Shown: in pieces, positions 1 to 64,000 of the stretch | Position numbering within the stretch: position 1 is the first letter of the stretch | How the letters are laid out: the number at the start of each line of letters is the position of its first letter | NCBI RefSeq assembly: GCF_002283365.1 | Contig: NZ_MQWD01000001.1 | Span: forward strand, 4,115,941-4,179,940 | Direction of reading: 5' to 3' | DNA: 64,000 nt | Origin: Rubrivirga marina | Lineage (GTDB): Bacteria > Bacteroidota > Rhodothermia > Rhodothermales > Rubricoccaceae | The notes under the pieces: generated by a model | The model's database searches: none | What the model was told of the DNA's origin: nothing | What the model saw: only the letters and a program-made list of their open reading frames with translations | Position numbers and translations under genes: made by a program

Positions 1-428
1 CGCCCCCGCCGGTCGCTCCCCCGGCCCCGCTCGTCTGCGACCTCGTCGAGCTCAACGCGGTCTACTTCGACTACGGCACGGGCACGCTCGACCGCCGCGC
101 CCGCGCGCTCCTCGACGAGAACGTCGAACTCCTCCTCTCGAACCCGGCCTGCTGCGTGTTCATCGACGGCTTCACGGACACGCCCGAGGGCTCGCGCTTC
201 GGGATGGGCCTCGCCGGCCAGCGTGCCCAGGCCGTCTACGACTACTACCTGAGCCAGGGCGTCGGCGCCAGCCGCCTCCAGATCCGCAACCGCGGCGTCG
301 CCGCCCCGGACTGCGACAAGGAGGACCCGGGCCCGGGCTGCGAGCGGAACCGGCGCGTTGAGTCGCTCCCGGTCGACTGCGAGCGGTTCCGGTTCCTCCT
401 CGAGAACCCGTCGTACGACCCGTACTAG
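1..428 (+). CDS. OmpA-family protein, C-terminal part (5' end outside window)
   Basis: The reading frame is open from base 3, so the gene begins before the window; 141 residues are visible. After a Pro-rich linker comes an OmpA-like peptidoglycan-binding domain: the strand motif NAVYFDYGTGTLD, then a helix rich in LLDEN, FIDGFTDTPEG where classical members have the I-GHTD signature, and the R-NRRVE end motif. Such domains bind the diaminopimelate of peptidoglycan and tether outer-membrane proteins or lipoproteins in the periplasm. Two Cys pairs (ACC, and DCDK/GCERN) could form disulfides, which is unusual for the family. The N-terminal architecture (porin barrel, lipoprotein or TPR type) cannot be judged. 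Confidence 0.85.
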   Translation, partial: PPPVAPPAPLVCDLVELNAVYFDYGTGTLDRRARALLDENVELLLSNPACCVFIDGFTDTPEGSRFGMGLAGQRAQAVYDYYLSQGVGASRLQIRNRGVAAPDCDKEDPGPGCERNRRVESLPVDCERFRFLLENPSYDPY

Positions 429-554
429 ACTGGCGGGCGTTCGGGACCGGCCGGTCCCCGCGACCGACCCGGTCTTCCGCCAGCGGCCCTGCCCCTCCGG
501 GGGCGGGGCCGCCGTCGTTTCGCCCTATCCTTGGAGCCGCCTCCTCCCGCTCCC

Positions 555-1313
555 ATGCGCTTCGTCTACGCCCTCGTCCTCGCCGTCGTCCTCAGCGGCT
601 GCTTCCACATCGACTCGCTCCTGACGGTCCGGCCCGACGGCTCGGCCACGCTCCGCGACGAGGTCACGCTCTCCGGGATGGCGCTCATGGCGCTGATGGA
701 GACGGAGGACGATGAGGGCTCTCCGTTCGACGAGGCCGCCATGGAGGCCCGCGCCGAGGCCCTGGGCGAGGGCGTCCGCGTGGCGTCGTTCGAGCCGCGC
801 GAGGACGGCTACACCGTCGTCTTCGACGTCGACGACGTCCGCCAACTCCGCTACGCGACGCCAGAGGCGCTCGGTGAGAACGAGGGCGAAGGGCCCGACG
901 GCGTCGACCTCTCCTTCGGGTTCGACGAGGGCGACCCGTCCACGCTCCGCGTCCTCGTCCCGAAGCCGGAACCCGACGATGACAAGGTCGAGGCCTCCGA
1001 CGCCGCGCCCGAGGTGGACCCGCAGGAGCAGGCCCGGATGCTCGCCATGATGCGGTCGTTCTTCGCCGACGCGCGCATGACGGTGGCCGTCGAGGTCGAG
1101 GGCGCGATTGAGGAGACCAACGCGAGCTACGTCGACGGCTCACGGGTGACGCTCTTCGACCTCCCGTTCGTGGCCGTGTTCGACGTGATGGAGGCGAACC
1201 CCGAGCTGATGGGGAACGAGCCGCCGGAGCCGGAGGCGATGCTCGACGAGCTCCGTGCGATCGAGGGCGTCCGGATGGAGGGGCCGGGGACGGTCCGCGT
1301 GCGCTTCCGCTAG
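555..1313 (+). CDS. Lipoprotein of unknown function
   Basis: This is a 252-residue protein starting at the ATG preceded by CTCCC. The N-terminus MRFVYALVLAVVLSGC is a lipoprotein signal peptide with lipobox LSGC, so the mature protein is a membrane-anchored periplasmic or surface lipoprotein. The first mature segment (HIDSLLTVRPDGSATLRDEV) resembles the start of LppM/DUF3153-type lipoproteins, where a beta-sandwich follows the anchor, but I cannot assign the family securely. The middle is acidic (EPDDDKVEASDAAPEVD), followed by a Met-rich helix. A further in-frame ATG 24 bases upstream would spoil the signal peptide. Function unknown. Confidence 0.8.
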   Translation: MRFVYALVLAVVLSGCFHIDSLLTVRPDGSATLRDEVTLSGMALMALMETEDDEGSPFDEAAMEARAEALGEGVRVASFEPREDGYTVVFDVDDVRQLRYATPEALGENEGEGPDGVDLSFGFDEGDPSTLRVLVPKPEPDDDKVEASDAAPEVDPQEQARMLAMMRSFFADARMTVAVEVEGAIEETNASYVDGSRVTLFDLPFVAVFDVMEANPELMGNEPPEPEAMLDELRAIEGVRMEGPGTVRVRFR

Positions 1314-1456
1314 CCTCGTCCGCCTCGGCGCTGGCGTCGGAAGCCTCGGTCCGAACGGAGCCACGTTCCTCGAGGGGGCCGGCGGCGGGCGTCGCCAGAG
1401 CGCCCGCGGGGCCGACCGTCGCCGAACGCCTCCGTTCCGTTCACGGGGGCGCGCGC

Positions 1457-1645
1457 CTAATAGGCGTCCGTCGGCGGCGTCTCGCGGCGGCGCGTCTTGG
1501 TCACGGCCAGCAAGATGCCGAGGCCGAGCATGACGACACCACCCGCACCGATCCAAGCCGTCGGGACGCCGGCGAGGTGGGCGGCCATGGCGAGGCCGGC
1601 GGTGAGCACGAGGAAGCCGAGGAGATAGACGGAGAGCGACGACAT
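1457..1645 (-). CDS. Small two-helix membrane protein
   Basis: A 62-residue protein, MSSLSVYLLGFLVLTAGLA at the N-terminus, with two predicted membrane helices (about residues 4-22 and 29-46) separated by a short AHLAGVPTAW hairpin and ending in a basic tail KTRRRETPP. This layout is common in small Bacteroidota inner-membrane proteins of unknown role. I chose the internal Met because the nine residues before it (MRAPPSSDA) are polar and the helix begins right after it. It is convergent with the lipoprotein gene to its left. No family recognised. Confidence 0.6.
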   Translation of the reverse strand: MSSLSVYLLGFLVLTAGLAMAAHLAGVPTAWIGAGGVVMLGLGILLAVTKTRRRETPPTDAY

Positions 1646-1731
1646 GGCATCGGAGGAAGGGGGCGCTCTCACGCCCGGGGCTCCCCTCCGCTCCGCCGCC
1701 CCGTTCAGTCTCGCCCACCGTCACGCGGTCG

Positions 1732-2997
1732 CTACACCTGGCGCTCCCAGTGATCGAGGTGGCGGAGGAGCCGGTCGACGGGCACCGACTGGCGGCTTCC
1801 GTCGTCGGCGCGGAAGACGACCTCGCTCCAGCCGCGGAGGCCGACCGGCGTGTACACCCGCCCGCCGACGCGGAGCGCGCGCCCGGCGACGGCCCGCGCG
1901 AGCACGCGCTCGTAGCGCGACCGGGCGAGGAGATGCTCGGGGAACAGGTCGTCCCAGAAGCAGAGCCGGCCGACGTCGTCGTAGGCGTCGGGCCGGTCGT
2001 CCAGATCGAGCAGAATGGGCGAGTGGCCAGCGAACACGAGGCGGATCAGGCGGAGCGTGAACGGATCGGCGACGCGCCGCAACGACGGGAGGAACCGCTC
2101 GAACACCTCGGCGCCGATCCGACGCAGGGAGACGAGGTCGTCGGTCCGACCGGGACGCGGGCGGAGGCGCCAGATCGGCGCATCAGGCCCGGCCTCGAAC
2201 GGATTCTCGGGGTAGGCGGACGCGTGTCCGAGCCACCCCTTCCGCGATGTGTGCGGGACCGGCGCGTAGCCCTCGACGACCGGGAAGCCGCGCCGCGCCA
2301 GCTCGTCCAGACCTAGCGACGGCCACCGCATGACGGCCCGGACGACCGCCGTGATGAACGTGGCCGCGGCGACCGTCAGCGTCGGGCTCGGCGTGAAGTC
2401 GGCCGTGACCTCGACGCGGCCTGGGCGCGGCCGGACGCCGATGCCGGTCGAGCGGCGGTTGGCGGCCAGGAGCATGACGGGCACCGGGAGGACGTACGCC
2501 AACAATTCCGCCAGCCGCTCGACGGTCTCGGCCGGCGCGCCCTCCGGCCGACGGAACGTCACGTTGTAATGGGCCGAGAACCCGACGAGCCGGGCGTCGC
2601 GGCCCGTCCTCGTCTCCCAGGCATCGAGCCCATCGCGGACGTGGTGGATGGCCTCCCACAGCGACCGGCCGGCACGGGCCGCGCACCCCCGCTCGACCTC
2701 CACAGCCGGCGTCGCGACCTCGATCACGCCCGTGTCGAAGTAGACCGCCCCGCCCGTCGCCAGCGCGTAGCTCTTGCCCGTCCGGTGCATGAGCGGCTCC
2801 GCCATGAACGCCCGCGGGTCCTCGAACACCTTCTCGGGCGTCGTCGGCGCGCCGTCCACGACGAGCGAGAACTCGGCCTCGAGGCCGACGGCTTCGAGCG
2901 CGAGGGGCGCCGGCTCGGCCCGCTCCGCCTTGCCCGCCTCGGAGACCGCGGCGGTCGGGTCCGCGCTGTCGTACGTCTTGTCGGTCGGGTCAGGCAT
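1732..2997 (-). CDS. Glutamine-synthetase-fold carboxylate-amine ligase (amidoligase-like)
   Basis: A 421-residue soluble protein. Near residue 35 it has VGLEAEFSL, the E-x-E metal-binding strand typical of the GS/GCS2/amidoligase fold; a second strand FDTGVIEVATPAVE supplies another acidic ligand, GFSAHYNV gives the His-containing strand, and RPRPGRVEVTADFTPS resembles the Arg/Glu strand that closes the active site. Enzymes of this fold join an amine to a carboxylate using ATP. No signal peptide, so it is probably cytosolic. It is the last gene of a minus-strand cassette: its ATG is 3 bases after the stop of the M15-like gene, which in turn overlaps the serine-hydrolase gene. Substrate unknown; the fold call is from motifs only. 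Confidence 0.55.
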   Translation of the reverse strand: MPDPTDKTYDSADPTAAVSEAGKAERAEPAPLALEAVGLEAEFSLVVDGAPTTPEKVFEDPRAFMAEPLMHRTGKSYALATGGAVYFDTGVIEVATPAVEVERGCAARAGRSLWEAIHHVRDGLDAWETRTGRDARLVGFSAHYNVTFRRPEGAPAETVERLAELLAYVLPVPVMLLAANRRSTGIGVRPRPGRVEVTADFTPSPTLTVAAATFITAVVRAVMRWPSLGLDELARRGFPVVEGYAPVPHTSRKGWLGHASAYPENPFEAGPDAPIWRLRPRPGRTDDLVSLRRIGAEVFERFLPSLRRVADPFTLRLIRLVFAGHSPILLDLDDRPDAYDDVGRLCFWDDLFPEHLLARSRYERVLARAVAGRALRVGGRVYTPVGLRGWSEVVFRADDGSRQSVPVDRLLRHLDHWERQV

Positions 2998-3000
2998 GGG

Positions 3001-3603
3001 TCAAGCGCCGTGGGGTACGGAGACGGCGTAGCCAAAGTCCAGGTGGAGGTGATCGTCGGTCTCGCCGTCGCCGGGGCCGTAGGGGCGGACGAACGCGCCG
3101 GGGAGCACGTCGAGGACCACGTCGCGGTAGCGGGCGATCGAGGCCTCATCCTCCAGCCACGTGTCGCCGACCCGGTAGAGGTCGGCGGCCGTGCCCCAGT
3201 GGTGAGGGGAGAACGTGCCGTCGCGCGGGTCGACGGCGTGGGCGGGCGACCGGTAGCCGCCGTTCGCCGCGATCAGGACGCGTTCGCCGACGGACTGGCG
3301 AAGGACTTCGAGCGCGGAGGCGAGAAGGACCGCCGCACATGGGACGTACCGCGGCCACGCCCGCGCGGCGGCGGCCTCCCGCACGTCGATGCTGAGCAGC
3401 TCGTACAGACTCACGTGCGGCGCCAGCGGCGTGGCGATGGCGGCCTCCCACGACGGGACTTCGTAGAAGAACCGCGGCAGGTCGTGGTCGCGGCCGTCCT
3501 CCCCGCGGACTGTCTCGCCCGGCCGGTGGGTCCGGCGGAGGTCCTCGGACAGGTCGAGCCCATCCACGAGGCGGAGGTCGAGGCCGTGGTGGAGCCTATC
3601 CAT
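3001..3603 (-). CDS. M15-like (D-Ala-D-Ala peptidase/hedgehog fold) peptidase
   Basis: A 200-residue protein with the zinc-site pattern of the M15/LAS family: ANGGYRSPAHA, then HHWGTAADLY (His and Asp seven apart, the first two zinc ligands) and DDHLHLDFG near the C-terminus (catalytic Asp/Glu region and third His). Family members cleave D-Ala-containing peptides or act as L,D/D,D-carboxypeptidases. There is no signal peptide from the chosen start (MDRLHHG), so it may act in the cytoplasm, which is atypical for a wall enzyme. Its first 8 bases overlap the end of the upstream serine-hydrolase gene, implying translational coupling, and the ligase-like gene follows 3 bases after its stop. Confidence 0.7.
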   Translation of the reverse strand: MDRLHHGLDLRLVDGLDLSEDLRRTHRPGETVRGEDGRDHDLPRFFYEVPSWEAAIATPLAPHVSLYELLSIDVREAAAARAWPRYVPCAAVLLASALEVLRQSVGERVLIAANGGYRSPAHAVDPRDGTFSPHHWGTAADLYRVGDTWLEDEASIARYRDVVLDVLPGAFVRPYGPGDGETDDHLHLDFGYAVSVPHGA

Positions 3604-4438
3604 GGGTGACGTGGTCGTAGACGGCACGCGAGAGAGAGGCGACCGTCTCGCGACGACCGTTCGTCGCATCGGCCTCCCACTCGGTGAGGATGGCGACGGC
3701 GTACGGCCGTCGATCGGGGAGGTAGACGAGCCCGGCGTCGTGCTGGACCGTCGAGATCGAGCCGGTCTTGTGGGCGAACCGGGACCCCTCGCGGACCTCG
3801 CCGGGGACGCCGGCCGGGATGCCGCTGGCGAACTCCTGCCCGAAGAGCACGTCGAGCCCGAACTGGCGGACCTCGTCGGGGAGACCGGCTCCCTCCTCCA
3901 ATCCGACGAACAGCCCCACGAGCCCGTACGCCGTGGCCGTGTTGACGATGCCGGCCTCGTACGCCGCCTCGTCTTCGACCCCGCGGACGACCTCGACGCC
4001 CGCCCCGCCCCACCGCGCCGTCGCCTCGCGGATCGCCTCGACGCCGAGGAGGTCCACGAGGAGGTTTGTGGCGAGGTTCGACGACGTCTGGATCATGTGC
4101 TCGGCGAGCGTGCCGAGCGGCATCGTCCGCCCCCGCTTGGCAAAGACGGCCGCGTTGGCGTCCCGGTCCTGCGCCACGCGGAACGGCGACCCGTCGGCCG
4201 CGGAGCGGAACCGGTTGCGGACGTGGAGCCGGTCGTCGAGGTGGTGCCGCTCGTCGGCGACGGCCGCCAGCAGGGCCGCGAGGACGGCGACCTTCATGGT
4301 CGAGGCCGCGTGGAACGGGCGGTCGCCGTCGACGGTCGCGGCCTCGCCGGTCTCGAGGTCACGGACGGCGACGGCCACGGCGGAGGCGCCGGCGTCCTCG
4401 GCGATCTGGCGGACCTGGGCGTCGAGCATGGGGGGCAT
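3596..4438 (-). CDS. Class A beta-lactamase-like serine hydrolase
   Basis: A 280-residue protein with the three signatures of the beta-lactamase/PBP-like serine hydrolases: STMK (nucleophile S46 and K49), SSN at about 119-121 in the place of SDN, and HKTGS at 223-227 in the place of KTG. The Omega-loop glutamate motif ExxLN of true class A beta-lactamases is not evident (the region reads EDEAAYEAGIVNTATAY), so hydrolysis of beta-lactams is doubtful. There is no signal peptide, whereas beta-lactamases are exported. The start could be this ATG or the one nine bases downstream. First gene of a three-gene cassette with an M15-like peptidase (8-base overlap) and a GS-fold ligase. Confidence 0.75.
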   Translation of the reverse strand: MPPMLDAQVRQIAEDAGASAVAVAVRDLETGEAATVDGDRPFHAASTMKVAVLAALLAAVADERHHLDDRLHVRNRFRSAADGSPFRVAQDRDANAAVFAKRGRTMPLGTLAEHMIQTSSNLATNLLVDLLGVEAIREATARWGGAGVEVVRGVEDEAAYEAGIVNTATAYGLVGLFVGLEEGAGLPDEVRQFGLDVLFGQEFASGIPAGVPGEVREGSRFAHKTGSISTVQHDAGLVYLPDRRPYAVAILTEWEADATNGRRETVASLSRAVYDHVTHG

Positions 4439-4512
4439 CGGGGGACGGCGGAAAGCGCACGTCGGGCCCGCCAGTTCCCGCTTCGCCGGCTCCTCGCGAA
4501 ACGCCCGGTGCG

Positions 4513-4535
4513 CCCGCCTCGACGCCGAGGCCGGC
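4513..4535. terminator. Inverted repeat of the dispersed palindrome family, after nadE
   Basis: The sequence reads GCCTCGACGCCGAGGC with GC-rich flanks; one centre mismatch relative to the family core. It lies 5 bases beyond the stop of nadE on the minus strand and before the serine-hydrolase gene, so it probably separates the two transcription units. Confidence 0.5.
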
Positions 4536-4539
4536 GGAC

Positions 4540-6276
4540 TCAGGCGTCGACGCCCGCGGCGGCGGGGGCGCCCTCGACGGTCTCCTCGTGTCCCGCGGCG
4601 TCGACGCGCGTCCGTTGCATGACGATGGGGAGGCGGCGGCCGGAGCCGAACGCCTTGCCCGTCACGCGGAGGCCGGGCGCCGCCTGACGCCGCTTGTACT
4701 CGTTCCGGTCGACCATCTTCGCGATCCGCTCGACGAGCGCCAACTCGTAGCCGGTCTCCCGGGCGATGGCCTCGGGCGAGAGGTGCTCCTCGACGTAGCC
4801 GACGAGGATCGCGTCGAGCACGTCGTACGGCGGCAGGGAGTCTTGGTCGACCTGGCCGGGCCGGAGCTCGGCCGAGGGCGGCTTCGTGATCGTGGCGCGT
4901 GGGATGACCTCCCGTCCGGCCCGCCGGTTGATGTCCTCGGCGACGCGGTAGACCTCCGTCTTGAGCACGTCCGACAGGACGGCCAGCCCGCCCGACATGT
5001 CGCCGTAGAGCGTCGCGTAGCCGACCGCCATCTCCGACTTGTTGCCGGTCGTCAGGAGAAGGTGGCCGAACTTGTTCGAGATCGCCATGAGCGTCACGCC
5101 CCGGCTCCGGGCCTGGACGTTCTCTTCCGCCACGCCCTCCTCGGTCCCCTCGAAGAGCGGCGCCAGCATGGCCTCGAAGGCATCGACGGCCGGGCGGATA
5201 GCGACCTCGTGGAACTCGATGCCGAGGTTCTCGGCGAGCGCCTGAGAATCCGAGACGGACCCCGACGACGAGTAGGCCGACGGCATCGTGATGCCGACGA
5301 CGCGGTCCGGCCCGAGCGCCTCGGCCGCGATCGCGCACGTGACCGCCGAGTCGATCCCGCCGCTCAGCCCGATCAGCGCCTTCTCGAACACGCCGTCGCC
5401 CGTCTTCCGCACGTAGTCGCGGACGCCGAGCACGAGGGCGTCGTGGATCTGGGCCGTGACCTCCTCCACCTCGGTGCCGAGGCGGGCGGACTCGACCGGC
5501 TCGCCGGGCGCGTCCGTGTCCCACACGGAGAACGCCTCCTCGAAGAGCGGCGCGTGATAGAGCACCTCCCCCTCCGCGCTCTGGACCTGGCTGTCGCCGT
5601 CGAAGACCAGCTCTGTGTTGGCCCCGACCTGGTTGACGTAGACGAACGGGACGCCGTGCTCGCGGCAGCTCTCCTGGATGAGGAGGCGCCGCTCGATCGG
5701 TTTGCCGACCGCGTAGGGGCTGGCCGAAAGGTTGACGAACAGGTCGATCCCGAGCGCCGCCAGCTCGTCGATGGGGTTCGACGCGTAGAGGTGGTAGGGG
5801 GCCTGATCCTCGTTGTTCCACATGTCCTCGCACACGTGGACGCCGAGGCGGAGCCCCCTCCACTCCATCACCTTCCGCTCGGGGCACGGCTCGAAGTAGC
5901 GGTACTCGTCGAACACGTCGTACGTCGGGAGGAGCGTCTTCGAGGTCGCGTCGACGAGGTCGCCGTCGGCGAGGAGGAGCGCCGTGTTGAAGAGCCGCTT
6001 CCCGACGGGCGTCTCGTTCCGAACGGGGGCGCCCACGAGCACGCCGAGGCTGGCGGGGAGTTCGCGGGCGACGTGCTGGACCGCCGTGTCCACGTCGTCG
6101 AGGAAGGCCGGACGGTCGAGGAGGTCCTGCGGCGGGTAGCCCGTGACGCAGAGCTCGGGGAAGACGGCGAGGTCCGCGCCCGCCTCGGCGGCGCGGCGGG
6201 CGTCGGCGAGGATCCGCTCGACGTTGCCGGCGAGGTCGCCGACGGTGGGGTTGATCTGGCAGAGGGCGATCCGCAT
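4540..6276 (-). CDS. nadE: Glutamine-dependent NAD+ synthetase
   Basis: A 578-residue two-domain enzyme making NAD+ from nicotinic acid adenine dinucleotide, glutamine and ATP in the cytoplasm. Residues 1 to about 270 are the nitrilase-type glutaminase: MRIALCQINPTVGD, the catalytic Glu in VFPELCVTGYP, the Lys in SKTLLPTYDVFDE, and the nucleophile Cys in HVCEDMWNN. The C-terminal synthetase begins near residue 290 and has the ATP pyrophosphatase loop LSGGIDSAVTCAIA, then KSEMAVGYATLYGDM and the end motif RNEYKRRQAAPG. Length is normal for bacterial two-domain NadE. The ATG chosen starts the nitrilase fold exactly. It appears to be transcribed alone, with a palindromic terminator candidate after its stop. 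Confidence 0.95.
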   Translation of the reverse strand: MRIALCQINPTVGDLAGNVERILADARRAAEAGADLAVFPELCVTGYPPQDLLDRPAFLDDVDTAVQHVARELPASLGVLVGAPVRNETPVGKRLFNTALLLADGDLVDATSKTLLPTYDVFDEYRYFEPCPERKVMEWRGLRLGVHVCEDMWNNEDQAPYHLYASNPIDELAALGIDLFVNLSASPYAVGKPIERRLLIQESCREHGVPFVYVNQVGANTELVFDGDSQVQSAEGEVLYHAPLFEEAFSVWDTDAPGEPVESARLGTEVEEVTAQIHDALVLGVRDYVRKTGDGVFEKALIGLSGGIDSAVTCAIAAEALGPDRVVGITMPSAYSSSGSVSDSQALAENLGIEFHEVAIRPAVDAFEAMLAPLFEGTEEGVAEENVQARSRGVTLMAISNKFGHLLLTTGNKSEMAVGYATLYGDMSGGLAVLSDVLKTEVYRVAEDINRRAGREVIPRATITKPPSAELRPGQVDQDSLPPYDVLDAILVGYVEEHLSPEAIARETGYELALVERIAKMVDRNEYKRRQAAPGLRVTGKAFGSGRRLPIVMQRTRVDAAGHEETVEGAPAAAGVDA

Positions 6277-6569
6277 GAGCGTCGACGAGGGCGATACGAG
6301 GCCGGGGTTGGACGCCAGACCCCGGGCGCGGTGCCCGGGCCGCCGCCTCGCACATGCTCCGCCCCCATCGGAACGTACCGTGCGCCGCCCACCGCCGCGA
6401 CGTATCGTCGCCGTGTCCCCCGAAGGTTCCAGAACGCCCCGCGGGCTCCCCCGACACGCGCCGGGCCATGCGCTCGGCCTCGATCCGGGCCAGGCCCAAC
6501 GGGCGGGCACTCCCGTACCCCGGCTCGGCCGACGGTGAATCGGTCCGGGCCACATCCCGACCGCAGACC
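6277..6569. other. Intergenic region between divergent nadE and a lipoprotein gene
   Basis: About 290 bases between two divergent genes. It must contain both promoters, but I see no clear TTG-N19-TAnnTTTG match; GGAACGTACCGTG near 6375 is the closest AT-containing patch. No small gene with coding-like character was found. Confidence 0.4.
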
Positions 6570-6961
6570 ATGCGCCCCACCTCTCGCCCGCACACCCCGT
6601 GGGCCACCCCCCTCCGCGCCGTCGTCGTGCTGGGGCTCCTCGCCGTCGCGGCCGGCTGCGACTCGTCGGACGGCGTCCCCGAGATCGGCGGCACCTACCT
6701 CGGCTCCGCGTCCACCGGGGGCGTCGTGGTGGCCTACCGAATGGTGATTCCCCCCTCCACGGGGGGGCGTTCACCTGGAGCGGCTCGTTCCAGTTCGGCT
6801 CCGCGGGGCCGGAACCGGTCGGCGGCCCCGGCAGCTACGCCTACCCCGCGATCACGCTCACGGACGACGGGGAGAGCCTCACCGGGACCGTCAGCGCCGA
6901 CGGGGACCGCCTCACGTTCGTCGACCCGGACAGCGACGTCCAACTCGTGATGACCCGATGA
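6570..6961 (+). pseudogene. Lipoprotein gene split by a one-base frameshift in a G7 tract
   Basis: The frame starting MRPTSRPHTPWATP carries a signal peptide with lipobox VAAGC and continues GVPEIGGTYLGSASTGG up to about base 6760. The natural continuation (AFTWSGSFQFGSAG, then ITLTDDGESLTGTVSADGDRL to the end) is found in another frame, which ends in the TGA at 6959-6961. Adding one G to the run of seven Gs at 6761-6767 restores one protein of about 130 residues. The second frame's stop overlaps the next gene's ATG (ATGA), which supports it as the real end. The repeat pattern (lipocalin-like TLTDDGESLTGTV strand) suggests a small beta-barrel lipoprotein. It may be a real mutation, phase variation or a sequencing error. 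Confidence 0.7.
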
Positions 6962-7401
6962 CCATGCGCCCCCTCACCCTCTTCGCCCTCCTCGCCGTCG
7001 GCGCGACCGCGCAGCCGACGGCGCCCCCCGCGGCCCGGACCGGGGCGTGGGTCCGTGTCGAGACCGGGCCCGAGGTCCTTCTGGGGCGGCTCGTGACCCC
7101 AGACTCGGCGGGGTTCCTCGTCGTCCGCACGCCCGAGGCGAGCCGGGCCATCGCCCGGGAGTCCGCGTCCGGCCTCTGGGAACGTGTGCCCGCCCCGGGC
7201 CGCGGCGCGTGGCGCGGCGCGCTCCTCGGCGGCCTCGTGGGAGGCGTCGCGCTGACCGCCCTCAACTACGGGGGGTGCGAGTACGACTGCGACCGGGCGC
7301 TGAACGCCGTGGCAGGCGTGGGCGTGGGCGCGGTCGTGGGCGGACTCGCCGGGGCGACCTGGGGCGGCCTCCGCGGCCGGTGGGCCCTCCGGTCCCCCTG
7401 A
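6958..7401 (+). CDS. Exported glycine-rich membrane-inserting protein
   Basis: A 147-residue protein; the start overlaps the previous stop by four bases (ATGA), with an alternative ATG two codons on. A signal peptide (MRPLTLFALLAVGATAQ) is followed by a small beta domain (VRVETGPEVLLGRLVTPDSAGFLVV), a pattern seen in proteins that bind or sense membranes, and then a glycine-zipper segment GALLGGLVGGVALTALN, a Cys pair (GGCEYDC) and a second glycine zipper GVGVGAVVGGLAGATWGG. Such zippers insert in membranes and oligomerise. It likely forms a two-gene operon with the lipoprotein upstream. Function unknown. Confidence 0.65.
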   Translation: MTMRPLTLFALLAVGATAQPTAPPAARTGAWVRVETGPEVLLGRLVTPDSAGFLVVRTPEASRAIARESASGLWERVPAPGRGAWRGALLGGLVGGVALTALNYGGCEYDCDRALNAVAGVGVGAVVGGLAGATWGGLRGRWALRSP

Positions 7402-7416
7402 CGCCCCACGGAGCGC

Positions 7417-7454
7417 GCGGGCCGGCGCGGCGCTTGGGACGCCCGCCGGCCCGC
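7417..7454. terminator. Bidirectional hairpin between convergent genes
   Basis: GCGGGCCGGCG at 7417-7427 pairs with CGCCGGCCCGC at 7444-7454 (11 bp stem, 16-base loop). It lies between the stops of two convergent genes, so it may terminate both. No T-run follows on either side. Confidence 0.55.
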
Positions 7455-7456
7455 CC

Positions 7457-8752
7457 CTACACCCACCACCCGACGACCAGCATCGCCGCGAGCACGATGG
7501 CGGTGCCGGGGAGGATCGCCTTCCGCATCGCCGCGGAGCCCGTCGCGACGACGATCCCGCCCTTGACGACCGTGTTCGAGGCCGCCGCCAGCGTGACCGC
7601 AGTCGCGGCCGTGTCGAGGTCGACCGACCCGCCCGGCCCGCTCAGCTCCGCCATCGAGAGCGTCACCGCGTCGACGTCGGCGAGGCCGGAGGCGACGGCC
7701 GAGGCGTAGAGGCCGGTCGTCCCGAGGTACATCTCGGCGGCCTTCGACACGACCAGGATCACGGCGTAGAGCGCCCCGAACGCGAGGGCCGATTTGAGCT
7801 CGAACGGGTTCGTGAAGGCGGCCTGCTCGTCGGGGTCGGCCTCGCCCTCCTTCTCGGCCTTCCGGTTGCGGGCCCACAGGAACGCGGCGTACGCGAGCCC
7901 GGCCACGCCGCCGGCCGTGATCGCCGGCCACACGGCACCGAGGAGCGGGCGGTTCACCACGCCCGCCTCGACGAGCACGCGGGCGAACATGACGGCCCAC
8001 GCCGCGAACACGCCCATCGCGAGCGCGCCCGACAGCGCCTCCTTCGCCTTGCTCCGCTCGGCGAACGACAGCGTCGTCGCCGTCGACGAGGCCAGCCCGC
8101 CGACGAGGCCCGTCAGCCCGACCCCGCGCGTGGCGCCGACGACCTTCGTCAGGACGTAGCCGAGGAACGAGATGCCTGAGATGAACACGACCATCAGCCA
8201 CACCTTGAACGGGCTGACGACGTCGAACGGCGGCGGGCCGTACGTCTCATCCGGCAGAACCGGCAGGATGAGCGCGCTGACGGCCGCGAACTTCAGCGCC
8301 GCCTCGAGCTCTTCCTCCTTCAGCGCCCTTACGAACCGCCGCGACTCGGGCTTGAGCTCCAGGAGGATCGCCACGGCCACACCCACCGCGGCGACGACGC
8401 CGAGCGCGCCGGTAAGGCAGAGCGCGCCGAGGAGCGTCGTCACGAGGGCGGCCACCTCGGTCGTGAGCCCGACGTCCCCGCGGGCCACGCCGGCCCGGTA
8501 CGCCGCGACCGCGAACGCGCCGACGGCGAGGAGCACGGCGGCCACAATCCATGGGCTGTCCAACACGGCCGAGAGGTACGCGCCGAGGCCGCCCGCGAGG
8601 GCGAGGAGCGGGAACGTCCGGATGCCGGCGTAGGGCGACGACGCGCCGTTTTCCTCGCGCCGGTGCTGGAACTCGCGCTGGGTTCCGATGAGGAGGCCGA
8701 GCGCGAGGGCCGCGCCGAAGCGGCCGAGGAGGGCGACGGGGTCGGTGGGCAC
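7457..8752 (-). CDS. MgtC/SapB-DUF4010 family membrane protein
   Basis: A 431-residue polytopic membrane protein, GTG start. Residues 1 to about 135 match the MgtC/SapB domain: LGLLIGTQREF, then GIRTFPLLALAGGLGAYL and LTTEVAALVTTLLGALCLTG. The rest (about ten further helices) fits DUF4010, with the motif LSFAERSK and the duplicated glycine-rich helices GLTGLVGGLASSTATT and YASAVASGLADVDAVTLSMAEL. Homologues are inner-membrane proteins of unsettled role, sometimes tied to magnesium or acid stress. It is convergent with the glycine-zipper gene. An upstream TAACGTTCC on the minus strand (near 8782) may be its -7 element. Confidence 0.85.
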   Translation of the reverse strand: MPTDPVALLGRFGAALALGLLIGTQREFQHRREENGASSPYAGIRTFPLLALAGGLGAYLSAVLDSPWIVAAVLLAVGAFAVAAYRAGVARGDVGLTTEVAALVTTLLGALCLTGALGVVAAVGVAVAILLELKPESRRFVRALKEEELEAALKFAAVSALILPVLPDETYGPPPFDVVSPFKVWLMVVFISGISFLGYVLTKVVGATRGVGLTGLVGGLASSTATTLSFAERSKAKEALSGALAMGVFAAWAVMFARVLVEAGVVNRPLLGAVWPAITAGGVAGLAYAAFLWARNRKAEKEGEADPDEQAAFTNPFELKSALAFGALYAVILVVSKAAEMYLGTTGLYASAVASGLADVDAVTLSMAELSGPGGSVDLDTAATAVTLAAASNTVVKGGIVVATGSAAMRKAILPGTAIVLAAMLVVGWWV

Positions 8753-8820
8753 AGGGTCGAGCGAGCGGGTTACCGGAACGTTACGCGGCCTACCCGCAAG
8801 CCGCTGGTCGGTTCACTCCC

Positions 8821-8851
8821 CCCGCCTCGGTCGACGGGCCGGCCGAGGCGG
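8821..8851. repeat. Interrupted copy of the palindrome family, between divergent genes
   Basis: CCGCCTCGG and CCGAGGCGG arms separated by a GC-rich TCGACGGGCCGG-type centre. Unlike most copies it lies between divergently transcribed genes, so it cannot simply be a terminator here. Confidence 0.55.
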
Positions 8852-9039
8852 AGTGCCCCACACGCCGCGGCGCCGTCGAGGGCTCCCCTCTCTCCATGCG
8901 CCTCGTCGCCACGCTCACGGCCCTCCTCACGCTGACGGCAGCGTTCGCCCCGGTCCTTGGGCGGGCCCCTTTTCAACCGCCCGGCAGCGGCGTAACCTCA
9001 GCGGCCCTAACGGCCCCCGACACGATTCGTCCTGCACGC

Positions 9040-10317
9040 ATGTCCGCCCGGTTCGCTGCCCTTTTCGTCCTCGCCCTCACTCCCCTCGCCGCTGCGCAGA
9101 CCTACGACGGCGCGCTCGGTCCCGGCGACGACCAGCTCCCGTCCGGCGAGTACGCCGACGTCTACACAGTCGACGTCGCGGCCGGCGGCGTGGTCGAGGC
9201 GACGCTGACCTCGTCGGCGTTCGACACCTACCTCGTCGTGGTCGCGCCGGACGGAACGCAGGAGGAGAACGACGACGACGGCAGCACCTCGCGATCCGCC
9301 CTCCGGGTGCCCTCCGCCGCGGGCGGGACGCACCAGGTGGTCGTGACGAGCTACGCCGCCGCCGAGGCCGGGACCTACCGCCTCGTCGTCACGACCGGCG
9401 GCGGGGCGACCCTCCCCGTCACGAAGGGCCGCCGGACGCCGGCAGCGCCACCGTCCGCCTCGGCGACTCCGCCGGCCCCGACGCCGAGGCCGGCGACGGC
9501 TCCCGCGGCCCGGCCCGCCGCGGCGCCGCGCACCAGATCGGCGTGCGTGACGCCGCCGCCCGCGACGCGGCGCCGGCTCCACGCCCAGGGCGTCGTGACC
9601 GACTGCGCCGGCCGCCCCCTCGCGGGCGTCGAGGTCCGGATCAGCGGCGTCACCGCGGCTGGCGAGCGCGTCGGGATGTCGGCCGTGACGGACGGGCAGG
9701 GCCGTTACGCCACCCGCGTCCCCGACGGGTTCTACCGCGTCGCAGCCGAGCACACGGTGCAGTGGCAGGGCCGTCCGGCCGGCTTCGCCCTCGCGCCCGC
9801 CGACGGCGACGACGAGCAGCAGGACGCGGCCGCCGGGATCGCCGAGAACCTCGTCTGGCGGCTCAGCGGCCTCCGGCCGGGCGAGACGGCCGGCGTCGAG
9901 GGCGCCTACGGCGAGGCCCAGAAGTACTACGGCGCCCAGATCCAGGTGACGAGCGAGGAGCACGGGTTCTCCGGCCTCTACTTCCCCGCCGGCTCGACAC
10001 TGGCCGTGACGCTCACGCCGGCGGGCCCGCTCGTCGACGGCTCGGCCGGGGCGCCGCTCACCTTCACCAAGGCGTTCGACCGCGACGCGACCTCGTCCAT
10101 TCACTGGTACCTCACCGACGTCCCCGTCGGCCCGTACGCGCTCGCGGCGACGCTCACCCTCCCCGACGGGACCCCCGAGGCGGTCGGCTCCAAGCCGAGC
10201 CTGGCGTTCTCCGCTCCGTTCGCGCCCGCGACGGACGTCCGGTTCGTCCCCGGGTCGTTCGGGGACATCGACATGCTCCAGGTCACGCTCCAGACGCGCG
10301 ACCGCTCGGGCGACTAG
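9040..10317 (+). CDS. Exported PPC-domain protein with carboxypeptidase-like regulatory domain
   Basis: A 425-residue protein starting MSARFAALFVLALTPLAAAQ (signal peptide). Residues about 25-120 form a bacterial pre-peptidase C-terminal (PPC) beta-sandwich: DQLPSGEYADVYTVDVAAGG, FDTYLVVVAPDG, NDDDG, AEAGTYRLVVTT. A Pro/Ala linker (about 125-180) leads to a carboxypeptidase D-type regulatory domain (GVVTDCAGRPLAGVEVRISG ... GRYATRVPDGFYRV). The remaining ~170 residues are all-beta and unassigned. No protease domain is present, so it is a binding or structural protein. The frame stays open upstream to another signal-like start at 8896; I prefer 9040 because it gives the cleaner signal peptide. 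Its TAG shares the bases CTAG with the stop of the convergent antiporter gene. Confidence 0.75.
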   Translation: MSARFAALFVLALTPLAAAQTYDGALGPGDDQLPSGEYADVYTVDVAAGGVVEATLTSSAFDTYLVVVAPDGTQEENDDDGSTSRSALRVPSAAGGTHQVVVTSYAAAEAGTYRLVVTTGGGATLPVTKGRRTPAAPPSASATPPAPTPRPATAPAARPAAAPRTRSACVTPPPATRRRLHAQGVVTDCAGRPLAGVEVRISGVTAAGERVGMSAVTDGQGRYATRVPDGFYRVAAEHTVQWQGRPAGFALAPADGDDEQQDAAAGIAENLVWRLSGLRPGETAGVEGAYGEAQKYYGAQIQVTSEEHGFSGLYFPAGSTLAVTLTPAGPLVDGSAGAPLTFTKAFDRDATSSIHWYLTDVPVGPYALAATLTLPDGTPEAVGSKPSLAFSAPFAPATDVRFVPGSFGDIDMLQVTLQTRDRSGD

Positions 10318-12245
10318 CTGGCTTCGGGCCGGGCCGGCTCGCCAGGCAGGCCGTCGCCGGTGTCGGGCGGGAGCGGCTTGCCGAGCCCGTCGTCGGCGAC
10401 CTCCTCCATCTCGGTCCAGACGTCGGCCGGGGCGCGGTCGGCGAGAACCACGAGGGCGTCGCCGGGCAGGGGGACGATGTCGGCGTCTTCGGCGTAGACG
10501 CGGACCTTCTCGCCGCGGACGAGGAACAGCGGCGTCACGAGTTGCTCGGCCGTGTCGGCCTCGTCGAGGAGCGCCGCCAGCGTCCGCTCTTCCGTGAGGC
10601 GGACGACGTGGACGCCGGCGCCGGCGTTGAGCCGCTCGTCGAGCGCCGTGAACGTCGCGTCCGTCGCGAACAGCGGCCGCCCGCGGAGGTGCCGTGGGAT
10701 CTCGGTCGCCGGGCTCTTTGGCCCGTCGGCTCGCATCGGGAGTTGGTAGACCTCCTCCGACTCGAACACCTCGCCAAAGTGGAGCGCCGCGAGCGCGTTG
10801 ACCTCGTCGTTCGGCGTGACCGCCAGGAGCCGGCCGACCCCGCTCAGCTCGAGGTCGTCGATCACGCCCTCGGCCAGGATGTTGGCGCGCTGCGCGTCGA
10901 GGCCAGCCCGCTTCGCGAGACGGACGTTCCGCGCGTTCGCGTCGATGAGGAGCACGCGGACACCGAGCTCCTGAAGCGCCTGGGCCACGCGCCGGACCCA
11001 CCCCTGCGCCCCGACGAACAGGACCCCTTGGGGGTCCGGCTGGGCCAGCCCGAGCCACCGCGCAAGCGGCGAGATCGTCAGCCCGTAGACGGCGACCGTG
11101 CCCACGATGACGAGGAACACGACGGGCACGATCCGTTCGGCCTCGGCCGGGAAGAACTCGGCGAGGCGGAACGAGAACAGGCTTGCCACGGCCGCCGCCA
11201 CGATCCCACGCGGCGCCAGCCATGACAAGAACGCCTGCTCGCGCCAGTCCAACCCCGTCCCCAACGACGACAGCACGACGGCGAGGGGCCGGACGAGCAG
11301 CATCAGCGCGGCCAAGAACCAGAGCGGGCCCGGGGCCAGCATGATCTCGAACGCGCTCGGCTCCAGCCGCGCCGAGAGCACGATGAACAGGAGGGAGATC
11401 AAGAGCACCCGCAGGTCCTCCTTGAACTCGACGATCCGGCGGACCGAGACGTAGGGCTGGTTCGCCATGATGATTCCGAGCAGCGTCGCTTCCAGGAGCC
11501 CGGCCTCCTCCTGGAGTGAGTTCGAGATCGCGAACGCGGCGATGACCACCATGAGGGCCACCGGGTTCTGGAGCCAGTCCGGCACGAGCCGACGGTGGAG
11601 GAGGAGGATCAGGAGCGCCGCCGACAGGACGGCCACGCCCACGCCGACGACGATCTCGAAGGCGATCCCCTCGGCCAGCGCCGCCCACGGCGACGAGTGC
11701 CCGGCCTCGGCCGGCTCGTGGAGCAGGATGACCGTCTCGAGCACGAGAACGGCCAGAATCGCGCCGATCGGGTCGATCGTGATCCCCTCCCACTTCGCGA
11801 CGGTCCCCACCCGTCCTGCGGGCCGGACGTGGCGGAGGAGCGGGAGCACGACGGTCGGGCCGGTGACCGTGAGGAGCGCGCCGAGCACGATCGCGACCTC
11901 CCACGAGAACCCGGCGAGGTAGTGGGCCCCGACGGCCCCGAGCACGCCCGTCACGAGCACGCCGATCGTGATGAGGTTGACGACGGCCTTGCCGACCTCG
12001 CGGAACTCGTCGAACCGGAGCGTCAGCCCGCCCTCGAACAGGATGATCCCGACCGCCAGCGAGACGAACGGGAACAGCCACTCCCCCTGGAGCGCGTCCT
12101 GCGGGAGGAACCCCGTGACGGGGCCGGCGAGGAACCCGAAGCCCAACAGCAGCAGGATTGAGGGGAACTTCGTCCGCCACGCGAGCCACTGCGCCCCGAT
12201 GCCGAGGACGACGACGGCGGCGATGGTGACGAGCGGAGTGGTCAT
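10314..12245 (-). CDS. Cation:proton antiporter with RCK/TrkA-N domain
   Basis: A 643-residue protein. The N-terminal ~400 residues are a 12-13-helix CPA-family antiporter: VGIILFEGGLTLRFDEF, LTVTGPTVVLPLL, EGITIDPIGAILA (the conserved acidic residue of the transport site) and SWLAPRGIVAAAVASLF. A cytoplasmic nucleotide-binding RCK-N domain follows (GVLFVGAQGWVRRVAQAL, VLLIDANARNVRLAKRAG), then an RCK-C-like region (VRVYAEDADIVPLPGDALVV). It should exchange Na+ or K+ for H+ under control of NAD(H) or a cyclic dinucleotide, as inferred from family members. A good minus-strand -7 box (TAGTTTGG, 12266-12273) precedes the ATG by about 20 bases. Confidence 0.9.
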   Translation of the reverse strand: MTTPLVTIAAVVVLGIGAQWLAWRTKFPSILLLLGFGFLAGPVTGFLPQDALQGEWLFPFVSLAVGIILFEGGLTLRFDEFREVGKAVVNLITIGVLVTGVLGAVGAHYLAGFSWEVAIVLGALLTVTGPTVVLPLLRHVRPAGRVGTVAKWEGITIDPIGAILAVLVLETVILLHEPAEAGHSSPWAALAEGIAFEIVVGVGVAVLSAALLILLLHRRLVPDWLQNPVALMVVIAAFAISNSLQEEAGLLEATLLGIIMANQPYVSVRRIVEFKEDLRVLLISLLFIVLSARLEPSAFEIMLAPGPLWFLAALMLLVRPLAVVLSSLGTGLDWREQAFLSWLAPRGIVAAAVASLFSFRLAEFFPAEAERIVPVVFLVIVGTVAVYGLTISPLARWLGLAQPDPQGVLFVGAQGWVRRVAQALQELGVRVLLIDANARNVRLAKRAGLDAQRANILAEGVIDDLELSGVGRLLAVTPNDEVNALAALHFGEVFESEEVYQLPMRADGPKSPATEIPRHLRGRPLFATDATFTALDERLNAGAGVHVVRLTEERTLAALLDEADTAEQLVTPLFLVRGEKVRVYAEDADIVPLPGDALVVLADRAPADVWTEMEEVADDGLGKPLPPDTGDGLPGEPARPEAS

Positions 12246-12265
12246 ACAGGGGGCGCTGGCGAGCC

Positions 12266-12273
12266 CCAAACTA
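12266..12273 (-). promoter_or_regulatory. -7 promoter element of the antiporter gene
   Basis: On the minus strand this reads TAGTTTGG inside CCGTAGTTTGGGG, one base short of TAnnTTTG. It predicts a transcript start near 12259 and a leader of about 14 bases. Confidence 0.45.
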
Positions 12274-12366
12274 CGGCCGGGTGCCCGGCGGTCTCGTCGG
12301 AGGACGGCCGCCGTTCCGAACCCACGCCCCGGGCCAGAGTCTCACGCCGACACCGCCCCTGCGCCC

Positions 12367-13284
12367 ATGCCCGAATGGCCTGCCCTCCCCCCGCTCGCCG
12401 ATTGGCGACCGACCGCCGACGCCGTCCACCTCTGGACCCAAATCCTCGGGAAGGTCCGCCTCGACCGGATGCCGTGGACCAACCACGCGTGGCACTCGGC
12501 CCTGTACGTCTCGCCGCGGGGCCTGACGACCGGCCTGCTCCCCGCCGACGGGGTCGAGGTCGAGCTCGACGTGGTCGGCGACCGGCTCCGCGTCCGGTCC
12601 GCCTCGGGCGACGAGTGGGGGTTCGCGCTCGGCCCGATGTCGGTCGCCGACTTCTATCGCCACACGCTCGACGCGCTCGCCGAGGCGGGCGTGGAGCCCG
12701 ACGTCTGGCCCGAGCCGGTCGAGCGTCCCGGCCCCGTGGCCTCGTTCCCCGACGACGACGCGGTCCGCCCGTACGACGCCGAGGCGGTCCGGGCGTTCTG
12801 GGGCGCGCTCCGGCAGGCGCACCGCGTGATGACGACGTTCCGCGCCCGGTTCGTGGGCAAGGCCAGCCCGGTCCACTTTTTCTGGGGCGCCTTCGACCTC
12901 GCGGCAACGCGCTTTTCGGGCCGCCCCGCGCCGCCGCATCCCGGCGGCGCCCCGAACCTCGCCGACTGGGTGATGCGGGAGGCCTACTCCCACGAGGTGT
13001 CGAGCGCCGGCTTCTGGCCCGGCGGCGACCTCGGCGAGGCCCATTTTTACGCGTACGCCTACCCCGAGCCCGACGGCTTCCGCGACCACCCGGTCGAGCC
13101 CGCCGCCGCGCGCTACGATGCCGACCTCGGCGAGTACCTCCTCCCGTACGAGGCGGTCCGCACCGCCGCCGACCCGGACGCCGCGCTTCTCGCGTTCCTC
13201 CAGACGACGTACGAGGCCGCCGCCGACTACGCGGGGTGGGACCGCGAAGCCCTCGAGTGCGAGCTGCCGCCGGCTCGCGGGTGA
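12367..13284 (+). CDS. DUF5996 family protein
   Basis: A 305-residue soluble protein, with start ATG in GCGCCCATG. The N-terminus WPALPPLADWRPTADAVHLWTQILGKVRL, followed by WTNHAWHSALYVSPRGLTT and a middle block with VHFFWGAFDLAATRFSGR and the His/Asp-rich HPGG, YSHEVSSAGFWPGG, are hallmarks of the DUF5996 family, found in many soil bacteria and fungi. Conserved Trp, His and Glu residues suggest an enzyme, but no reaction is known. It is divergent from the antiporter gene, 121 bases away. Confidence 0.8.
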   Translation: MPEWPALPPLADWRPTADAVHLWTQILGKVRLDRMPWTNHAWHSALYVSPRGLTTGLLPADGVEVELDVVGDRLRVRSASGDEWGFALGPMSVADFYRHTLDALAEAGVEPDVWPEPVERPGPVASFPDDDAVRPYDAEAVRAFWGALRQAHRVMTTFRARFVGKASPVHFFWGAFDLAATRFSGRPAPPHPGGAPNLADWVMREAYSHEVSSAGFWPGGDLGEAHFYAYAYPEPDGFRDHPVEPAAARYDADLGEYLLPYEAVRTAADPDAALLAFLQTTYEAAADYAGWDREALECELPPARG

Positions 13285-13335
13285 AGAGCACGCGGCGACG
13301 AACGAGCGGAGTCCGCCCTCCGTTCATGCGCGGCC

Positions 13336-13343
13336 TACCTTTG
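13336..13343 (+). promoter_or_regulatory. -7 promoter element, exact TAnnTTTG match
   Basis: TACCTTTG is an exact match to the Bacteroidota -7 consensus. The start codon of the VanX-like gene is at 13363, giving a leader of only about 13 bases. No convincing -33 TTG is seen. Confidence 0.6.
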
Positions 13344-13362
13344 GTTGTCACCCCGCCTCCCG

Positions 13363-14280
13363 ATGCCCACCGCGTCGCCCCTCTCGTCCGTGCTCCCCTG
13401 GCTGCTCGTGGCCGCGCTCGCCCTCGCGGCCCCCGCGTGCCAGTCGTCTGAGGCCACACCGGCGGCGCCCGCCGCCCCGGCCGACTCGGCCCGCCTCGAC
13501 GTCGAGGTGGGACCGGTCGCCCTGACGCCCGCGCCCGACACGGCCCGCGCCCGCCCACCGCTGCCCGACGGGTTCGTGCGGCTGAGCGAGGCGGCGCCCC
13601 AGATCGCGCTGGAGATCCGCTACCACACGGCGTACAACTTCGTCGGGACGCCCATCGACGGGTACCTCGCGGCCGAGTGCGTCCTGACGGAGGAGGCCGC
13701 CGACGCGCTCGCCGAGGCCGCCGACGCGCTCGCCCGCGACGGCCTCGGCCTCAAGGTCTACGACTGCTACCGCCCGCAGCGGGCCGTCACGCACTTCGTC
13801 CACTGGGCGAACGACCGCGACGCGACCGCGATGAAGGAGGCGTTCTACCCCGAGGAGCCGAAGGGCTCGCTGTTCTCGCGCGGCTACATCGCCACGCGGA
13901 GCGGCCACAGCCGAGGCTCGACGGTCGACCTCACGCTGGTCCGCCTGCCCGTCGCCGCGTCGGTCCGGACGCGCTATCCGGACCCCGACGCCGGCCCGCT
14001 CCCCCGGTGCGACCGACCGCTCTCGACGCCGACCGGGCCCGATCTTCGGGGCGGCGGCCGGTTCCCGGAGGGCGACCTCGACATGGGCACCGCCTACGAC
14101 TGCCTGAGCCCGGCCTCCGCGACCGACAGCCGGGCCGTCTCGGCCGAGGCCCGCCGCAACCGCGGGCGGCTCCGGACGGCCATGAGCGCATCCGGCTTCC
14201 GCAACTACGCCCAAGAGTGGTGGCACTACACGCTCCGCGACGAGCCCCACCGCACCTACTTCGACTTCCCAGTGGAGTAG
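13363..14280 (+). CDS. VanX-like D-Ala-D-Ala dipeptidase, lipoprotein
   Basis: A 305-residue protein whose N-terminus (VAALALAAPAC) is a lipoprotein signal. After a Pro/Ala linker the M15D (DdpX/VanX) domain starts at LSEAAPQIALEIRYHTAYNFVG. Zinc-site motifs are visible: KVYDCYRPQRAV, SGHSRGSTVDLTL (His and Asp ligands), and QEWWHYTLRDEP at the end (catalytic Glu in EWWH plus the third His). Enzymes of this type split D-alanyl-D-alanine in the periplasm; in Gram-negatives this serves wall recycling rather than vancomycin resistance. Two Cys near 215 and 245 may pair. Transcribed from the strong -7 box 20 bases upstream. Confidence 0.9.
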   Translation: MPTASPLSSVLPWLLVAALALAAPACQSSEATPAAPAAPADSARLDVEVGPVALTPAPDTARARPPLPDGFVRLSEAAPQIALEIRYHTAYNFVGTPIDGYLAAECVLTEEAADALAEAADALARDGLGLKVYDCYRPQRAVTHFVHWANDRDATAMKEAFYPEEPKGSLFSRGYIATRSGHSRGSTVDLTLVRLPVAASVRTRYPDPDAGPLPRCDRPLSTPTGPDLRGGGRFPEGDLDMGTAYDCLSPASATDSRAVSAEARRNRGRLRTAMSASGFRNYAQEWWHYTLRDEPHRTYFDFPVE

Positions 14281-14351
14281 GCGAGTGATGGGTGAAGGGG
14301 AATGAGAGGACCCGTCCGTACCCTCCTCGCTCCGCTCGTCTCTCTTCCCCG

Positions 14352-15398
14352 ATGAACCGCCGCGACCTCCTCCGCTCCGGCGCCGCACTCGGTGCGCTGG
14401 CGGCCCTGCCCCGGACGGCGACCGCCGCCGTCCGCCCCGCCGCGCCCGTCGTCGTGGCGACGTGGGACAACCGAATCGCCGCCGCCGCGGCGTGGGACGT
14501 GCTCCGGTCGGGCGGCTGGGCCCTCGACGCCGCCGAGGCCGCCGCCCGCGTCCCCGAGGCCGACCCCGACGACCACTCCGTCGGCCTCGGGGGGCACCCC
14601 GACCGCGACGGCCGCGTCACGCTCGACGCCTGCGTCATGGACGAGCGCCACCGCTGCGGCGCCGTCGCCGCCGTCGAGGACGTCCTCCACCCGGTCTCGC
14701 TCGCGCGGATGGTCATGGAGCGGACGCCCCACGTGATGCTGGTCGGCGAGGGCGCGCGGGAGTTCGCGCTCAGCCAGGGCGTCGAGCCCGTCGACCTCCT
14801 CACGCCGGAGGCCGAGGCCGCGTGGCGCGAGTGGATGGAGACCGCCGAGTACGCCCCCGCCGTCAACAGCGAGCGCCGCGACCGGCCGAGCGGCCACGCC
14901 GACGACCACGACACGATCGGCGTCCTCGCCCTCGACGCCGACGGCCGCCTCTGCGGGACCTGCACCACGAGCGGCCTCGCCTACAAGATGCGCGGGCGCG
15001 TCGGCGACAGCCCGATCCTGGGCGCCGGCCTGTTCGTCGACGGCGGCACGGGCGGGGCCGTCGCGACGGGGCACGGCGAGGAGGTCATCCGCGTGGCCGG
15101 CGCGAGCGCCGCGGTCGAGGCCCTCCGGCACGGGCGCTCCGCACAGGACGCCGCGTGGTCCGTCGTCGAGCGGATCGCCCGCGTCACGCCCTCCGACCCC
15201 GAGGCCATCCAGATCGGCGTGCTCGTGCTGGGACCGGACGGCGAGGTCGGCGCGGCCGGGCTCCAGCCGGGGTTCAACTACGTCGTCACGCGGCCGGACG
15301 CGGACCCAGCGCCCGACGCGGTCGGCGAGGTCACGCACCGGGAGCCCGTCGAGGGCGGCCTGACGTTCCTGATCGAGGCGCCGTCCGTCCGCGGGTAG
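14352..15398 (+). CDS. Tat-exported N4-(beta-N-acetylglucosaminyl)-asparaginase/isoaspartyl peptidase family protein
   Basis: A 348-residue Ntn hydrolase. The N-terminus MNRRDLLRSGAALGALAALP is a twin-arginine signal, so it folds in the cytoplasm before export. The self-cleavage site is HDTIGVLALD near residue 180, where the Thr becomes the catalytic N-terminal nucleophile, splitting the chain into alpha and beta subunits; GTCTTSGLAYKMRGRVGDSP and GAGLFVDGGTGGAVATGHGE are the family substrate-site strands. Members remove aspartate from glycopeptides or isoaspartyl peptides. Most similar in pattern to the aspartylglucosaminidase branch (DHDTIG). Probably scavenges glycoprotein-derived peptides. 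Confidence 0.9.
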   Translation: MNRRDLLRSGAALGALAALPRTATAAVRPAAPVVVATWDNRIAAAAAWDVLRSGGWALDAAEAAARVPEADPDDHSVGLGGHPDRDGRVTLDACVMDERHRCGAVAAVEDVLHPVSLARMVMERTPHVMLVGEGAREFALSQGVEPVDLLTPEAEAAWREWMETAEYAPAVNSERRDRPSGHADDHDTIGVLALDADGRLCGTCTTSGLAYKMRGRVGDSPILGAGLFVDGGTGGAVATGHGEEVIRVAGASAAVEALRHGRSAQDAAWSVVERIARVTPSDPEAIQIGVLVLGPDGEVGAAGLQPGFNYVVTRPDADPAPDAVGEVTHREPVEGGLTFLIEAPSVRG

Positions 15399-15400
15399 TC

Positions 15401-15420
15401 CCGCCTCGGCGCCGAGGCGG
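15401..15420. terminator. Perfect 20-bp palindrome between convergent genes
   Basis: CCGCCTCGGCGCCGAGGCGG, the core of the dispersed family, lies 3 bases after one stop and 2 bases before the opposing stop. Probable bidirectional terminator. Confidence 0.65.
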
Positions 15421-15422
15421 GC

Positions 15423-15878
15423 CTAGTCGATGGGCTCGGCGACGACGGCCAGCGCGACCGTCTCCGTATCGAGGCACTCCGGGTCGCCCTCGCACGAGTC
15501 GGCCAGCACGTCGCCCTCGACGTACTCGATCTGCACGCGCCGGTCGACGATCACGTTCGAGTCGCACACCGAGTAGTCGGCGTGGACGGTCTCGGTCGCG
15601 CCGCCGTCGGTGCGGACCGTGAGGTAGCACGAGACGTCGCCGCTCTCCATGTCCGTCACGACGCCGCGCGTGGGCACGGACGTACCGGCCAGCTCGACCC
15701 GCGGCGGGCCCGTCGTGTCGACCTCCGCGGCCGCGTCGAGCGCGGGGCCGGCCGCCTCGGTGGTCTCGTTGGACTGGACCTCGACCTCGCCGGGGATCGG
15801 GGCCGCGTCGGTCTCGCCAGAGTCGGAGGCGCACCCGGCCGCGACGAGGGCGAGGGCGAGGAGGGTGGAGCGGAGCAT
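15423..15878 (-). CDS. Small lipoprotein of unknown function
   Basis: A 151-residue protein with lipobox VAAGC at residues 12-16. After a Ser/Thr/Glu-rich linker comes a compact beta domain with five Cys (VSCYLTVRTDGG, YSVCDSN, DSCEGDPECLD), so disulfides are likely in the periplasm. The pattern of a strand-rich C-terminal domain with paired Cys is reminiscent of small OB- or beta-sandwich lipoproteins, but I recognise no family. It lies directly downstream of the M28 peptidase gene on the same strand (52-base gap), so the two may be co-transcribed. Confidence 0.7.
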   Translation of the reverse strand: MLRSTLLALALVAAGCASDSGETDAAPIPGEVEVQSNETTEAAGPALDAAAEVDTTGPPRVELAGTSVPTRGVVTDMESGDVSCYLTVRTDGGATETVHADYSVCDSNVIVDRRVQIEYVEGDVLADSCEGDPECLDTETVALAVVAEPID

Positions 15879-15930
15879 CGGACCAGAAAGAGGGGCGCGG
15901 GTGTACGGCGGGGCGAGCGGGGCGATCCCG

Positions 15931-17385
15931 CTACTCCGGGACGTAGTCGAACGCGCCGATGGGGCCGGGGAACACGACCGGGCTCTCGCTCCCGTCCACC
16001 GCCACGGCCGAGACGCCGAACAGGTAGTTGTCGATGACGACGTTCTCGAGCGTGTACCGCTGACGGGCCTCGCCCGAGTCCGGGACGTAGACCGACCACT
16101 GCCACTGGGGCTCGGTCGTCAGCCGCCAGTGGACCCGGAAGCCAGCGAGCTGGGGGTTCGCAGCTGCGTCCGGACGGTCCCACTCCAGTGTCGTGCTCGG
16201 CTGGACCGCGCCGTCGATGCCGACGTTCGAGGGCGGCGCCGGCGCGCCCGCCAGCCCGGCCAGCGTCACCGCGTTGAGCGCCGTCAGCTTGGCGGCGTAC
16301 TGGAAGTCGACGTACTCGACCGTGTCGCCGAAGTGACGAGGGGTGCCATCGGGGTACGTCTCCGTGCGGAGGTCCTGGTGCTGGCGGTCGTAGTGCTCGT
16401 GCGTCTCCATGATCCGGACGCCCGGGTACCCGACGTTCGTAAACGGCGTGTGGTGGCCGCCCCGCCCGAACCGGTCGAGCCGGTAGACCATCATGATGTC
16501 GAGGTTGCGGATGTACTGGTCCGCCATCCGGTCGACGACGCGGGCGAGGTTCCGGCTCGGGCCGTCGACCTCGCCGCCCGTGAACCGGCGGAGCCGCGCC
16601 TCACGCTCAGTCTCGATGGGCCGCGTGGCTTCGGAGAACACGCGCGCGGATGTGTTGTCGCACACGCCGTCGATCCCGCAGCTATTTCCGATCATGTCGT
16701 TGTTGAGGACGGCCTCGATGAACCAGCCCTCCTCGCGCGCCGTCTCGGCCATGATCTGGCCGCCGAACAGGCCCTGCTCCTCCCCGCTGAGCCCGGCGTA
16801 GACGATGGTCCCAGGGAACTCGTACTGGCTGAGGACGCGGGCCGCCTCGATGGTGCCGGCCATCCCCGAGGCGTTGTCGTTGGCGCCCGGCGAGTCGCTC
16901 GTCGCGTCGAGCGCGTCGCTCACCCGGCTGTCGATGTCGCCCGACATCACGACGTAGCGGTTCGGGTCGCTCGTCCCGCGCTGGATGGCAAGGATGTTGA
17001 CCACGTCGGTCGGCTCCGGAATGCGCGCCTCGCCCGAAATCGTCCGTCGCTGCTCGACGACCTCGAGGCACCCGCCGCAGGCCGCGGAGATCCGCTCGAA
17101 CTCGGCCCGGATCCACCGCCGCGCCGCGCCGATCCCGCGCGTGTCGCTGGTGGTGTCGCTGAGCGTGTGACGCGTCCCGAACCCCGCGAGCGTCCGGATG
17201 TCGGCCTCGATCCGGTCCTGAGAAACAGCCGCCGCGATGTCGTAGAGCCGCTGGACCTCGGCCGGTGGGGCCGTGCCGCCGACGAGCGAGTCGGGCCAGG
17301 AGCGGTCGGCCGGGCGGCCCTGCTCGACGCCGGGCTGGGCGAGCGCGACGGGGGCGAGGAGACAGACGAGAAGGGCGAGGCGCAT
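15931..17385 (-). CDS. Secreted M28-family metallopeptidase with fibronectin-type C-terminus
   Basis: A 484-residue exported protein (MRLALLVCLLAPVALAQ). The M28 zinc-peptidase domain spans about 45-400: PGANDNASGMAG (D170 bridging ligand), SGEEQGLFGG (catalytic Glu and Glu ligand), NNDMIGNS (Asp ligand) and THEHYD (His ligand). The first zinc ligand, normally His in an H-x-D motif, is Asp here (SGDIDS, D150), which could alter metal binding or activity. Cys pairs AACGGC and SCGIDGVC suggest disulfides. The last 90 residues (PPSNVGIDGAVQPSTTLEWD) form a fibronectin type III-like module. Likely an extracellular aminopeptidase; activity uncertain because of the substitution. Confidence 0.85.
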   Translation of the reverse strand: MRLALLVCLLAPVALAQPGVEQGRPADRSWPDSLVGGTAPPAEVQRLYDIAAAVSQDRIEADIRTLAGFGTRHTLSDTTSDTRGIGAARRWIRAEFERISAACGGCLEVVEQRRTISGEARIPEPTDVVNILAIQRGTSDPNRYVVMSGDIDSRVSDALDATSDSPGANDNASGMAGTIEAARVLSQYEFPGTIVYAGLSGEEQGLFGGQIMAETAREEGWFIEAVLNNDMIGNSCGIDGVCDNTSARVFSEATRPIETEREARLRRFTGGEVDGPSRNLARVVDRMADQYIRNLDIMMVYRLDRFGRGGHHTPFTNVGYPGVRIMETHEHYDRQHQDLRTETYPDGTPRHFGDTVEYVDFQYAAKLTALNAVTLAGLAGAPAPPSNVGIDGAVQPSTTLEWDRPDAAANPQLAGFRVHWRLTTEPQWQWSVYVPDSGEARQRYTLENVVIDNYLFGVSAVAVDGSESPVVFPGPIGAFDYVPE

Positions 17386-17485
17386 GGGGCGAAATCGATT
17401 CGTTCGACGGGTCCGGGCAACCTACGCCGCTCCGAGACCGGGCAGGGCGGGCGGACGTAGAAGGGCCCTCCTCTCCCCCATCCCG

Positions 17486-18025
17486 ATGACGCTCGACCGC
17501 GCCTTCCTCGACCAGTCCTTGACCCTCCTCCGCGGCGAGTGGCTGCCCAAGATCGAGGCGGCCGCCGAGGCGCTCGGCGAGGACGACCTGTGGTGGCGGC
17601 CGAACGAGCGGACCAACAGCGCCGGGACGCTGTGCGTCCACCTCGCCGGCAACCTCCGCCAGTGGATCGTCGCCGGCCTCGGCGGGGCGCCGGACGTCCG
17701 CGACCGCCCGTCCGAGTTCGCCACGACCGGCGGACGCGACGCCGCCGACGTGCTCGCCGACCTCCGTGCGGCGGTCGAGGAGGCCTGCGCCGTGATCGAC
17801 GGGCTCGACGAGACCGCCCTCCTCCGCACCTACGCCATCCAGGGGCGGGAGCCGACAGGCCTCCGCGCGGTGTATCACGCGGTCGAGCACTTCGCGATGC
17901 ACGCCGGGCAGATCGTCTGGATCGCCAAGGCCCGCGACGGCGCGGTCCGCTTCTACGAGGACGACCCCGAGGGCCGCGCGCGCCTGCTGTGGACGGCCAC
18001 GCCCCACGGGCCGATCGCACCGTAA
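17486..18025 (+). CDS. DinB/DUF1572-like four-helix protein
   Basis: A 179-residue soluble protein. It has the DinB-like metal-binding four-helix layout: N-terminal helix with LSEEDLW-type motif ([17 protein letters not shown]), first His in [13 protein letters not shown], and a [18 protein letters not shown] helix carrying the other two His ligands. Members include thiol-dependent S-transferases and many orphans; DUF1572 proteins of this kind are common in Bacteroidota. Divergent from the M28 peptidase, 100 bases apart. The ATG follows TCCC like most starts in this region. Confidence 0.85.
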
Positions 18026-18246
18026 CGGGCCGGCCGCTGGGGGGACGAGCAGGCCCGGTGCGCCGAGAGGTCCGCCGAGGGGGCTTGAGGCCACCCGCCT
18101 CGGGGCCTCCGTGGGGAACTGCGCACGGACGGCACGCTCCTGGCCCGTGGGGGGAGACGTCAATTCGCGTCGCCCCCCAGCCCGCTCCCGCGGCCCGGAC
18201 GGTACGCCCGGTAACGCCCGCGTTACGGTTCGCCCCCTCGAATCCG
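18026..18246. other. Intergenic region before the hybrid kinase gene
   Basis: About 220 bases with several short GC-rich inverted repeats (for example CGGGCCGGCCG near 18028) and GTAACGCCCGCGTTACGG near 18211, where GTAACGC and GCGTTAC form a 7-bp dyad 30 bases before the kinase ATG. This dyad could be an operator or a terminator stem; I see no strong promoter match. Confidence 0.35.
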
Positions 18247-21183
18247 ATGAAACTGTTCCCCAAACTGATCCTGGCGTTCAGCGTCGCGGCCCTCATCTGC
18301 TCGGCCTTCGGGGCCGCCATCGTCCACGCCATCGACGTGGCGGCCGAGGAGAGCGCGCAGGCGACGGCCCAGCGGGTCGAGGCGGCCACAGAGCCGACGC
18401 GCGCGGTCGTCCGTGACGCGCTCTCGGCCCTCCGAGCCGACACGTCCGACGCGGCGGCCGAGGCCCGGGCCATCCTCGCGACCACCCCCGCCCCCGCCGC
18501 GACCGACGACCTCGCGACGGCGCGGGCCGCGCTCGCCCCCGCGCGGCGCTATGGGCTCGCGCTCCTCGTCGTCCCCTTCCTGCTGGCGCTCGGGCTCGGC
18601 GTCCTGATCTCGAGGACGCTCGGGCGTCGGCTCCGGCAGATCGCCGAGGGCGCGCGGGCGATCGGCGCGGGCGACCTCACCGTCCGGCTCCACGACACGT
18701 CGGCCGACGAGGTCGGCGAGGTCGCGCGGACGCTCGACGAGACGGCGGCGGCGCTCGCCAAGAGCATGGTTTCGCAGGCCCACCTCGACGCCATCATCGA
18801 GTCGATCCCCGACCCGTTCGGCGTGATCGACGGAGAGGGGAACGTGGTCCGGGTGAACCAGGCGGCGGCGGCCGTCTTCGAGCGGGAGGCCGACGAGATC
18901 GCGGGGATGCCGGCCATGGACTTTTTCGCGTCGCAGCCGGAGGAGGTCATGGCCTTCGCGATGGCCCTCTCCGGCAACGACGCCATCACCGGGCTCGACT
19001 CCACGTTCCAGCGGCCGAGCGGCGAGCGCGTCCCGGTCCGCCTCTCGGCCGCCAAGCTCCCCGTCGACGGAGAGGGGCGCGGGGGGCTCGTCCTCGTGGC
19101 CCAGGACGTCACGGAGGTCCGCCAGACGCACGAGGCGCTCGTGTCGGCCAAGGAGGCCGCCGAGGAGGCGAACCAGGCCAAGAGCGAGTTCCTCGCCAAC
19201 ATGAGCCACGAGATCCGGACGCCGCTCAACGGCGTGATCGGGATGACCGGCCACCTCCTCGACACCGACCTCTCAGAAGAGCAGCGCGAGTTCGCCTCGG
19301 TCATCCGGTCGTCGGGGGAGGCCCTGCTCGGCGTGATCAACGACGTCCTGGACTTCTCGAAGATCGAGGCCGGGATGCTCGAGCTCGAGGCCCAGCCCTT
19401 CGACATCCGGACGTGCGCCGAGGACGCGCTCGACCTCGTGGCGTACCGGGCCTCCGAGAAGGGGCTCGACCTGGCCTACGAGATCGGTGACGACGTGCCG
19501 GCCCGCGTCGTCGGCGACGCGACGCGGCTGCGGCAGGTCCTCGTCAACCTCCTCGCCAACGCCGTCAAGTTCACCGAGGCGGGCGAGGTCGTGCTCGAGG
19601 TGGCCCCCTGCGACCCCGAGGCCGTCCCGGGCCACGTCTGGGACCTCGACGACTGCGAGGCCGGGCTCCACCTGAGCGTCCGCGACACCGGCATCGGGAT
19701 CGCGCCCGACCGACTGGAGGCCCTGTTCGACCCGTTCACCCAGGCCGACGCGTCAACGACGCGCCGCTACGGCGGCACCGGACTCGGCCTCGCCATCTCG
19801 CGCAGCCTCGTCGACGCGATGGGCGGCCGGATCTGGGCCGAGAGCACGCCGGGTCGCGGGACCACCTTCCACGTCGCCGTCCCGGCCGAGGCCGTCCCGG
19901 GAGCCCAGCCGGCCGGGACCTGTGACGGGATCGCCGCGCTGTCCGGGAAGGGCGTCCTCATCGTGGACGACAACGAGACGAACCGCCGGATCCTCCAGGT
20001 CCAGGCCGAGAAGTGGGGCCTCGTGCCGACCGTGACGGCGTCGGCCGACGAGGCGCTGGCGTCCGTCGACGGCGGGGCCGCGGTCGCCGTCGCGATCCTC
20101 GACTACCAGATGCCGGACGTCGACGGGGCGGAGTTGGCGCGGGCGCTCCACGCGCGCCGGCCGGAGCTCCCGCTCATCGTCCTCTCGTCGATGCACCTGG
20201 CGCCGGACGTCCCGCCGGGCGTCCTCGCTGCCAGCCTGACCAAGCCCATCAAGACGGGCCAGCTCTGCCGCGCTATCGTCGACGCCGTCGGGCCGGTCGA
20301 GGCGCCCGCGGAGCCCGCCGCCCCACCCGCCACCGTCTCTCCCCTCCCGATGCCCGACGCCCCCCGCCCCTCGCCGCTCCGGATCCTCCTGGCCGAGGAC
20401 AACGTCGTCAACCAGCGGGTCATCGGGCTCACGCTCGCCCGAACCGGCTACCGCCACGACATGGTGACCGACGGAGACGAGGTGCTCCCGGCCCTCCGCC
20501 AAGCCGCCGACGCCGGCCGCCCCTACGACGTCGTGTTCCTCGACCTCCGGATGCCCCGCGTCGACGGGATCGAGGCCGCCCGCCGCGTCCGCAGCGCCGA
20601 CGTGCCCCAGCCGCGGATCGTGGCGATGACGGCCGACGTGACGGCGGCCAAGCGCGAGGCCTGCTTCGCGGCCGGCTTCGACGGGTTCCTCGGCAAGCCG
20701 CTCGACCGCGAGGCCCTCTCCCGCGTCCTCGACGACATCGAGCGGGCGGTTCACGGCACCGCGGCGGCGCCCGAGCCCCCGGCCTCCGATCGCACGGCGT
20801 TCCCTACGCTCTCCGAGATGGCCTGCGGCGACGAGGACCTCTTCCTGAGCCTCCTCGCCGACGCCCGCGTCGAGATCGAGGCCGGGCTCACGGCGACCAA
20901 GGCCGCCCTCCGCAACGAGGATCTCCGCGAGGCCGGCCGCCACGTTCACACGCTCAAGTCCGTCGCCGGCCTCCTCGACGCGAGCGAGCTCTACGCCCTC
21001 TGCGCCGCGACCCAGGACGCCGCCGACGCGGGCTCGCTCGTCGAGGCCGTCCAGGCGTTCCTCCCGCTCTACGCCCACGCGCAGGGGACGCTGGAGGCGC
21101 TCGACGCGGTCCTCCCGGCGTCCGGCGCGCCGCCCGTCCACGCCGCGCTCTCGGCCATCCCCGTGACCGAGTCGATGGCCTGA
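18247..21183 (+). CDS. Hybrid sensor histidine kinase (HAMP-PAS-HisKA-HATPase-REC-REC-Hpt)
   Basis: A 978-residue membrane kinase containing a full phosphorelay. The order is: helix 1 (about 8-28), a short periplasmic segment, helix 2 (about 102-121), HAMP ([20 protein letters not shown]), PAS (about 180-290), HisKA with [12 protein letters not shown] (phospho-acceptor H321), HATPase_c with [20 protein letters not shown] and [10 protein letters not shown], a first receiver (LIVDDN; D619 in LDYQMP), a second receiver (LAEDN; D766 in LDLRMP) and an Hpt domain (HVHTLKS, H901). The periplasmic loop is only about 70 residues of Ala/Thr-rich helix, so sensing may be through PAS. No cognate DNA-binding regulator lies next to it, so its output partner is elsewhere. 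The ATG is in ATCCGATG. Confidence 0.93.
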
Positions 21184-21188
21184 CCCGC

Positions 21189-21208
21189 CCGCCTCTGCCC
21201 CGAGGCGG
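21189..21208. terminator. Palindrome-family hairpin between convergent genes
   Basis: CCGCCTC (21189-21195) and GAGGCGG (21202-21208) enclose a six-base loop. It sits between the kinase stop and the stop of the ZIP-like gene. Confidence 0.6.
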
Positions 21209-21214
21209 ACCGAG

Positions 21215-21937
21215 CTAGACGGCCGCCAGGAGCACGGCGTAGCCGACGGCGCCGAGCGCGAACGGCCAGAACCGGCTCGCCCGCTCCTCGGGGAGCTCCT
21301 CCTTCAGCACGTTCAGGACGATCCCGCCGGCCAGGAACGAGACGAGGCCGGCGATCACCGCCGGGTGGATCCGCTGGACCAGCCCGACCGCCGCGCCGGC
21401 CACGACGGCCAGGGCCAGCACCCACCGCCCGACCCGGTCGTACCGCTCCTTGTGGTGCTGCCGGAGCCCGTAGTCGTTGACGAAGAAGTGGAGGGCCATG
21501 GCGACCCAGAAGAGGACGAGCCCGGTCGCAGTCGCGCCTTCGCCCTCGCCGAGGAGGTAGCCCACGAGGACGTTGTAGAGCCCGTAGCTGGCCATGTGGA
21601 GCCAGAACACGCCGGGCCCGGTCCGGTCCGCACCGGCCTCGTCGCCGTCCTCGCGGGAGGTCGTGGCGGCCCGCTCCAGCCCGTAGAACACGACGAGCCC
21701 GAGGAGCGACAGCAGCCACACGTGGCCCTCGCCGATGACGACCTCGGTGAGGCCCGTCTCCTGAAGCGTCTCCTGCCCGGCCGCGACCTGTGGCAACAGG
21801 TGGGCGAAGACGTACGCCACGGAGATCCCGCCCGCCAGCGACAGCCAGCGGCTCCGCGGCACGACGGCGAGAAACCGGAGCGTCCCGGCGACGACGTGGA
21901 CGAGCGCGAGGCCAGCAGAGAGGAGGAGCGCGAGCAC
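21215..21937 (-). CDS. ZIP-like integral membrane protein
   Basis: A 240-residue protein with about seven or eight helices, GTG start. The pattern resembles ZIP-family divalent metal permeases: LAGGISVAYVFAHLLPQV early, HFFVNDYGLRQHHKERYD in a central loop, and FLAGGIVLNVLKEELPEERAS near the end, equivalent to the FAGG-x-E-x-P-E helix of ZIPs. The canonical HSxxDG-type His motifs are not obvious, so metal transport is only a suggestion; related proteins are annotated as hypothetical ZIP-domain membrane proteins. Located between the hybrid kinase (convergent) and an AraC-type regulator (divergent). Confidence 0.6.
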   Translation of the reverse strand: MLALLLSAGLALVHVVAGTLRFLAVVPRSRWLSLAGGISVAYVFAHLLPQVAAGQETLQETGLTEVVIGEGHVWLLSLLGLVVFYGLERAATTSREDGDEAGADRTGPGVFWLHMASYGLYNVLVGYLLGEGEGATATGLVLFWVAMALHFFVNDYGLRQHHKERYDRVGRWVLALAVVAGAAVGLVQRIHPAVIAGLVSFLAGGIVLNVLKEELPEERASRFWPFALGAVGYAVLLAAV

Positions 21938-22111
21938 CCCTCGAACCTAGCCTCGGCGACTCCGTGGCGACGGGTGCGTCTCTCCTTCCACCGGGGGCGG
22001 ACTGCGGCGAGGGGGACGTCGGCGACTCTCCCCACCTCGACGCCGAGGCGGGAGGAGACAGGGAGCGCCGTCAACCGTCGGGCGTAGGCCGGGTCCACAG
22101 CCACGCTCCCG

Positions 22112-22606
22112 ATGCTGCGCCTCCTCCCCTCGCTCCGGCCCACGCATCGGCCGTCCCGGCTCCCGGTGCCGCATCGGGCGCGGTCCGTGCGGCGCCGCCG
22201 CGCCACGCGGTGGGCTGTCGCCGAATGGCGCGCAGATGTCTCGCCACCCATCCAGCGGGCGCGAGACTACGTCGCCGTCCGCGTCGGCGAGGTGCGGACG
22301 CTCGATGAGCTGGCGGAGGTGGCCGGGCTCAGCCGGTACCACTTCGCGCGACGGTTCCGCGACGAGGTCGGCGAGCCGCCGTGGGCCTACGTCCGGCGCG
22401 TCCGGGCCGAGCAGGCGCGACGGCTTCTGGAAAGCGGCGCCTCGCCGGCCGAGGTCGCCTACGCGACGGGCTACACCGACCAACCCCACCTCACGCGCGA
22501 CCTCCGCGAGCGCTTCGGGCGGACGCCCGGCCAGATCCGACGACAGGCGGACTCCGGCGACGAGAACCGCAAGGACGTTCAAGATCCCGAGGCGGTCGCG
22601 GGCTGA
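22112..22606 (+). CDS. AraC-family DNA-binding protein (HTH domain only)
   Basis: A 164-residue protein. Residues about 50-145 are a complete AraC/XylS double helix-turn-helix: IQRARDYVAVRVGEVRTLDELAEVAGLSRYHFAR-type first HTH (AEVAGLSRYHFARRFRDE) and VAYATGYTDQPHLTRDLRE as the second, ending FGRTPGQIRR. There is no sensor domain; the first ~45 residues are Arg/Pro-rich and low in structure, so the true start may be downstream (for example a GTG near base 22206). A MarA/SoxS-like stand-alone regulator. It is 27 bases upstream of the ClpP-like gene and may be co-transcribed with it. Confidence 0.8.
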   Translation: MLRLLPSLRPTHRPSRLPVPHRARSVRRRRATRWAVAEWRADVSPPIQRARDYVAVRVGEVRTLDELAEVAGLSRYHFARRFRDEVGEPPWAYVRRVRAEQARRLLESGASPAEVAYATGYTDQPHLTRDLRERFGRTPGQIRRQADSGDENRKDVQDPEAVAG

Positions 22607-22633
22607 TCCTGGGGCACGCCCTCCCCGGATCCC

Positions 22634-23221
22634 ATGCCTGACGACCGCGACGAGCCGCTCGTCCTCCCCACTCCCCTCTCCCGCCGCGTCGACGACGCCC
22701 TGTTCGACGCACGGACCGTCGTCATCAGCGGCGGGATCGACCAGGATCTCGCCGGGTCCGTCATCGCGCGGCTCACGGCGCTGTCGGCGGCCTCCGCCGA
22801 CGACGTCACCATCGTCGTCAACTCGCCCGGCGGGCACGTCGAGTCGGGCGACACGATCCACGACTTCGTCCGGTTCGTGACGCCGCGCGTGCGGATGCTC
22901 GGCACGGGCTGGGTGGCGAGCGCGGGCGCCCTGATCTACGTGGCCGTCCCGCGCGAAGGCCGGTTCTGCCTGCCGAACACGCGGTTCCTACTGCACGAGC
23001 CGTCGGGCGGCGTCCGCGGCGTGGGGAGCGACATCGAGATCGAGGCCGACCAGATCCTCCGGATGCGCGAGCGGCTGACCCAGATTTTCGCGCGGCAGAC
23101 CGGCCAGCCGGTCGAGCGGATCCGCGAGGACACGCGGCGCAACTTCTGGCTCGATGCCGAGGCCGCCGTCGAGTACGGCCTCGTCGGGCGGATCGTCGAA
23201 TCGGCCTCCGAGATGGCGTAG
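22634..23221 (+). CDS. ClpP-like serine protease
   Basis: A 195-residue protein of normal ClpP length. The catalytic triad is visible: S96 in GWVASAGALIYV, H121 in FLLHEPSGG and D166 in REDTRRNFWLDAEAAVEYGLVGRI. VVNSPGGHVESGDTIHDFVR is the substrate-strand motif. Housekeeping ClpP has GQAASMGA around the serine and HQP at the histidine; this copy differs at both, and it does not sit with tig or clpX, so it is probably an accessory ClpP paralogue rather than the main subunit. It would assemble as a barrel degrading unfolded proteins with an unknown partner ATPase. Confidence 0.85.
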   Translation: MPDDRDEPLVLPTPLSRRVDDALFDARTVVISGGIDQDLAGSVIARLTALSAASADDVTIVVNSPGGHVESGDTIHDFVRFVTPRVRMLGTGWVASAGALIYVAVPREGRFCLPNTRFLLHEPSGGVRGVGSDIEIEADQILRMRERLTQIFARQTGQPVERIREDTRRNFWLDAEAAVEYGLVGRIVESASEMA

Positions 23222-23265
23222 GGGGAAATCGGAGAACGCGTGGAGGCGGGAGGTCAGGCCGGCAG

Positions 23266-23308
23266 CCTATCTGGACTAGATCTAAGTTTGGACCCAGTCC
23301 AGATAAGG
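23266..23308. promoter_or_regulatory. Operator-like inverted repeat enclosing the promoter of the haem cassette
   Basis: TATCTGGACT (23268-23277) is repeated in inverse as AGTCCAGATA (23296-23305), 18 bases apart, and an inner 8-base palindrome TAGATCTA (23277-23284) lies between them. The -7 element TAAGTTTG is inside the repeat. A dimeric or tetrameric repressor bound here would block transcription. Iron/haem responsiveness is inferred only from the genes downstream. Confidence 0.65.
23283..23290 (+). promoter_or_regulatory. -7 promoter element, exact TAnnTTTG match
   Basis: TAAGTTTG matches the Bacteroidota -7 consensus exactly and predicts transcription from about base 23297, 16 bases before the ATG of the first cassette gene. 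Confidence 0.65.
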
Positions 23309-23312
23309 CTCT

Positions 23313-23660
23313 ATGCCCACACCGCCCCCCCTCTCCGACCTTCGCCTCGCCCAATCTGACCGGGGCGTCGTGGCGCGGTGCCCATGCTGTGGCGACCTCG
23401 ACCTCCAGTTCGACGGCGTCGGCGTGACGCTCTCGTCGGCGCAGCTCCGTCAGATGCGGCGCGCGCTAGCCGCCGTCCACGCCGAAAAGGACGCACGTTG
23501 GGGGTGGGCCCTCCGTACGGAGACCACGCGGGAGTCGGCGGTCTTCCGCCTCGTCGGCGACGACGCCGAAGACCTGGCGGGCCTCCTCGACGCGGCCGTA
23601 GCCGTCCTAGACCTGGATGCCCTCCTCCTCAACGCGCTCGCCCCTCGCCCCACCGCGTGA
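23313..23660 (+). CDS. Small CxCCG protein heading the haem-uptake cassette
   Basis: A 115-residue soluble protein. The N-terminal third has RCPCCGDLDLQFDGVGVTLSSAQL, a Cys-rich knuckle followed by a beta strand; similar small proteins (DUF6686-like) occur in Bacteroidota next to TonB receptors for haem. The C-terminal half is helical and acidic (DDAEDLAGLLDAAVAVLDLDALLL). The CPCC could bind iron, zinc or haem. Its stop TGA overlaps the ATG of the TonB receptor (TGATG), so the two are translationally coupled. It is first in the operon behind the inverted-repeat promoter. Precise role unknown. Confidence 0.7.
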   Translation: MPTPPPLSDLRLAQSDRGVVARCPCCGDLDLQFDGVGVTLSSAQLRQMRRALAAVHAEKDARWGWALRTETTRESAVFRLVGDDAEDLAGLLDAAVAVLDLDALLLNALAPRPTA

Positions 23661-25966
23661 TGCGGATCGCCCTCCTCACAGCGCTCCTCGCCGTGTCGGT
23701 GCCCGCCGCTGCGGGGCAGGTCGTCCGCGGGCGCGTCACGGACACCGATACGGGCGCCCCCGTCGTCGGCGCAGCGATTCGGGCGTCCGAGCGCGGCTCG
23801 GCCGCCGGTGCAGACGGCGCCTTCCTCCTCACGCTCCCCGAGGCGGGGGAGGCCGCGCTCCGCATCACGGCCGTCGGGTACCAGCCGGTCGAACAGACCG
23901 TGGCAGTCGCCCCCGGCGACACGCTCCGCCTCGACGTCGCGCTCGCCCCCCGCGAGATCCGAACCGACCGCGTCGTCGTGACGGCCACGCGGACGGCGAA
24001 GGCGCTCGAAGACGTCGCCGTCCCGACGACGGTCGTCGACGCCGAGACGATCCGCCGGCAGGGCGCCGTCCGCCTCGGCGACGTGCTGGAGACGGTCCCC
24101 GGCCTCCAGCTCTTCGACGACCACGGCGGCGGCGTCCAAGTCCAGGGCTTCTCGTCCGACTACACCCTCGTCCTGCTCGACGGCGAGCCCGTCATCGGGC
24201 GGACGGCCGGGACGCTCGACGTGGACCGGCTGACGGTCGCGGGCGTCGAGCGGGTCGAGGTCGTCGCGGGGCCGTCGTCGTCGCTCTACGGGAGCGAGGC
24301 GCTCGCGGGCGTGGTCAACCTCGTGACGGCGCTGCCGGCGCCGGGGACCGAAGCGGGCGCGCTCCGCCTCCGCGCCGGCTCGTACGGGCAGACCGACGCG
24401 ACGGCCGAGGCGGCTCTGGGGCGCGATGGCTGGGCCGCCCGCACGTTCGTCAACCGGTTCGGCTCCGCCGGGTACGACCTCACGCCCGACGCCTTTGGCC
24501 CGACCGTCCCGGCCTTCACCGACTGGACGGCCGACCTCCGCGCCCGCGCCAACCTCGGCGCCGCTCGGCTGAGCCTCGGTGCGCGCCTCGCCGCGCAGGA
24601 CCAGTCCGGCGCGTTCGCAGGCCTCGAGGATGGCGCCGAGGTTCGCTACGACGACACGGCCAGCCGCCTCGACTGGAGCGTCCACCCCGAGCTCGCGCTC
24701 CCCCTCGGGGAGCGGTTCCGCCTCACGACGACGCTCTACGGGGCCCGCTACGCGACTGAGACCCGCTACCGCCGGCAGTCCGACGGCAGACTCTTTTACT
24801 CGGACGACTTCGACCAGCGCTATTCGAAGGCCGAGGCGCAGCTCGACGCGCTCTGGAGCGCGCGGCACCTGACCGTCGTCGGGGCCGGCGCCATCGACGA
24901 GCGACTCGCAGGCGACCGCTACGGCGAGGACGCGGCCGGGGCGGCGCCGAGCGCGCAGCAGGTCTACGCCTTCGCCCAGCACGAGTGGGCCCTGTCGCGG
25001 CTCCTCGAGGTGAATGCGAGCGCCCGGTTCGACGCGCACTCCGACTACGCGGCCCGGCTCACGCCGAAGCTGTCGGTGCTGGCCCGCCCGAGCGACGCCC
25101 TGCGCCTGCGGGCGAGCGTCGGGAGCGGGTTCAAGGCGCCGGCCTTCCGGCAGCTCTACCTCTCGTTCACGAACGCCGCCGCCGGCTACAGCGTGTTCGG
25201 GTCTACCCGCCTCGAAGAAGGACTCCGAGCCCTCGACGAACAGGGCCAGCTCGCGCAGGTCTTCCTCGACCCGGCCGCGCTCGGCGCCATCGAGGCCGAG
25301 AGCTCCGTCGCCTTCAACGTCGGCGCCGCGGTCGACCTCACGCCGGCCCTCAGGGTCGAGGCCGGCGCGTTCTGGAACGAGGTCTCGGACCTCATCGAGA
25401 CCCAGCCCGTCGCGCAGAAGACGAACGGGCAGTCTGTCTTCGGCTACTTCAACCTCGACCGGGTCTACACGCGCGGGCTCGACGCCCAAGTCACGGCCCG
25501 GCCGCTGGGGGGCGTCGAGGTCGTGGGCAGCTACCAGTTCCTGCAGGCCCGCGACCGCGACCTCGTCGAGGCGCTGGAGACGGGGACCGTCTTCGGGCGC
25601 GACCTCGACGGGCGCGACACGCGCCTCACCGTCGGCGACTACGGGGGCCTGTTCGGCCGGTCGCCGCACGCCGCCATGCTCCGCGCGACGCTCACGAGGG
25701 GGTCCGCCTCGGCGTCGCTGCGGGGACGCTGGCGGAGCCGCTACGGCTACCGCGACCTCGACGGCAACGGCCTCGCCAACCGCGACGACGAGTTCGTCCC
25801 CGGCTACGCCGTCCTCGACCTCACGCTCACGAAATCGTGGGCGACGCCCGCCGGCCGCCTCCAGGCCCAGGCCGGCGCGGAGAACCTCCTCGACGTCACG
25901 CGCTCGACGCTCGTGCCGTCCCTGCCGGGCCGCACGCTCTTCGCGTCGCTCGGCCTCTCGCTGTAA
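23660..25966 (+). CDS. TonB-dependent outer-membrane receptor (probable haem receptor)
   Basis: A 768-residue protein. Signal peptide (MRIALLTALLAVSVPAAAGQ), then a carboxypeptidase-regulatory-like domain (VVRGRVTDTDTGAPVVGAAI), the plug domain (VPTTVVDAETIRRQGAVRLG, VQGFSSDYTLVLLDGEPVIG, VERVEVVAGPSSSLYGSEAL) and a 22-strand barrel ending in the aromatic strand LFASLGLSL. It imports a ligand across the outer membrane using TonB energy. The HmuY-like gene next in line and the FepA/HmuR-like plug argue for haem; a canonical FRAP/NPNL haem box was not found. It is coupled to the upstream CxCCG gene. Confidence 0.9.
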   Translation: MRIALLTALLAVSVPAAAGQVVRGRVTDTDTGAPVVGAAIRASERGSAAGADGAFLLTLPEAGEAALRITAVGYQPVEQTVAVAPGDTLRLDVALAPREIRTDRVVVTATRTAKALEDVAVPTTVVDAETIRRQGAVRLGDVLETVPGLQLFDDHGGGVQVQGFSSDYTLVLLDGEPVIGRTAGTLDVDRLTVAGVERVEVVAGPSSSLYGSEALAGVVNLVTALPAPGTEAGALRLRAGSYGQTDATAEAALGRDGWAARTFVNRFGSAGYDLTPDAFGPTVPAFTDWTADLRARANLGAARLSLGARLAAQDQSGAFAGLEDGAEVRYDDTASRLDWSVHPELALPLGERFRLTTTLYGARYATETRYRRQSDGRLFYSDDFDQRYSKAEAQLDALWSARHLTVVGAGAIDERLAGDRYGEDAAGAAPSAQQVYAFAQHEWALSRLLEVNASARFDAHSDYAARLTPKLSVLARPSDALRLRASVGSGFKAPAFRQLYLSFTNAAAGYSVFGSTRLEEGLRALDEQGQLAQVFLDPAALGAIEAESSVAFNVGAAVDLTPALRVEAGAFWNEVSDLIETQPVAQKTNGQSVFGYFNLDRVYTRGLDAQVTARPLGGVEVVGSYQFLQARDRDLVEALETGTVFGRDLDGRDTRLTVGDYGGLFGRSPHAAMLRATLTRGSASASLRGRWRSRYGYRDLDGNGLANRDDEFVPGYAVLDLTLTKSWATPAGRLQAQAGAENLLDVTRSTLVPSLPGRTLFASLGLSL

Positions 25967-26003
25967 CCCCCACTTCCACCGCGTGCTCACCCCACGCCGC
26001 CTC

Positions 26004-26714
26004 ATGACCCGCCTCCCCCTCTTCGCCCTCGCGGGCGCCCTCGCCCTCTCTGCCTGCGACGCGACCGAGGCCGACGAGGTCGTCGACCTCAAGGCCCAGG
26101 TCGCCGCCGACGTCGAGGCCGACCCGACCACGGGCCGCGACCCCGTGACGGGCGCCCCGATCGCCAACGACCTGTTCACGCTCTACGACCTCGACGCGGG
26201 CGAGGTCGTCCTGTCGTCGTCCGAGACCGACCCGGCCGTCCGCGCGGCCGACTCGACCTCGACGGCCTGGGACCTCGGCTTCCGCGGGACGACGATCATC
26301 GTCAACGGCGGCACGAGCGGCCCGGGCGAGGGCTCGGCCCAGCTCCTCACCGAGGCCTTCGCCGACGTGACCGAGGCGCCCGCCACCGGCTATTTCGCCG
26401 ACGGCGAGAACCCCAACTGCCCGGCCGTCGAGACGCCCGGTGGGACGTTCCCCGGCGCGCCGTATGCCATCTGCACGGGCGGCGACAACGGCTGGTACAA
26501 CTACAACCCCGCGAACAACCTGATCGCGCCGATCCCGGGCCGGACGATCGCCCTCACGACGGGCGACGGCGACTACGCCAAGGTCCGGATCCTGAGCTAC
26601 TACCGGGGCAACCCGACCCCGCCGGACCCCTCGGCCCCGAGCCGCTACTACACGTTCGAGTACGTCGTCCAGCCCGACGGCTCGCGCGACTTCCTGACGA
26701 CGGCCGCCGAGTAG
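26004..26714 (+). CDS. HmuY-like haem-binding lipoprotein
   Basis: A 236-residue lipoprotein (MTRLPLFALAGALALSAC, lipobox LSAC). The mature part matches the HmuY family in layout: FTLYDLDAGEVV strand, WDLGFRGTTIIVNGGTSGPG, TGYFADGENPNCPAV, then GDYAKVRILSYYRG and RYYTFEYVVQPDGS. HmuY proteins capture haem at the cell surface and pass it to the TonB receptor; here the receptor gene is 37 bases upstream. The two methionine or histidine ligands known in Porphyromonas HmuY are not conserved as His, so ligand residues cannot be named. Confidence 0.85.
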   Translation: MTRLPLFALAGALALSACDATEADEVVDLKAQVAADVEADPTTGRDPVTGAPIANDLFTLYDLDAGEVVLSSSETDPAVRAADSTSTAWDLGFRGTTIIVNGGTSGPGEGSAQLLTEAFADVTEAPATGYFADGENPNCPAVETPGGTFPGAPYAICTGGDNGWYNYNPANNLIAPIPGRTIALTTGDGDYAKVRILSYYRGNPTPPDPSAPSRYYTFEYVVQPDGSRDFLTTAAE

Positions 26715-26752
26715 CGCTCGCAGGCCCCCGACACCGCCCCTCCCCCGTTTTC

Positions 26753-27730
26753 ATGATGTCCCGCCCTCTCCTCGTCGCCCTCCTCGCGCTCCTGATGCCG
26801 AGCGCGATGGCCCAGTCCGCCGACACGCCCGGCCTCCTCGTGATGGCCCACGGCGGTGACCCCGCCTGGAACGCCTCGGTCGAGGACGCGCTCGCCCCGC
26901 TCCGCGAGCTCTACCCCGTCGCCCTCGCCTTCGGAATGGCCGACCCGGCCTCGCTCGGTGCCGGCCTCGGGGAGCTCGCGGACCAAGGCGCCGAGCGCGT
27001 GGCCATCGTCCGACTGTTCCTCGACGGACGCTCGTTCCTCCACCAGACCGAGTACTTCCTCGGGCTCCGGGACGACCCGCCCGCCCAGTTCGTCCTCCAC
27101 GGCGCGCACGGGGCGCCGGCCGGCCGCGGGGCCGGGAGCGGACACGGGGCCACCCGTGGGCACGCTCAGGCCGGGCATGGAAGCGGGCACGCCGCCGGGC
27201 ACGGGGCCGCGTCGGCGACGCCGGAGCCCGTCGCCCACGGCCTCGACCTCGCCCTCTCGCTCGACGGGCTCATGAAGGCCGACGAGGTCGCTCTGATCCT
27301 GGCCGCACGGGCAGAGGCGATCAGCCAGTCGCCCTCAGAGGAGTCGGTCCTCGTCCTCGCCCACGGCACCGGCGACGACGTCGAGAACGCGCGGTGGATC
27401 GCGGCGATGGAGCGCCTCACGGGCGACCTCCGCGCCGACGGCTACCACGCGGTCCGCGTCGAGACGCTCCGGGAGGACTGGCCGGAGCCGCGCGCAGCGG
27501 CCGAGCGGGCGATCCGCGGGTACGTCGAGGCCGAGACCGAGGCGGGCCGGCGCGTGCTCGTCGTCCCGTTCCGGCTGTCGGGCTTCGGGCCGTACCGCGA
27601 CGTGCTCGAGGGGCTCGACTACACGGCATCGGAGGCCGGCATCCTCCCGCACGCCGCCGTGACGGACTGGGTGGACCGGGAGTACCGCGCGCTCGTCGCC
27701 CGCGCGGGCTGGGCGTCCCCCACGCCCTGA
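26753..27730 (+). CDS. Exported two-domain CbiX-like chelatase with His-rich linker
   Basis: A 325-residue protein with a signal peptide (MMSRPLLVALLALLMPSAMAQ). Two CbiX/sirohydrochlorin-chelatase half-domains follow: LLVMAHGGDPAWNASVEDAL at about 28 and VLVLAHGTGDDVENARWI at about 200; the His in each AHG is the expected metal-insertion residue. Between them is a linker with many His-Gly pairs (GHGATRGHAQAGHGSGHAAG), a metal-binding stretch. Chelatases of this family act in the cytoplasm on tetrapyrroles; an exported version next to HmuY and a haem receptor suggests periplasmic removal or storage of haem metal. It is the last gene of the cassette, 38 bases after the HmuY-like gene. Confidence 0.8.
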   Translation: MMSRPLLVALLALLMPSAMAQSADTPGLLVMAHGGDPAWNASVEDALAPLRELYPVALAFGMADPASLGAGLGELADQGAERVAIVRLFLDGRSFLHQTEYFLGLRDDPPAQFVLHGAHGAPAGRGAGSGHGATRGHAQAGHGSGHAAGHGAASATPEPVAHGLDLALSLDGLMKADEVALILAARAEAISQSPSEESVLVLAHGTGDDVENARWIAAMERLTGDLRADGYHAVRVETLREDWPEPRAAAERAIRGYVEAETEAGRRVLVVPFRLSGFGPYRDVLEGLDYTASEAGILPHAAVTDWVDREYRALVARAGWASPTP

Positions 27731-27803
27731 AACCCGCGCGGTGCGGATCCGTCCGCGCCGTACGTTGACGTCCTCCCCGCCCGACGTCGGGCGGGGCCGC
27801 CCC

Positions 27804-28190
27804 ATGGCTCGAACCTCGTCCATCGCCGCCCGCCTCGTGCTCGTGCTCGCGCTGCTCGTGAGCACGCAGGGCGCGCTGTTGGTGCGCGGCCTGTTCGAGG
27901 TGCGCCAGGAGTGGATCTCGGAGCACCTCTGCGAGAACCGGAACCACCCGGAGCGCGAGTGCAACGGGATGTGCGTGCTCAAGCGCCAGATGGAGGAGCA
28001 TAGCCACCACGGGGACGAGGGAGGGACGGAGGCGATCCTCACGATGCCCACCGTGATCGCGCTCCTCGCGCCCGAGGCCACGGTCCCCCCGGACCGCTGG
28101 CGGAAGGCGACGACGCCCACGGTGGGCGACGAGCGGGTGCCCGACGGAGGCGCCCTGGAGGGCGTGTTCCGTCCGCCGAGGGTCGGGTAG
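27804..28190 (+). CDS. Small membrane-anchored Cys/His protein (CNGMC motif)
   Basis: A 128-residue protein. A single N-terminal membrane helix (about 7-27, LVLVLALLVSTQGALLV) is followed by a periplasmic segment containing EHLCENRNHPERECNGMC and EHSHHG. The spacing C-x9-C-x3-C then LKRQ is typical of small Bacteroidota proteins encoded beside TonB receptors for metals, copper being the usual guess; the function is not established. GTACGTTGAC just upstream may be its -7 region (near 27763). It begins a second uptake cassette, followed by a TonB receptor and a sialidase-fold lipoprotein. Confidence 0.65.
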   Translation: MARTSSIAARLVLVLALLVSTQGALLVRGLFEVRQEWISEHLCENRNHPERECNGMCVLKRQMEEHSHHGDEGGTEAILTMPTVIALLAPEATVPPDRWRKATTPTVGDERVPDGGALEGVFRPPRVG

Positions 28191-28361
28191 AGACCGCCCG
28201 CCCGCTCCCTGACCGGACCTCCGCGCCGCGTCGCGCACGCCTGCCAAGCCGTGCCGACGCGGGGTGCGCGGACGCGATCCGCGTGGAGGGGAGTCCGGGT
28301 GGGCGACGTGGTTTGGCCGCCGACCGGTGGCCTCTCGTCCCCGTTCCCGACTCTCATTCTC

Positions 28362-30686
28362 ATGTCTCGCACTCCCCATTGGGGCGCCGTGCTCGTCGCG
28401 CTGGCGCTCCTCCTCGGGCCGCCCGCCGCGGCCCAGGTGTCCTCCACCGCCGTCTCCGGCCGCGTCCTCGACGCGGAGACCGAGGCGGCCCTCCCCGGCG
28501 TCACCGTCCTCGTGGACGGCAGCACGCTCGGGACCTCGACCGACGAGACCGGCCGGTTCCGGTTCGTCCTCCCCCGCCCCGAGGCCACGCTCACGGTCTC
28601 GTTCATCGGCTACCGCACCGAGCGCGTCGCCGCCCACGCAGGGGGCGACCTGACGGTCCGCCTCGCGCCGTCGACTTCGGACCTCCAGCCCGTCGTGGTG
28701 ACGGGCAGCCGGACGGCCCGGGCCCGGGCCGAGGCGCCCGTCGCCCTCTCCGCCATCACGGCCGCCGACCTCCAGGCGACGCGGCCCAACCTCCTCGCCG
28801 ACGCGCTCAACCGCGCGCCCGGCGTCTACATGGCTGACCTCGGCAACGAGCAGCACGCCATGTCGATCCGCCAGCCGATCTCGTACAAGCCGTTCTACGT
28901 CTACCTCGAGGACGGCGTGCCGATCCGGCCGGCCGGGCTGTTCAACCACAACGCGCTCATCGAGGTCAACATGGCCGCGGCGGACCAGATCGAGATCGTC
29001 CGCGGGCCGGGCTCGTCGCTCTACGGGGCCGGCGCCATCGGCGGCGCCGTCAACGTCTCGACGCCGGCGCCCAGCGTGGCGCCGCTCGGCGAGGTCGCCC
29101 TCCGGGGCGGCGGCGCGGGCTACGGCCGGGCCGACCTCGAGGTGTCGGGGACGGCCGGCGGGACCGGCCTCTACGCCGGCGGCTACGTCGCCGGCCAGCG
29201 CGGCGGCTTCCGCGAGCACTCGGACTACGAGAAGGCCTCGCTGTCACTCCGTGCCGACCGCGCCCTCGGCGACTGGCAGCTCTCAGCGACGGCCTCGCTC
29301 CACTCGCTCACGACCGACACCGACGGCTCGCTCGACAGCACCAACTTTTTCGGGAACGGCGTGACGAGCCAGCAGACGTTCACCAACCGGGAGGTCCGCG
29401 CCGGCCGCGCCTCGCTCCGCGCCGACCGCGTCTGGAGCGCCAGACAGCGGACGACGGCGACGCTCTTCGGCCGCGCCAACCGCGTCGGCCAGACGCCGCA
29501 CTACCGACTCCGCCTGAACGCGGCCGACCCGACCCGCGCCTCCGGCGAGGTCAACGACAACGCGTTCCAGAGCGTCGGCCTGCTCGCCCAGCACGAGGCG
29601 GTGTTCTCGCGCGCCCGGCTCCTCGTCGGCGGGATCGTGGACCTCACGCCGGCCGGCTACGTGGCGAACTACATCGACGTCCGGCGCGACCCGGCGACCG
29701 GCGTGTTCACGGGCTTCACCGCCACCGACTCGCTCCTCACCGACTACGACGTCACGCTCACGAACCTCGCGGCGTTCGCGCAGGGCGAGGTCGAGCCGGT
29801 CGAGCGCCTCAAGCTGGTCGCGGGCGTCCGCGTCGACCGCGTGGGGTACGACCTCGACAACCACCTCCCATCCGGCTCGTTCTCCGGCGCGGCCGACCGC
29901 TCGGACACGTTCTCGCGCGTCACGCCGCGCGTCGGCGCCGTCTACGCGGTCACGCCGCAGACGGGGCTCTACGCGAACGCCAGCCAGGGCTTCCTCCCGC
30001 CCGAGGCCGGCGAGCTGTACCGGGGCGTCCAGGTCCCGACGCTCCGCCCGGCGACGTTCGACTCGTACGAGATCGGCGGATTCGTTCAGGCCTTGGGCGG
30101 TCGACTCGCCGCGGACGCGTCGGTGTACCGGATGACGGGCCAGGACGAGATCGTCTCCGTCCGCCAACCCGACGGGTCGAGCCAGGACCAGAACGCGGGC
30201 GCGACGCGGCACGAGGGCGTCGAACTCGCGCTCGCCATCCAGCCGGCGTCGGCCGTCACCGTCCGGCTCTCAGGCACGGCTGCGCAGCATACGTACCTCG
30301 ACTTCCTCGTCGACGAGCGCGAGGGCCGCGAGCTCCGCTACGACGGGAACCGGATGGAGCTCGCGCCCGAGCACGTCGTCAACGCCGAGGTGGCCGTGCG
30401 GCCGCCCGCCCTCCGCGGGCTCCGCCTCGCGGCCGAGGTCCAGCGCGTCGGGCCGTACTGGATGGACCCGCAGAACACCGCGCGCTACGACGGGCACACG
30501 GTCCTCAACCTCCGCGCGCAGTACGCGGGCGACCGCCTCGGCGGGCTCGAGCTGTGGGCGAACCTCCTCAACGCCACCGACGCGCTCTACGCGACGACGG
30601 CCGCGGTCTCGTTCGGGCGGAAGCAGTACACGCCCGGCCTCCCGCGCTCCGTCACGGTCGGTCTCGGCTACCACTTTGGACGATGA
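28362..30686 (+). CDS. TonB-dependent outer-membrane receptor with CarboxypepD-like domain
   Basis: A 774-residue protein. Signal peptide (MSRTPHWGAVLVALALLLG), a carboxypeptidase-regulatory-like domain (VSGRVLDAETEAALPGVTVL ... FSFIGYRTE-type strand FIGYRTERVAAHAG), plug (VVTGSRTARARAEAPVALSA, ALNRAPGVYMADLGNEQHAM, VRGPGSSLYGAGAIGGAVN) and a beta-barrel ending YHFGR. Its stop overlaps the next ATG by four bases. The ligand is unknown; the neighbours with CNGMC and CECC motifs point to a transition metal or metallophore rather than a sugar. The start region has GTGGTTTGG near 28309, resembling the -7 boxes elsewhere in the window. Confidence 0.9.
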   Translation: MSRTPHWGAVLVALALLLGPPAAAQVSSTAVSGRVLDAETEAALPGVTVLVDGSTLGTSTDETGRFRFVLPRPEATLTVSFIGYRTERVAAHAGGDLTVRLAPSTSDLQPVVVTGSRTARARAEAPVALSAITAADLQATRPNLLADALNRAPGVYMADLGNEQHAMSIRQPISYKPFYVYLEDGVPIRPAGLFNHNALIEVNMAAADQIEIVRGPGSSLYGAGAIGGAVNVSTPAPSVAPLGEVALRGGGAGYGRADLEVSGTAGGTGLYAGGYVAGQRGGFREHSDYEKASLSLRADRALGDWQLSATASLHSLTTDTDGSLDSTNFFGNGVTSQQTFTNREVRAGRASLRADRVWSARQRTTATLFGRANRVGQTPHYRLRLNAADPTRASGEVNDNAFQSVGLLAQHEAVFSRARLLVGGIVDLTPAGYVANYIDVRRDPATGVFTGFTATDSLLTDYDVTLTNLAAFAQGEVEPVERLKLVAGVRVDRVGYDLDNHLPSGSFSGAADRSDTFSRVTPRVGAVYAVTPQTGLYANASQGFLPPEAGELYRGVQVPTLRPATFDSYEIGGFVQALGGRLAADASVYRMTGQDEIVSVRQPDGSSQDQNAGATRHEGVELALAIQPASAVTVRLSGTAAQHTYLDFLVDEREGRELRYDGNRMELAPEHVVNAEVAVRPPALRGLRLAAEVQRVGPYWMDPQNTARYDGHTVLNLRAQYAGDRLGGLELWANLLNATDALYATTAAVSFGRKQYTPGLPRSVTVGLGYHFGR

Positions 30687-31894
30687 CCCGCCTCCCGATG
30701 ACCCGCTCCCTCCTCCTCGCGCTCGCGGTCACCCTCGGCGCGTGCGGCCCGCCCGATTCGTCCGCCTCCCCGTCCGACGCGCCCTCCGGCGTGATCGAGG
30801 GCGCGGCGGCGCCCGTGGTCACGGCCAACGCCGTCGCCTGGGTCGAGGGTGACGGCGACGCCCGCCGCCTCGTCGTTCTTCCGGACGGAGCCGAGGTCTC
30901 CGTCGAGGTGGCTCGCGGGCAGATCTCGGCGCACGGCCAGGCCGGTCCGCGCCTCGCCCCTGGCCCCGACGGCACGCTCTACGTCGCCTTCGTCGAAGAA
31001 CGGGCCGTCGAGGGGCGCCGCTTCCCCGCGTCCGATCTCAAGCTGGCCCGGTCCGTCGACGGCGGCCGGACGTGGGCCGCGCCCGTGGCGGTCCACCCCG
31101 ACCCCGGCTTCCCGACCGGCCACACGTTCCACGACCTCGCCGTGGGCCCCGACGGCGCGGTCTATGTGAGCTGGCTCGACGGGACGGCGAAGGACCGCTA
31201 CCGGATCGAGCACGCCGCCGAGGCGGACGAAGCCCGCGGAGCGCACGGCCACCACGGCGCGCCGGACGAGCCGGGTACGGACCTCGCCGTGGCCCGATCC
31301 ACCGACGGCGGGCGGACGTTCTCCGCTCCCGTCGTCGTCGCCAAGGGGACGTGCGAGTGCTGCCGGACGGCCCTCGCCGTCGCCGACGACGGCGTGCTCT
31401 ACGCCGCGTGGCGCCACGTCTTCCCGGGGACGGAGCGCGACCTCGCCCTGGCCCGCTCGACCGACGGCGGCGCGACGTGGTCCGAGCCGACGCGCGTGCA
31501 CGAGGACGGCTGGGCCATCGAGGCGTGCCCCCACGCCGGCGGCGCCCTGGCCGTTGCCGCCGACGGCGCCGTGACGGTCGCCTGGCCGACGGGCGCCGAC
31601 GGGCGCTCCGGCACGTGGCGCGCGACCTCGACCGACGGCGGCGCGACGTTCGGCGCGCCCGAGCCGCTCCTGACGAACGCGCCGCTCGGCCAGGTCGCCG
31701 CCGCGCGCGACGGCCGGGGCCGGCTGTGGCTCGCCTGGGAGGATCCCCGCTCGACCGACGTGTTCGTCCACCGCCCCGGCGCCCCCGACACGGTCCGCGT
31801 GGCCGGCGCGGCGCCCGCCCTCACCGGCACCGCCGACGGCTGGCGGCTCGCCTGGGCGACCGAGGGCGGCGCCCGGGTCGCGTCCGGCTCCTGA
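30683..31894 (+). CDS. Sialidase-fold (BNR repeat) lipoprotein with CECC motif
   Basis: A 403-residue lipoprotein (lipobox LGAC near residue 20). The body is a six-bladed beta-propeller with Asp-box repeats (RSVDGGRTWAAP, RSTDGGRTFSAP, RSTDGGATWSEP, TSTDGGATFGAP). The catalytic Arg triad and Tyr of true sialidases are not evident, so it is probably a binding propeller. A conserved-looking GTCECCRTALA (about residue 220) and a His-rich loop GAHGHHG could bind metal. It overlaps the TonB receptor gene by ATGA, implying a functional link with the receptor. Confidence 0.75.
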   Translation: MTRLPMTRSLLLALAVTLGACGPPDSSASPSDAPSGVIEGAAAPVVTANAVAWVEGDGDARRLVVLPDGAEVSVEVARGQISAHGQAGPRLAPGPDGTLYVAFVEERAVEGRRFPASDLKLARSVDGGRTWAAPVAVHPDPGFPTGHTFHDLAVGPDGAVYVSWLDGTAKDRYRIEHAAEADEARGAHGHHGAPDEPGTDLAVARSTDGGRTFSAPVVVAKGTCECCRTALAVADDGVLYAAWRHVFPGTERDLALARSTDGGATWSEPTRVHEDGWAIEACPHAGGALAVAADGAVTVAWPTGADGRSGTWRATSTDGGATFGAPEPLLTNAPLGQVAAARDGRGRLWLAWEDPRSTDVFVHRPGAPDTVRVAGAAPALTGTADGWRLAWATEGGARVASGS

Positions 31895-31902
31895 CCGCGC
31901 CC

Positions 31903-31940
31903 GCCCGCCTCGGTGCCCTCATGGAGCGACCGAGGCGGGC
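31903..31940. terminator. 12-bp stem of the palindrome family between convergent genes
   Basis: GCCCGCCTCGGT (31903-31914) pairs with ACCGAGGCGGGC (31929-31940) around a 14-base loop. It separates the stop of the BNR lipoprotein gene from that of polA, so it may terminate both. Confidence 0.65.
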
Positions 31941-31949
31941 GGCGTCGGG

Positions 31950-34900
31950 TCAGTGCGCGTCGAGCCAGTTGTCGGCCACGCCGACCTCGACCACGATGGG
32001 CACGTCGCCGAGCGGGAGCGCGGCCTTCATCTGCTCCGACACGAACTGGGAGACCGCGTCGACGTCGCCCTCGGGCACCTCGAACACGAGCTCGTCATGG
32101 ACCTGGAGGATCATCCGGGCGCCCTCAGACACGTCGGCCAGCCCCTGGTGGATGGCGATCATGGCGATTTTGATCATGTCGGCCTGCGTACCCTGGATCG
32201 GCATGTTCACCGCGATCCGCTCGGCGTAGGCCCGGTCGTTCGGGTTGCGGGACGTGATCTGCGGGACGTAGCGGCGCCGGCCCAGCAGCGTCTCGACGTA
32301 GCCGCGGTCGCGGGCCTCCTCCATCAGCCCGTCTAGGAACTGGATGACGCGCGGGTACGACTGGCGGTACTGGTCGATGAGCGCCTGCGCCTCCTTGTTG
32401 CCGATCCGGAGCCGGTTGGCAAGGCCGAAGGCCGAGATGCCGTACGGGATGCCGTAGTTGACCTGCTTGACGCGGTCGCGCTGGCCGCGCGTGACGTCGT
32501 CGTAGTCCACGTCGAACACGCGCGCGGCCGTCGCCGTGTGGATGTCCTTCTCCTCGGCGAACGCCTGTATCAGGTCCGGGTCGCCCGACATGTGGGCGAT
32601 GATGCGGAGCTCGATCTGCGCGTAGTCGGCCGCCATCAGGACGTGGCCGGGCTCCGCCACGAACGCCTTGCGGATCTCCTTCCCCAGGTCCGTCCGGATC
32701 GGGATGTTCTGGAGGTTCGGGTTCGTCGACGACAGCCGGCCCGTCGCGGCGACCGTCTGGTTGTAGTCGGTGTGGACGCGGCCCGTGTCGGGGTGGATCA
32801 GCTCCGGGAGCTTGTCGACGTAGGTGCTCTTGAGTTTGGAGACCTGCCGCCAGTCGAGGATGAGGGCCGGGAGGACGTGCTCCTGGGCGAGCTCGCTCAG
32901 GACGCGCTCGTCGGTCTTCGGCTGGCCCGTCCGCGTCTTGCCGAGCGGCTGGAGGCCGAGCCCGAACGTCGGCGCTTCTTCCGACAGCTGCTTCTTGGTC
33001 TTCGGCTTCTCGCCCTCCGGCGTCTCGCCCGCCTCGTAGTCCCTCATGTCCTGGAGCCAGGTCTGGTAGGCCTGGTGGTCCTCGTCCGTCGGCGGGTCGT
33101 TGAACAGGACCTCGCCGATCTGCTTGGGCGATCCGATCGTGAACTCGCGCCCGGCCTGCTCATAGATCTGCGTCTCGAGGTCCGCCATCTGCGCCTCCAG
33201 CCCCTCGCGGATCTCGGCCAACACCTTTTCGTCGACCTTGACGCCGGCCATCTCCATGGCCGCGAGGACGGGGACGAGCGGGAACTCGATCTCCTCCGCG
33301 ATCTGGAGCAGCCGGCCCTTCCCGCCGTCGACCTCCCGGAGCGCCTCGGTGAGCACAGGGACGAGGCGGAGCGTCACGTCGGCGTCCTCGCAGGCGTACG
33401 GGCCAACGTCCTCGACCGGTACCTGGTCCATCGTGATCGCGTTTTTGCCGGTCCCGATGAGGTCGGTGATCGGCTGCGGCCGGTAGTTGAGGTGGAAGCT
33501 GGCGACGTCGTCCATCTTGTGGCTCGCCTCCGGGTTGAGGAGGTAGTGGGCCACCATCGTGTCGAAGAGCGGGCCGCGGACCGTCACGCCGTGTCGGGCC
33601 AGGACTTCGAGGTCATACTTCACGTTGTGCCCGACCTTCGGGAGGTCGGGGTTCTCGAGCGCGGCGCGGATGGCGTCGAGGGCGTCCGCCTCGGGCGTCC
33701 CGTCGGGGAGCGGCGTCGGGAGGTAGACGGCGCGCCTCTCCTGCTTCGCCAGCGACACGCCGACGAGACGGGCGTGCATCGGGTCGGTCGAGGTCGTCTC
33801 CGTGTCGAACGACAGCCGCTCGGCGCCGTCGACCACCTCCACGGCGGCGTCGAGGTCGTCCTTCTCGTAGACCGTCGTGTACTCGACGGCGTCCTCGTCC
33901 ATCGCCGTGACCGGCGTGTACGGGCCGAAGTCGAACGAGAGGGACGGGTCGTCCTCGGGGAGCGTCGTGAACGCGCGGCCGGGCTGGCCGTCGGCCCGCT
34001 TTCGCTGGCGGCCGGCGGCGTAGTCGCGGACGCGGTTGCGGAGCCGCGCTCCGAAGCCGACCTCGTTGAAGAGCGCCTCGACCTCGTCGAGGTCGGGGTC
34101 GGTCCGGCGGAGCGTGTGCCAGTCGAGGTCGAGCGGGACGTCGCAGCGGATCGTGACGAGCTTCTTCGAGAGGCGGGCGTCGTCGGCGTGGTCCGTCATG
34201 CCCTCGCGGGCGCGCTTGCCCTTGAGGTCGTCGGCGTGCTCGATGAGCGCCTCGACCGAGCCGTACTGGTCGAGGAGCTTGATGGCCGTCTTCTCGCCGA
34301 TGCCCGGCACGCCCGGCACGTTGTCCGACGCGTCGCCCATGAGCGCGAGGATGTCGATGAACATCGGGGGCTCGAGCCCGCCGTACTTCTCGCGGAAGGT
34401 CTCCGGCGTCTCGCGGTCGAACGTCTCGCCCATGTAGGGCGGCCGGAGCATCGAAATGCGATCCGAAAGCAACTGGCGGAAGTCCTTGTCCGCCGAGAAG
34501 ATGACGGCGTCGACGCCCTCGTCCTCGGCCCGCTTGGCGAGCGTCCCGATCACATCGTCGGCCTCGACGCCCTCGACCTCGAGGACGGGGATGTCGAACG
34601 CCTCCACGAGCCGCTTGATGAGCGGGATGTTCGACTTGATCTCCGGCGGCATGGGCGGCCGGTGGGCCTTGTAGTCGTCGTAGAGCTGGTCGCGGAAGGT
34701 GGGCTTGCCCCCGAGCTTGTCGAACACGACGGCGATGTGCTCGGGCTGGTGGTCCTCGAGGAGCTTGAGGAGCGCGCTGGTGAAGCCGTAGAGCGTCCGC
34801 GTGTCGGTACCGTCGGGCGAGTTGAGCGTCGCGTTCTTCATCGAGAAGAAGGCCCGGTAGGCGAGGGCCATCGCGTCGGCGAGGAAGAGCGTCTCGCGGG

Positions 34901-35018
34901 CGGAGTCGTCGCCGAGGTGGTCGAGCGCGTCGTCGTCGAGGTCGTCGGGAAGCGAGACGACGACCTCGGCCTCGGGGGCGGGGTCGGCGGCGTCGAAGAG
35001 GGAGGGCTGGTCGGCCAT
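31950..35018 (-). CDS. polA: DNA polymerase I
   Basis: A 1,022-residue enzyme for gap repair and Okazaki-fragment maturation. After an acidic N-terminal extension (MADQPSLFDAADPAPEAEV, about 45 residues) come the 5'-3' exonuclease (LFLADAMALAYRAFF, FDKLGGKPTFRD, EGVEADDVIGTLA, MGDASDNVPGVPGIGEKTA), the 3'-5' proofreading domain (LSFDTETTSTDPMHARLVG, VGHNVKYDLEVLA, and YACEDADVTLRL) and the family A polymerase (LLSSTNPNLQNIPIRT-type motif, MAADYAQIELRI, RDRVKQVNYGIPYGIS, QVHDELVFEVPE). All three activities keep their acidic residues. The ATG chosen is the one that precedes the exonuclease with a typical acidic leader. Convergent with the BNR gene. Confidence 0.96.
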   Translation of the reverse strand: MADQPSLFDAADPAPEAEVVVSLPDDLDDDALDHLGDDSARETLFLADAMALAYRAFFSMKNATLNSPDGTDTRTLYGFTSALLKLLEDHQPEHIAVVFDKLGGKPTFRDQLYDDYKAHRPPMPPEIKSNIPLIKRLVEAFDIPVLEVEGVEADDVIGTLAKRAEDEGVDAVIFSADKDFRQLLSDRISMLRPPYMGETFDRETPETFREKYGGLEPPMFIDILALMGDASDNVPGVPGIGEKTAIKLLDQYGSVEALIEHADDLKGKRAREGMTDHADDARLSKKLVTIRCDVPLDLDWHTLRRTDPDLDEVEALFNEVGFGARLRNRVRDYAAGRQRKRADGQPGRAFTTLPEDDPSLSFDFGPYTPVTAMDEDAVEYTTVYEKDDLDAAVEVVDGAERLSFDTETTSTDPMHARLVGVSLAKQERRAVYLPTPLPDGTPEADALDAIRAALENPDLPKVGHNVKYDLEVLARHGVTVRGPLFDTMVAHYLLNPEASHKMDDVASFHLNYRPQPITDLIGTGKNAITMDQVPVEDVGPYACEDADVTLRLVPVLTEALREVDGGKGRLLQIAEEIEFPLVPVLAAMEMAGVKVDEKVLAEIREGLEAQMADLETQIYEQAGREFTIGSPKQIGEVLFNDPPTDEDHQAYQTWLQDMRDYEAGETPEGEKPKTKKQLSEEAPTFGLGLQPLGKTRTGQPKTDERVLSELAQEHVLPALILDWRQVSKLKSTYVDKLPELIHPDTGRVHTDYNQTVAATGRLSSTNPNLQNIPIRTDLGKEIRKAFVAEPGHVLMAADYAQIELRIIAHMSGDPDLIQAFAEEKDIHTATAARVFDVDYDDVTRGQRDRVKQVNYGIPYGISAFGLANRLRIGNKEAQALIDQYRQSYPRVIQFLDGLMEEARDRGYVETLLGRRRYVPQITSRNPNDRAYAERIAVNMPIQGTQADMIKIAMIAIHQGLADVSEGARMILQVHDELVFEVPEGDVDAVSQFVSEQMKAALPLGDVPIVVEVGVADNWLDAH

Positions 35019-35219
35019 CGTCGGGGGCGTCGGGGTCGGTCGGAAGAGGCTAACGCCGGGGACGTGACGGGGGTTTGTCAGCGCGGCGGGTTCCGAAGGG
35101 TGCGACGGCACGACCGGGCCGGCGGGTTCTCTTTCCATGAAACCCCCGCTTCTCAGGAGCCTCCCCTGCCCCCCGCTGCCCCGCCTGCGTATTTCCGAGG
35201 ACCTCTTCCCCTCGCCCCC

Positions 35220-35900
35220 ATGCCCGTCCTCCTCTTCGACATCGACGGCACGCTGCTCCAATCGAACGGCGTCGGCCGGCAGTCCGTGAACGCGGCGCTC
35301 GCGGCCCTCGCCGGCGAGACGTTCGACTTTTCCGACATCACGTTCTCGGGCAAGACGGACCGCCAGATCTTCCGCGAGGTCCTGGAGGCCGGCCGCCGCT
35401 GCGGGCTCGACGTCTCGGCGGACCAGGCCGACCGGTTCGGCGAGCTGTACCAGCGGGAGATGGAGCAGAACCTCCCCGCTGCCACCGTCGAGGCGCTCCC
35501 GGGCGCCGTCGACCTCGTCCGCCAGTTGGCCGACGACGACGCCGAGGTGGGGATGCTCACGGGCAACCTCGAGCCGCTGGCCTACGCCAAGGTCGAGCGG
35601 ATCGGGCTGGGCGAGGCCGAGCTCCCGTTCGGCGCCTTCGGCAGCGACCACCACGACCGGAACGCGCTCCCGGCCGTCGCCGCGCAGCGCGCGTCGGAGC
35701 GCTACGGCCGCGAGGTCCCAACGTCGGAGCTCGTCATCATCGGCGACACGCCGCGCGACATCGCGTGCGCCCGCGCCGCCGGCGCTCTCGTGGTCGCCGT
35801 GGCCACGGGCCGGTTCGACGCCCGCCAGCTCCGCGAGGCCGACGTCGTGCTCGACTCGCTGGAGGCGTTCTCGCTCGACGCGCTCCCGGCCGCGGCCTGA
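35220..35900 (+). CDS. HAD-superfamily phosphatase (phosphoglycolate phosphatase-like)
   Basis: A 226-residue soluble hydrolase. Motif I is LLFDIDGTLLQSNG (nucleophile and acid Asp), motif II MLTGNLEPLA, motif III Lys in the ALPAVAAQRASERYGREV region and motif IV IIGDTPRDIACARAAGA. The helical cap after motif I (VGRQSVNAALAALAG) and the GNLEPLA loop match the phosphoglycolate phosphatase/pyrophosphatase branch. It probably dephosphorylates a small metabolite such as 2-phosphoglycolate formed in DNA repair, which would fit its position divergent from polA, but this is inference. GTATTTCCG near 35190 may be its -7 region. Confidence 0.88.
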   Translation: MPVLLFDIDGTLLQSNGVGRQSVNAALAALAGETFDFSDITFSGKTDRQIFREVLEAGRRCGLDVSADQADRFGELYQREMEQNLPAATVEALPGAVDLVRQLADDDAEVGMLTGNLEPLAYAKVERIGLGEAELPFGAFGSDHHDRNALPAVAAQRASERYGREVPTSELVIIGDTPRDIACARAAGALVVAVATGRFDARQLREADVVLDSLEAFSLDALPAAA

Positions 35901-35910
35901 GGCGCCGGCC

Positions 35911-35938
35911 CCGCCCGCCTCGGCGCCGAGGCGGGCGG
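35911..35938. terminator. Perfect 28-bp palindrome between convergent genes
   Basis: The family core CCGCCTCGGCGCCGAGGCGG is extended by four bases each side, giving a perfect 14-bp dyad without a loop. It lies 10 bases after the HAD gene stop and 5 bases before the opposing endonuclease stop. Confidence 0.7.
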
Positions 35939-35943
35939 ACTCG

Positions 35944-36975
35944 CTACCGGACCACCGTCACGCGCCGCGTCGCCGTCGCGCCGCCGGCCACGACGCGGAC
36001 GACGTACACGCCGGCCGGCACGTCGCCGAGGTCGAGCGCCAACCGATCCGCGCCGGGCGCGGCGCGCACGACGCGGACGCGGCGCCCGAGCAGGTCGACG
36101 ACCTCGGCCCGCAGCTCGCGCGCTCCGTCCGCCTCGATCGTCACGCGGCCGACGCTGGGGTTCGGGTAGAGCGCGACGGCGAGACCACCTTCCGGTCCGT
36201 CCTCGGCGGCGACCGTCTCGGGCGCGAAGGCCCGCCGCGCGAGCGTCCCGTCGAGGACGAACGGGTTCTCCGAGCGCTGACGCGTCTCGATCCAGGCGCT
36301 CCGCGCGCGCTCCTCGTCGTCGGCTGGGTCCATGTCGTTCCAGCTCAGGAGGTCCTGGAGCATCCCGTCGAAGAAGGCGTCGCCGGACGACGTGATGGCG
36401 TTCGGGTAGATCGTGTAGAAGTAGAACACGGCGCGAGCCGCGTTCCCCTTGTGGTCCTCTCGGGGCTCGAACAGGCCCGATCGGTCCTCACTCCACTCGT
36501 CGAGGTCGGCGGTGGGGATCGCCGACTGCGACGCCGCGCCGCGATACCACGTCGTCGTCTGGGCGTCGGGGATCTCGCCGAACGGCTTGTTGCCACGGGC
36601 GGAGTTCACGTCCTCCTTGGCCGGGAACAGGTTGTGGAGGTCCGAGCGAGCCGGCTCGTCGGCGGCGCCGAACGACTGGGGCCACGTGTGCTCGGCGTTG
36701 ATCCCCTTGTCGAAGGCGTCCGTCGACGGGTCGGCGCCGGGCGTGAGCTCGACGCAGTAGCCGGTGTAGACGCCGCAGAGCTCGCCGTCGGCGTCCTGCT
36801 CGTACTGGTAGAGCTGGTCGCGGGCGAGATTGTAGCCGAGCGTCCGGAACGGCGTGTAGGTCGCGCGGAGCGAGTCGAGGAGTTGCTCGCCGGTGAAGTC
36901 CGGGAAGACCGAGGTCTGGGCGGGGGCGGCAGTGGCGAGGAGCCCCGCGAAGAGAGCGACGGTGAGGAGGCGCAC
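35944..36975 (-). CDS. Secreted endonuclease I family nuclease with T9SS sorting domain
   Basis: A 343-residue exported protein, GTG start, signal peptide MRLLTVALFAGLLATAAPAQ. Residues about 25-250 form an EndA/NucM-type beta-beta-metal nuclease: NAEHTWPQSFG (catalytic His), SDLHNLFPAKEDVNSARGN (metal-binding Asn and the paired His), and FYFYTIYPNAI. The last 80 residues are a type IX secretion C-terminal sorting domain (VALYPNPSVGRVTIE, VVDLLGRRVRVV, GVYVVRVVAGG). The enzyme is thus secreted by T9SS, probably for external DNA scavenging. Two Cys (LCGVYTGYC) may pair. Expressed divergently from the 850-base gap to its right. Confidence 0.92.
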   Translation of the reverse strand: MRLLTVALFAGLLATAAPAQTSVFPDFTGEQLLDSLRATYTPFRTLGYNLARDQLYQYEQDADGELCGVYTGYCVELTPGADPSTDAFDKGINAEHTWPQSFGAADEPARSDLHNLFPAKEDVNSARGNKPFGEIPDAQTTTWYRGAASQSAIPTADLDEWSEDRSGLFEPREDHKGNAARAVFYFYTIYPNAITSSGDAFFDGMLQDLLSWNDMDPADDEERARSAWIETRQRSENPFVLDGTLARRAFAPETVAAEDGPEGGLAVALYPNPSVGRVTIEADGARELRAEVVDLLGRRVRVVRAAPGADRLALDLGDVPAGVYVVRVVAGGATATRRVTVVR

Positions 36976-37442
36976 GGGTGGTGGGGTCGGGTCCCCTTCA
37001 ACATCGGACCGGGCCAGGCGGATCGTGTGGCCGCGTCGAGATCGCGCGGGATTTCCTCACCCAGCCCGCCTCGGCGTCGAGGCAGAGGCCCTACCGCAAA
37101 CCGTTATGTGGTGTGGCCTGCGCTCAGTCCAGGGACACAATCCGGGGGGGAGAGGAGCGTGTCCGACAGCTCCCCGAGGCGGAGGGACTCGCGGGCTCGC
37201 AACGCCTGGAGTCGGCGGTCACCTTCACCGAAAGGCGCCCCTGGGGCTTCCAGGACGACTTGTTGGGGCGGGAGCGGCCGTCCTTCCGAGGCCGCCCCCC
37301 TGCTCCAACGCGCCCGAGATCGAGGGCTGGGGCGGCGCCAGCGTGGGTGAGCGCTCAGGCCATCGGCCAGGCCCTTTCGAGTGCCGTCGTTGCCGGGCCT
37401 GGGGTGTTTTCTATCATTGAGAGGCGTCCTTCCCCACCGGCT
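36976..37442. other. Long non-coding or unassigned stretch
   Basis: About 470 bases between the divergent endonuclease gene and a small possible gene. It holds a decayed copy of the palindrome (CCCGCCTCGGCGTCGAGGCA near 37064) and a run of eight Gs near 37144. Several frames are open here on both strands but none has recognisable protein character. A TATCATTG near 37411 could serve the small gene downstream. Confidence 0.4.
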
Positions 37443-37706
37443 ATGCCCACGTTTGACACGGATCGTGGTGCTCCCCTCCCATTCCGAGTACGCGCCTTCG
37501 CCGACGCGCTCAAGGTCGAGGGCCGCTCCCGAACCGCCGCCCGCGTCCGCGCGGCGGCCGACTCTTTCGAAGACCTCGTCGAGGCCGGTCAGCCCCGGAG
37601 GGCGCACCGCGAGCTCCGCCACACTCTGGCCGGTCTCGTCCCACTCCGGTGCCTCCCAACTCCGCCGCGCCTGGACCGCCCGCCGCACCCGAGACCCAGA
37701 GCGTAG
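37443..37706 (+). CDS. Possible small helical protein
   Basis: An 87-residue frame beginning MPTFDTDRGAPLPFRVRAF. Residues 17-62 look protein-like and helical (DALKVEGRSRTAARVRAAAD, DLVEAGQPRRAHRELRHTLA), with an alternating charged/Ala pattern that shadows of real genes seldom give, while the last 25 residues are Pro/Arg-rich and may reflect read-through of a shifted end. A TATCATTG 30 bases upstream resembles the local -7 consensus. I recognise no family and treat this as tentative. Confidence 0.35.
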   Translation: MPTFDTDRGAPLPFRVRAFADALKVEGRSRTAARVRAAADSFEDLVEAGQPRRAHRELRHTLAGLVPLRCLPTPPRLDRPPHPRPRA

Positions 37707-37830
37707 ATCGCGCCCGCCTCGAAGACTGCGCCAGCGCGGAGACCGGCTTCCGACGACCGCGCCCGCGACGGCCTCGGGCTCGTCGGCGAGCCCGAAGCCG
37801 CGCGGCGACTGGGCCCGACCACCTGTCGCG

Positions 37831-38718
37831 CTACGCGCCGAACCGGCGGAGCGTCCGCTCGACGGGCGCTCGGTAGCCGGCCCCGTGCGTGAGGTGGTTC
37901 GTGAGGTGGAACAGGTTGTAGACCTCGCACCGCACCCCGTACCCCGGCTCGAGGGGCCACGCCTCGCGGTAGGCCTCGTAGAACGAGCCGTCGAACCCGC
38001 CGAAGAGCTCGGTCATGGCGAGGTCCGCCTCGCGGTGACCGACGGACACGGCGGGGTCGATGAGGGCGAACCGGCCGTCGGCGGTGGGGACGGCGTTGCC
38101 GCCCCAGAGGTCGCCGTGGAGGAGCGACCGCGGGGGCCGCTCCGGGATCAACTCCGGGAGCCGACGGATGAGACCGTCGAGCAGACCGTCCCACGCCGCG
38201 TCCCACGCGCCGCGCTGGCGGACCGTCTCGGCCTGCGCCCGGAGCCGGTGCTCGCCGAAGAACGTCGGCCACGACGTCCGCCAGCCGTTCCGCTGCGGCT
38301 TGCTCCCGATCCAGTTGTCCGCGTCCCACCCGTAGCCGACACCCGGCGCATCGGAGCGGTGGAGCGCAGCGAGCGCCGCTCCGAACCGCCTCCAGGCGAG
38401 TACGGTCGGGTGCCCGCCCTCGATCCACGGGAGCACGAGGACGCCGGGGCCGTCACCGTCCGGGGCGCGTGTGGTGAGTGGCGTCGGCACCACGAGGTCG
38501 GGCCCGGCCGCCTCGGCGAGCGCCGCCAGCCCCTCAGCCTCGGCTGCGTACGTCTGCCCCGCCTCGCCCTCGGCCCACTTGACGAAGACGGCGCCGTCGC
38601 TCGTCTCGACGCGCGCGGCGTGCGAGACGTCGCCCCCACCCACCGGCTGAACCAGCCTCACGTCGCCGGCGGCGGATTCGACGGAGGTGCGGACGAGGTC
38701 GGGGAGTTCGAGAGCCAT
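37831..38718 (-). CDS. Fructosamine/ketosamine-3-kinase
   Basis: A 295-residue enzyme of the fructosamine-kinase family (aminoglycoside phosphotransferase fold), which phosphorylates sugars attached to lysines so that they fall off glycated proteins. Visible motifs: VGGGDVSHAARVETSDGAVFVKW (nucleotide-binding lysine), YAAEAEGLAALAEAA (the paired Glu), GYGWDADNWIGSKPQRNGW (family signature), SLLHGDLWGGNAV (catalytic Asp) and ALIDPAVSVGHREADLAM (metal-binding Asp). Length is typical. It lies downstream of the low-molecular-weight phosphatase on the same strand; a phosphatase-kinase pairing of this kind occurs in many bacteria. Confidence 0.93.
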   Translation of the reverse strand: MALELPDLVRTSVESAAGDVRLVQPVGGGDVSHAARVETSDGAVFVKWAEGEAGQTYAAEAEGLAALAEAAGPDLVVPTPLTTRAPDGDGPGVLVLPWIEGGHPTVLAWRRFGAALAALHRSDAPGVGYGWDADNWIGSKPQRNGWRTSWPTFFGEHRLRAQAETVRQRGAWDAAWDGLLDGLIRRLPELIPERPPRSLLHGDLWGGNAVPTADGRFALIDPAVSVGHREADLAMTELFGGFDGSFYEAYREAWPLEPGYGVRCEVYNLFHLTNHLTHGAGYRAPVERTLRRFGA

Positions 38719-38792
38719 GAGCGCGCGGTGGGGTCACGTCCTCAACGCACACGGCCCGTCGGATGTCCGAGGCGGAGCGGGGCGGCCGGCGT

Positions 38793-39296
38793 TCAGCCCT
38801 CGTCGTCCCACCCGTAGACGCTGCGGAGCCTGTCGAGGATGGCGTCGGTCGTCCGGTCGACGATGTCGTAGACGCGGTCGAAGCCCTCGGGGCCGCCGTA
38901 GTAGGGGTCGGGCACCTGGAAGTCGCCGGGCTCGGGGTCGAACTCGCGGAAGAGGCGGACGCGCGTGCCGTGGTCTCCGTCGGGGTCGAGCGCGAGGGTG
39001 TCGTGGAGGTTCGACTTGTCCATGACGAACACGTGGTCGTACTCGTCGAGGTCGGCCCGTTCGAGCTGGCGGGCCTTCAGCGCCGAGAGGTCCGTCCCCC
39101 GTTCGGCGGCGGTCGCGCTCATCCGCCGGTCCGGCGGCGCGCCGACGTGCCACCCGCCGGTCCCGGCCGAGTCGACGATCAGGCGGTCGGCCAGGCCCGC
39201 CTCGGTCACCTTCTGCTGGAAGAGGCCCTCGGCGAGCGGGCTCCGGCAGATGTTGCCGAGGCAGACGAAGAGGACGCGGACGGGGCGGTCGGGCAT
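38793..39296 (-). CDS. Low-molecular-weight protein tyrosine phosphatase
   Basis: A 167-residue cytoplasmic phosphatase. The P-loop VCLGNICRSPLAEG near residue 11 supplies the nucleophile C12 and R18; DPYYGG near residue 127 carries the general-acid Asp and the DPYY feature. In many bacteria the enzyme is paired with fructosamine-3-kinase, which lies next on the same strand (74-base gap), suggesting a role in deglycation metabolism or phosphoprotein turnover. The ATG is preceded by five tandem copies of an 8-base repeat that form its leader. Confidence 0.93.
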   Translation of the reverse strand: MPDRPVRVLFVCLGNICRSPLAEGLFQQKVTEAGLADRLIVDSAGTGGWHVGAPPDRRMSATAAERGTDLSALKARQLERADLDEYDHVFVMDKSNLHDTLALDPDGDHGTRVRLFREFDPEPGDFQVPDPYYGGPEGFDRVYDIVDRTTDAILDRLRSVYGWDDEG

Positions 39297-39297
39297 G

Positions 39298-39337
39298 GAT
39301 CGGGAGATCGGGAGATCGGGAGATCGGGAGATCGGGA
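39298..39337. repeat. Five tandem copies of GATCGGGA directly upstream of a start codon
   Basis: Five exact 8-base units (40 bp) end one base before the ATG of the phosphatase gene on the minus strand, where they read TCCCGATC repeated. The unit resembles the common start context TCCCGATG. Copy-number change would alter leader length but not reading frame. Confidence 0.9.
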
Positions 39338-39448
39338 AGGTGCCCCTCGCCGGCGCGGTCCGCCAGCCGAGACGGCGGAAGTCACGCGGAACTTTCTGAG
39401 CCCCTCCCCCCCCCGACCCCTCCCGCAACAGTCGACGGGGCGGCGACG

Positions 39449-39456
39449 TAGTTTGG
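39449..39456 (+). promoter_or_regulatory. -7 promoter element of the PspC gene
   Basis: GACGTAGTTTGGCCC contains TAGTTTGG, nearly TAnnTTTG. It predicts a start near 39463 and a leader of about 14 bases before the ATG at 39477. Confidence 0.5.
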
Positions 39457-39476
39457 CCCGTTCCCCTTAGGCCCCC

Positions 39477-40280
39477 ATGTCCACCCGCTCCCGAAGCCGC
39501 GGCCGTACGTCCGAGACCGAGGCCTACGATGATGAGTTCGGCCTTGTCACCGACGACGACATCGTCGCGTTCATGGCCGAGCAGGAGATCGAGGAGGAGG
39601 AGCTCGAGGAGAAGGAGGCCGGGTTCTGGAACCTCCAGACGGCCTCGGGGATCGGCCTCATCGGCCTCGGCGCGCTCTACAGCCTCCAGCTCCTCGGCCT
39701 GTTCCCGCTCGGCAGCGCGGTCCTGTACAACCTCGTCCAGGTGCTCCCGATATTCGCGGCCATCCTCATCATGCTGACGGGCTTCGGGGTCCTCTCGTGG
39801 AGCCCGGCGGCGCGGCGGCGGAAGAAGGCCCGCAAGCGGGCGGCCCGGCGGCGCCAGCAGCAGCGGCGGGCCGCGCGGAAGACCGTCGGCCGGACACCCC
39901 GGAGCGAGACGTCGACGGGCGACGCGGCTGGCAAGGCGGCGTCGAAGGCGTTCCGCCAGGCGGAGAAGGCGCTCCGCACGGCCGGGCGAGCCGCCGGGCG
40001 CGTGACCGACGAGGCGTTCGAGCGCCGCGCCACGGCGCGCCGCGCGGGCCGGACCCGCCTCGCCAAGGACCGGAAGAACCGGAAAATTACCGGCGTCGCC
40101 GCCGGCATGGCCAACTACTTCGGCCTCGACCCAACCGTCGTCCGGATCGGGTGGGTCGTCGCGGCCATCTTCACCAACTTCGCCGCCGTCATCCCCTACC
40201 TCATCTTGACGGCGGTCTTGAAGAACGAGGAGGACTTGGAGGACGACGACGACCCGATCCTGCGGATCACGGACGACTAG
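39477..40280 (+). CDS. PspC-domain membrane protein
   Basis: A 267-residue protein. The N-terminus is acidic (ETEAYDDEFGLVTDDDIVAF, EIEEEELEEKE). Two membrane helices (about 55-75 and 82-102) are followed by a strongly basic cytoplasmic stretch (ARRRKKARKRAARRRQQQRR) and an Ala/Arg helix. The C-terminal 60 residues are a PspC domain: KDRKNRKITGVAAGMANYFGLD, PTVVRIGWVVAAIFTNFAAV and IPYLILTAVL, the usual two-helix unit of envelope-stress proteins. The long basic insertion between the two membrane units is unusual and could bind nucleic acid or phospholipid heads. Divergent from the phosphatase gene. Confidence 0.85.
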   Translation: MSTRSRSRGRTSETEAYDDEFGLVTDDDIVAFMAEQEIEEEELEEKEAGFWNLQTASGIGLIGLGALYSLQLLGLFPLGSAVLYNLVQVLPIFAAILIMLTGFGVLSWSPAARRRKKARKRAARRRQQQRRAARKTVGRTPRSETSTGDAAGKAASKAFRQAEKALRTAGRAAGRVTDEAFERRATARRAGRTRLAKDRKNRKITGVAAGMANYFGLDPTVVRIGWVVAAIFTNFAAVIPYLILTAVLKNEEDLEDDDDPILRITDD

Positions 40281-40330
40281 CCGGCGGGGCCGGGGCACCG
40301 GGCCCCTCCAGCACCCGGCCGAGGCGGGGG

Positions 40331-40338
40331 TAGCTTCC
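40331..40338 (+). promoter_or_regulatory. -7-like element before the Wzi-like gene
   Basis: TAGCTTCC resembles TAnnTTTG and lies 20 bases before the ATG at 40358. Confidence 0.35.
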
Positions 40339-40357
40339 GCGAGTCTCCCCCCGTCTC

Positions 40358-42016
40358 ATGGCTCGCCGTCTTTTTCTCTTCGCCCTGCTGCTCTTGCCGG
40401 GCTCAGCCCTAGCCCAGCGCGAGGGGTTGCTCCAGATCGGGAGCCCGCTCTCGGACCTCATCCGCCGGCAGGCCACGCTCGGGACGGTCCCGCAGGCCAC
40501 GGCCGACGCCCTCCCGATCCCGGCCGGCGAGGCCACCGCCCTCCTCGACTCGATCGCGGCCGACCCCGTTGCCCTCGCGGCCCTCTCCCCCGCCGACCGC
40601 CAGCTCGTGGAGCGGTACCGGTCGCGGGAGCCGGCCTCGGCGTTCGGTTGGACGCCCCCATACGGGTTTTACGGCGACGGCGTCTCGCCCGTCCACGTCG
40701 AGGGCGACGGCTACGCCCTCGAACTGGCGCCGATCATCGGCGCGTCGATCGGGCCGACGCAGCGGACCGATCGCGGCGAGCGAGACCCGACGGCGCCGGT
40801 CTACCAGAACACCCGCGGGTTCCGGACGGCGGGGCGCCTCGGGCGCCTCTACTTCGAGGCCCGGGCGACCGAGAACCAGCGGCGGCCCGCCGTCTATGCC
40901 TATTACGAGGCTGGCGACACGGCCCCCCGCTATGGGTTCGTCAAGGACATCGGCGACGACGCCTACGACTACTTCACGGCCGAGGGCGGCGTCGGCTACC
41001 GCGACCGGTTCGTCGACGTCCGGTTCGCGCGCGACCGGAACCAGTGGGGCCCGGGCGCCGGGACGCTCTTCCTCTCGAACTACGCCGCGCCCTACGACCA
41101 CCTCCACCTCGGGGCCACGGCCGGTCCACTCCGCTACACGATGGCCGTCGCCCGGTTCACGACCCCCGAGCGCGACGGGCGCGGCGCCGACACCGTCCTC
41201 CCCTCCAAGTTCGCGGCCTTCCACCGGGTCTCGGTGGAGTTCGGCCGGTTCGAGGCCGAGGCCTTCGAGGCCGTCGTGTTCCACGACGACACGCTCCGCG
41301 GCAACCGGCGCGGCCCGGAGATCGGGTACCTCAACCCCGTCATCTTCTACCGCGCCGTCGAGAGCGAGCTCGGCTCCGGCGACAACGCCCTCATCGGCCT
41401 CGGCGGCGCCGTCCGCCCCGTCGACGGCGTCCGGCTCTACGGGCAGGTCCTGATCGACGAGTTCGTGGCCGACCGGTTCTTCGAGGACTCGTGGGTCAAC
41501 AAGTGGGGCATCCTCGCCGGGGCCCACGTGGTCGACCTCGGGCTGCCGGGCCTCGAGGTCCGCGCCGAGTACGCCCGGCTCCGGCCGTATCTCTACGGCC
41601 ACCGGAGCACGTTCAGCGCCTACGTCCACTACGACGACGTCCTCGGGCACCCCGTCGGGCCCAACGCCGACGACCTTTCGCTCTTCCTCCGCTACCGCCC
41701 GACCGTCCGGGCGACGGCCCAGGTGCTCGCCGCGCGATCCCGGCGTGGGCGCGACTCCGACAGCCTCTTCGTCGGCGCCGACCCGCGCGTGTCGTACTTC
41801 GAGCGGGCCAGCAACGCGTCGCCGACGTTCGACGGCGTCCGCCAGACGGAATGGCTGGTCGAGGGCTCCCTCGCCTACGAGGTCCTGCCCCGCCTCGTCG
41901 TCGAAGCCGCCGGACTCTACCAGGCCGTCGACGACGCCGAGCGCGGGCTCGACCGGGCCGCGGCCGTGACGTTCGGGCTCCGGTGGGAGCTCCCGTTCCA
42001 GAGCGTCCGCTACTAG
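40358..42016 (+). CDS. Wzi-like capsule-assembly outer-membrane protein
   Basis: A 552-residue exported protein (MARRLFLFALLLLPGSALAQ). An N-terminal helical segment (about 25-90) precedes a beta-barrel. Wzi-family features: RFARDRNQWGPGAGTLFLSN followed by APYDHLHLGA, GPLRYTMAVARF, GPEIGYLNPVIFYRAVE and the EYARLRPYLYGH block. Wzi proteins anchor or position capsular polysaccharide at the cell surface; Bacteroidota carry many copies. No polysaccharide locus is nearby, so the substrate is unclear. The last strand ends SVRY. Confidence 0.75.
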   Translation: MARRLFLFALLLLPGSALAQREGLLQIGSPLSDLIRRQATLGTVPQATADALPIPAGEATALLDSIAADPVALAALSPADRQLVERYRSREPASAFGWTPPYGFYGDGVSPVHVEGDGYALELAPIIGASIGPTQRTDRGERDPTAPVYQNTRGFRTAGRLGRLYFEARATENQRRPAVYAYYEAGDTAPRYGFVKDIGDDAYDYFTAEGGVGYRDRFVDVRFARDRNQWGPGAGTLFLSNYAAPYDHLHLGATAGPLRYTMAVARFTTPERDGRGADTVLPSKFAAFHRVSVEFGRFEAEAFEAVVFHDDTLRGNRRGPEIGYLNPVIFYRAVESELGSGDNALIGLGGAVRPVDGVRLYGQVLIDEFVADRFFEDSWVNKWGILAGAHVVDLGLPGLEVRAEYARLRPYLYGHRSTFSAYVHYDDVLGHPVGPNADDLSLFLRYRPTVRATAQVLAARSRRGRDSDSLFVGADPRVSYFERASNASPTFDGVRQTEWLVEGSLAYEVLPRLVVEAAGLYQAVDDAERGLDRAAAVTFGLRWELPFQSVRY

Positions 42017-42039
42017 CCGGTCCAGGGGCTGGCTCCGCT

Positions 42040-42057
42040 CGCCTCGGCGCCGAGGCG
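42040..42057. terminator. Perfect 18-bp palindrome of the dispersed family
   Basis: CGCCTCGGCGCCGAGGCG sits 24 bases after the Wzi-like stop, between convergent genes. Probable terminator. Confidence 0.6.
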
Positions 42058-42082
42058 GACCGAAACGGGATGCCGAAACGGA

Positions 42083-42116
42083 AGCGGGGCCGCCGCTCGA
42101 TCGCGACGGCCCCGCT
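42083..42116. terminator. Second hairpin between the convergent genes
   Basis: AGCGGGGCCG (42083-42092) pairs with CGGCCCCGCT (42107-42116), a 10-bp stem with a 14-base loop, 20 bases beyond the stop of the minus-strand gene. Probably terminates that gene. Confidence 0.6.
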
Positions 42117-42135
42117 CGTCCGGAAGGCTCCAGGC

Positions 42136-42708
42136 CTAGACGTCGGCCGTCGCGGCCCAGGCCTCCTGAGTGGCGCGGACGGCCTGCTGGCCGACCGAGG
42201 CGTCGAGCGACTTGTCCTCGTTCGCCAACTCGGCGGCGACGACCGTGCAGACGGCCTCGGAGAGCCGGCCGATGAGGCCCGTGAGGTCCTTGAGGTTGGT
42301 GATCGCGAGCTCGGCGAGGTCGTCGGCCTTGAGCGCGAGCGCCGACGTGTACAGCATGTGGTAGCTGACGGCGGCGAGGCTCGTGGCCGTGTACGTATCA
42401 CGGACCATGCGCGAGACCTTGTCGGTCTGGCGAATCTGGTCGTAGAAGCCGGCAGCGACGCCGAGAGCGCCGGTCACGGCCTCCTTGACGGCCTCCTTGA
42501 CACCGCCGTCCTCGGTCCGCTCGTTGTAGGCCTCCAGCGCCGACACGTGGCGCGACAGCGCAGACTTGAGCGAGGTGAGGACGCTGACGGCGTCGGGGTA
42601 CCGGGCGGTGTCGTCCGAGGCGAGCTGGCGCTCGACGGCCTTGAGGATGTGGCCCTCGACGGCCGCCATGTCGGTGACGTAGTTGTTGAGGATGTCGTTG
42701 CGGTCCAT
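42136..42708 (-). CDS. Ferritin-like four-helix protein (DUF892/YciF-like)
   Basis: A 190-residue soluble, all-helical protein. The start MDRNDILNNYVTDMAAVEGH ILKAVE fits the first helix of the YciF/DUF892 group, with helix 2 (LTSLKSALSRHVSALEAYNE), a Gly-rich hinge, helix 3 (DTYTATSLAAVSYHMLYTSA) and helix 4 (LTGLIGRLSEAVCTVVAAEL). Family members are stress-induced ferritin-like proteins of unsettled function. The expected Glu/His metal ligands are only partly present, so iron binding is uncertain. Single-gene unit ended by a hairpin. Confidence 0.55.
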   Translation of the reverse strand: MDRNDILNNYVTDMAAVEGHILKAVERQLASDDTARYPDAVSVLTSLKSALSRHVSALEAYNERTEDGGVKEAVKEAVTGALGVAAGFYDQIRQTDKVSRMVRDTYTATSLAAVSYHMLYTSALALKADDLAELAITNLKDLTGLIGRLSEAVCTVVAAELANEDKSLDASVGQQAVRATQEAWAATADV

Positions 42709-42841
42709 AGCAGAGGGGGGAGCGGTGAGAAGGGACCGCTTGGACCGGCCCTGCTCCTGGCCGTTCCGCCCGATGGCGACGTGGGCGGCTAATTCTCTAG
42801 CCCGCCACGCGATCTCGGGGGCCGCCTGACCCGCCCGTCCG

Positions 42842-45157
42842 CTAGCGGATGAGCGCCACCTTCCCGTACATCGTCGAGCCGTCGGAGCCGGCCGCGGCCA
42901 CGACGTACACGCCAGACGGGACCAGCGCGCCGCCTTCGTCCCGACCGTCCCACCGGAACGACCCGCCGCGGACCTCCGCGGCGTACACCACGTCGCCGGC
43001 GACGGTCATCACGCGGACCTGCGACACCGCCGTCGACAACCCGCTCACGACCACGCCCGACGCGTCGGACGACGGCCGGTACGGCGAGGGGACGGTCGTG
43101 AGGGTCTCAGATCCGGGACGTGCACGTGTGGCGTCGCCGGGCGCGCTGAAGAGGCCCTCGTCCGTGACGAAGTAGACGCGACCGGTCCCCGGATCGACGG
43201 AGACCGCGAGGACGCCGTCGCTCGGGAGCGGGCTGGTGTCCGAGTTGACCGTCCGGACGATCCCAGTCCCCTCGGCGTCGACGAGGTAGGCGCCGCTGGA
43301 GGTCGCGACCCAGATCTGCCCCGCCGGGTCCACCTCAAGGTCGTTGACGGCGACATCACGGAGGAGGTAGCTCGTGCCATCGGCCGTGAGGGGCCACTGG
43401 GGCGCGGCCAGGCTGGGGTCGGCGGCGAACGCGTCGAGCGGGCGGAACACGGAGGCGATGCCGCGGGCCGTGCCGAGCCAAACCCGCCCGTCCGGGGTCA
43501 CGACGACGTCGCGGACGTCGGGGTCAGGGAGGCCGGTCCCCGTCGTCGAGCTCCCGGTGAACCGGGTGGCGCGGTCGTCGGCCGCCGAGAGCGGGTCGGC
43601 CCCGGTGTCCCACACGCCGAGGCCGTTGGAGCCGAGGGCGAGCCACTTCTGCCCGAGCCGGTCGATGGCGATCCGGAAGGCCTCGGCGGTCGGCGGGATC
43701 CCGGAGCCCGATGGGTAGGGGAAGCCCTGCCAGCTTTCGCCGTCGAACCGGTGGAGCGGGAACTCCGAGAAGTTGAGGACCCACGCCGCGTCATCGTCGT
43801 CGACCGCCACGTCGCGGACGACGACGTAGCTCGGGTCCCCGCCCGGGAAGGGGCGGAGCGACGAGTTCGTCTCGTCGTAGGTCGTGACGTCGTCGTCGCG
43901 GAAGACGGTGACGCCGTCGCCGTTCGAGCCCGCGTAGAAGGTGCCGTCCGGGCCGACCGACGCCGAAATCCACGACGTCCGGCCAATGTCGAGTGTGGCG
44001 TCCCCCGTCCGGTAGGTCGTCCACGTGCCGTCCTCCAGCCGGTTGACCGAGGCGAACGTCGCCGCCTCGAGCCGGTCGGTCACGGCCCACACCACGCCGT
44101 CGTCGCTGACGTCGAGGTCGAGGATGCCCGTGGAGAGCGGGCCCGGCGGGGCGACGGGCTCCGCGGTCACGGGGTTGTTCCCCGGCGCGGGCGACGGCGG
44201 CAGCGGCAACAGACCGCTCACCCGGTCCCCCACCCAGGGCCGCCCGTCCGGACCGATGACGACCCCCGAGAGCGCCGACGCCCCGGCGATCTCGTAGCGG
44301 GACGCCGACTGGCCCGGCCGCGTGGCGTAGGCGAACGGGCGAGCCGAGACGTAGAGGAACTCGCCACCCACTGCGAGCGACGTCATGGCATCGTCGGCGA
44401 AGATCTGGCGCTCGTAGGCCCCGCCCGCCGCCCGCCGGTACAGGTCGCGCGCGCCGGCCGGGCCGCCGCCCACGTAGACCGCGCCGTCGAAGAGGGCCAG
44501 GCTGTAGGCCGGCCCCTCGAAGGCCTCCTCGCGAGCCCACGCGCTCGGCGCCTGGAGGTTGCCCGCGTCGCGCGGGGCGCGGACGAGCCCCCCGTCGGTC
44601 GCGACCCACAGGCCCGGGCTCCCGTCGGGGAGGGGCGCCTCCAAGACGTCGTTGGCCCCGGTCCCGCCCTCGAGGTCGGCGAACCGCGGGTACGAGTTGC
44701 GGACGCGCTCGGCCGCCGCGTCGAACACGACGACGCCGAAGTCGGTCGCCACGTAGAGCACGTCGCCGCTCACGACGATCCGACGGACGCCGCGCGCGGG
44801 GTACTGGTTGGCCCGTGTGATCTCGTGGAAGGGGCGGGCCTCGCGCGCCTCGGGGTCGTACCGCTCGAGGACGCCGTCGGCGTACCCGATCCACAGGACG
44901 CCCCGGGCCTCGTCGAACGCAAGAGCGCCGACCGAGCCGCCCTCGATCGCGCCAGCGGCCGTCTCCGTGAGGAGTTCGCCCGTCTCGACGTCGTAGAAGA
45001 AGATGCCGGCGTCGCTGGCCGCCCACAGCCCGTCCGGGGCGGAGGCAACGGCCGTAACCTCGGTGTAGGCGGGGTAGGCCTGCCAGCCGACGGTCGACTG
45101 GGCCGAGGCGGAAACGGTGAGGAGGCAGCCGACGAGCAGCGCGAGCGGGGTCCGCAT
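42842..45157 (-). CDS. PorZ-like two-propeller protein with C-terminal sorting-type domain
   Basis: A 771-residue exported protein (signal peptide MRTPLALLVGCLLTVSASAQ). The mature start STVGWQAYPAYTEVTAVASAPDGLWAASDAGIFFYD fits the first blade of PorZ-type proteins; about a dozen propeller blades follow in two domains (LWVATDGGLV, VGDRVSGLLPL, FYAGSNGDGVTVF, VWLGTARGIASVF, IWVATSSGAYLV). The last 80 residues (SGVVVSGLSTAVSQVRVMTV ... GVYVVAAAGSDG) form a beta-sandwich of sorting-domain type. Length and order match PorZ (about 775 residues), the T9SS component that delivers A-LPS to the sortase; a two-component-regulator propeller protein is the alternative. It is 50 bases downstream of ribH on the same strand. 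Confidence 0.65.
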   Translation of the reverse strand: MRTPLALLVGCLLTVSASAQSTVGWQAYPAYTEVTAVASAPDGLWAASDAGIFFYDVETGELLTETAAGAIEGGSVGALAFDEARGVLWIGYADGVLERYDPEAREARPFHEITRANQYPARGVRRIVVSGDVLYVATDFGVVVFDAAAERVRNSYPRFADLEGGTGANDVLEAPLPDGSPGLWVATDGGLVRAPRDAGNLQAPSAWAREEAFEGPAYSLALFDGAVYVGGGPAGARDLYRRAAGGAYERQIFADDAMTSLAVGGEFLYVSARPFAYATRPGQSASRYEIAGASALSGVVIGPDGRPWVGDRVSGLLPLPPSPAPGNNPVTAEPVAPPGPLSTGILDLDVSDDGVVWAVTDRLEAATFASVNRLEDGTWTTYRTGDATLDIGRTSWISASVGPDGTFYAGSNGDGVTVFRDDDVTTYDETNSSLRPFPGGDPSYVVVRDVAVDDDDAAWVLNFSEFPLHRFDGESWQGFPYPSGSGIPPTAEAFRIAIDRLGQKWLALGSNGLGVWDTGADPLSAADDRATRFTGSSTTGTGLPDPDVRDVVVTPDGRVWLGTARGIASVFRPLDAFAADPSLAAPQWPLTADGTSYLLRDVAVNDLEVDPAGQIWVATSSGAYLVDAEGTGIVRTVNSDTSPLPSDGVLAVSVDPGTGRVYFVTDEGLFSAPGDATRARPGSETLTTVPSPYRPSSDASGVVVSGLSTAVSQVRVMTVAGDVVYAAEVRGGSFRWDGRDEGGALVPSGVYVVAAAGSDGSTMYGKVALIR

Positions 45158-45206
45158 GAGGGCGGGAGGGGGGGTTCGCGTAGCGGTCGTCGGGAGCGGT
45201 GCGGGG

Positions 45207-45680
45207 CTAGCGGCCGATCTGGGCCGTGAGGTTGACCATCTCGACGGCGGCCGCGGCCGCCTCGGCGCCCTTGTTGCCGGCCTTGGTGCCGGCCCGCTCC
45301 CACGCCTGTTCGATCGTGTCGACCGTGAGCACGCCAAAGAGGACGGGGACGCCCGTCTGCATCGCCGCCTGCTGACAGCCGCTGGCCACGCCCGAGGCCA
45401 CGTAGTCGAAGTGGGCCGTGGCCCCGCGGATGACGGCGCCGAGGCAGATCACGGCGTCGTAGGTGCCCGAGTTGGCGAGGCCGTGGGCGACGATCGGGAT
45501 CTCGAACGCGCCCGGGCACCAGGCCACGTCGACGGTGTCGAGGTCGGCGCCGTGGCGGCCGAGCGCGTCGAGGGCGCCCTCGAGGAGGCGCCGGGTGATG
45601 GCCTCGTTGAACCGGCTCGCGACGACGGCGTAGCGCGCGCCGTCGGGCGAGACGAGGGATCCTTCGTAGGTCGTGGGCAT
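45207..45680 (-). CDS. ribH: 6,7-dimethyl-8-ribityllumazine synthase
   Basis: A 157-residue cytoplasmic enzyme of riboflavin synthesis, joining 5-amino-6-ribitylaminouracil and 3,4-dihydroxybutanone phosphate. Motifs: [50 protein letters not shown] with the catalytic His in the expected spot, and [24 protein letters not shown] at the phosphate site. Length is typical for the family, which forms 60-mer or decamer shells. The ATG is 84 bases from the divergent acyltransferase ATG. TTACCTTGCGG on the minus strand near 45703 may be its -7 region. Confidence 0.96.
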
Positions 45681-45751
45681 GCGTCGGGAGAGGCGGCCCG
45701 CAAGGTAACGCCCCCTCACGGCGGCTTCGATCCATCCCGGAGGGCCCTACG

Positions 45752-45759
45752 TAGCTTTC
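45752..45759 (+). promoter_or_regulatory. -7-like element only 5 bases before a start codon
   Basis: TAGCTTTC (7 of 8 to TAnnTTTG) ends at 45759 and the ATG is at 45765, so transcription should start at or next to the A of the ATG, giving a leaderless message. Confidence 0.5.
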
Positions 45760-45764
45760 GCACC

Positions 45765-46466
45765 ATGCTCGCATCCGCCTCTCCGGACGCGCCAGCGGAG
45801 GCGCCCCGCCTCCTCTCCGCGGACGCCGTCCTCCCCGCCCTGCCGCCGTCGGCCCCGAGGCAGGGCCACCCGCGCTGGCTGCGGGCGCTCGGGCGTTGGA
45901 CGCTGAGGGCGCTCGGATGGCGGTTCGTCGGCGGCTTCGCCGACCGGCCGCGGCAGGTCCTCATCGGCGCGCCGCACACGTCGAACTGGGACGGCATCGT
46001 GGGGCTGGCGGCAGCCGCCGCATGCGACGTCGGGATCCACGTGTTCGCGAAGCGTCAGCTCTTCTGGGGGCCCATCGGGTGGGGCCTGCGGGCGTTCGGC
46101 GGCGTGCCGGTCGAGCGGTCGGCGCCCGGCGGGCTCGTCGGCCGCGCCGTCGCCGCGCTCACCGCCGGAGGTCCCGAGTTCGTCGCGATCACGCCCGAGG
46201 GCACGCGGAGCGCCGTCGCGCACTGGAAGACCGGGTTCCACCGGATGGCCGTCGAGGCGGGCGTGCCGATCTGCGTGGTCGCCCTCGACTGGGGGCGCAA
46301 GGAGATCGGCGTGAAGGGGACGCTCGTTCCCTCCGGCGACTTCGACGCCGACCTCGCCGCCATCGGCGCGCTCCTCGCGGGCGTCGAGGGCCGCCACCCC
46401 GAGCGCGCGACGCTCCCGCCCGCGGGCACCGCGGCTTCGGCCGGCAGCGGCTCCGCGGTCCGGTAG
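45765..46466 (+). CDS. Lysophospholipid/1-acylglycerol-phosphate acyltransferase-like protein
   Basis: A 233-residue protein of the PlsC superfamily. Motif I, HTSNWDG (H-x4-D), and motif III, ITPEGTRS, supply the catalytic and phosphate-binding residues; FAKRQLFWGPIGWGLRAFGG between them carries the substrate-pocket motif. The first 45 residues are Pro/Ala-rich and variable. Members esterify lysophosphatidic acid or other lysolipids at the inner membrane. No strong membrane helix is seen, so it is likely a peripheral enzyme. A putative promoter lies immediately before the ATG; a later start is possible. It ends exactly where a hairpin between convergent genes begins. Confidence 0.85.
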   Translation: MLASASPDAPAEAPRLLSADAVLPALPPSAPRQGHPRWLRALGRWTLRALGWRFVGGFADRPRQVLIGAPHTSNWDGIVGLAAAAACDVGIHVFAKRQLFWGPIGWGLRAFGGVPVERSAPGGLVGRAVAALTAGGPEFVAITPEGTRSAVAHWKTGFHRMAVEAGVPICVVALDWGRKEIGVKGTLVPSGDFDADLAAIGALLAGVEGRHPERATLPPAGTAASAGSGSAVR

Positions 46467-46491
46467 GCCCGCCTCGGTCGGCCGCCGGGCC
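46466..46491. terminator. Short hairpin spanning the gap between two convergent stops
   Basis: GGCCCG and CGGGCC enclose a half-palindrome (CCTCGG) of the dispersed family. The structure uses the last base of one stop codon and the first of the opposing stop. Confidence 0.45.
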
Positions 46492-47549
46492 TATCCGGCC
46501 TCCTCGCTCTCCGGCTCGCGCTTCGGCCCGCCCGCCTCGGGCTTGCCCTCGACGTAGTTGTGGAAGACCCGGCTCGTGGGATACGCCAAGTCCACGTCGT
46601 CGCGCGCGGCGAACCGGTCGAGCACGGCCTCCCACACGTCCTGCTCGCTCCCGCGCACGCGGCGCGGCGCCACGAGGTACCGCATCGTGAGCTGGACGCC
46701 CTCGCCCACGACGCTCGTGTAGACCGTCGGCGTGAGCTTCGAGTAGAAGATGAAGTACTCCCGCGCGGCCCGGCGGAGCGTCCGCTCGGCGTCCTCCGAC
46801 AGGTGGTCGGCGCACTCGTGCGCGACGTCGAGGAGGATCTGCTTGGCCGCCCGCCAGTCGCTCTCGAACGTGACCACGACGGGCACCTCGTGCCACACGT
46901 AGGCGAACGTGCCCGTGTGGTTCGTGACCGAGTCCGAGAAGACCCACCCGTTCGGGAGGTGGACGATCCGGCCCGTCGACTGGCCCGCACCGGTCACCGT
47001 GCCGACCTCAAGGAGCGTGAACTGGAACAGGCGCTGGTCGATCACGTCGCCCGTGTGGCCGTGGATCGTGATCCGATCGCCCGTGGCGAACGGACGGCGC
47101 CAGATGAGGAACGCCCAGCCGGCGAGGTCTACGAGCGGGTCCTTCAGCGCGATCGCCACGCCGGCCGTGAGGAGGCCGAGGAACGTGCTGATCGACCCGA
47201 TCGCGTCGGTCCAGATCCAGATCAGCGCGAGGATGCCGACGACGGTCGCGGCGTAGGTCGTCCCCTTGCGCCACTGGTACAGCTTGCGCGCGTCGTCGGC
47301 CGTCCGCCGCCGCACGACGCTCAGCACGATCTGCCGAACCGCCCACAGCACGACGATCAGGATGGCCGTGTAGACCAAGTCCTGCGTGAGCGTCTCGCCG
47401 AGGCCGACCAACTCGGCGAGCGCGTCCGTGCCCCGCTCGCCGAGCGTCGCGGTCCCCTCGGCGGCCTCCTGCGCGCGGGCCTTCACCGACCGCACGACGG
47501 GGTCCAGCGTGTCGGCGCGGGACGAGTCGGGAGCGGCGGTCTGGAGCAC
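46491..47549 (-). CDS. MscS-family mechanosensitive ion channel
   Basis: A 352-residue inner-membrane protein, GTG start. Helices at about 57-78 and 100-118 precede the pore helix (STFLGLLTAGVAIALKDPLVDLAGW), then the MscS beta domain (FATGDRITIHGHTGDVIDQRL with VHLPNGWVFSDSVTNHT) and a C-terminal alpha/beta domain (VVTFESDWRAAKQILLDVAH). It opens under membrane tension to release solutes after osmotic downshift. A Ser/Asp-rich N-terminus of about 50 residues lies outside the channel core. A clear intrinsic terminator of the upstream gene stands between it and the VKOR-DsbA gene, so it has its own promoter. Confidence 0.92.
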   Translation of the reverse strand: MLQTAAPDSSRADTLDPVVRSVKARAQEAAEGTATLGERGTDALAELVGLGETLTQDLVYTAILIVVLWAVRQIVLSVVRRRTADDARKLYQWRKGTTYAATVVGILALIWIWTDAIGSISTFLGLLTAGVAIALKDPLVDLAGWAFLIWRRPFATGDRITIHGHTGDVIDQRLFQFTLLEVGTVTGAGQSTGRIVHLPNGWVFSDSVTNHTGTFAYVWHEVPVVVTFESDWRAAKQILLDVAHECADHLSEDAERTLRRAAREYFIFYSKLTPTVYTSVVGEGVQLTMRYLVAPRRVRGSEQDVWEAVLDRFAARDDVDLAYPTSRVFHNYVEGKPEAGGPKREPESEEAG

Positions 47550-47562
47550 GGGGGCGGAAGCG

Positions 47563-47600
47563 AAAAAGGGCGGGCCGAGGTAGAACCCACCGGCCCGCCC
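47563..47600 (-). terminator. Rho-independent terminator of the VKOR-DsbA gene
   Basis: On the minus strand, GGGCGGGCCG pairs with CGGCCCGCCC (10 bp, 13-base loop) and is followed by TTTTTCGC. It lies 27 bases past the stop. This is the clearest classical terminator in the window. Confidence 0.85.
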
Positions 47601-47626
47601 GTCGATCCGGAGCGAGAGAGGCGCCG

Positions 47627-48946
47627 CTACTCGACGGCCTCGACCGCCGCGCCGACCGGCTCCGCCTCGGCGATGAACTCGGACAGGCAGCGCTCGCTAT
47701 AGGAGGCGTATGTCGGCGCGACGACGCGGCCGTTGATGGCCAGCTTCGGCACCGAGAGCCGGCCGTCGGTCGTCGAGAACGCCTCGCCGACGGCCTCGGC
47801 CTGGGCCTGGATCCGCGTGAGGTAGCCCTGGAGCTGCGACTCGTCCTCGAGCATGGCCTCGAACGCCGCCCCGTCCATCCCGACGGCGTCGACGGTCGCC
47901 ACGAGCTCTGGCATCGTCATGCCCCAGGTGGTGTCCTGGCGCCGGAACATCTCCTCCATGAGCTCAAAGAACCGGCCCTGCTCCTGCGCCACGGCCAGCG
48001 CGATGGCCTGGCCCACCGACTGCTGGCGGAGCGGGTACGGCACGTAGAAGTACTGCGCGGCCTCCGGGTTGCCCTCGATGAACGGCGTCAGGACCTCCTC
48101 GAGCTCGCGACAGTGCGGGCAGTTCGGGTCGAAGACGGTGACCACCTTGACCTCCGCGTCGGAATCGCCGAGGTAGGGGCCGTCCATGAACGGCGTGAGG
48201 TCCGCGATGGGCTCGATGTCGGGGTCGTAGGTGCAGGCGCCCGTGACGTCCTGGATGCGGCGCGGCGGGAGCTGCGTCTCGGCGTCGGCGCTCGCGAGGG
48301 GGTTGCCGGGGAGGTCGGCGCCCCCGTCGGCGCGGGCGGCGAGGCCGAAGGTGGCGGCGAGGAGGACGACGAAGCCGCCCAGCACGGGGACGTACGGGCG
48401 GAGCGCGGCGAGGCCCGTGGCCTCTCCGGCGAGGTGGCGGCGCTTGGTCGGGGCGGGGGCCCCGGGGGACTCGCCGAGGCGGCGGTGCTCGATCACGTGG
48501 AGAACGGTGAGGGTGAGGACGAGGACGGCCGACGTCATGCAGAGCACGCAGAACGAGCCGATCACGACCGCCTGGAGGTACACGAGGTACAGCGTGTAGA
48601 GGAAGCCGACGCCCACGATGCCGAACGACGCGAGCCGAAGCCGGTCGTCGCGGAGGGCGGCGTAGGCCAGCCGGAGCCCGGCGACGATCACGTAGAAGAT
48701 CAGGCCGAGCGTGATGTTCGGGATGCCGAGGAAGTCGGCGTACTCGCCCTCGGTCACGGTGGCGCAGCCGGAGGCCTCGCCGGTCGTGGCCGCGCCGGCC
48801 GAGAAGTCGACGTCGCCGAGGCCGGTGCAGCCGGCGGCGAACCCGTTCGCCTTCTGGAGCGCGAGGTGCGTCACGACGACGACGCCGAGGAGGGCGACCG
48901 CGACGATGACGCGGCGGAGGAGCGAGGTCTGTTCGGGGAGGGCCAT
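47627..48946 (-). CDS. Fused vitamin K epoxide reductase (VKOR)-DsbA thiol oxidase
   Basis: A 439-residue membrane enzyme that makes disulfides in the periplasm. Residues 1 to about 155 are a VKOR domain with four or five helices: the loop Cys pair near residues 40-60 (GCTGLG, SGCATV) and the active-site SFCVLCMTSA. A further helix (about 185-205) leads to a DsbA-like thioredoxin domain starting near 230 with FDPNCPHCRELEE as the catalytic CxxC, and cis-Pro in SVPKLAING. In such fusions VKOR reoxidises the thioredoxin domain using quinones. Two extra Cys (TGACTYD, RCLSEF) may be structural. A -7 box (TACCTTTT) precedes it at 48995-49002. Confidence 0.93.
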   Translation of the reverse strand: MALPEQTSLLRRVIVAVALLGVVVVTHLALQKANGFAAGCTGLGDVDFSAGAATTGEASGCATVTEGEYADFLGIPNITLGLIFYVIVAGLRLAYAALRDDRLRLASFGIVGVGFLYTLYLVYLQAVVIGSFCVLCMTSAVLVLTLTVLHVIEHRRLGESPGAPAPTKRRHLAGEATGLAALRPYVPVLGGFVVLLAATFGLAARADGGADLPGNPLASADAETQLPPRRIQDVTGACTYDPDIEPIADLTPFMDGPYLGDSDAEVKVVTVFDPNCPHCRELEEVLTPFIEGNPEAAQYFYVPYPLRQQSVGQAIALAVAQEQGRFFELMEEMFRRQDTTWGMTMPELVATVDAVGMDGAAFEAMLEDESQLQGYLTRIQAQAEAVGEAFSTTDGRLSVPKLAINGRVVAPTYASYSERCLSEFIAEAEPVGAAVEAVE

Positions 48947-48994
48947 AAATCGGGGGGAGGACGGCCGGGGTGCAACTGTGGGGCCGGACGGCCG

Positions 48995-49002
48995 AAAAGG
49001 TA
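48995..49002 (-). promoter_or_regulatory. -7 promoter element of the VKOR-DsbA gene
   Basis: Minus strand TACCTTTT, 7 of 8 to TAnnTTTG, about 49 bases before the ATG. The divergent BlaI promoter with its operators lies just beyond. Confidence 0.45.
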
Positions 49003-49075
49003 CGGACCGACGCGCCGACGCGACACCGACCGACCGCCCGCGCGCCAACGTCGGTGGACCCGGCGATGGTGTCAT

Positions 49076-49089
49076 GTTAAAAAAATAGC
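49076..49089. promoter_or_regulatory. Upstream BlaI operator-like site
   Basis: GTTAAAAAAATAGC, an imperfect dyad with the half-site TAGCACC on its right side, in an otherwise GC-rich region. It lies just upstream of the -35-like TTGACT of the blaI promoter and mirrors the perfect dyad at 49130. Confidence 0.6.
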
Positions 49090-49097
49090 ACCTCCCC

Positions 49098-49128
49098 TTG
49101 ACTCCTCCGACGGGGTGCCCTACGTTCT
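49098..49128 (+). promoter_or_regulatory. Promoter of the blaI-M56 operon
   Basis: TTGACT at 49098-49103, 17 bases, then TACGTTCT at 49121-49128. This fits both a sigma-70 spacing and the Bacteroidota TTG-N20-TAnnTTTG pattern. It is bracketed by two operator-like sites; transcription should begin near 49135, inside the downstream operator. Confidence 0.65.
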
Positions 49129-49129
49129 C

Positions 49130-49143
49130 GCTAAGATTTTAGC
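49130..49143. promoter_or_regulatory. Perfect operator dyad over the blaI transcript start
   Basis: GCTAAGATTTTAGC is a perfect dyad (GCTAA and TTAGC around GATT), followed by ACCC. It overlaps the predicted transcript start and ends 9 bases before the blaI ATG, the usual position for autorepression by BlaI/MecI. Confidence 0.7.
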
Positions 49144-49152
49144 ACCCACCCC

Positions 49153-49533
49153 ATGCCCGTCCCCTCCCTGTCCCGTCGCGAGCGCCAGGTGCTCGACGTC
49201 CTCCACCGCCTCGGCCGCGCCTCGGCCGCCGACGTCCGCGAGGCGCTCCCCGACCCGCCCAGCGACTCTGCCGTGCGGACCCACCTCCGCATCCTCGAGG
49301 AGAAGGGCCACGTCCACCACGAGCAGGACGGCCCCCGGTACGTCTACCTCCCCGTCGTCGAGAGCGAGGAGGCGGGTCGGTCGGCCCTCCGCCACCTCGT
49401 CCGAACGTTCTTCGACGGGACGCCCGAGCGGGCCGTGGCGGCCCTCCTCGACGACGCCTCGTCGGAGCTGAGCGACGACGACCTCGACCGCCTCGACGAC
49501 CTCATCCAGCGCGCCCGCGCCCAAGGACGATGA
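49153..49533 (+). CDS. BlaI/MecI/CopY-family repressor
   Basis: A 126-residue dimeric repressor. The N-terminal winged helix is clear: LSRRERQVLDVLHRLGRASA ADVREAL, then SAVRTHLRILEEKGHVHHEQDGPRYVYLPVV; the C-terminal helices (LRHLVRTFFDGTPERAVAAL, LSDDDLDRLDDLIQRAR) form the dimer domain. Family members are inactivated when the partner M56 sensor is triggered and the linker is cleaved. Its stop overlaps the ATG of the M56 gene (ATGA). Operator-like dyads flank its promoter, so it probably represses itself, and a similar motif 3.5 kb away suggests a second target. Confidence 0.93.
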   Translation: MPVPSLSRRERQVLDVLHRLGRASAADVREALPDPPSDSAVRTHLRILEEKGHVHHEQDGPRYVYLPVVESEEAGRSALRHLVRTFFDGTPERAVAALLDDASSELSDDDLDRLDDLIQRARAQGR

Positions 49534-51650
49534 TCCCCCTGCTCCTCTCCATCGCGCTCAAGGGCGCGCTCGTCCTCCTGCTGGCGGCCCTGACCGTCCG
49601 TCTCCTCCGCAGCGCCCCGGCCTCGGCCCGGCACGGCGTGTGGGCCGCCGCGTTCGCCGCCCTCCTGCTCCTTCCCGTTCTGGAGTGGGCCGGGCCGAAC
49701 TGGGCCGTCGGCGTCCTCCCGCCGTCCGCGACCCAGACCGCAGTGATGGCCCCACTGGCGCCGATTCCGCCGATCGCACCGCTCGCCCCTGCACCACCGG
49801 CCCCGCCTGCGCCTCCGGCCCCGCCTGCGCCGCCCGCCCCGCCGCCGTTCGCCTCCGGCGCCGAGTTGGCCCCCTTCGAGGCCGAGATGGGAGACTTCGA
49901 GGCGACGATGGCCGACTTCGACGCGAACATGGCGGAGTTCGAGGCTGAGATGGCCGCGTTCGAGACCGAGCTCGAGTCGGGCATCGAGGCGCAAATGGAG
50001 GCCCACGCGGCAGAGATGGAGGCCCACGCCCTCGCTATGGAGGCGCAGGCCTACGAGGTGGCCGCCCGCAGCGCCGGCATCGAACCGCCCGGCCCGAGCC
50101 TCGGCTGGCTGTCGAGCGTGGGCCACGGCCTCGGGCCGGTGGGCCAGTGGATCCTCGGACTGTGGGCACTCGGCGCGGCCGTGGTCGCCCTCGGGTGGCT
50201 GGTGGCGCTGTATGCGGCCCACCGCCTCGTGGCGACGGCTCGGCCCGAGACCGACGACGAGTGGGCCGTCCTCGCCGAGCGGGCGCGCCGCCTCGCCGGC
50301 CTCGACGAGCCCGTCCGCCTCCTGCGCACCGACGCCCTCGACGTCCCGATCGCGTGGGGCTACGGCGATCCGGCCGTCGTCCTGCCCGCCTCGGCCGACG
50401 AGTGGGACGACACGCGGCGCGAGGCCGTCCTCCTCCACGAGATGGCCCACCTCCGCCGCCGCGACGCCTGGACGCAAGCCGTGGCCCAGGTCGCCCTCGC
50501 CGTCCACTGGGCCAACCCCATCGCGTGGTGGGCCTACCGCCGGTTCCTCGACGCCCGCGAACAGGCCTGCGACGACGCCGTGATCCAGGGCGGCGCCCGG
50601 CCCACCGACTACGCCGCGCACCTGGTCGGCGTGGCCCGCTCGCTCCGACGCCGCGAGCCAGTCGCCCTCGCCGCCGTCGCCCCGATGGCCCGGCAGGCCC
50701 CGCTCGAAGACCGGATCGTCTCGATCCTGGACGACTCGCGCCGGCGCGGTCCGTTCGGCCGGCTCGGCCAGTCGACGACCGCGACGCTGGCGGCGTGCGT
50801 CCTCCTCCCCCTGGCCGCGCTGCAGCCCGTCGCCCGGGCCGAGGCCGCGCCCAAGGCGCCCGCCGTCGCCGAGGCCACGATCACGATGGACCCGTTCGTC
50901 GTCACGTCCCTCGCGCCCGACGACGTCGAGCCCGAGCCGGTCGTCTCCGACACCGACTCGGTCCACGTCCGCCTCCACGGGGACCAGTTCGACCGGGCCC
51001 GCGAGGAGATGGCGCGCGGCCGCGAGGAGATCCGCCGCGCCCTCGCCGAGGTGGAACTAGACGAGGGCGAGATCGCTCGGATCCGCGAGGACGCCCTCCG
51101 CGCTGCCGACGCCGCCCTCGCCGAGATCGACTGGGACGAGATGCGGATGGAGGTCCAGATCGCCCAACTCGACGCCCAGCGAGAGGCCGAAGCGGCCCTG
51201 GCGGACATCGACTGGGAGGAGATGCGGCGTGAGCAGGCCGAGGCGCTCCGCGAGGCTCAGGAGGCGGTGGACGAGATCGACTGGGACGAGATGCACGAGG
51301 CCCAAGAGGAGGCGCTCCGCGACGCGCAGGAAGCCCTCCGCGAGATCGACTGGGGCAAGGTCCGCGAGGACCAGCGCGAGGCCCTCCGTGAGGCGCAGCG
51401 CGCCATCGAGGACGCCCGCCGCGAGTCGCGGGAGGCCCGCCGCCCGTCGCGTGGCACGACCTCGGGCTGGAACCGGACGCCGACCCCTCGCCCCGCTCCG
51501 CGCACGGCGCCCACGCCGCGACGCGCTCCCCGTCCGACCGCCTCGGGCCCCTCCGCCCCGCCGGCCGTCCGCGAGCAGGTGATGTTCGACTGGTCCCATG
51601 TGGACCGCGCCCGCAAGGCCGCCGAGGCCCGTGCCAGCGGCGACTGCTAA
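49530..51650 (+). CDS. BlaR1-like M56 membrane metallopeptidase with repeat-based sensor region
   Basis: A 706-residue signal transducer. Helices 1 and 2 (about 3-25 and 33-55) are followed by a Pro-rich hinge and a predicted extracytoplasmic loop of seven-residue units (FEAEMGD, FEATMAD, FDANMAE, FEAEMAA) continuing in Met/Ala/His-rich helix to about 185. Helix 3 (about 205-232) leads to the cytoplasmic M56 zinc protease with LLHEMAHLRRRDA (HExxH near 303). After helix 4 (about 410-430) the C-terminal region lacks any penicillin-binding domain; instead it has four IDW repeats, the last three at exact 23-residue spacing (IDWEEMRREQAEALREAQ and relatives), then an Arg/Pro-rich tail. It likely activates cleavage of the BlaI-type repressor, but the stimulus is not a beta-lactam by sequence. 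Confidence 0.85.
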   Translation: MIPLLLSIALKGALVLLLAALTVRLLRSAPASARHGVWAAAFAALLLLPVLEWAGPNWAVGVLPPSATQTAVMAPLAPIPPIAPLAPAPPAPPAPPAPPAPPAPPPFASGAELAPFEAEMGDFEATMADFDANMAEFEAEMAAFETELESGIEAQMEAHAAEMEAHALAMEAQAYEVAARSAGIEPPGPSLGWLSSVGHGLGPVGQWILGLWALGAAVVALGWLVALYAAHRLVATARPETDDEWAVLAERARRLAGLDEPVRLLRTDALDVPIAWGYGDPAVVLPASADEWDDTRREAVLLHEMAHLRRRDAWTQAVAQVALAVHWANPIAWWAYRRFLDAREQACDDAVIQGGARPTDYAAHLVGVARSLRRREPVALAAVAPMARQAPLEDRIVSILDDSRRRGPFGRLGQSTTATLAACVLLPLAALQPVARAEAAPKAPAVAEATITMDPFVVTSLAPDDVEPEPVVSDTDSVHVRLHGDQFDRAREEMARGREEIRRALAEVELDEGEIARIREDALRAADAALAEIDWDEMRMEVQIAQLDAQREAEAALADIDWEEMRREQAEALREAQEAVDEIDWDEMHEAQEEALRDAQEALREIDWGKVREDQREALREAQRAIEDARRESREARRPSRGTTSGWNRTPTPRPAPRTAPTPRRAPRPTASGPSAPPAVREQVMFDWSHVDRARKAAEARASGDC

Positions 51651-51683
51651 GCCCGACGGCGCCTCCCCTCTCCGACCCCTCCC

Positions 51684-52484
51684 ATGCGCCTTCTGCTCCT
51701 CTTCCCGCTCGTCGCCGCTGCCGCCTGCGCGCAGCCCGCCCGCGTCCTCCCCACCGACGACTGGTGCGACCGGGCCGGCACGTGGCAAGGCGTCCGTGCC
51801 TGCGAGGTCCGCGAGACGATGACGCGCGCCGACGCCCTCGACCTTCAGGTGCTCAACGGGAGCCTCGAAGTCAAGGAGTGGGACCGTTCCGACGTCCTCG
51901 TCCGCGCCCGCATCACGGCCGGCGCCAAGACGCAGGCCGACGCCGACCGCGCCGTCCGCGAGACCGTCATCGAGGTCGACGGCGGGAGCGTCCGCGCCGA
52001 GCCCGGCTGGGCCGGCGACTCGCAGGCCTCGGTGAGCTACGAGATCTTCGCCCCGCGCGACACCGACCTCGACCTCGTCGCCACGAACGGCCCCATCAGT
52101 GTCCACGGCATGAACGGGCGGATCCGGGTCACGGCCACGAACGGCCCCGTCTTCGCCCACGACCTGAGCGGCGACGTCGAGGTGAACGCCACGAACGGGC
52201 CGGTCGAGGTCGACCTCGGCGGCTCAGTCTGGCGCGGCACCGGCCTCAACGTGATGGCACACAACGGGCCGATCACGCTGTCCGTCCCCCGCGACTACTC
52301 GGCCCGACTCGCCGCGAAGACGAACCACGCGTCGATCTCGGCCGACGGGGTCCGCTACGCCGAGACGAACCGCCGGCGCGGCCGGTACACCGGTGACCAG
52401 CTCGAAGCCACGCTCGGCCGGGGCGGCCCCCTCCTGTCGCTCGAGGCCTACAACGGCCCTGTCCGCCTCCGTGCCGGAGGCTGA
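51684..52484 (+). CDS. DUF4097-type exported beta-helix protein
   Basis: A 266-residue exported protein (signal MRLLLLFPLVAAAACAQ, which may also act as a lipobox AAAC). The repeated units LVATNGPISVHGMNG, RVTATNGPVFAHDLSG, EVNATNGPVEVDLGG and NVMAHNGPITLSV are rungs of a right-handed beta-helix of the DUF4097/putative adhesin family. Such genes often follow M56/BlaI pairs or anti-sigma genes. It lies 33 bases after the M56 gene, so it is probably the third gene of that operon and an output or ligand-binding part of the same system. Two Cys (DDWCDR, RACEV) may form a disulfide. Confidence 0.8.
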   Translation: MRLLLLFPLVAAAACAQPARVLPTDDWCDRAGTWQGVRACEVRETMTRADALDLQVLNGSLEVKEWDRSDVLVRARITAGAKTQADADRAVRETVIEVDGGSVRAEPGWAGDSQASVSYEIFAPRDTDLDLVATNGPISVHGMNGRIRVTATNGPVFAHDLSGDVEVNATNGPVEVDLGGSVWRGTGLNVMAHNGPITLSVPRDYSARLAAKTNHASISADGVRYAETNRRRGRYTGDQLEATLGRGGPLLSLEAYNGPVRLRAGG

Positions 52485-52515
52485 GCCGGCGGGCTGAGGC
52501 CCGCCCCCCCTCGTC

Positions 52516-52535
52516 CCGCCTCGTCGCCGAGGCGG
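52516..52535. terminator. Palindrome-family hairpin after the BlaI operon
   Basis: CCGCCTCG and CGAGGCGG around a four-base TCGC loop, 31 bases past the DUF4097 stop. It would end the BlaI operon before the next promoter. Confidence 0.6.
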
Positions 52536-52613
52536 AGCATGCCGGCCGGCGCCCCGCACGTCACGGGGCCGCCTCCCCCACCGAAGGACGGGAGGGGACC
52601 GCCCGGGCCAACC

Positions 52614-52642
52614 TGCGATTTTTTTAGCACCCGAGTAACCTT
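52614..52642 (+). promoter_or_regulatory. Promoter region with a BlaI operator-like motif
   Basis: GCGATTTTTTTAGCACCC (from about 52616) shares TTTTAGCACCC with the dyad before blaI, and a GTAACCTTCGG -7-like box follows directly. The start codon of the CBM9/DUF5916 gene is about 50 bases on. Shared control by the BlaI-type repressor is inferred from the motif alone. Confidence 0.5.
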
Positions 52643-52688
52643 CGGCCTGCTCGTCCGTCTCGGGAGTGCACATCCCCCTTCGACTCCG

Positions 52689-55415
52689 ATGCGCCTCTCT
52701 ACCGTCGCCGCTCTCGCCGCCGTCCTCGCGGCGCCCGCGCTCGCCCAGACCTCCGCCCAGCCGGCGCCGCCCGTCCGCCTCGACGACCCGGAGGCCGAGG
52801 CCGGTCCTCGCTCGCTCGCCGCCCACGCCCTCTCGACCGCGGACCTCGACGTCGACGGCCGGCTCGACGAGGCGGCCTGGGCCGGGGCCGAGGTCGCGAC
52901 CGGGTTCGTCCAGTTCCGCCCCTCGCCGGGCGACGCAGCGTCGGAACGGACCGAGGCCCGCGTGCTCTACGACGACGGGGCCATCTACGTCGGGATGCGG
53001 ATGCACGACTCGCAGCCGGGGGCCATCCAGGCCCCGCTTGGCCGCCGCGACGCCAACGTCACGGGCGACTGGGCCCTCGTCGCGCTCGGCTCCTACCACG
53101 ACCAGCGGACGGCCTTCGTGTTCGCCCTCAACCCGGCCGGCGTCCAGCGCGACATGCTCCTCTATGACGACGTCAACGAGGACGACTCGTGGGACGCCGT
53201 CTGGGCCGGCGCGGCCACCCACGACGAGACGGGATGGACGGCCGAATTCCGGATCCCGCTCAGCCAGCTCCGCTACCCCGGCGGCCAGGCCACCCAGGAC
53301 TGGGACCTCCAGTTCTCCCGGACGCACGTCCGCACCGGCGAGGAGTCGTTCTGGAGCCCGATGAGCCCGGACGCCGACGGCGTCGTGTCGCAGTTCGGCC
53401 ACCTCCGCGACCTCCGCGACCTCCGCCCGCCGCGCCAACTCGAAGTGATGCCCTACGTGGCCTCCAGCCTCACGCGCGCCCCCGGCGACGACTTCGACCC
53501 GTACTACGCCCAGAACGACCTCGACCCGCGCGTCGGGCTCGACCTCAAGTACGGGCTGAGCTCGAACCTCACGCTCACGGCCACGGTCAACCCCGACTTC
53601 GGGCAGGTCGAGGCCGACCCGGCGCAGGTCAACCTCGGTGGGTTCGAGCTGTTCTTCGAGGAGCGCCGCCCGTTCTTCGTCGAGGGCACCGACGCCTTCT
53701 CGATGTCGCCCCGTCGCTTTTTCGGGATGAACCGGCCGACGCTCCTCTACACGCGCCGGATCGGGCGGACGCCGCAGCGGACGAACTTCGTCCCGGGCGC
53801 CGTCCACGACGCCGCGGGCGACAACGGGACGGTCTACACCGACGCCCCGCAGCAGTCGACGATCCTCGGCGCGGCGAAGCTGTCCGGCCGTGTCGGGCGG
53901 TTCTCGCTCGGCGTGCTCAACGCCGTGACCGGCCCCGAGTACGGCTACTTCCAGGCCTTCGACGGCGACGGAAACCGGCTCGCCGACGACCGCGCGCTCG
54001 TCGAGCCGACGACGAACTACGCCGCCGCTCGCGCCCGCGGCACGTTCGGCAACACGATCGTGGGCCTGCTGGGCACGTCGGTGCTCCGGAGCACCCAGAA
54101 CGACGCCATCGCGGGCCTCCTCCCCAACCAGGCGACGGTCCTCGGCTTCGACGTCGAGCACCCGCTCGGCAGCGGCTGGATCGTGAACGGCCAGCTCGCG
54201 GGCAGCCACGTGACCGGCAGCGCCGCGTCGATCGAGCGGCTCCAGACCGCCTTCCCGCGCCTCTACCAACGCCCCGACGCCGACCACCTCGAGCTCGACC
54301 CCACGCGAACGTCGCTCTCGGGCTGGACGGGTGAGGCGAACGTCCTCAAGACGAGCGGGAAGTGGCTCGGGAGCGTCCACCTCACGGCCAACTCGCCGGG
54401 CTTCGACTCGAACGAGCTCGGCTACCAGAGCCGGGCGGACGAGTGGGGCCTCGGCGGCGTGCTGGTCTACCAGGAGAGCCAGGGCGGCGGCCCGTTCCAG
54501 CGCTACAGCGGGAACGTGTTCTCGGGCGCCCGCTGGGACTTCGCCGGCAACAACTCAGCCGTGTTCCTCGGCGGCAACGCGAACGGGACGTTCAAGAACT
54601 TCTGGGGCTTCGGTGTCAACGGCGAGGTCTACACCGCGGCCACGAGCAACCGGCTCACGCGTGGCGGTCCGCTCGCGGGCACGCCGGGCGGCTGGAACCT
54701 CAACCTCAACGCCTGGAGCGACGACCGGAAGGCCGTCAGCGGCTACGCCTGGACGGGCATCGGCGGCAACGCGCTCGGCGACCAGTTCAACGGGTTCGAG
54801 ACCGGGGTCGAGATCCGGCCGAGCTCGTCGGTCACGCTCAGCGTCGGGCCCGAGCTCTACCTCGAGCACGACGAGCGCCAGTACGTCGGCGCGTTCGACG
54901 CGCCAGGGCTCGACGCCACCTTCGGCCAGCGCTACGTGTTCGGCCAGATCGACCAGACGACGTTCGCCCTCGGCACGCGCCTGAACTGGACGTTCACGCC
55001 GACGCTCTCGCTCCAGACCTACCTCCGCCCGTTCGTCTCCCGAGGCCGGTACACCGCCTTCCGCCAGATGACGGCGCCCGGCGAGACCGACTTCCCGATC
55101 TACGGCCAGGGCTTCGGCTCCATCGACCCGGTCCTGGAGGACGGCTCCGACGTCCCGACGGGCTACGTCGCGACGGGCGCGGACGGCGGCACGGTCGAGT
55201 TCGACAACCCCAACTTCACCGTCCGCGCCCTCCAGGGGAATGCCGTGATGCGGTGGGAGTACCGGCCCGGCTCGGCCCTCTTCCTCGTGTGGCAGCAGCA
55301 GCGGAACGGGTTCGCGCGCGACGGCGCCTTCGAGTTCGACCGCGACGTGTCGGGCCTCTTCCGCGATCAGGCCACGAACGTCTTCCTCCTCAAGCTGAGC
55401 TACTGGCTCGGCTAG
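52689..55415 (+). CDS. Outer-membrane protein with CBM9-like and DUF5916 domains
   Basis: A 908-residue exported protein (MRLSTVAALAAVLAAPALAQ). Residues about 50-210 are a CBM9-like carbohydrate-binding sandwich (STADLDVDGRLDEAAWAGAE, EARVLYDDGAIYVGMRMHDS, WDAVWAGAATHDETGWTAEF RIPLSQLRY). The remainder is a DUF5916 beta-barrel: VNPDFGQVEADPAQVNLGGF, FFEERRPFFVEGTDAF, LLYTRRIGRTPQR and many outward strands ending LLKLSYWLG. Proteins of this type are widespread in Bacteroidota; their substrate is not settled. The upstream BlaI-like operator motif suggests control with the M56 sensor. Confidence 0.88.
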   Translation: MRLSTVAALAAVLAAPALAQTSAQPAPPVRLDDPEAEAGPRSLAAHALSTADLDVDGRLDEAAWAGAEVATGFVQFRPSPGDAASERTEARVLYDDGAIYVGMRMHDSQPGAIQAPLGRRDANVTGDWALVALGSYHDQRTAFVFALNPAGVQRDMLLYDDVNEDDSWDAVWAGAATHDETGWTAEFRIPLSQLRYPGGQATQDWDLQFSRTHVRTGEESFWSPMSPDADGVVSQFGHLRDLRDLRPPRQLEVMPYVASSLTRAPGDDFDPYYAQNDLDPRVGLDLKYGLSSNLTLTATVNPDFGQVEADPAQVNLGGFELFFEERRPFFVEGTDAFSMSPRRFFGMNRPTLLYTRRIGRTPQRTNFVPGAVHDAAGDNGTVYTDAPQQSTILGAAKLSGRVGRFSLGVLNAVTGPEYGYFQAFDGDGNRLADDRALVEPTTNYAAARARGTFGNTIVGLLGTSVLRSTQNDAIAGLLPNQATVLGFDVEHPLGSGWIVNGQLAGSHVTGSAASIERLQTAFPRLYQRPDADHLELDPTRTSLSGWTGEANVLKTSGKWLGSVHLTANSPGFDSNELGYQSRADEWGLGGVLVYQESQGGGPFQRYSGNVFSGARWDFAGNNSAVFLGGNANGTFKNFWGFGVNGEVYTAATSNRLTRGGPLAGTPGGWNLNLNAWSDDRKAVSGYAWTGIGGNALGDQFNGFETGVEIRPSSSVTLSVGPELYLEHDERQYVGAFDAPGLDATFGQRYVFGQIDQTTFALGTRLNWTFTPTLSLQTYLRPFVSRGRYTAFRQMTAPGETDFPIYGQGFGSIDPVLEDGSDVPTGYVATGADGGTVEFDNPNFTVRALQGNAVMRWEYRPGSALFLVWQQQRNGFARDGAFEFDRDVSGLFRDQATNVFLLKLSYWLG

Positions 55416-55443
55416 GGACTCCGGGGGAAGCCGTCCCCGGACT

Positions 55444-55484
55444 GTCGGCCCCGGCTGGGTTGTGTGTCCCCGGCCGGGGCCGAC
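55444..55484. terminator. Strong hairpin after the DUF5916 gene
   Basis: GTCGGCCCCGG (55444-55454) pairs with CCGGGGCCGAC (55474-55484), 11 bp, 29 bases after the stop. No T-run follows. Confidence 0.6.
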
Positions 55485-55500
55485 GTGCGTCTGCCGCTCC

Positions 55501-55524
55501 CCCCGCCTCGGCGCCGAGGCGGGG
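55501..55524. terminator. Perfect 24-bp palindrome of the dispersed family
   Basis: The 20-base core plus two bases each side. It lies between the DUF5916 gene and a possible small minus-strand gene whose stop is 10 bases away. Confidence 0.65.
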
Positions 55525-55533
55525 GCGGCCGAC

Positions 55534-55755
55534 TCAGGGGGCGACCGTCGCGTCGCGGTCGACGAAGTCCTCGATCGTGATCCGGTAGTGGCCGCGTTCG
55601 TAGACGGCACCGGGGGTTGGGGATGGAGCCCGCCGCACCTCGGCGAGCAGCACGGCGCCGGGCCGGGGCGTCAGGCCTCGGGGGGCGCACCTCCGCTCAG
55701 CGCCCCGCCCCCTCCTCATACGCGACCAGGGCCCGAACCGAACACGTACGCCCAT
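55534..55755 (-). CDS. Possible small protein of unknown function
   Basis: A 73-residue frame starting MGVRVRFGPWSRMRRG. The C-terminal part (GAVLLAEVRRAPSPTPGAVY then RGHYRITIEDFVDRDATVAP) has the look of a real beta/alpha end rather than a shadow, and the stop is followed at once by a family palindrome, as at other gene ends in this window. The N-terminal part is Arg-rich and less convincing, so the start may be elsewhere. It would be divergent from the M19 dipeptidase gene. No family recognised. Confidence 0.4.
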   Translation of the reverse strand: MGVRVRFGPWSRMRRGRGAERRCAPRGLTPRPGAVLLAEVRRAPSPTPGAVYERGHYRITIEDFVDRDATVAP

Positions 55756-55802
55756 CGAGGACGCAGCCTCGGCGTAGACTTCGGCCTCATCGCCCCCCTC
55801 CC

Positions 55803-57020
55803 ATGCGCCTCGCCCTCTCGCTCGCCGTCGCCGCACTGGCCCTGACCGCCTCGGGCTGCTCGTCGACGGTCTGCTGCGCGCCCGACTCTGTGGACCTCGC
55901 CTCTCGCGCCCTCGCCCTCACCCAGGACGCCCTCGTCGTCGACACGCACATCGACGTCCCGTACCGCCTCCGCGAATCGCCCGACGACATCTCGGGTCCG
56001 ACCGACTCCGGCGACTTCGACCACCCCCGCGCCGTCGCCGGTGGGCTCGACGTCGCGTTCATGTCGATCTACATCCCCGCCTCCTACCAGGAGACCGGCG
56101 GCGCCCGCGCCCTCGCCGACTCGCTCATCGACGGGGTCGAGGCGATCGCCGAGGCGGCCCCGGACCAGTTCGCCGTCGTCCGCTCCGTCGACGACGTCGC
56201 GCGGCTCCGCGACGAGGGCCGCGTGCTCCTCGCGCTCGGCATGGAGAACGGCGCGCCCGTTGAGGGCGACCTCCGGAACCTCCGGCACTTCCGCGACCGC
56301 GGCATCCGCTACGTCACGCTCACGCACAGCCGCGACAACGAGATCTCAGACTCGAGCTACGACGACGCCGGCACCCACGGCGGTCTCAGCGACTTCGGCC
56401 GCGACGTCGTCCGCGAGATGAACCGGCTCGGCATCATGGTCGACGTGTCGCACATCTCGGACGCCGCGTTCGACGACGTCATGGAGGTCACCGCGGCGCC
56501 CGTCATCGCCAGCCACTCGTCGGCCCGCCACTTCACGCCCGGCTTCGAGCGGAACCTCGACGACGCCCGGATCCGGCGGCTCGCCGAGAACGGCGGCGTG
56601 CTCCAGATCAACTTCGGCTCGACGTTTCTCCTGAAGCGCGTCCAGGACGACCGCGACGCGCTCCGCGCTCGGCTCGCCGACGCGCTCGAGGCGGAGGGCC
56701 TCGACCCCGACTCGGACGAGGGCCGCGCCTTCGCCGCCGACTTCAACCGCGAGAACCCGCTCCGGCTGGCGGAGGTCACGGACGTCGCCGACCACATCGA
56801 CCACGTCGTCGGCCTCGTCGGGATCGACCACGTCGGCCTCGGCTCCGACTACGACGGGGTCGGGCCGACGCTGCCGGTCGGGCTGGAGGACGTCTCGACG
56901 TACCCGAACCTCACGGCCGAACTCCTCCGCCGCGGGTACTCCGAGGCCGACATCCGGAAGGTGCTCGGTGAGAACGTGATGCGCGTCTGGCGCGAGGTGG
57001 AGGCGATGGCCGAGGAGTAG
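55803..57020 (+). CDS. M19-family membrane dipeptidase, lipoprotein
   Basis: A 405-residue lipoprotein (LTASGC lipobox). The M19 renal-dipeptidase barrel starts at ALVVDTHIDVPYRLRE (zinc-binding H-x-D), followed by ALGMENGAPVEG (bridging Glu), YVTLTHSRDNEISDSS, MVDVSHISDAAFDDV (zinc His), VIASHSSARHF (second His pair) and GLGSDYDGV (Asp). All ligands are kept. Members hydrolyse dipeptides with broad specificity, including those with a D-residue at the C-terminal position. It probably feeds on peptides in the periplasm. TAGACTTCGG near 55774 may be its -7 region. Confidence 0.93.
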   Translation: MRLALSLAVAALALTASGCSSTVCCAPDSVDLASRALALTQDALVVDTHIDVPYRLRESPDDISGPTDSGDFDHPRAVAGGLDVAFMSIYIPASYQETGGARALADSLIDGVEAIAEAAPDQFAVVRSVDDVARLRDEGRVLLALGMENGAPVEGDLRNLRHFRDRGIRYVTLTHSRDNEISDSSYDDAGTHGGLSDFGRDVVREMNRLGIMVDVSHISDAAFDDVMEVTAAPVIASHSSARHFTPGFERNLDDARIRRLAENGGVLQINFGSTFLLKRVQDDRDALRARLADALEAEGLDPDSDEGRAFAADFNRENPLRLAEVTDVADHIDHVVGLVGIDHVGLGSDYDGVGPTLPVGLEDVSTYPNLTAELLRRGYSEADIRKVLGENVMRVWREVEAMAEE

Positions 57021-57083
57021 GACTCGAACACCCGGACGGCGGCAGAACCGTGACGCATCTTGTCACGACAGATCCGCCCCCCG

Positions 57084-57542
57084 ATGCGCCTCGTTCTCTT
57101 CCTCTCGTTCGCCGTCGTCGCCGGCTGCCAATCGCTCGCGGCGACGGGCACGCCGCTCGTCGCCTGCACCGACCCCTCGCTCGCCCTCGGCCCCGCCCGC
57201 CTCGGCGCCGAGGTGGACGTTCCGCCGGAGCCGGTCGGCGGGCTCCGCGCCGTCCAGGAGCGCGTTCGCATCCCGAACGAGGGCGGCCCCCTCCGCCCCG
57301 CGGATCCCTCCGAGCGCTACGCCGTCGTCCGCGCGCTCGTCGACACGACGGGGGCCGTCCGCTGCAGCGACGCGGTCGAGGCCGCGACGACGGCCAAGGG
57401 CGACGCCGCCCGCCGGGCCGTCCACGCCAGCGCGTTCACGCCGGGCCGCCACCGCGGGGAGCCGACGCCGGTGTTGGTCGACCTCACGCTCGACGTCCGG
57501 GGCGAGGGCGTCCGGCGCGTCGTTCGCGGCGACCAGTTGTAG
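57084..57542 (+). CDS. Lipoprotein with TonB-C-terminal-like domain
   Basis: A 152-residue lipoprotein (MRLVLFLSFAVVAGC, lipobox VAGC). After PPEPVGGLRAVQERVRIPNE the domain YAVVRALVDTTGAVRCSDAV, AARRAVHASAFTPGRHRGEP and VLVDLTLDVRG follows the fold pattern of TonB C-terminal domains (the F-x-PG and beta-alpha-beta units), as in many small Bacteroidota proteins annotated as energy-transducer TonB-like. It has no membrane helix beyond the signal, so it is not a working TonB. Its codons for residues PARLGAEV contain the 14-base centre (CCTCGGCGCCGAGG, 57200-57213) of the dispersed palindrome, a rare case inside a gene. Confidence 0.7.
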   Translation: MRLVLFLSFAVVAGCQSLAATGTPLVACTDPSLALGPARLGAEVDVPPEPVGGLRAVQERVRIPNEGGPLRPADPSERYAVVRALVDTTGAVRCSDAVEAATTAKGDAARRAVHASAFTPGRHRGEPTPVLVDLTLDVRGEGVRRVVRGDQL

Positions 57543-57584
57543 ACGACGGGCCGGATCGGACGACGGCATCCCAACCTCCATCAC

Positions 57585-57770
57585 GTGACCCGCGAGCGCC
57601 ACGTCCGTGTCGCCGTCGGCCGCGACTACGCCGACGTGCCGCCCACGCGCGGCGTTTACAAGGGGAAGACACGGAGCCAGCTCCGCGTCGGCGTCCAGGT
57701 CAAGCGGGCCACGTTCCGCGCCACGGTCGAGCCCGAGACGCCGGAGCTAGCCTACGTCACGCAGGGCGCC
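57585..57770 (+). pseudogene. 3' remnant of a transglutaminase-like gene
   Basis: The frame encodes [20 protein letters not shown] followed by [18 protein letters not shown], which is the characteristic C-terminal end of bacterial transglutaminase-like proteins (GRDYADVPP-x-RGVYKG). The rest of the domain, including the catalytic Cys-His-Asp core, is missing: only 42 bases separate it from the preceding stop. The frame reads on through a family palindrome to 57824. It is best seen as the tail left after deletion of a larger gene. Confidence 0.75.
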
Positions 57771-57778
57771 GGCGAGGA

Positions 57779-57806
57779 CCGCCCGCCTCGGCGCCGAGGC
57801 GGGCGG
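57779..57806. terminator. Perfect 28-bp palindrome of the dispersed family
   Basis: Identical to the copy at 35911. It separates the transglutaminase remnant from the end of the minus-strand FG-GAP gene. Confidence 0.7.
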
Positions 57807-57820
57807 GGTGGCCGGCTCTG

Positions 57821-60133
57821 CTAGCGGGCGACGACGAGCCGAGCCGTCGCGACGGCCCCGCCCGCCTCCAACCGCACGACGTACGCCCCAGCCGGGAGTC
57901 CCCCCGCCTCGAACCGGGCCGCGTGGGCCCCCGCCTCGACCGGCCCGTCGGCCAGCCGGACCACCTCCCGCCCGAGCACGTCGTAGACGGCGAGCCGGAC
58001 GAGGCCCGCCTCGGCCACGGCGTACGGGACCGTCACGAGGCCCGCCGACGGGTTCGGGTACGGCGCCTCCAGCGCGAACGCCCCCGGCCCGGCCGCCTCC
58101 AACGCCGCCACCTCGTCGGTCGCGGTGAGGGCGACCGAGATCGGGAGCCCGGTCTCCGCGTCGCGGACGCCCCACCCGGCCGGACCGCCTGCGGTCCGCT
58201 CCGCCGACGCGAGCGCGCCCGTGTCTCGGACCGTGAACGAGAGCGTGTCCGTGTCGAAGATCGTGGCGGAGAGGTCGGACCCGTCTCCGATGTAGCCGAC
58301 GAGCGTGTACTCCCCGGGGGCCGCCCCCGCGGGGACGTCGACGAGGAGCCGCCACGACCGATCCTGGTCCTCCCGGACGAGGAACTCGACGGGGGCGCTC
58401 CGCAACGCCTCCGCCCCGTCGGGGTCGGTCACGACGAACCACCCATCGCCGCCCAGGACGTACTCGGTCCGGTTGTCGAGGTTGTAGTTGAACAAGAACG
58501 ACTCGCCGGGGTCGACGTGGATGAAGGGCCGGGACACCGGGACGGGTCGGAGCGTGAGGACGAGGGCCGGTGTCAGCGTGACCTCGACCTCGTCCGTGGC
58601 CGTCTGCCCGCTCGGGTCCGTCACCGTCAGCGTGAGCGTGTGCGTCCCGCACGAGAGCTGGACCTCCGGGCTCCGCCCCGTGGCGAGCTCCGTCCCGCCC
58701 TCGCTCCAGACGTAGGTGAGCCACCCGCCGTCGGGGTCCGACGAGCCCGACCCATCGAGTTGGACGAGGCCGTAGTCGAGGTTGTCACACATCGTGACCT
58801 GGTCGGCGCCGGCGTCGGCGACGGGCGCTGCGCCCGAGTTGGCCGGCCCGTTCCGATAGACCGTTCCGAACGGCTGGCCCGCGTCGTCGCGGCCGGTGAC
58901 GACGAGGTCGAGGTCCCCGTCGCCGTCGACATCGGCCCAGGCGAGCGCGGCGCCGGCCGCAGGACGAAGGGCCGCGCTCGCAGCGTCGTCGCGGACGAGC
59001 ACGCCGCCGTCGTTCCGGTAGACCTCGCTGATGGCGTTGTCAACGCCGTCGCCGAGCCCGGCCACCACGAGGTCGAGGTCGCCGTCGCCGTCGTAGTCAC
59101 CCCACGCAAGCGCCCCGTCGTCGACGTTTGCAATGGTGAAGCTCGACCGGACGAACCGCCCTCCGACGTTCGTCACGACCTCTCCGTAGGCCGCCGTCGT
59201 CCTCCGGCGCCTCTGGGTCGTTCTTCCCGCGAACGGCCCCGCGTAATCGGGGACGGACCGACGGCCGGTTACGGCGAGGTCGGGGTCGCCGTCGCCGTCG
59301 AGGTCACCCCAGGCGAGCGCGGCGTTGAGGAGGACGGCGTAGATGCCTGCGTCCCGGTTCACGACGGAGCCTCCGCGGCTCTAGACCACGGCCCCCAGGA
59401 CCCGGAACCGGCCCGGGCGGTTCCCCGAGTACCCGAGGCCCGCGATGGCGAGGTCGGGGTCGCCGTCACCGTCGTAGTCGGCCCACTCGAGGTCCCCCTC
59501 GTAGAGGCGCCAGTTCTGGAGGTCGGTGCGGTACTGGGGCCCGCCCAGCCGACCGCGGTAGTTCTTGTACACGTACCCCACCGCGCTGCCGGGCGCATCG
59601 GACGTGCGCCCGCCGAGCGCGAGGTCGAGGTCGCCGTCGGCGTCGAGGTCGCCCCACGAGAGCCCCCCCCCGCTCACATTGTCGATGTTGTCGCTGCTCT
59701 CGGCGTCGCGGACGAGCAGCCCCCCATCGTTCCGGTACGCCTCGCCGTACCGGGCGCCGGCCCCGTCGATCCCCGTCAGGACGAGGTCGGGGTCCCCGTC
59801 CATGTCGTAGTCGGCCACGGCGAGGTCCCCGTCGCTCACGTCGGGGACGACGGCGCTGTTGGGCGCGTCGAGGACGAGCGTCCCCCCGTCGTTCCGGTAC
59901 ACCTCGCCGCGCCGGGCGCCCGACGCGTCGAGCCCAGTCACGGCGAGGTCGGGGTCACCGTCGCCGTCGAGGTCGAGCCAGGCCACGGCCCCGTCGGCGA
60001 CGTCGGCCACGGCCGCGCTCGAGGCGTCGTCGACCGTGAAGCTCTGGGCTGACGCTGTTGTAGGCGCGACCAGCGACACGAGGGCGAGGAGGGGGAGGGC
60101 AGCTCGGGAGCCGAGCATGTATCTGTGGGTCAT
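57821..60133 (-). pseudogene. FG-GAP/PKD/T9SS surface protein interrupted by an in-frame amber codon
   Basis: One frame of 771 codons runs from the ATG at 60133 (signal peptide in RAALPLLALVSLVAPTTASAQ) to 57821, broken only by a TAG at 59381-59383. Upstream of it are four FG-GAP/VCBS repeats (AWLDLDGDGDPDLAVTG and relatives with DxDxDG calcium loops); downstream three more, a PKD-like domain (PVADAGADQV, LDGSGSSDPDGG, TLTLTVTDPSG), a beta-sandwich and a T9SS sorting domain (LEAPYPNPSAGLVTVPYAVA ... GGLPAGAYVVRLEAGG). Both halves continue one repeat pattern, so the stop is a nonsense change, programmed read-through or an error. As sequenced the first half lacks a sorting domain and the second lacks a signal peptide. 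Confidence 0.8.
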
Positions 60134-60183
60134 AGCGATTGGGGGTGGGGCACTCCGACGAGCGCCGATGGAAGAACCCGACC

Positions 60184-60211
60184 CCGCCCGCCTCGGCGCC
60201 GAGGCGGGCGG
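60184..60211. terminator. Perfect 28-bp palindrome between the tandem FG-GAP genes
   Basis: The same 28 bases as at 35911 and 57779. It lies 9 bases past the stop of the upstream paralogue and before the start of the downstream one. Confidence 0.7.
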
Positions 60212-60220
60212 TCCGTCCCG

Positions 60221-62503
60221 TCAGCGAGCGACGACGAGCCGAGCCGTCGCGACGGCCCCGCCCGCCTCCAACCGCACGACGTACGCCCCGGCCGGGAGGC
60301 CACGGGTCTCGAGCCGGGCCGCGTGGGCCCCGGCCTCGGCCACGCCGTCGGCGAGGCGGGCCACCTCGCGGCCGAGCACGTCGTACACAGCGAGCCGGAC
60401 GGCGCCCGGCTCGGCCACGGCGAACGGGACCGTCACGAGGCCCGCGGCCGGGTTCGGGTACGGCGCGCCGAGGGCGAACGCCGAGGGTTCCGCTTCCGCG
60501 GTCCGTTCGTCAGTCCCGTCGTCGGTCCAGTCGGCCGGCGCGAGGCCCGTGTCGGCGTCGAGGACCGCCCACGCTGCCGCGCCCGTCCGGCCCGCCGCCG
60601 AGGCGAGCCCACTCCGGTCCCGAACCCGAAACGCGAGGGAGTCCACGTCGTAGAGCCTGTCGGGGTAGTCCCCGATGTACCCGACGACGGTGTAATCGCC
60701 CGGGGCCGTCGAGGCCGCGACCTCGACGAGGAGCCGCCACGACCGGTCCCGGCCGATCCGGAGTGAGAAGGACACGGGGTCGCTCTCGAACACCTCGGCC
60801 CCGGCCGCGTCGACCACGACGAACCACGCGTCCCCGCCCCGGCGCGTGTAGTCCCGGTTGTCGAGGTGGTAGTTGAACAGGAACGACTCGCCGGGGTCAA
60901 CGTGGATGAACGGCCTCTGGACCGGGACCGGCCGGAGCGTGAGGTCGAAGTCCGGCGTGACCGTGACCGCCACGTCGTCGGTGTCGGTGAGCCCGCTCGG
61001 GTCGGTCACCGTCAGCGTGAGGACGTGGGTCCCACTCGTGAGCCTGGGGGCCCCCCTGAGACCCGTGGCGACCGTGGCGCCGCCCTCGCTCCACACGTAT
61101 TGGAGCAGGTCGCCGTCGGGGTCGGACGAGCCGCTTCCGTTGAGCGCGACGTACCTAAAGAATAAGTTGGACCGAATCTGCAGATCCGGCCCAGCATCGG
61201 CGACGGGCGGCTCACCCGGGGCCACCGCTTCGTAGCGAAACACTTCCCCGAAATTCCGGACGTCGTAGTCGCCCCAGCCCTGACCGACGAGGGCAAGGTC
61301 GTCGTCGCCGTCGGAGTCGTAGTCGGCCCAAGCCAGCGTGCCGATCGTCATCTCGGGGATGGCGGCGCTAGCGACGTCCTCGCGTACGAGAGTGCCCCCG
61401 TCGTTCCGATACACCTCGCCGAACGCGTAAGAAGCCTGGCTGCCGGTGAGGACGAGGTCGGGGTCGCCGTCGCCGTCATAGTCTCCCCACGCGAGGGCGC
61501 TGTTGTAGGGGTTGGGCACGACGGCGCTGTTCGCAGCGTCGAGGACGAAGGTGCCCCCGTCGTTCCGGTACACCTCGCCGAGGTAGGTGTCGGGGTTCCT
61601 GATCCCGCCCTCGGAATACGTGATGGCGAAGTCGAGGTCCCCGTCGCCGTCGTAGTCCGCCCACGCCATCACGCCGTCATCAGGGATGGCGGCGCTGTTC
61701 GCGGCGTCGCGGACGAGCGTGCCCCCGTCGTTCCGGTACACCTCCCCATAGGTCTGAATGGGAGCGCCGAAGGTGTAGCCGGCGACGACGAGGTCGGGGT
61801 CCCCGTCGGAGTCGTAGTCGACCCACACCAACTCGCCGTCGGACACGTCGGGGACGACAGCGCTGTTCGCGTCGTCGAGGACGAGCGTGCCCCCGACGTT
61901 CCGGTACACCTCGCCGAAGAAGATTCCGCCCGCATCGTTGCCAACAGCACCGGTGAGGACGAGGTCGGGGTCCCCGTCGCCGTCGTAGTCCGCCCATGCC
62001 AGGGCGCCGGACCGGGTGTCGGCGACGACGGCGCTGTTGGCGTCGTCGCGGACGAGCGTGCCCCCGTCATTCCGGTACACCTCCCCGAAGGCCGGACCGA
62101 ATATGTTCTCAGCCACACCGGTGAGGACGAGGTCGGGGTCCCCGTCGCCGTCGTAGTCCGCCCACGCTAGGGCGCCGTAGTGCACGTCAGCGACGACGGC
62201 GCTGTTGGCGTCGTCGCGGACGAGCGTGCCCCCATCGTTCCGATACACCTCCCCGTAGAGGCGGTAGTCGTCGCCGGATTCGAAACCGAACCCGGTGAGG
62301 ACGAGGTCGGGGTCCCCGTCGCCGTCGTAGTCCGCCCACGCGAGGGCAGCACCGGAGTGGAGATCGGAGAGGACGGCGCTCGCGGCCTCGTCGCGGACGA
62401 AGGTCTGGACGGAGGTCTGGGCGGAGGCCGGGAGGGTAACGGCCAGGACCACGGCGACCGTCGCGAGGGGGACCCAAGGGCCGAGCCGGTGGCGCTCGCT
62501 CAT
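60221..62503 (-). CDS. FG-GAP/VCBS repeat surface protein with PKD and T9SS sorting domains
   Basis: A 760-residue exported protein. Signal peptide (PLATVAVVLAVTLPASAQ), then seven FG-GAP-like repeats of about 55 residues, each with a calcium loop (ALAWADYDGDGDPDLVLTG) and a connector GEVYRNDGGTLVRDDANSAV. A PKD-like domain (PVADAGPDLQI, LNGSGSSDPDGD, LTLTVTDPSGL), a beta-sandwich (SFLFNYHLDNRDY ...) and a T9SS type A sorting domain (LGAPYPNPAAGLVTVPFAVA, GLPAGAYVVRLEAGG) follow. It should form a calcium-stabilised propeller at the surface for binding or adhesion. It is a tandem paralogue of the interrupted gene next to it. Its promoter is TTG-N19-TACTTTTG. Confidence 0.9.
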   Translation of the reverse strand: MSERHRLGPWVPLATVAVVLAVTLPASAQTSVQTFVRDEAASAVLSDLHSGAALAWADYDGDGDPDLVLTGFGFESGDDYRLYGEVYRNDGGTLVRDDANSAVVADVHYGALAWADYDGDGDPDLVLTGVAENIFGPAFGEVYRNDGGTLVRDDANSAVVADTRSGALAWADYDGDGDPDLVLTGAVGNDAGGIFFGEVYRNVGGTLVLDDANSAVVPDVSDGELVWVDYDSDGDPDLVVAGYTFGAPIQTYGEVYRNDGGTLVRDAANSAAIPDDGVMAWADYDGDGDLDFAITYSEGGIRNPDTYLGEVYRNDGGTFVLDAANSAVVPNPYNSALAWGDYDGDGDPDLVLTGSQASYAFGEVYRNDGGTLVREDVASAAIPEMTIGTLAWADYDSDGDDDLALVGQGWGDYDVRNFGEVFRYEAVAPGEPPVADAGPDLQIRSNLFFRYVALNGSGSSDPDGDLLQYVWSEGGATVATGLRGAPRLTSGTHVLTLTVTDPSGLTDTDDVAVTVTPDFDLTLRPVPVQRPFIHVDPGESFLFNYHLDNRDYTRRGGDAWFVVVDAAGAEVFESDPVSFSLRIGRDRSWRLLVEVAASTAPGDYTVVGYIGDYPDRLYDVDSLAFRVRDRSGLASAAGRTGAAAWAVLDADTGLAPADWTDDGTDERTAEAEPSAFALGAPYPNPAAGLVTVPFAVAEPGAVRLAVYDVLGREVARLADGVAEAGAHAARLETRGLPAGAYVVRLEAGGAVATARLVVAR

Positions 62504-62593
62504 AGCAGGGGCGGCTGGGGCACTCTGGCGAGCGCCCGGGGGAGGGACACACGCTTCGTCGTGCTGGCCCCGTGACCGGCCGTGCGAGCGCCG

Positions 62594-62623
62594 CAAAAGT
62601 AGGCGACTGGACGTTCCCAACAA
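62594..62623 (-). promoter_or_regulatory. Full TTG-N19-TAnnTTTG promoter of the FG-GAP gene
   Basis: On the minus strand TTG is followed 19 bases later by TACTTTTG (62594-62601), an exact match to the Bacteroidota consensus. It gives a leader of about 85 bases before the ATG at 62503. Confidence 0.7.
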
Positions 62624-62864
62624 GACATTTTGCGTCACAACTTGGCCGCATGGATTAAACACTCATGTTTTCGAGAGCAGCGTCGGCTGCCAACGTCATC
62701 CACATGCCAACGCAGCGGCGGAATTATCCACGGCCCACGGCATACGAAAACACGCCCCACCGATGTGACCCCCTCTCCTTTTGGGGGAATGGCTGACGCC
62801 GCAGACCTCCGATTCATCCCCAGGTCCCTGCCGGGCTCGGTCTGCCCGTGGGCCCTCCGAGCGC
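62624..62864. other. AT-richer non-coding stretch
   Basis: About 240 bases of clearly lower GC content than the rest. It contains two DnaA-box-like 9-mers (TCATCCACA at 62696 and TTATCCACG at 62724), a CCCCC/GGGGG hairpin near 62766-62785 and a short stretch resembling the 5' half of a tRNA that does not fold as one. No gene was found. Confidence 0.4.
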
Positions 62865-63366
62865 TCCAGCTCTCGCCGTCCGCGCGGTCGACCCAGACGG
62901 TCTTGTCGGTCAGCCGCGCCGGGCCGAACGGGGTTCGCGAAAGCGACGTCCGCGGCGTCACGTCCGGAAGCGATGGCGATCCGGCCGCCGCGCGGCTCGG
63001 GCTGTGTCGCGTCGAACGTGTACCACCGGCCGTCGACGAACGCCTCGGACCAGGCCTAAGGGTCCATCGGGTCGAGCCCGTGGAGGTAGCCGACGGCCAT
63101 CTAGGCCGGAATCGTCAACGCCCAGCAGAGCGCGACGCCGAGGAGCGTGGAGTCGCGTCGGACGCCCTGCCCGCGGTCCAGCGTCGTGAGCGCGTCCGCC
63201 GACGCGTCGCTCGCGCCACACGGGTACTCGACGTTCCCCTAGATCCAGGCGCGGATCGCCTCGACCTGGTCGTAGCCCGGCGCGGCGCCGTCGACGATCT
63301 CGAAGGCGCGGCCGGCGAGCCGATCATCGGCGTTCGCGACGGGCTCGCGGCTGGCTGGCCGGAACG
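62865..63366 (-). pseudogene. Degenerate transglutaminase-like gene
   Basis: Read on the minus strand, one frame gives DDRLAGRAFEIVDGAAPGYD, QVEAIRAWI, then stop, GNVEYPCGASDASADALTTL, GQGVRRDSTLLGVALCWALT, stop, MAVGYLHGLDP, stop, [20 protein letters not shown] and [20 protein letters not shown]; a frameshift near 62935 then leads to [20 protein letters not shown]. This is a transglutaminase-like domain throughout. The catalytic Cys of the usual GVCRDFAHL is Arg (GVRRDSTLL), there are stops at 63239, 63101 and 63056, and the N-terminal third is missing. The expected His in the W-H/S-EAF strand is also changed. Clearly non-functional. Confidence 0.85.
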
Positions 63367-63371
63367 GGCGC

Positions 63372-64000
63372 CTACGGGGCGGGATCCCCGCCCGGCGGCG
63401 CGTCCTCCGGATCCGCGTCGGGCCCGTGGAGCGCAGCGAGGAGTGCGGCCCGCGCCTCCCCCGGCGTCTCGGCCTCGCGGACGGCGTCGACGGTCGCGTC
63501 GTCGCGGAGCATCCGCGCCACAAGGGAGAGCCAGCCGAGGTAGCGCCGCGACGGCACGCGGTCCGGCACGACGAGCGCCAGCACCACGTGGACCGGCCCC
63601 GAGGCGCCCGGCATCGTCACGCCGTCGCGGCTCACGCCGACGCCCAGGACCGGCTCGTCCACCACCGGCGAGCGGAGGTGGGACAGGACGACGCCGGGAC
63701 GGATCTCGGGCCGGGCGTCGGGGGGCACGTCGGCGAGCCGTTCCGCGACCTCGGCCGGGAGCGCGTCTCCGAGCGCCTGTCGGAAGAGGCCGGCCGGCTC
63801 GTCCGCGTGGAGACCGAGGCGGACGGAGTCGGGGCGGAGCCGGTCGAGGAAGGCCCGGTCGCCGCTCGTGAGGCCCGACGGGAGGATGGCCGAGACGGGC
63901 ACCTGGCCGGGGAACACGACGAACAGCGAGAGGTCCGGGTGCCGCCGGGCGAGCACGCGGGGGAGCCGGTCGAGCGAGGCGCGCCACGCGATGGCGCCCT
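63372..64000 (-). CDS. Protein ending in a PTS EIIA-like domain (5' end outside window)
   Basis: The frame is open to the window edge, so the gene begins beyond it; about 209 residues are visible. The visible N-terminal part reads RASLDRLPRVLARRHPDLSL then FVVFPGQVPVSAILPSG, like the linker after the membrane domain of antiporters or permeases. From about residue 100 it fits a PTS EIIA type 2 fold: PGVVLSHLRSPVVDEPVLGV (His in the phospho-acceptor position), GPVHVVLALVVPD, and YLGWLSLVARMLRDDATVDA. In such fusions the EIIA domain is usually regulatory. The transported substrate cannot be judged from this end. Confidence 0.65.
   Translation of the reverse strand, partial: GAIAWRASLDRLPRVLARRHPDLSLFVVFPGQVPVSAILPSGLTSGDRAFLDRLRPDSVRLGLHADEPAGLFRQALGDALPAEVAERLADVPPDARPEIRPGVVLSHLRSPVVDEPVLGVGVSRDGVTMPGASGPVHVVLALVVPDRVPSRRYLGWLSLVARMLRDDATVDAVREAETPGEARAALLAALHGPDADPEDAPPGGDPAP

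Follow-up and report, generated by a model that had tools for sequence, protein, structure and literature searches.

The window analysed here, a stretch of 64,000 nucleotides from Rubrivirga marina, contains at positions 23313-27730 a tight operon of four genes, all on the plus strand and separated by -1, 37 and 38 bp, encoding in this order a CxCCG protein, a TonB-dependent receptor, a HmuY-family protein and an exported two-lobed CbiX-like protein (Table 1). A first-pass annotation had placed these four components in one haem-uptake cassette, and its coordinates proved correct.

Table 1. Features of the operon and of its upstream region (positions in the window).
Feature	Position	Strand	Evidence and remarks
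Inverted repeat, 38 bp, probable operator	23268..23305		18-nt arms, 83% complementary; 7 bp upstream of first gene
CxCCG protein, 115 aa	23313..23660	+	motif RCPCCG; weak likeness to DUF6510/DUF6686, both below cut-off
TonB-dependent receptor, 768 aa, HmuR-like position	23660..25966	+	PF00593 barrel 112.8 bits, PF07715 plug 79.5 bits, CarboxypepD_reg
HmuY-family lipoprotein, 236 aa	26004..26714	+	PF14064 37.6 bits (cut-off 27)
Exported double CbiX-like protein, 325 aa	26753..27730	+	PF01903 20.2 bits; family alignment; model
Signal peptide of CbiX-like protein, residues 1-20, AMA/Q	26753..26812	+	sequence; hydrophobic N-terminus
His33 codon, lobe 1 (AHGG), invariant first metal-ligand His	26849..26851	+	58/58; aligns with AHG His of solved CbiX 3lyh
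His-Gly-rich inter-lobe linker, residues 110-165	27080..27247	+	8 His/56 residues; disordered in model, pLDDT < 50
His204 codon, lobe 2 (AHG), invariant	27362..27364	+	58/58

The inverted repeat preceding the CxCCG gene is probably an operator. A shuffled-sequence control gave zero chance matches to it, and the only second copy in the genome, with 2 mismatches, lies directly upstream of a TonB receptor-PepSY operon; the repeat was also found at the orthologous loci of two congeners. Homologues of the CxCCG gene, whose TGA is overlapped by the ATG of the receptor gene, adjoin CbiX in Rhodothermus and HmuTUV in other genera. In about 46 Rhodothermales loci a HmuY orthologue comes directly after the same receptor, in unchanged order. 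The window operon thus has the receptor adjoining HmuY on one strand, as in HmuY-type operons, and both HmuTUV and HmuS are absent at the locus.

The PF01903 score of the CbiX-like protein is below the Pfam cut-off of 22, and therefore a whole-genome search with this profile misses it. The double CbiX domain of the first-pass annotation was nevertheless borne out, PF01903 being matched by every one of the 58 aligned family members (best E 6.5e-9), whereas none of the 58 matched PF06180, the profile of the CbiK and IhtB/FetB group, at E up to 1. The protein carries a predicted N-terminal signal peptide. A misassigned start could be rejected as its source because a crude scan found a hydrophobic stretch immediately before the first strand in 78 of 81 family members; a lipobox-like motif occurred in about a third of them. 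The linker between the AHG motifs is as rich in His-Gly pairs as had been claimed, containing six of them, and its histidines compare with only 5 in the remaining 249 residues of the mature protein. Family-wide, the His content is 12.9% in linkers and 2.5% elsewhere. An association of His97 with a His-rich linker was apparent in the first 22 sequences and failed in the 58.

Single-sequence searches against solved structures gave no match, and the family profile was required. The AlphaFold model obtained from the 58-member alignment was confident (pLDDT 89.9) and displayed the class II chelatase fold with two lobes. Its structural matches were SirB (Z 18.6), CbiX 4ccs (16.4), CbiK-P (16.0), ferrochelatases (15-16) and FetB (15.3), those to SirB and 4ccs covering nearly the full length of the model. 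The metal site of catalytically active members is His10-Glu43-His76 in SirB numbering. His10 is retained as His33, while Glu43 is replaced by Met62, both in 58/58 sequences, and His76 by an invariant aromatic, Phe/Trp95, in a loop where the alignments differ slightly; hhalign against canonical CbiX likewise aligned Glu50 with Met62 and placed the His loop ambiguously. The neighbouring position 97 is E, H or D in 49/58 members and is not conserved. Two of the three canonical ligands are thus replaced, and therefore we assign the protein to the fold superfamily without counting it as a proven chelatase. R240-E241-D242-W243, R247, R274 and Y281 are strictly conserved. The alignment shows what appears to be a class II chelatase-fold protein whose metal ligands changed on leaving the cytoplasm, and haem may be bound by it without insertion or removal of metal.

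Precedents exist, in IhtB/FetB and CbiK-P, for the export of a class II chelatase-like protein and its use in haem uptake. The CbiK-like outer-membrane protein IhtB/FetB of Porphyromonas gingivalis, likewise exported and of the same fold, is proposed to take iron from haem outside the cell (PMC6460266). The identity between FetB (9b86) and the model is 13% in the structural alignment; FetB belongs to the CbiK side, whereas the window family matches the CbiX profile instead, and the publications consulted describe no comparable His-rich linker for it. CbiK-P, the periplasmic cobaltochelatase of Desulfovibrio vulgaris (19% identity to the model), is also of the CbiK family. Its metal sits on His207 (PMC4063343) and the catalytic His pair of CbiK lies in the C-terminal lobe (PMC7689651), whereas the window protein has His33 in the N-terminal lobe and has lost the partner ligands. 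CbiX-L of Bacillus megaterium and SirB/CfbA share the fold and the double-lobe plan, but these enzymes act in biosynthesis and have a His/Glu/His metal site, in contrast to the exported window protein. The His-rich tract is C-terminal in CbiX-L and in M. jannaschii CfbA occupies the same loop as in the window protein.

The exported family, apparently undescribed so far, was found in at least eight phyla and is linked to haem uptake in three separate clades, each with a different gene order. A neighbourhood search recovered exported CbiX beside HmuY in Rhodothermota, as receptor-HmuY-CbiX (the window species and Rhodothermus), and in a clade of mainly Gemmatimonadota, as CbiX-HmuY-receptor (HmuY 41.6 bits). 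The order in Pseudomonadota is receptor-CbiX, preceded in some loci by HemP (PF10636, 57-67 bits), and two receptors of this phylum exceed the TIGR01786/TIGR01785 haem cut-offs. S. maltophilia has a haemin operon, hemP-hemA-smlt0796-smlt0797, in which both proteins predicted to be periplasmic were dispensable (PMC9241770). Many members, in Planctomycetota, Acidobacteriota, Nitrospirota, most Gemmatimonadota and several Rhodothermales, lack a neighbouring haem gene, and the neighbourhoods in Planctomycetota and Acidobacteriota have no theme in common. Chance or artefact was rejected because related genera also have the cassette and the family was seen in at least 80 loci; no relatives were found in a scan of viral_contigs.

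In the congener G001 the orthologous place reads operator-receptor-HmuY-HmuT-HmuU-HmuV, so that in congeners the HmuTUV haem ABC importer, a set of proteins unrelated to CbiX, fills the slot behind receptor-HmuY held by CbiX in the window species. This natural experiment within one genus makes the question of how iron is released from haem directly testable. Among 47 Rhodothermales genomes none had both, 12 had HmuTUV only, 22 CbiX only and 13 neither, the last judged for HmuTUV at the receptor-HmuY locus. The avoidance is significant by Fisher's test (p 1.1e-4, uncorrected for kinship); the trend at genus level is not (p = 0.09). The linkage in three clades, together with the exchange with HmuTUV, makes haem acquisition a well supported role for the operon. 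The window genome carries FeoB and has no match to CobN/HmuS (PF02514). It lacks a close HmuU, its best FecCD scoring 170 bits to the HmuU of G001, where other HmuY-linked HmuU score 367-715 bits. This distant FecCD importer is still present and might transport haem.

Since the CbiX-like gene replaces the usual haem importer, its product may take iron from haem outside the cytoplasm. The favoured reading is that of an exported class II chelatase-fold tetrapyrrole binder, which we would give an even chance of being right; it builds on the operon, export signal, fold, family-wide haem linkage, HmuTUV exchange and FeoB found in this analysis. The receptor and HmuY would deliver haem to the outer membrane and pass it through. 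The periplasmic haem would be held between the two lobes of the CbiX-like protein, where the invariant His33 and His204 would face the cleft and might contact the haem, and iron would most likely be pulled out with the help of this protein. The metal might then be accepted by the His-rich linker and ferrous iron would enter via FeoB, the CbiX-like protein standing in for the HmuTUV of related species. The putative operator common to the window operon and the receptor-PepSY operon is a supporting point; counterpoints are the loss of two canonical ligands, the members without haem genes, the genus-level p value and the distant FecCD importer. The idea of the first-pass annotation, that the protein strips or inserts metal in tetrapyrroles outside the cytoplasm, was partly supported: export, fold, linker and haem-operon membership across several phyla were borne out, whereas catalysis, with two of the three canonical ligands replaced, is not well supported.

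The same annotation drew an analogy to HmuS of Bacteroides/Porphyromonas hmu operons, which gains support because the CbiX-like gene fills the HmuTUV slot. HmuS shares the operon context with HmuY and a TonB receptor but is CobN/ChlH-like and of a different fold; its de-chelatase activity was reportedly demonstrated in 2025. It is described as removing iron on the periplasmic face, followed by Feo uptake (PMC12583661, PMC13227078). How, and in which compartment, bacteria without haem oxygenase release iron from haem is only now being worked out. The CbiX-like family would be a second candidate de-chelatase, structurally unrelated to HmuS, in environmental bacteria of many phyla. It is tempting to speculate, as a tentative extension that we hold to be less probable than the mechanism itself, that the whole pan-phylum family consists of periplasmic haem de-chelatases that supply FeoB with the freed iron, having evolved the function of HmuS independently; if so, species possessing them could drop the haem ABC importer.

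The close rival to iron removal with periplasmic haem binding is a non-catalytic carrier, in which the fold would be kept for its tetrapyrrole cleft and the protein, located in the periplasm or at the outer membrane, would ferry or store haem on behalf of a different importer. Such a role, which we consider less likely than the favoured reading, is consistent with a metal site that has lost its Glu and second His while each lobe keeps one invariant His, with the position in the slot of a binding protein-permease-ATPase set, and with a PDB entry of the related-fold FetB described as apo, without a haem group. A carrier by itself, however, would not replace the permease and ATPase, which are likewise missing, and the strictly conserved residues listed above suggest more than passive binding, although they may bind propionates.

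Insertion or exchange of metal outside the cytoplasm, by which a non-iron metal would be loaded into scavenged porphyrin, is improbable. The class II chelatase fold agrees with it, a passage of a review states that FetB makes Mn-protoporphyrin in P. gingivalis (PMC13402209), and metal could come from the His-rich linker, a function suggested for B. megaterium CbiX-L (PMC7689651). The canonical metal ligands are not conserved, however, and the host, with two HemH genes, probably makes its own haem, so that a need for imported porphyrin is not apparent.

Import of cobamides or another tetrapyrrole instead of haem is more improbable still, as the cassettes of three clades are recognisable by genes of the HmuY, HemP and haem-receptor families and the congener locus is a canonical receptor-HmuY-HmuTUV set, even though the window receptor scores slightly better with TonB-B12 (132 bits) than with TonB-hemin (124 bits), its two best NCBIfam models, neither of which reaches its cut-off. 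A BtuF-like gene, which would suit cobamide import, adjoins the Rhodothermus cassette.

The operon at window 23313-27730 comprises four + strand genes with intergenic distances of -1, 37 and 38 bp. The CbiX match of the fourth product (20.2 bits) lies just below the Pfam cut-off of 22, so that this protein would probably be overlooked by standard annotation; it was not picked up by a CbiX family search of the genome.

Features of the haem-uptake operon
Feature	Window position	Strand	Description
Inverted repeat	23268-23305		38 bp; ends 7 bp ahead of first operon gene
CxCCG protein (1st gene)	23313-23660	+	115 residues
TonB-dependent receptor (2nd gene)	23660-25966	+	768 residues
HmuY-family lipoprotein (3rd gene)	26004-26714	+	236 residues; PF14064 37.6 bits (cut-off 27)
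CbiX-like protein (4th gene)	26753-27730	+	325 residues; signal peptide; two AHG motifs (His33, His204), His-Gly-rich linker between them

Homologues of the CbiX-like protein were found in 37 of the 99 relatives' genomes searched, and a scan of GTDB contigs gave 138 relatives (80 kept) from Rhodothermota, Bacteroidota, Gemmatimonadota, Acidobacteriota, Planctomycetota, Nitrospirota, Armatimonadota, Myxococcota and Pseudomonadota. The family profile finds by sequence the solved CfbA (E 4.6e-5) and CbiX 3lyh (E 0.003). The double CbiX character described in the first-pass annotation was borne out by PF01903 matches in 58/58 members of the non-redundant family alignment, a CbiK match being listed for none, and by the AlphaFold model (pLDDT 89.9, pTM 0.86), which compares best with SirB (Z 18.6), followed by coproporphyrin ferrochelatase and CbiX (both 16.4), CbiK-P (16.0) and FetB (15.3). 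Of 81 family proteins, 78 have an N-terminal hydrophobic stretch ahead of the first strand, often with a lipobox-like motif, which rules out a misassigned start and upholds the signal peptide. Sequences and model firmly predict an exported protein of the class II chelatase fold. In one Rhodothermales genome (G062; loci L014 and L041) the part of the gene that encodes the second lobe is interrupted by an in-frame TAG, which may reflect gene decay or a sequencing error.

The haem-acquisition context of this protein is well established. The anticipated proximity to HmuY recurred in Rhodothermus (receptor-HmuY-CbiX-CxCCG) and in four Gemmatimonadota loci (CbiX-HmuY-receptor). In 12 loci of Pseudomonadota a TonB receptor in the same orientation lies immediately ahead of the gene, and in a thirteenth this place is taken by a receptor fragment truncated by the contig end; two of the three proteobacterial receptors tested scored above the curated thresholds of TIGR01786/TIGR01785, which are haem/haemoglobin families. 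HemP, a haem-uptake gene, lies ahead of the receptor in three of these loci (PF10636, 57-67 bits) and directly ahead of the CbiX-like gene in a fourth. The haem-linked arrangements fall in three separate clades on the family tree with unlinked members in between, and the neighbourhoods of many members, chiefly of Planctomycetota, Acidobacteriota and Nitrospirota, contained no haem gene close by. In Alphaproteobacteria (L105, L113, L114, L120) DUF6607 (PF20311) adjoins the CbiX-like gene and TonB receptor, and is a candidate haem-uptake component.

HmuY homologues occur in 72/99 relatives' genomes, the receptor lying about 1.4 kb ahead of HmuY in nearly all main loci compared. In the congener G001 the genes after receptor and HmuY encode the haem importer HmuTUV: a periplasmic binding protein (PF01497), an FecCD permease (PF01032, 302 bits) and an ABC ATPase. 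HmuTUV was found at or close to this slot in eleven further genomes. The CbiX-like gene was present in 0/12 genomes with HmuTUV at the locus versus 22/35 without it (Fisher p 1.1e-4, uncorrected for kinship, a stop-containing match of 52 residues in G014 being scored as absence); at genus level p was 0.09, and the only mixed genus is that of the window, whose species carry one or the other. The CbiX-like gene and HmuTUV are interchanged at this locus. The window's genome encodes FeoB and two ferrochelatases; no CobN/HmuS was found in it. Its single clear FecCD permease, away from the locus, is distant from HmuU (170 bits versus 367-715 for HmuY-linked ones) and may serve cobalamin.

The 38-bp repeat has a single further copy in the genome (G000:C1:3696512-3696547, L168/L169), a short way ahead of a gene pair for a TonB receptor and a PepSY membrane protein (197.6 bits), in that order, which is a typical siderophore-uptake arrangement, and congeners G001 and G002 bear the repeat at orthologous cassettes; it is likely an iron-responsive operator. 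CxCCG homologues recur at HmuY loci (L217, L230, L231, Rhodothermus L032-L036), beside the CbiX-like gene in Rhodothermus and HmuTUV in other genera, and the protein is therefore regarded as a recurrent part of Rhodothermales haem operons. At window 27804-30686 a small exported Cys/His-rich protein (CENRNHPERECNGMC, EEHSHHGDEGG) immediately 5' of a second TonB receptor looks like part of a separate metal-uptake unit.

The metal ligands of SirB/CfbA are His10/His9, Glu43/Glu42 and His76/His75 (PMC11301274). The first is invariant in the family (His33), profile alignments place an invariant Met (Met62) where the Glu would be, and the second His aligns, against CfbA, with Phe/Trp95; two residues further, position 97 is Glu, His or Asp in 49/58. 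Second-lobe invariants of the 58-member alignment are His204, R240-E241-D242-W243, R247, R274 and Y281. One His per lobe is thus retained and the classical metal site lost. Of the earlier proposal that the protein strips or inserts metal in tetrapyrroles outside the cytoplasm, the export signal and chelatase fold stand, and the classical site is missing. Judged from these residues, binding of a ready-made metallo-tetrapyrrole would fit better than ordinary metal insertion, iron removal still being compatible. The linker is His-rich across the family (12.9% His versus 2.5% elsewhere in the proteins); M. jannaschii CfbA has a His-rich loop at the same place.

The CbiX-like protein probably receives haem in the periplasm. 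It may also help to release iron, which would enter via FeoB; that the linker takes up released metal is speculative. A non-catalytic haem carrier is the close rival. Exported class II chelatase-like proteins are already known in haem uptake: IhtB/FetB was proposed to remove iron from haem (PMC6460266) and reported to make Mn-protoporphyrin (PMC13402209). CbiK-P is periplasmic (PMC4063343), and HmuS performs a periplasm-facing de-chelation (PMC12583661, PMC13227078) with a different fold. The literature searched contained no paper describing this exported CbiX-type family.

Further exported CbiX-like proteins were observed at L141, L143, L144 and at L145, L146, L148, L150, L152: a small single-domain kind and a sister family with TVRDDA where the window's class has TLREDW. 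A distinct exported lipoprotein CbiX family in Bacteroidota (L140, L142, L166) has the full His/Glu/His metal site.
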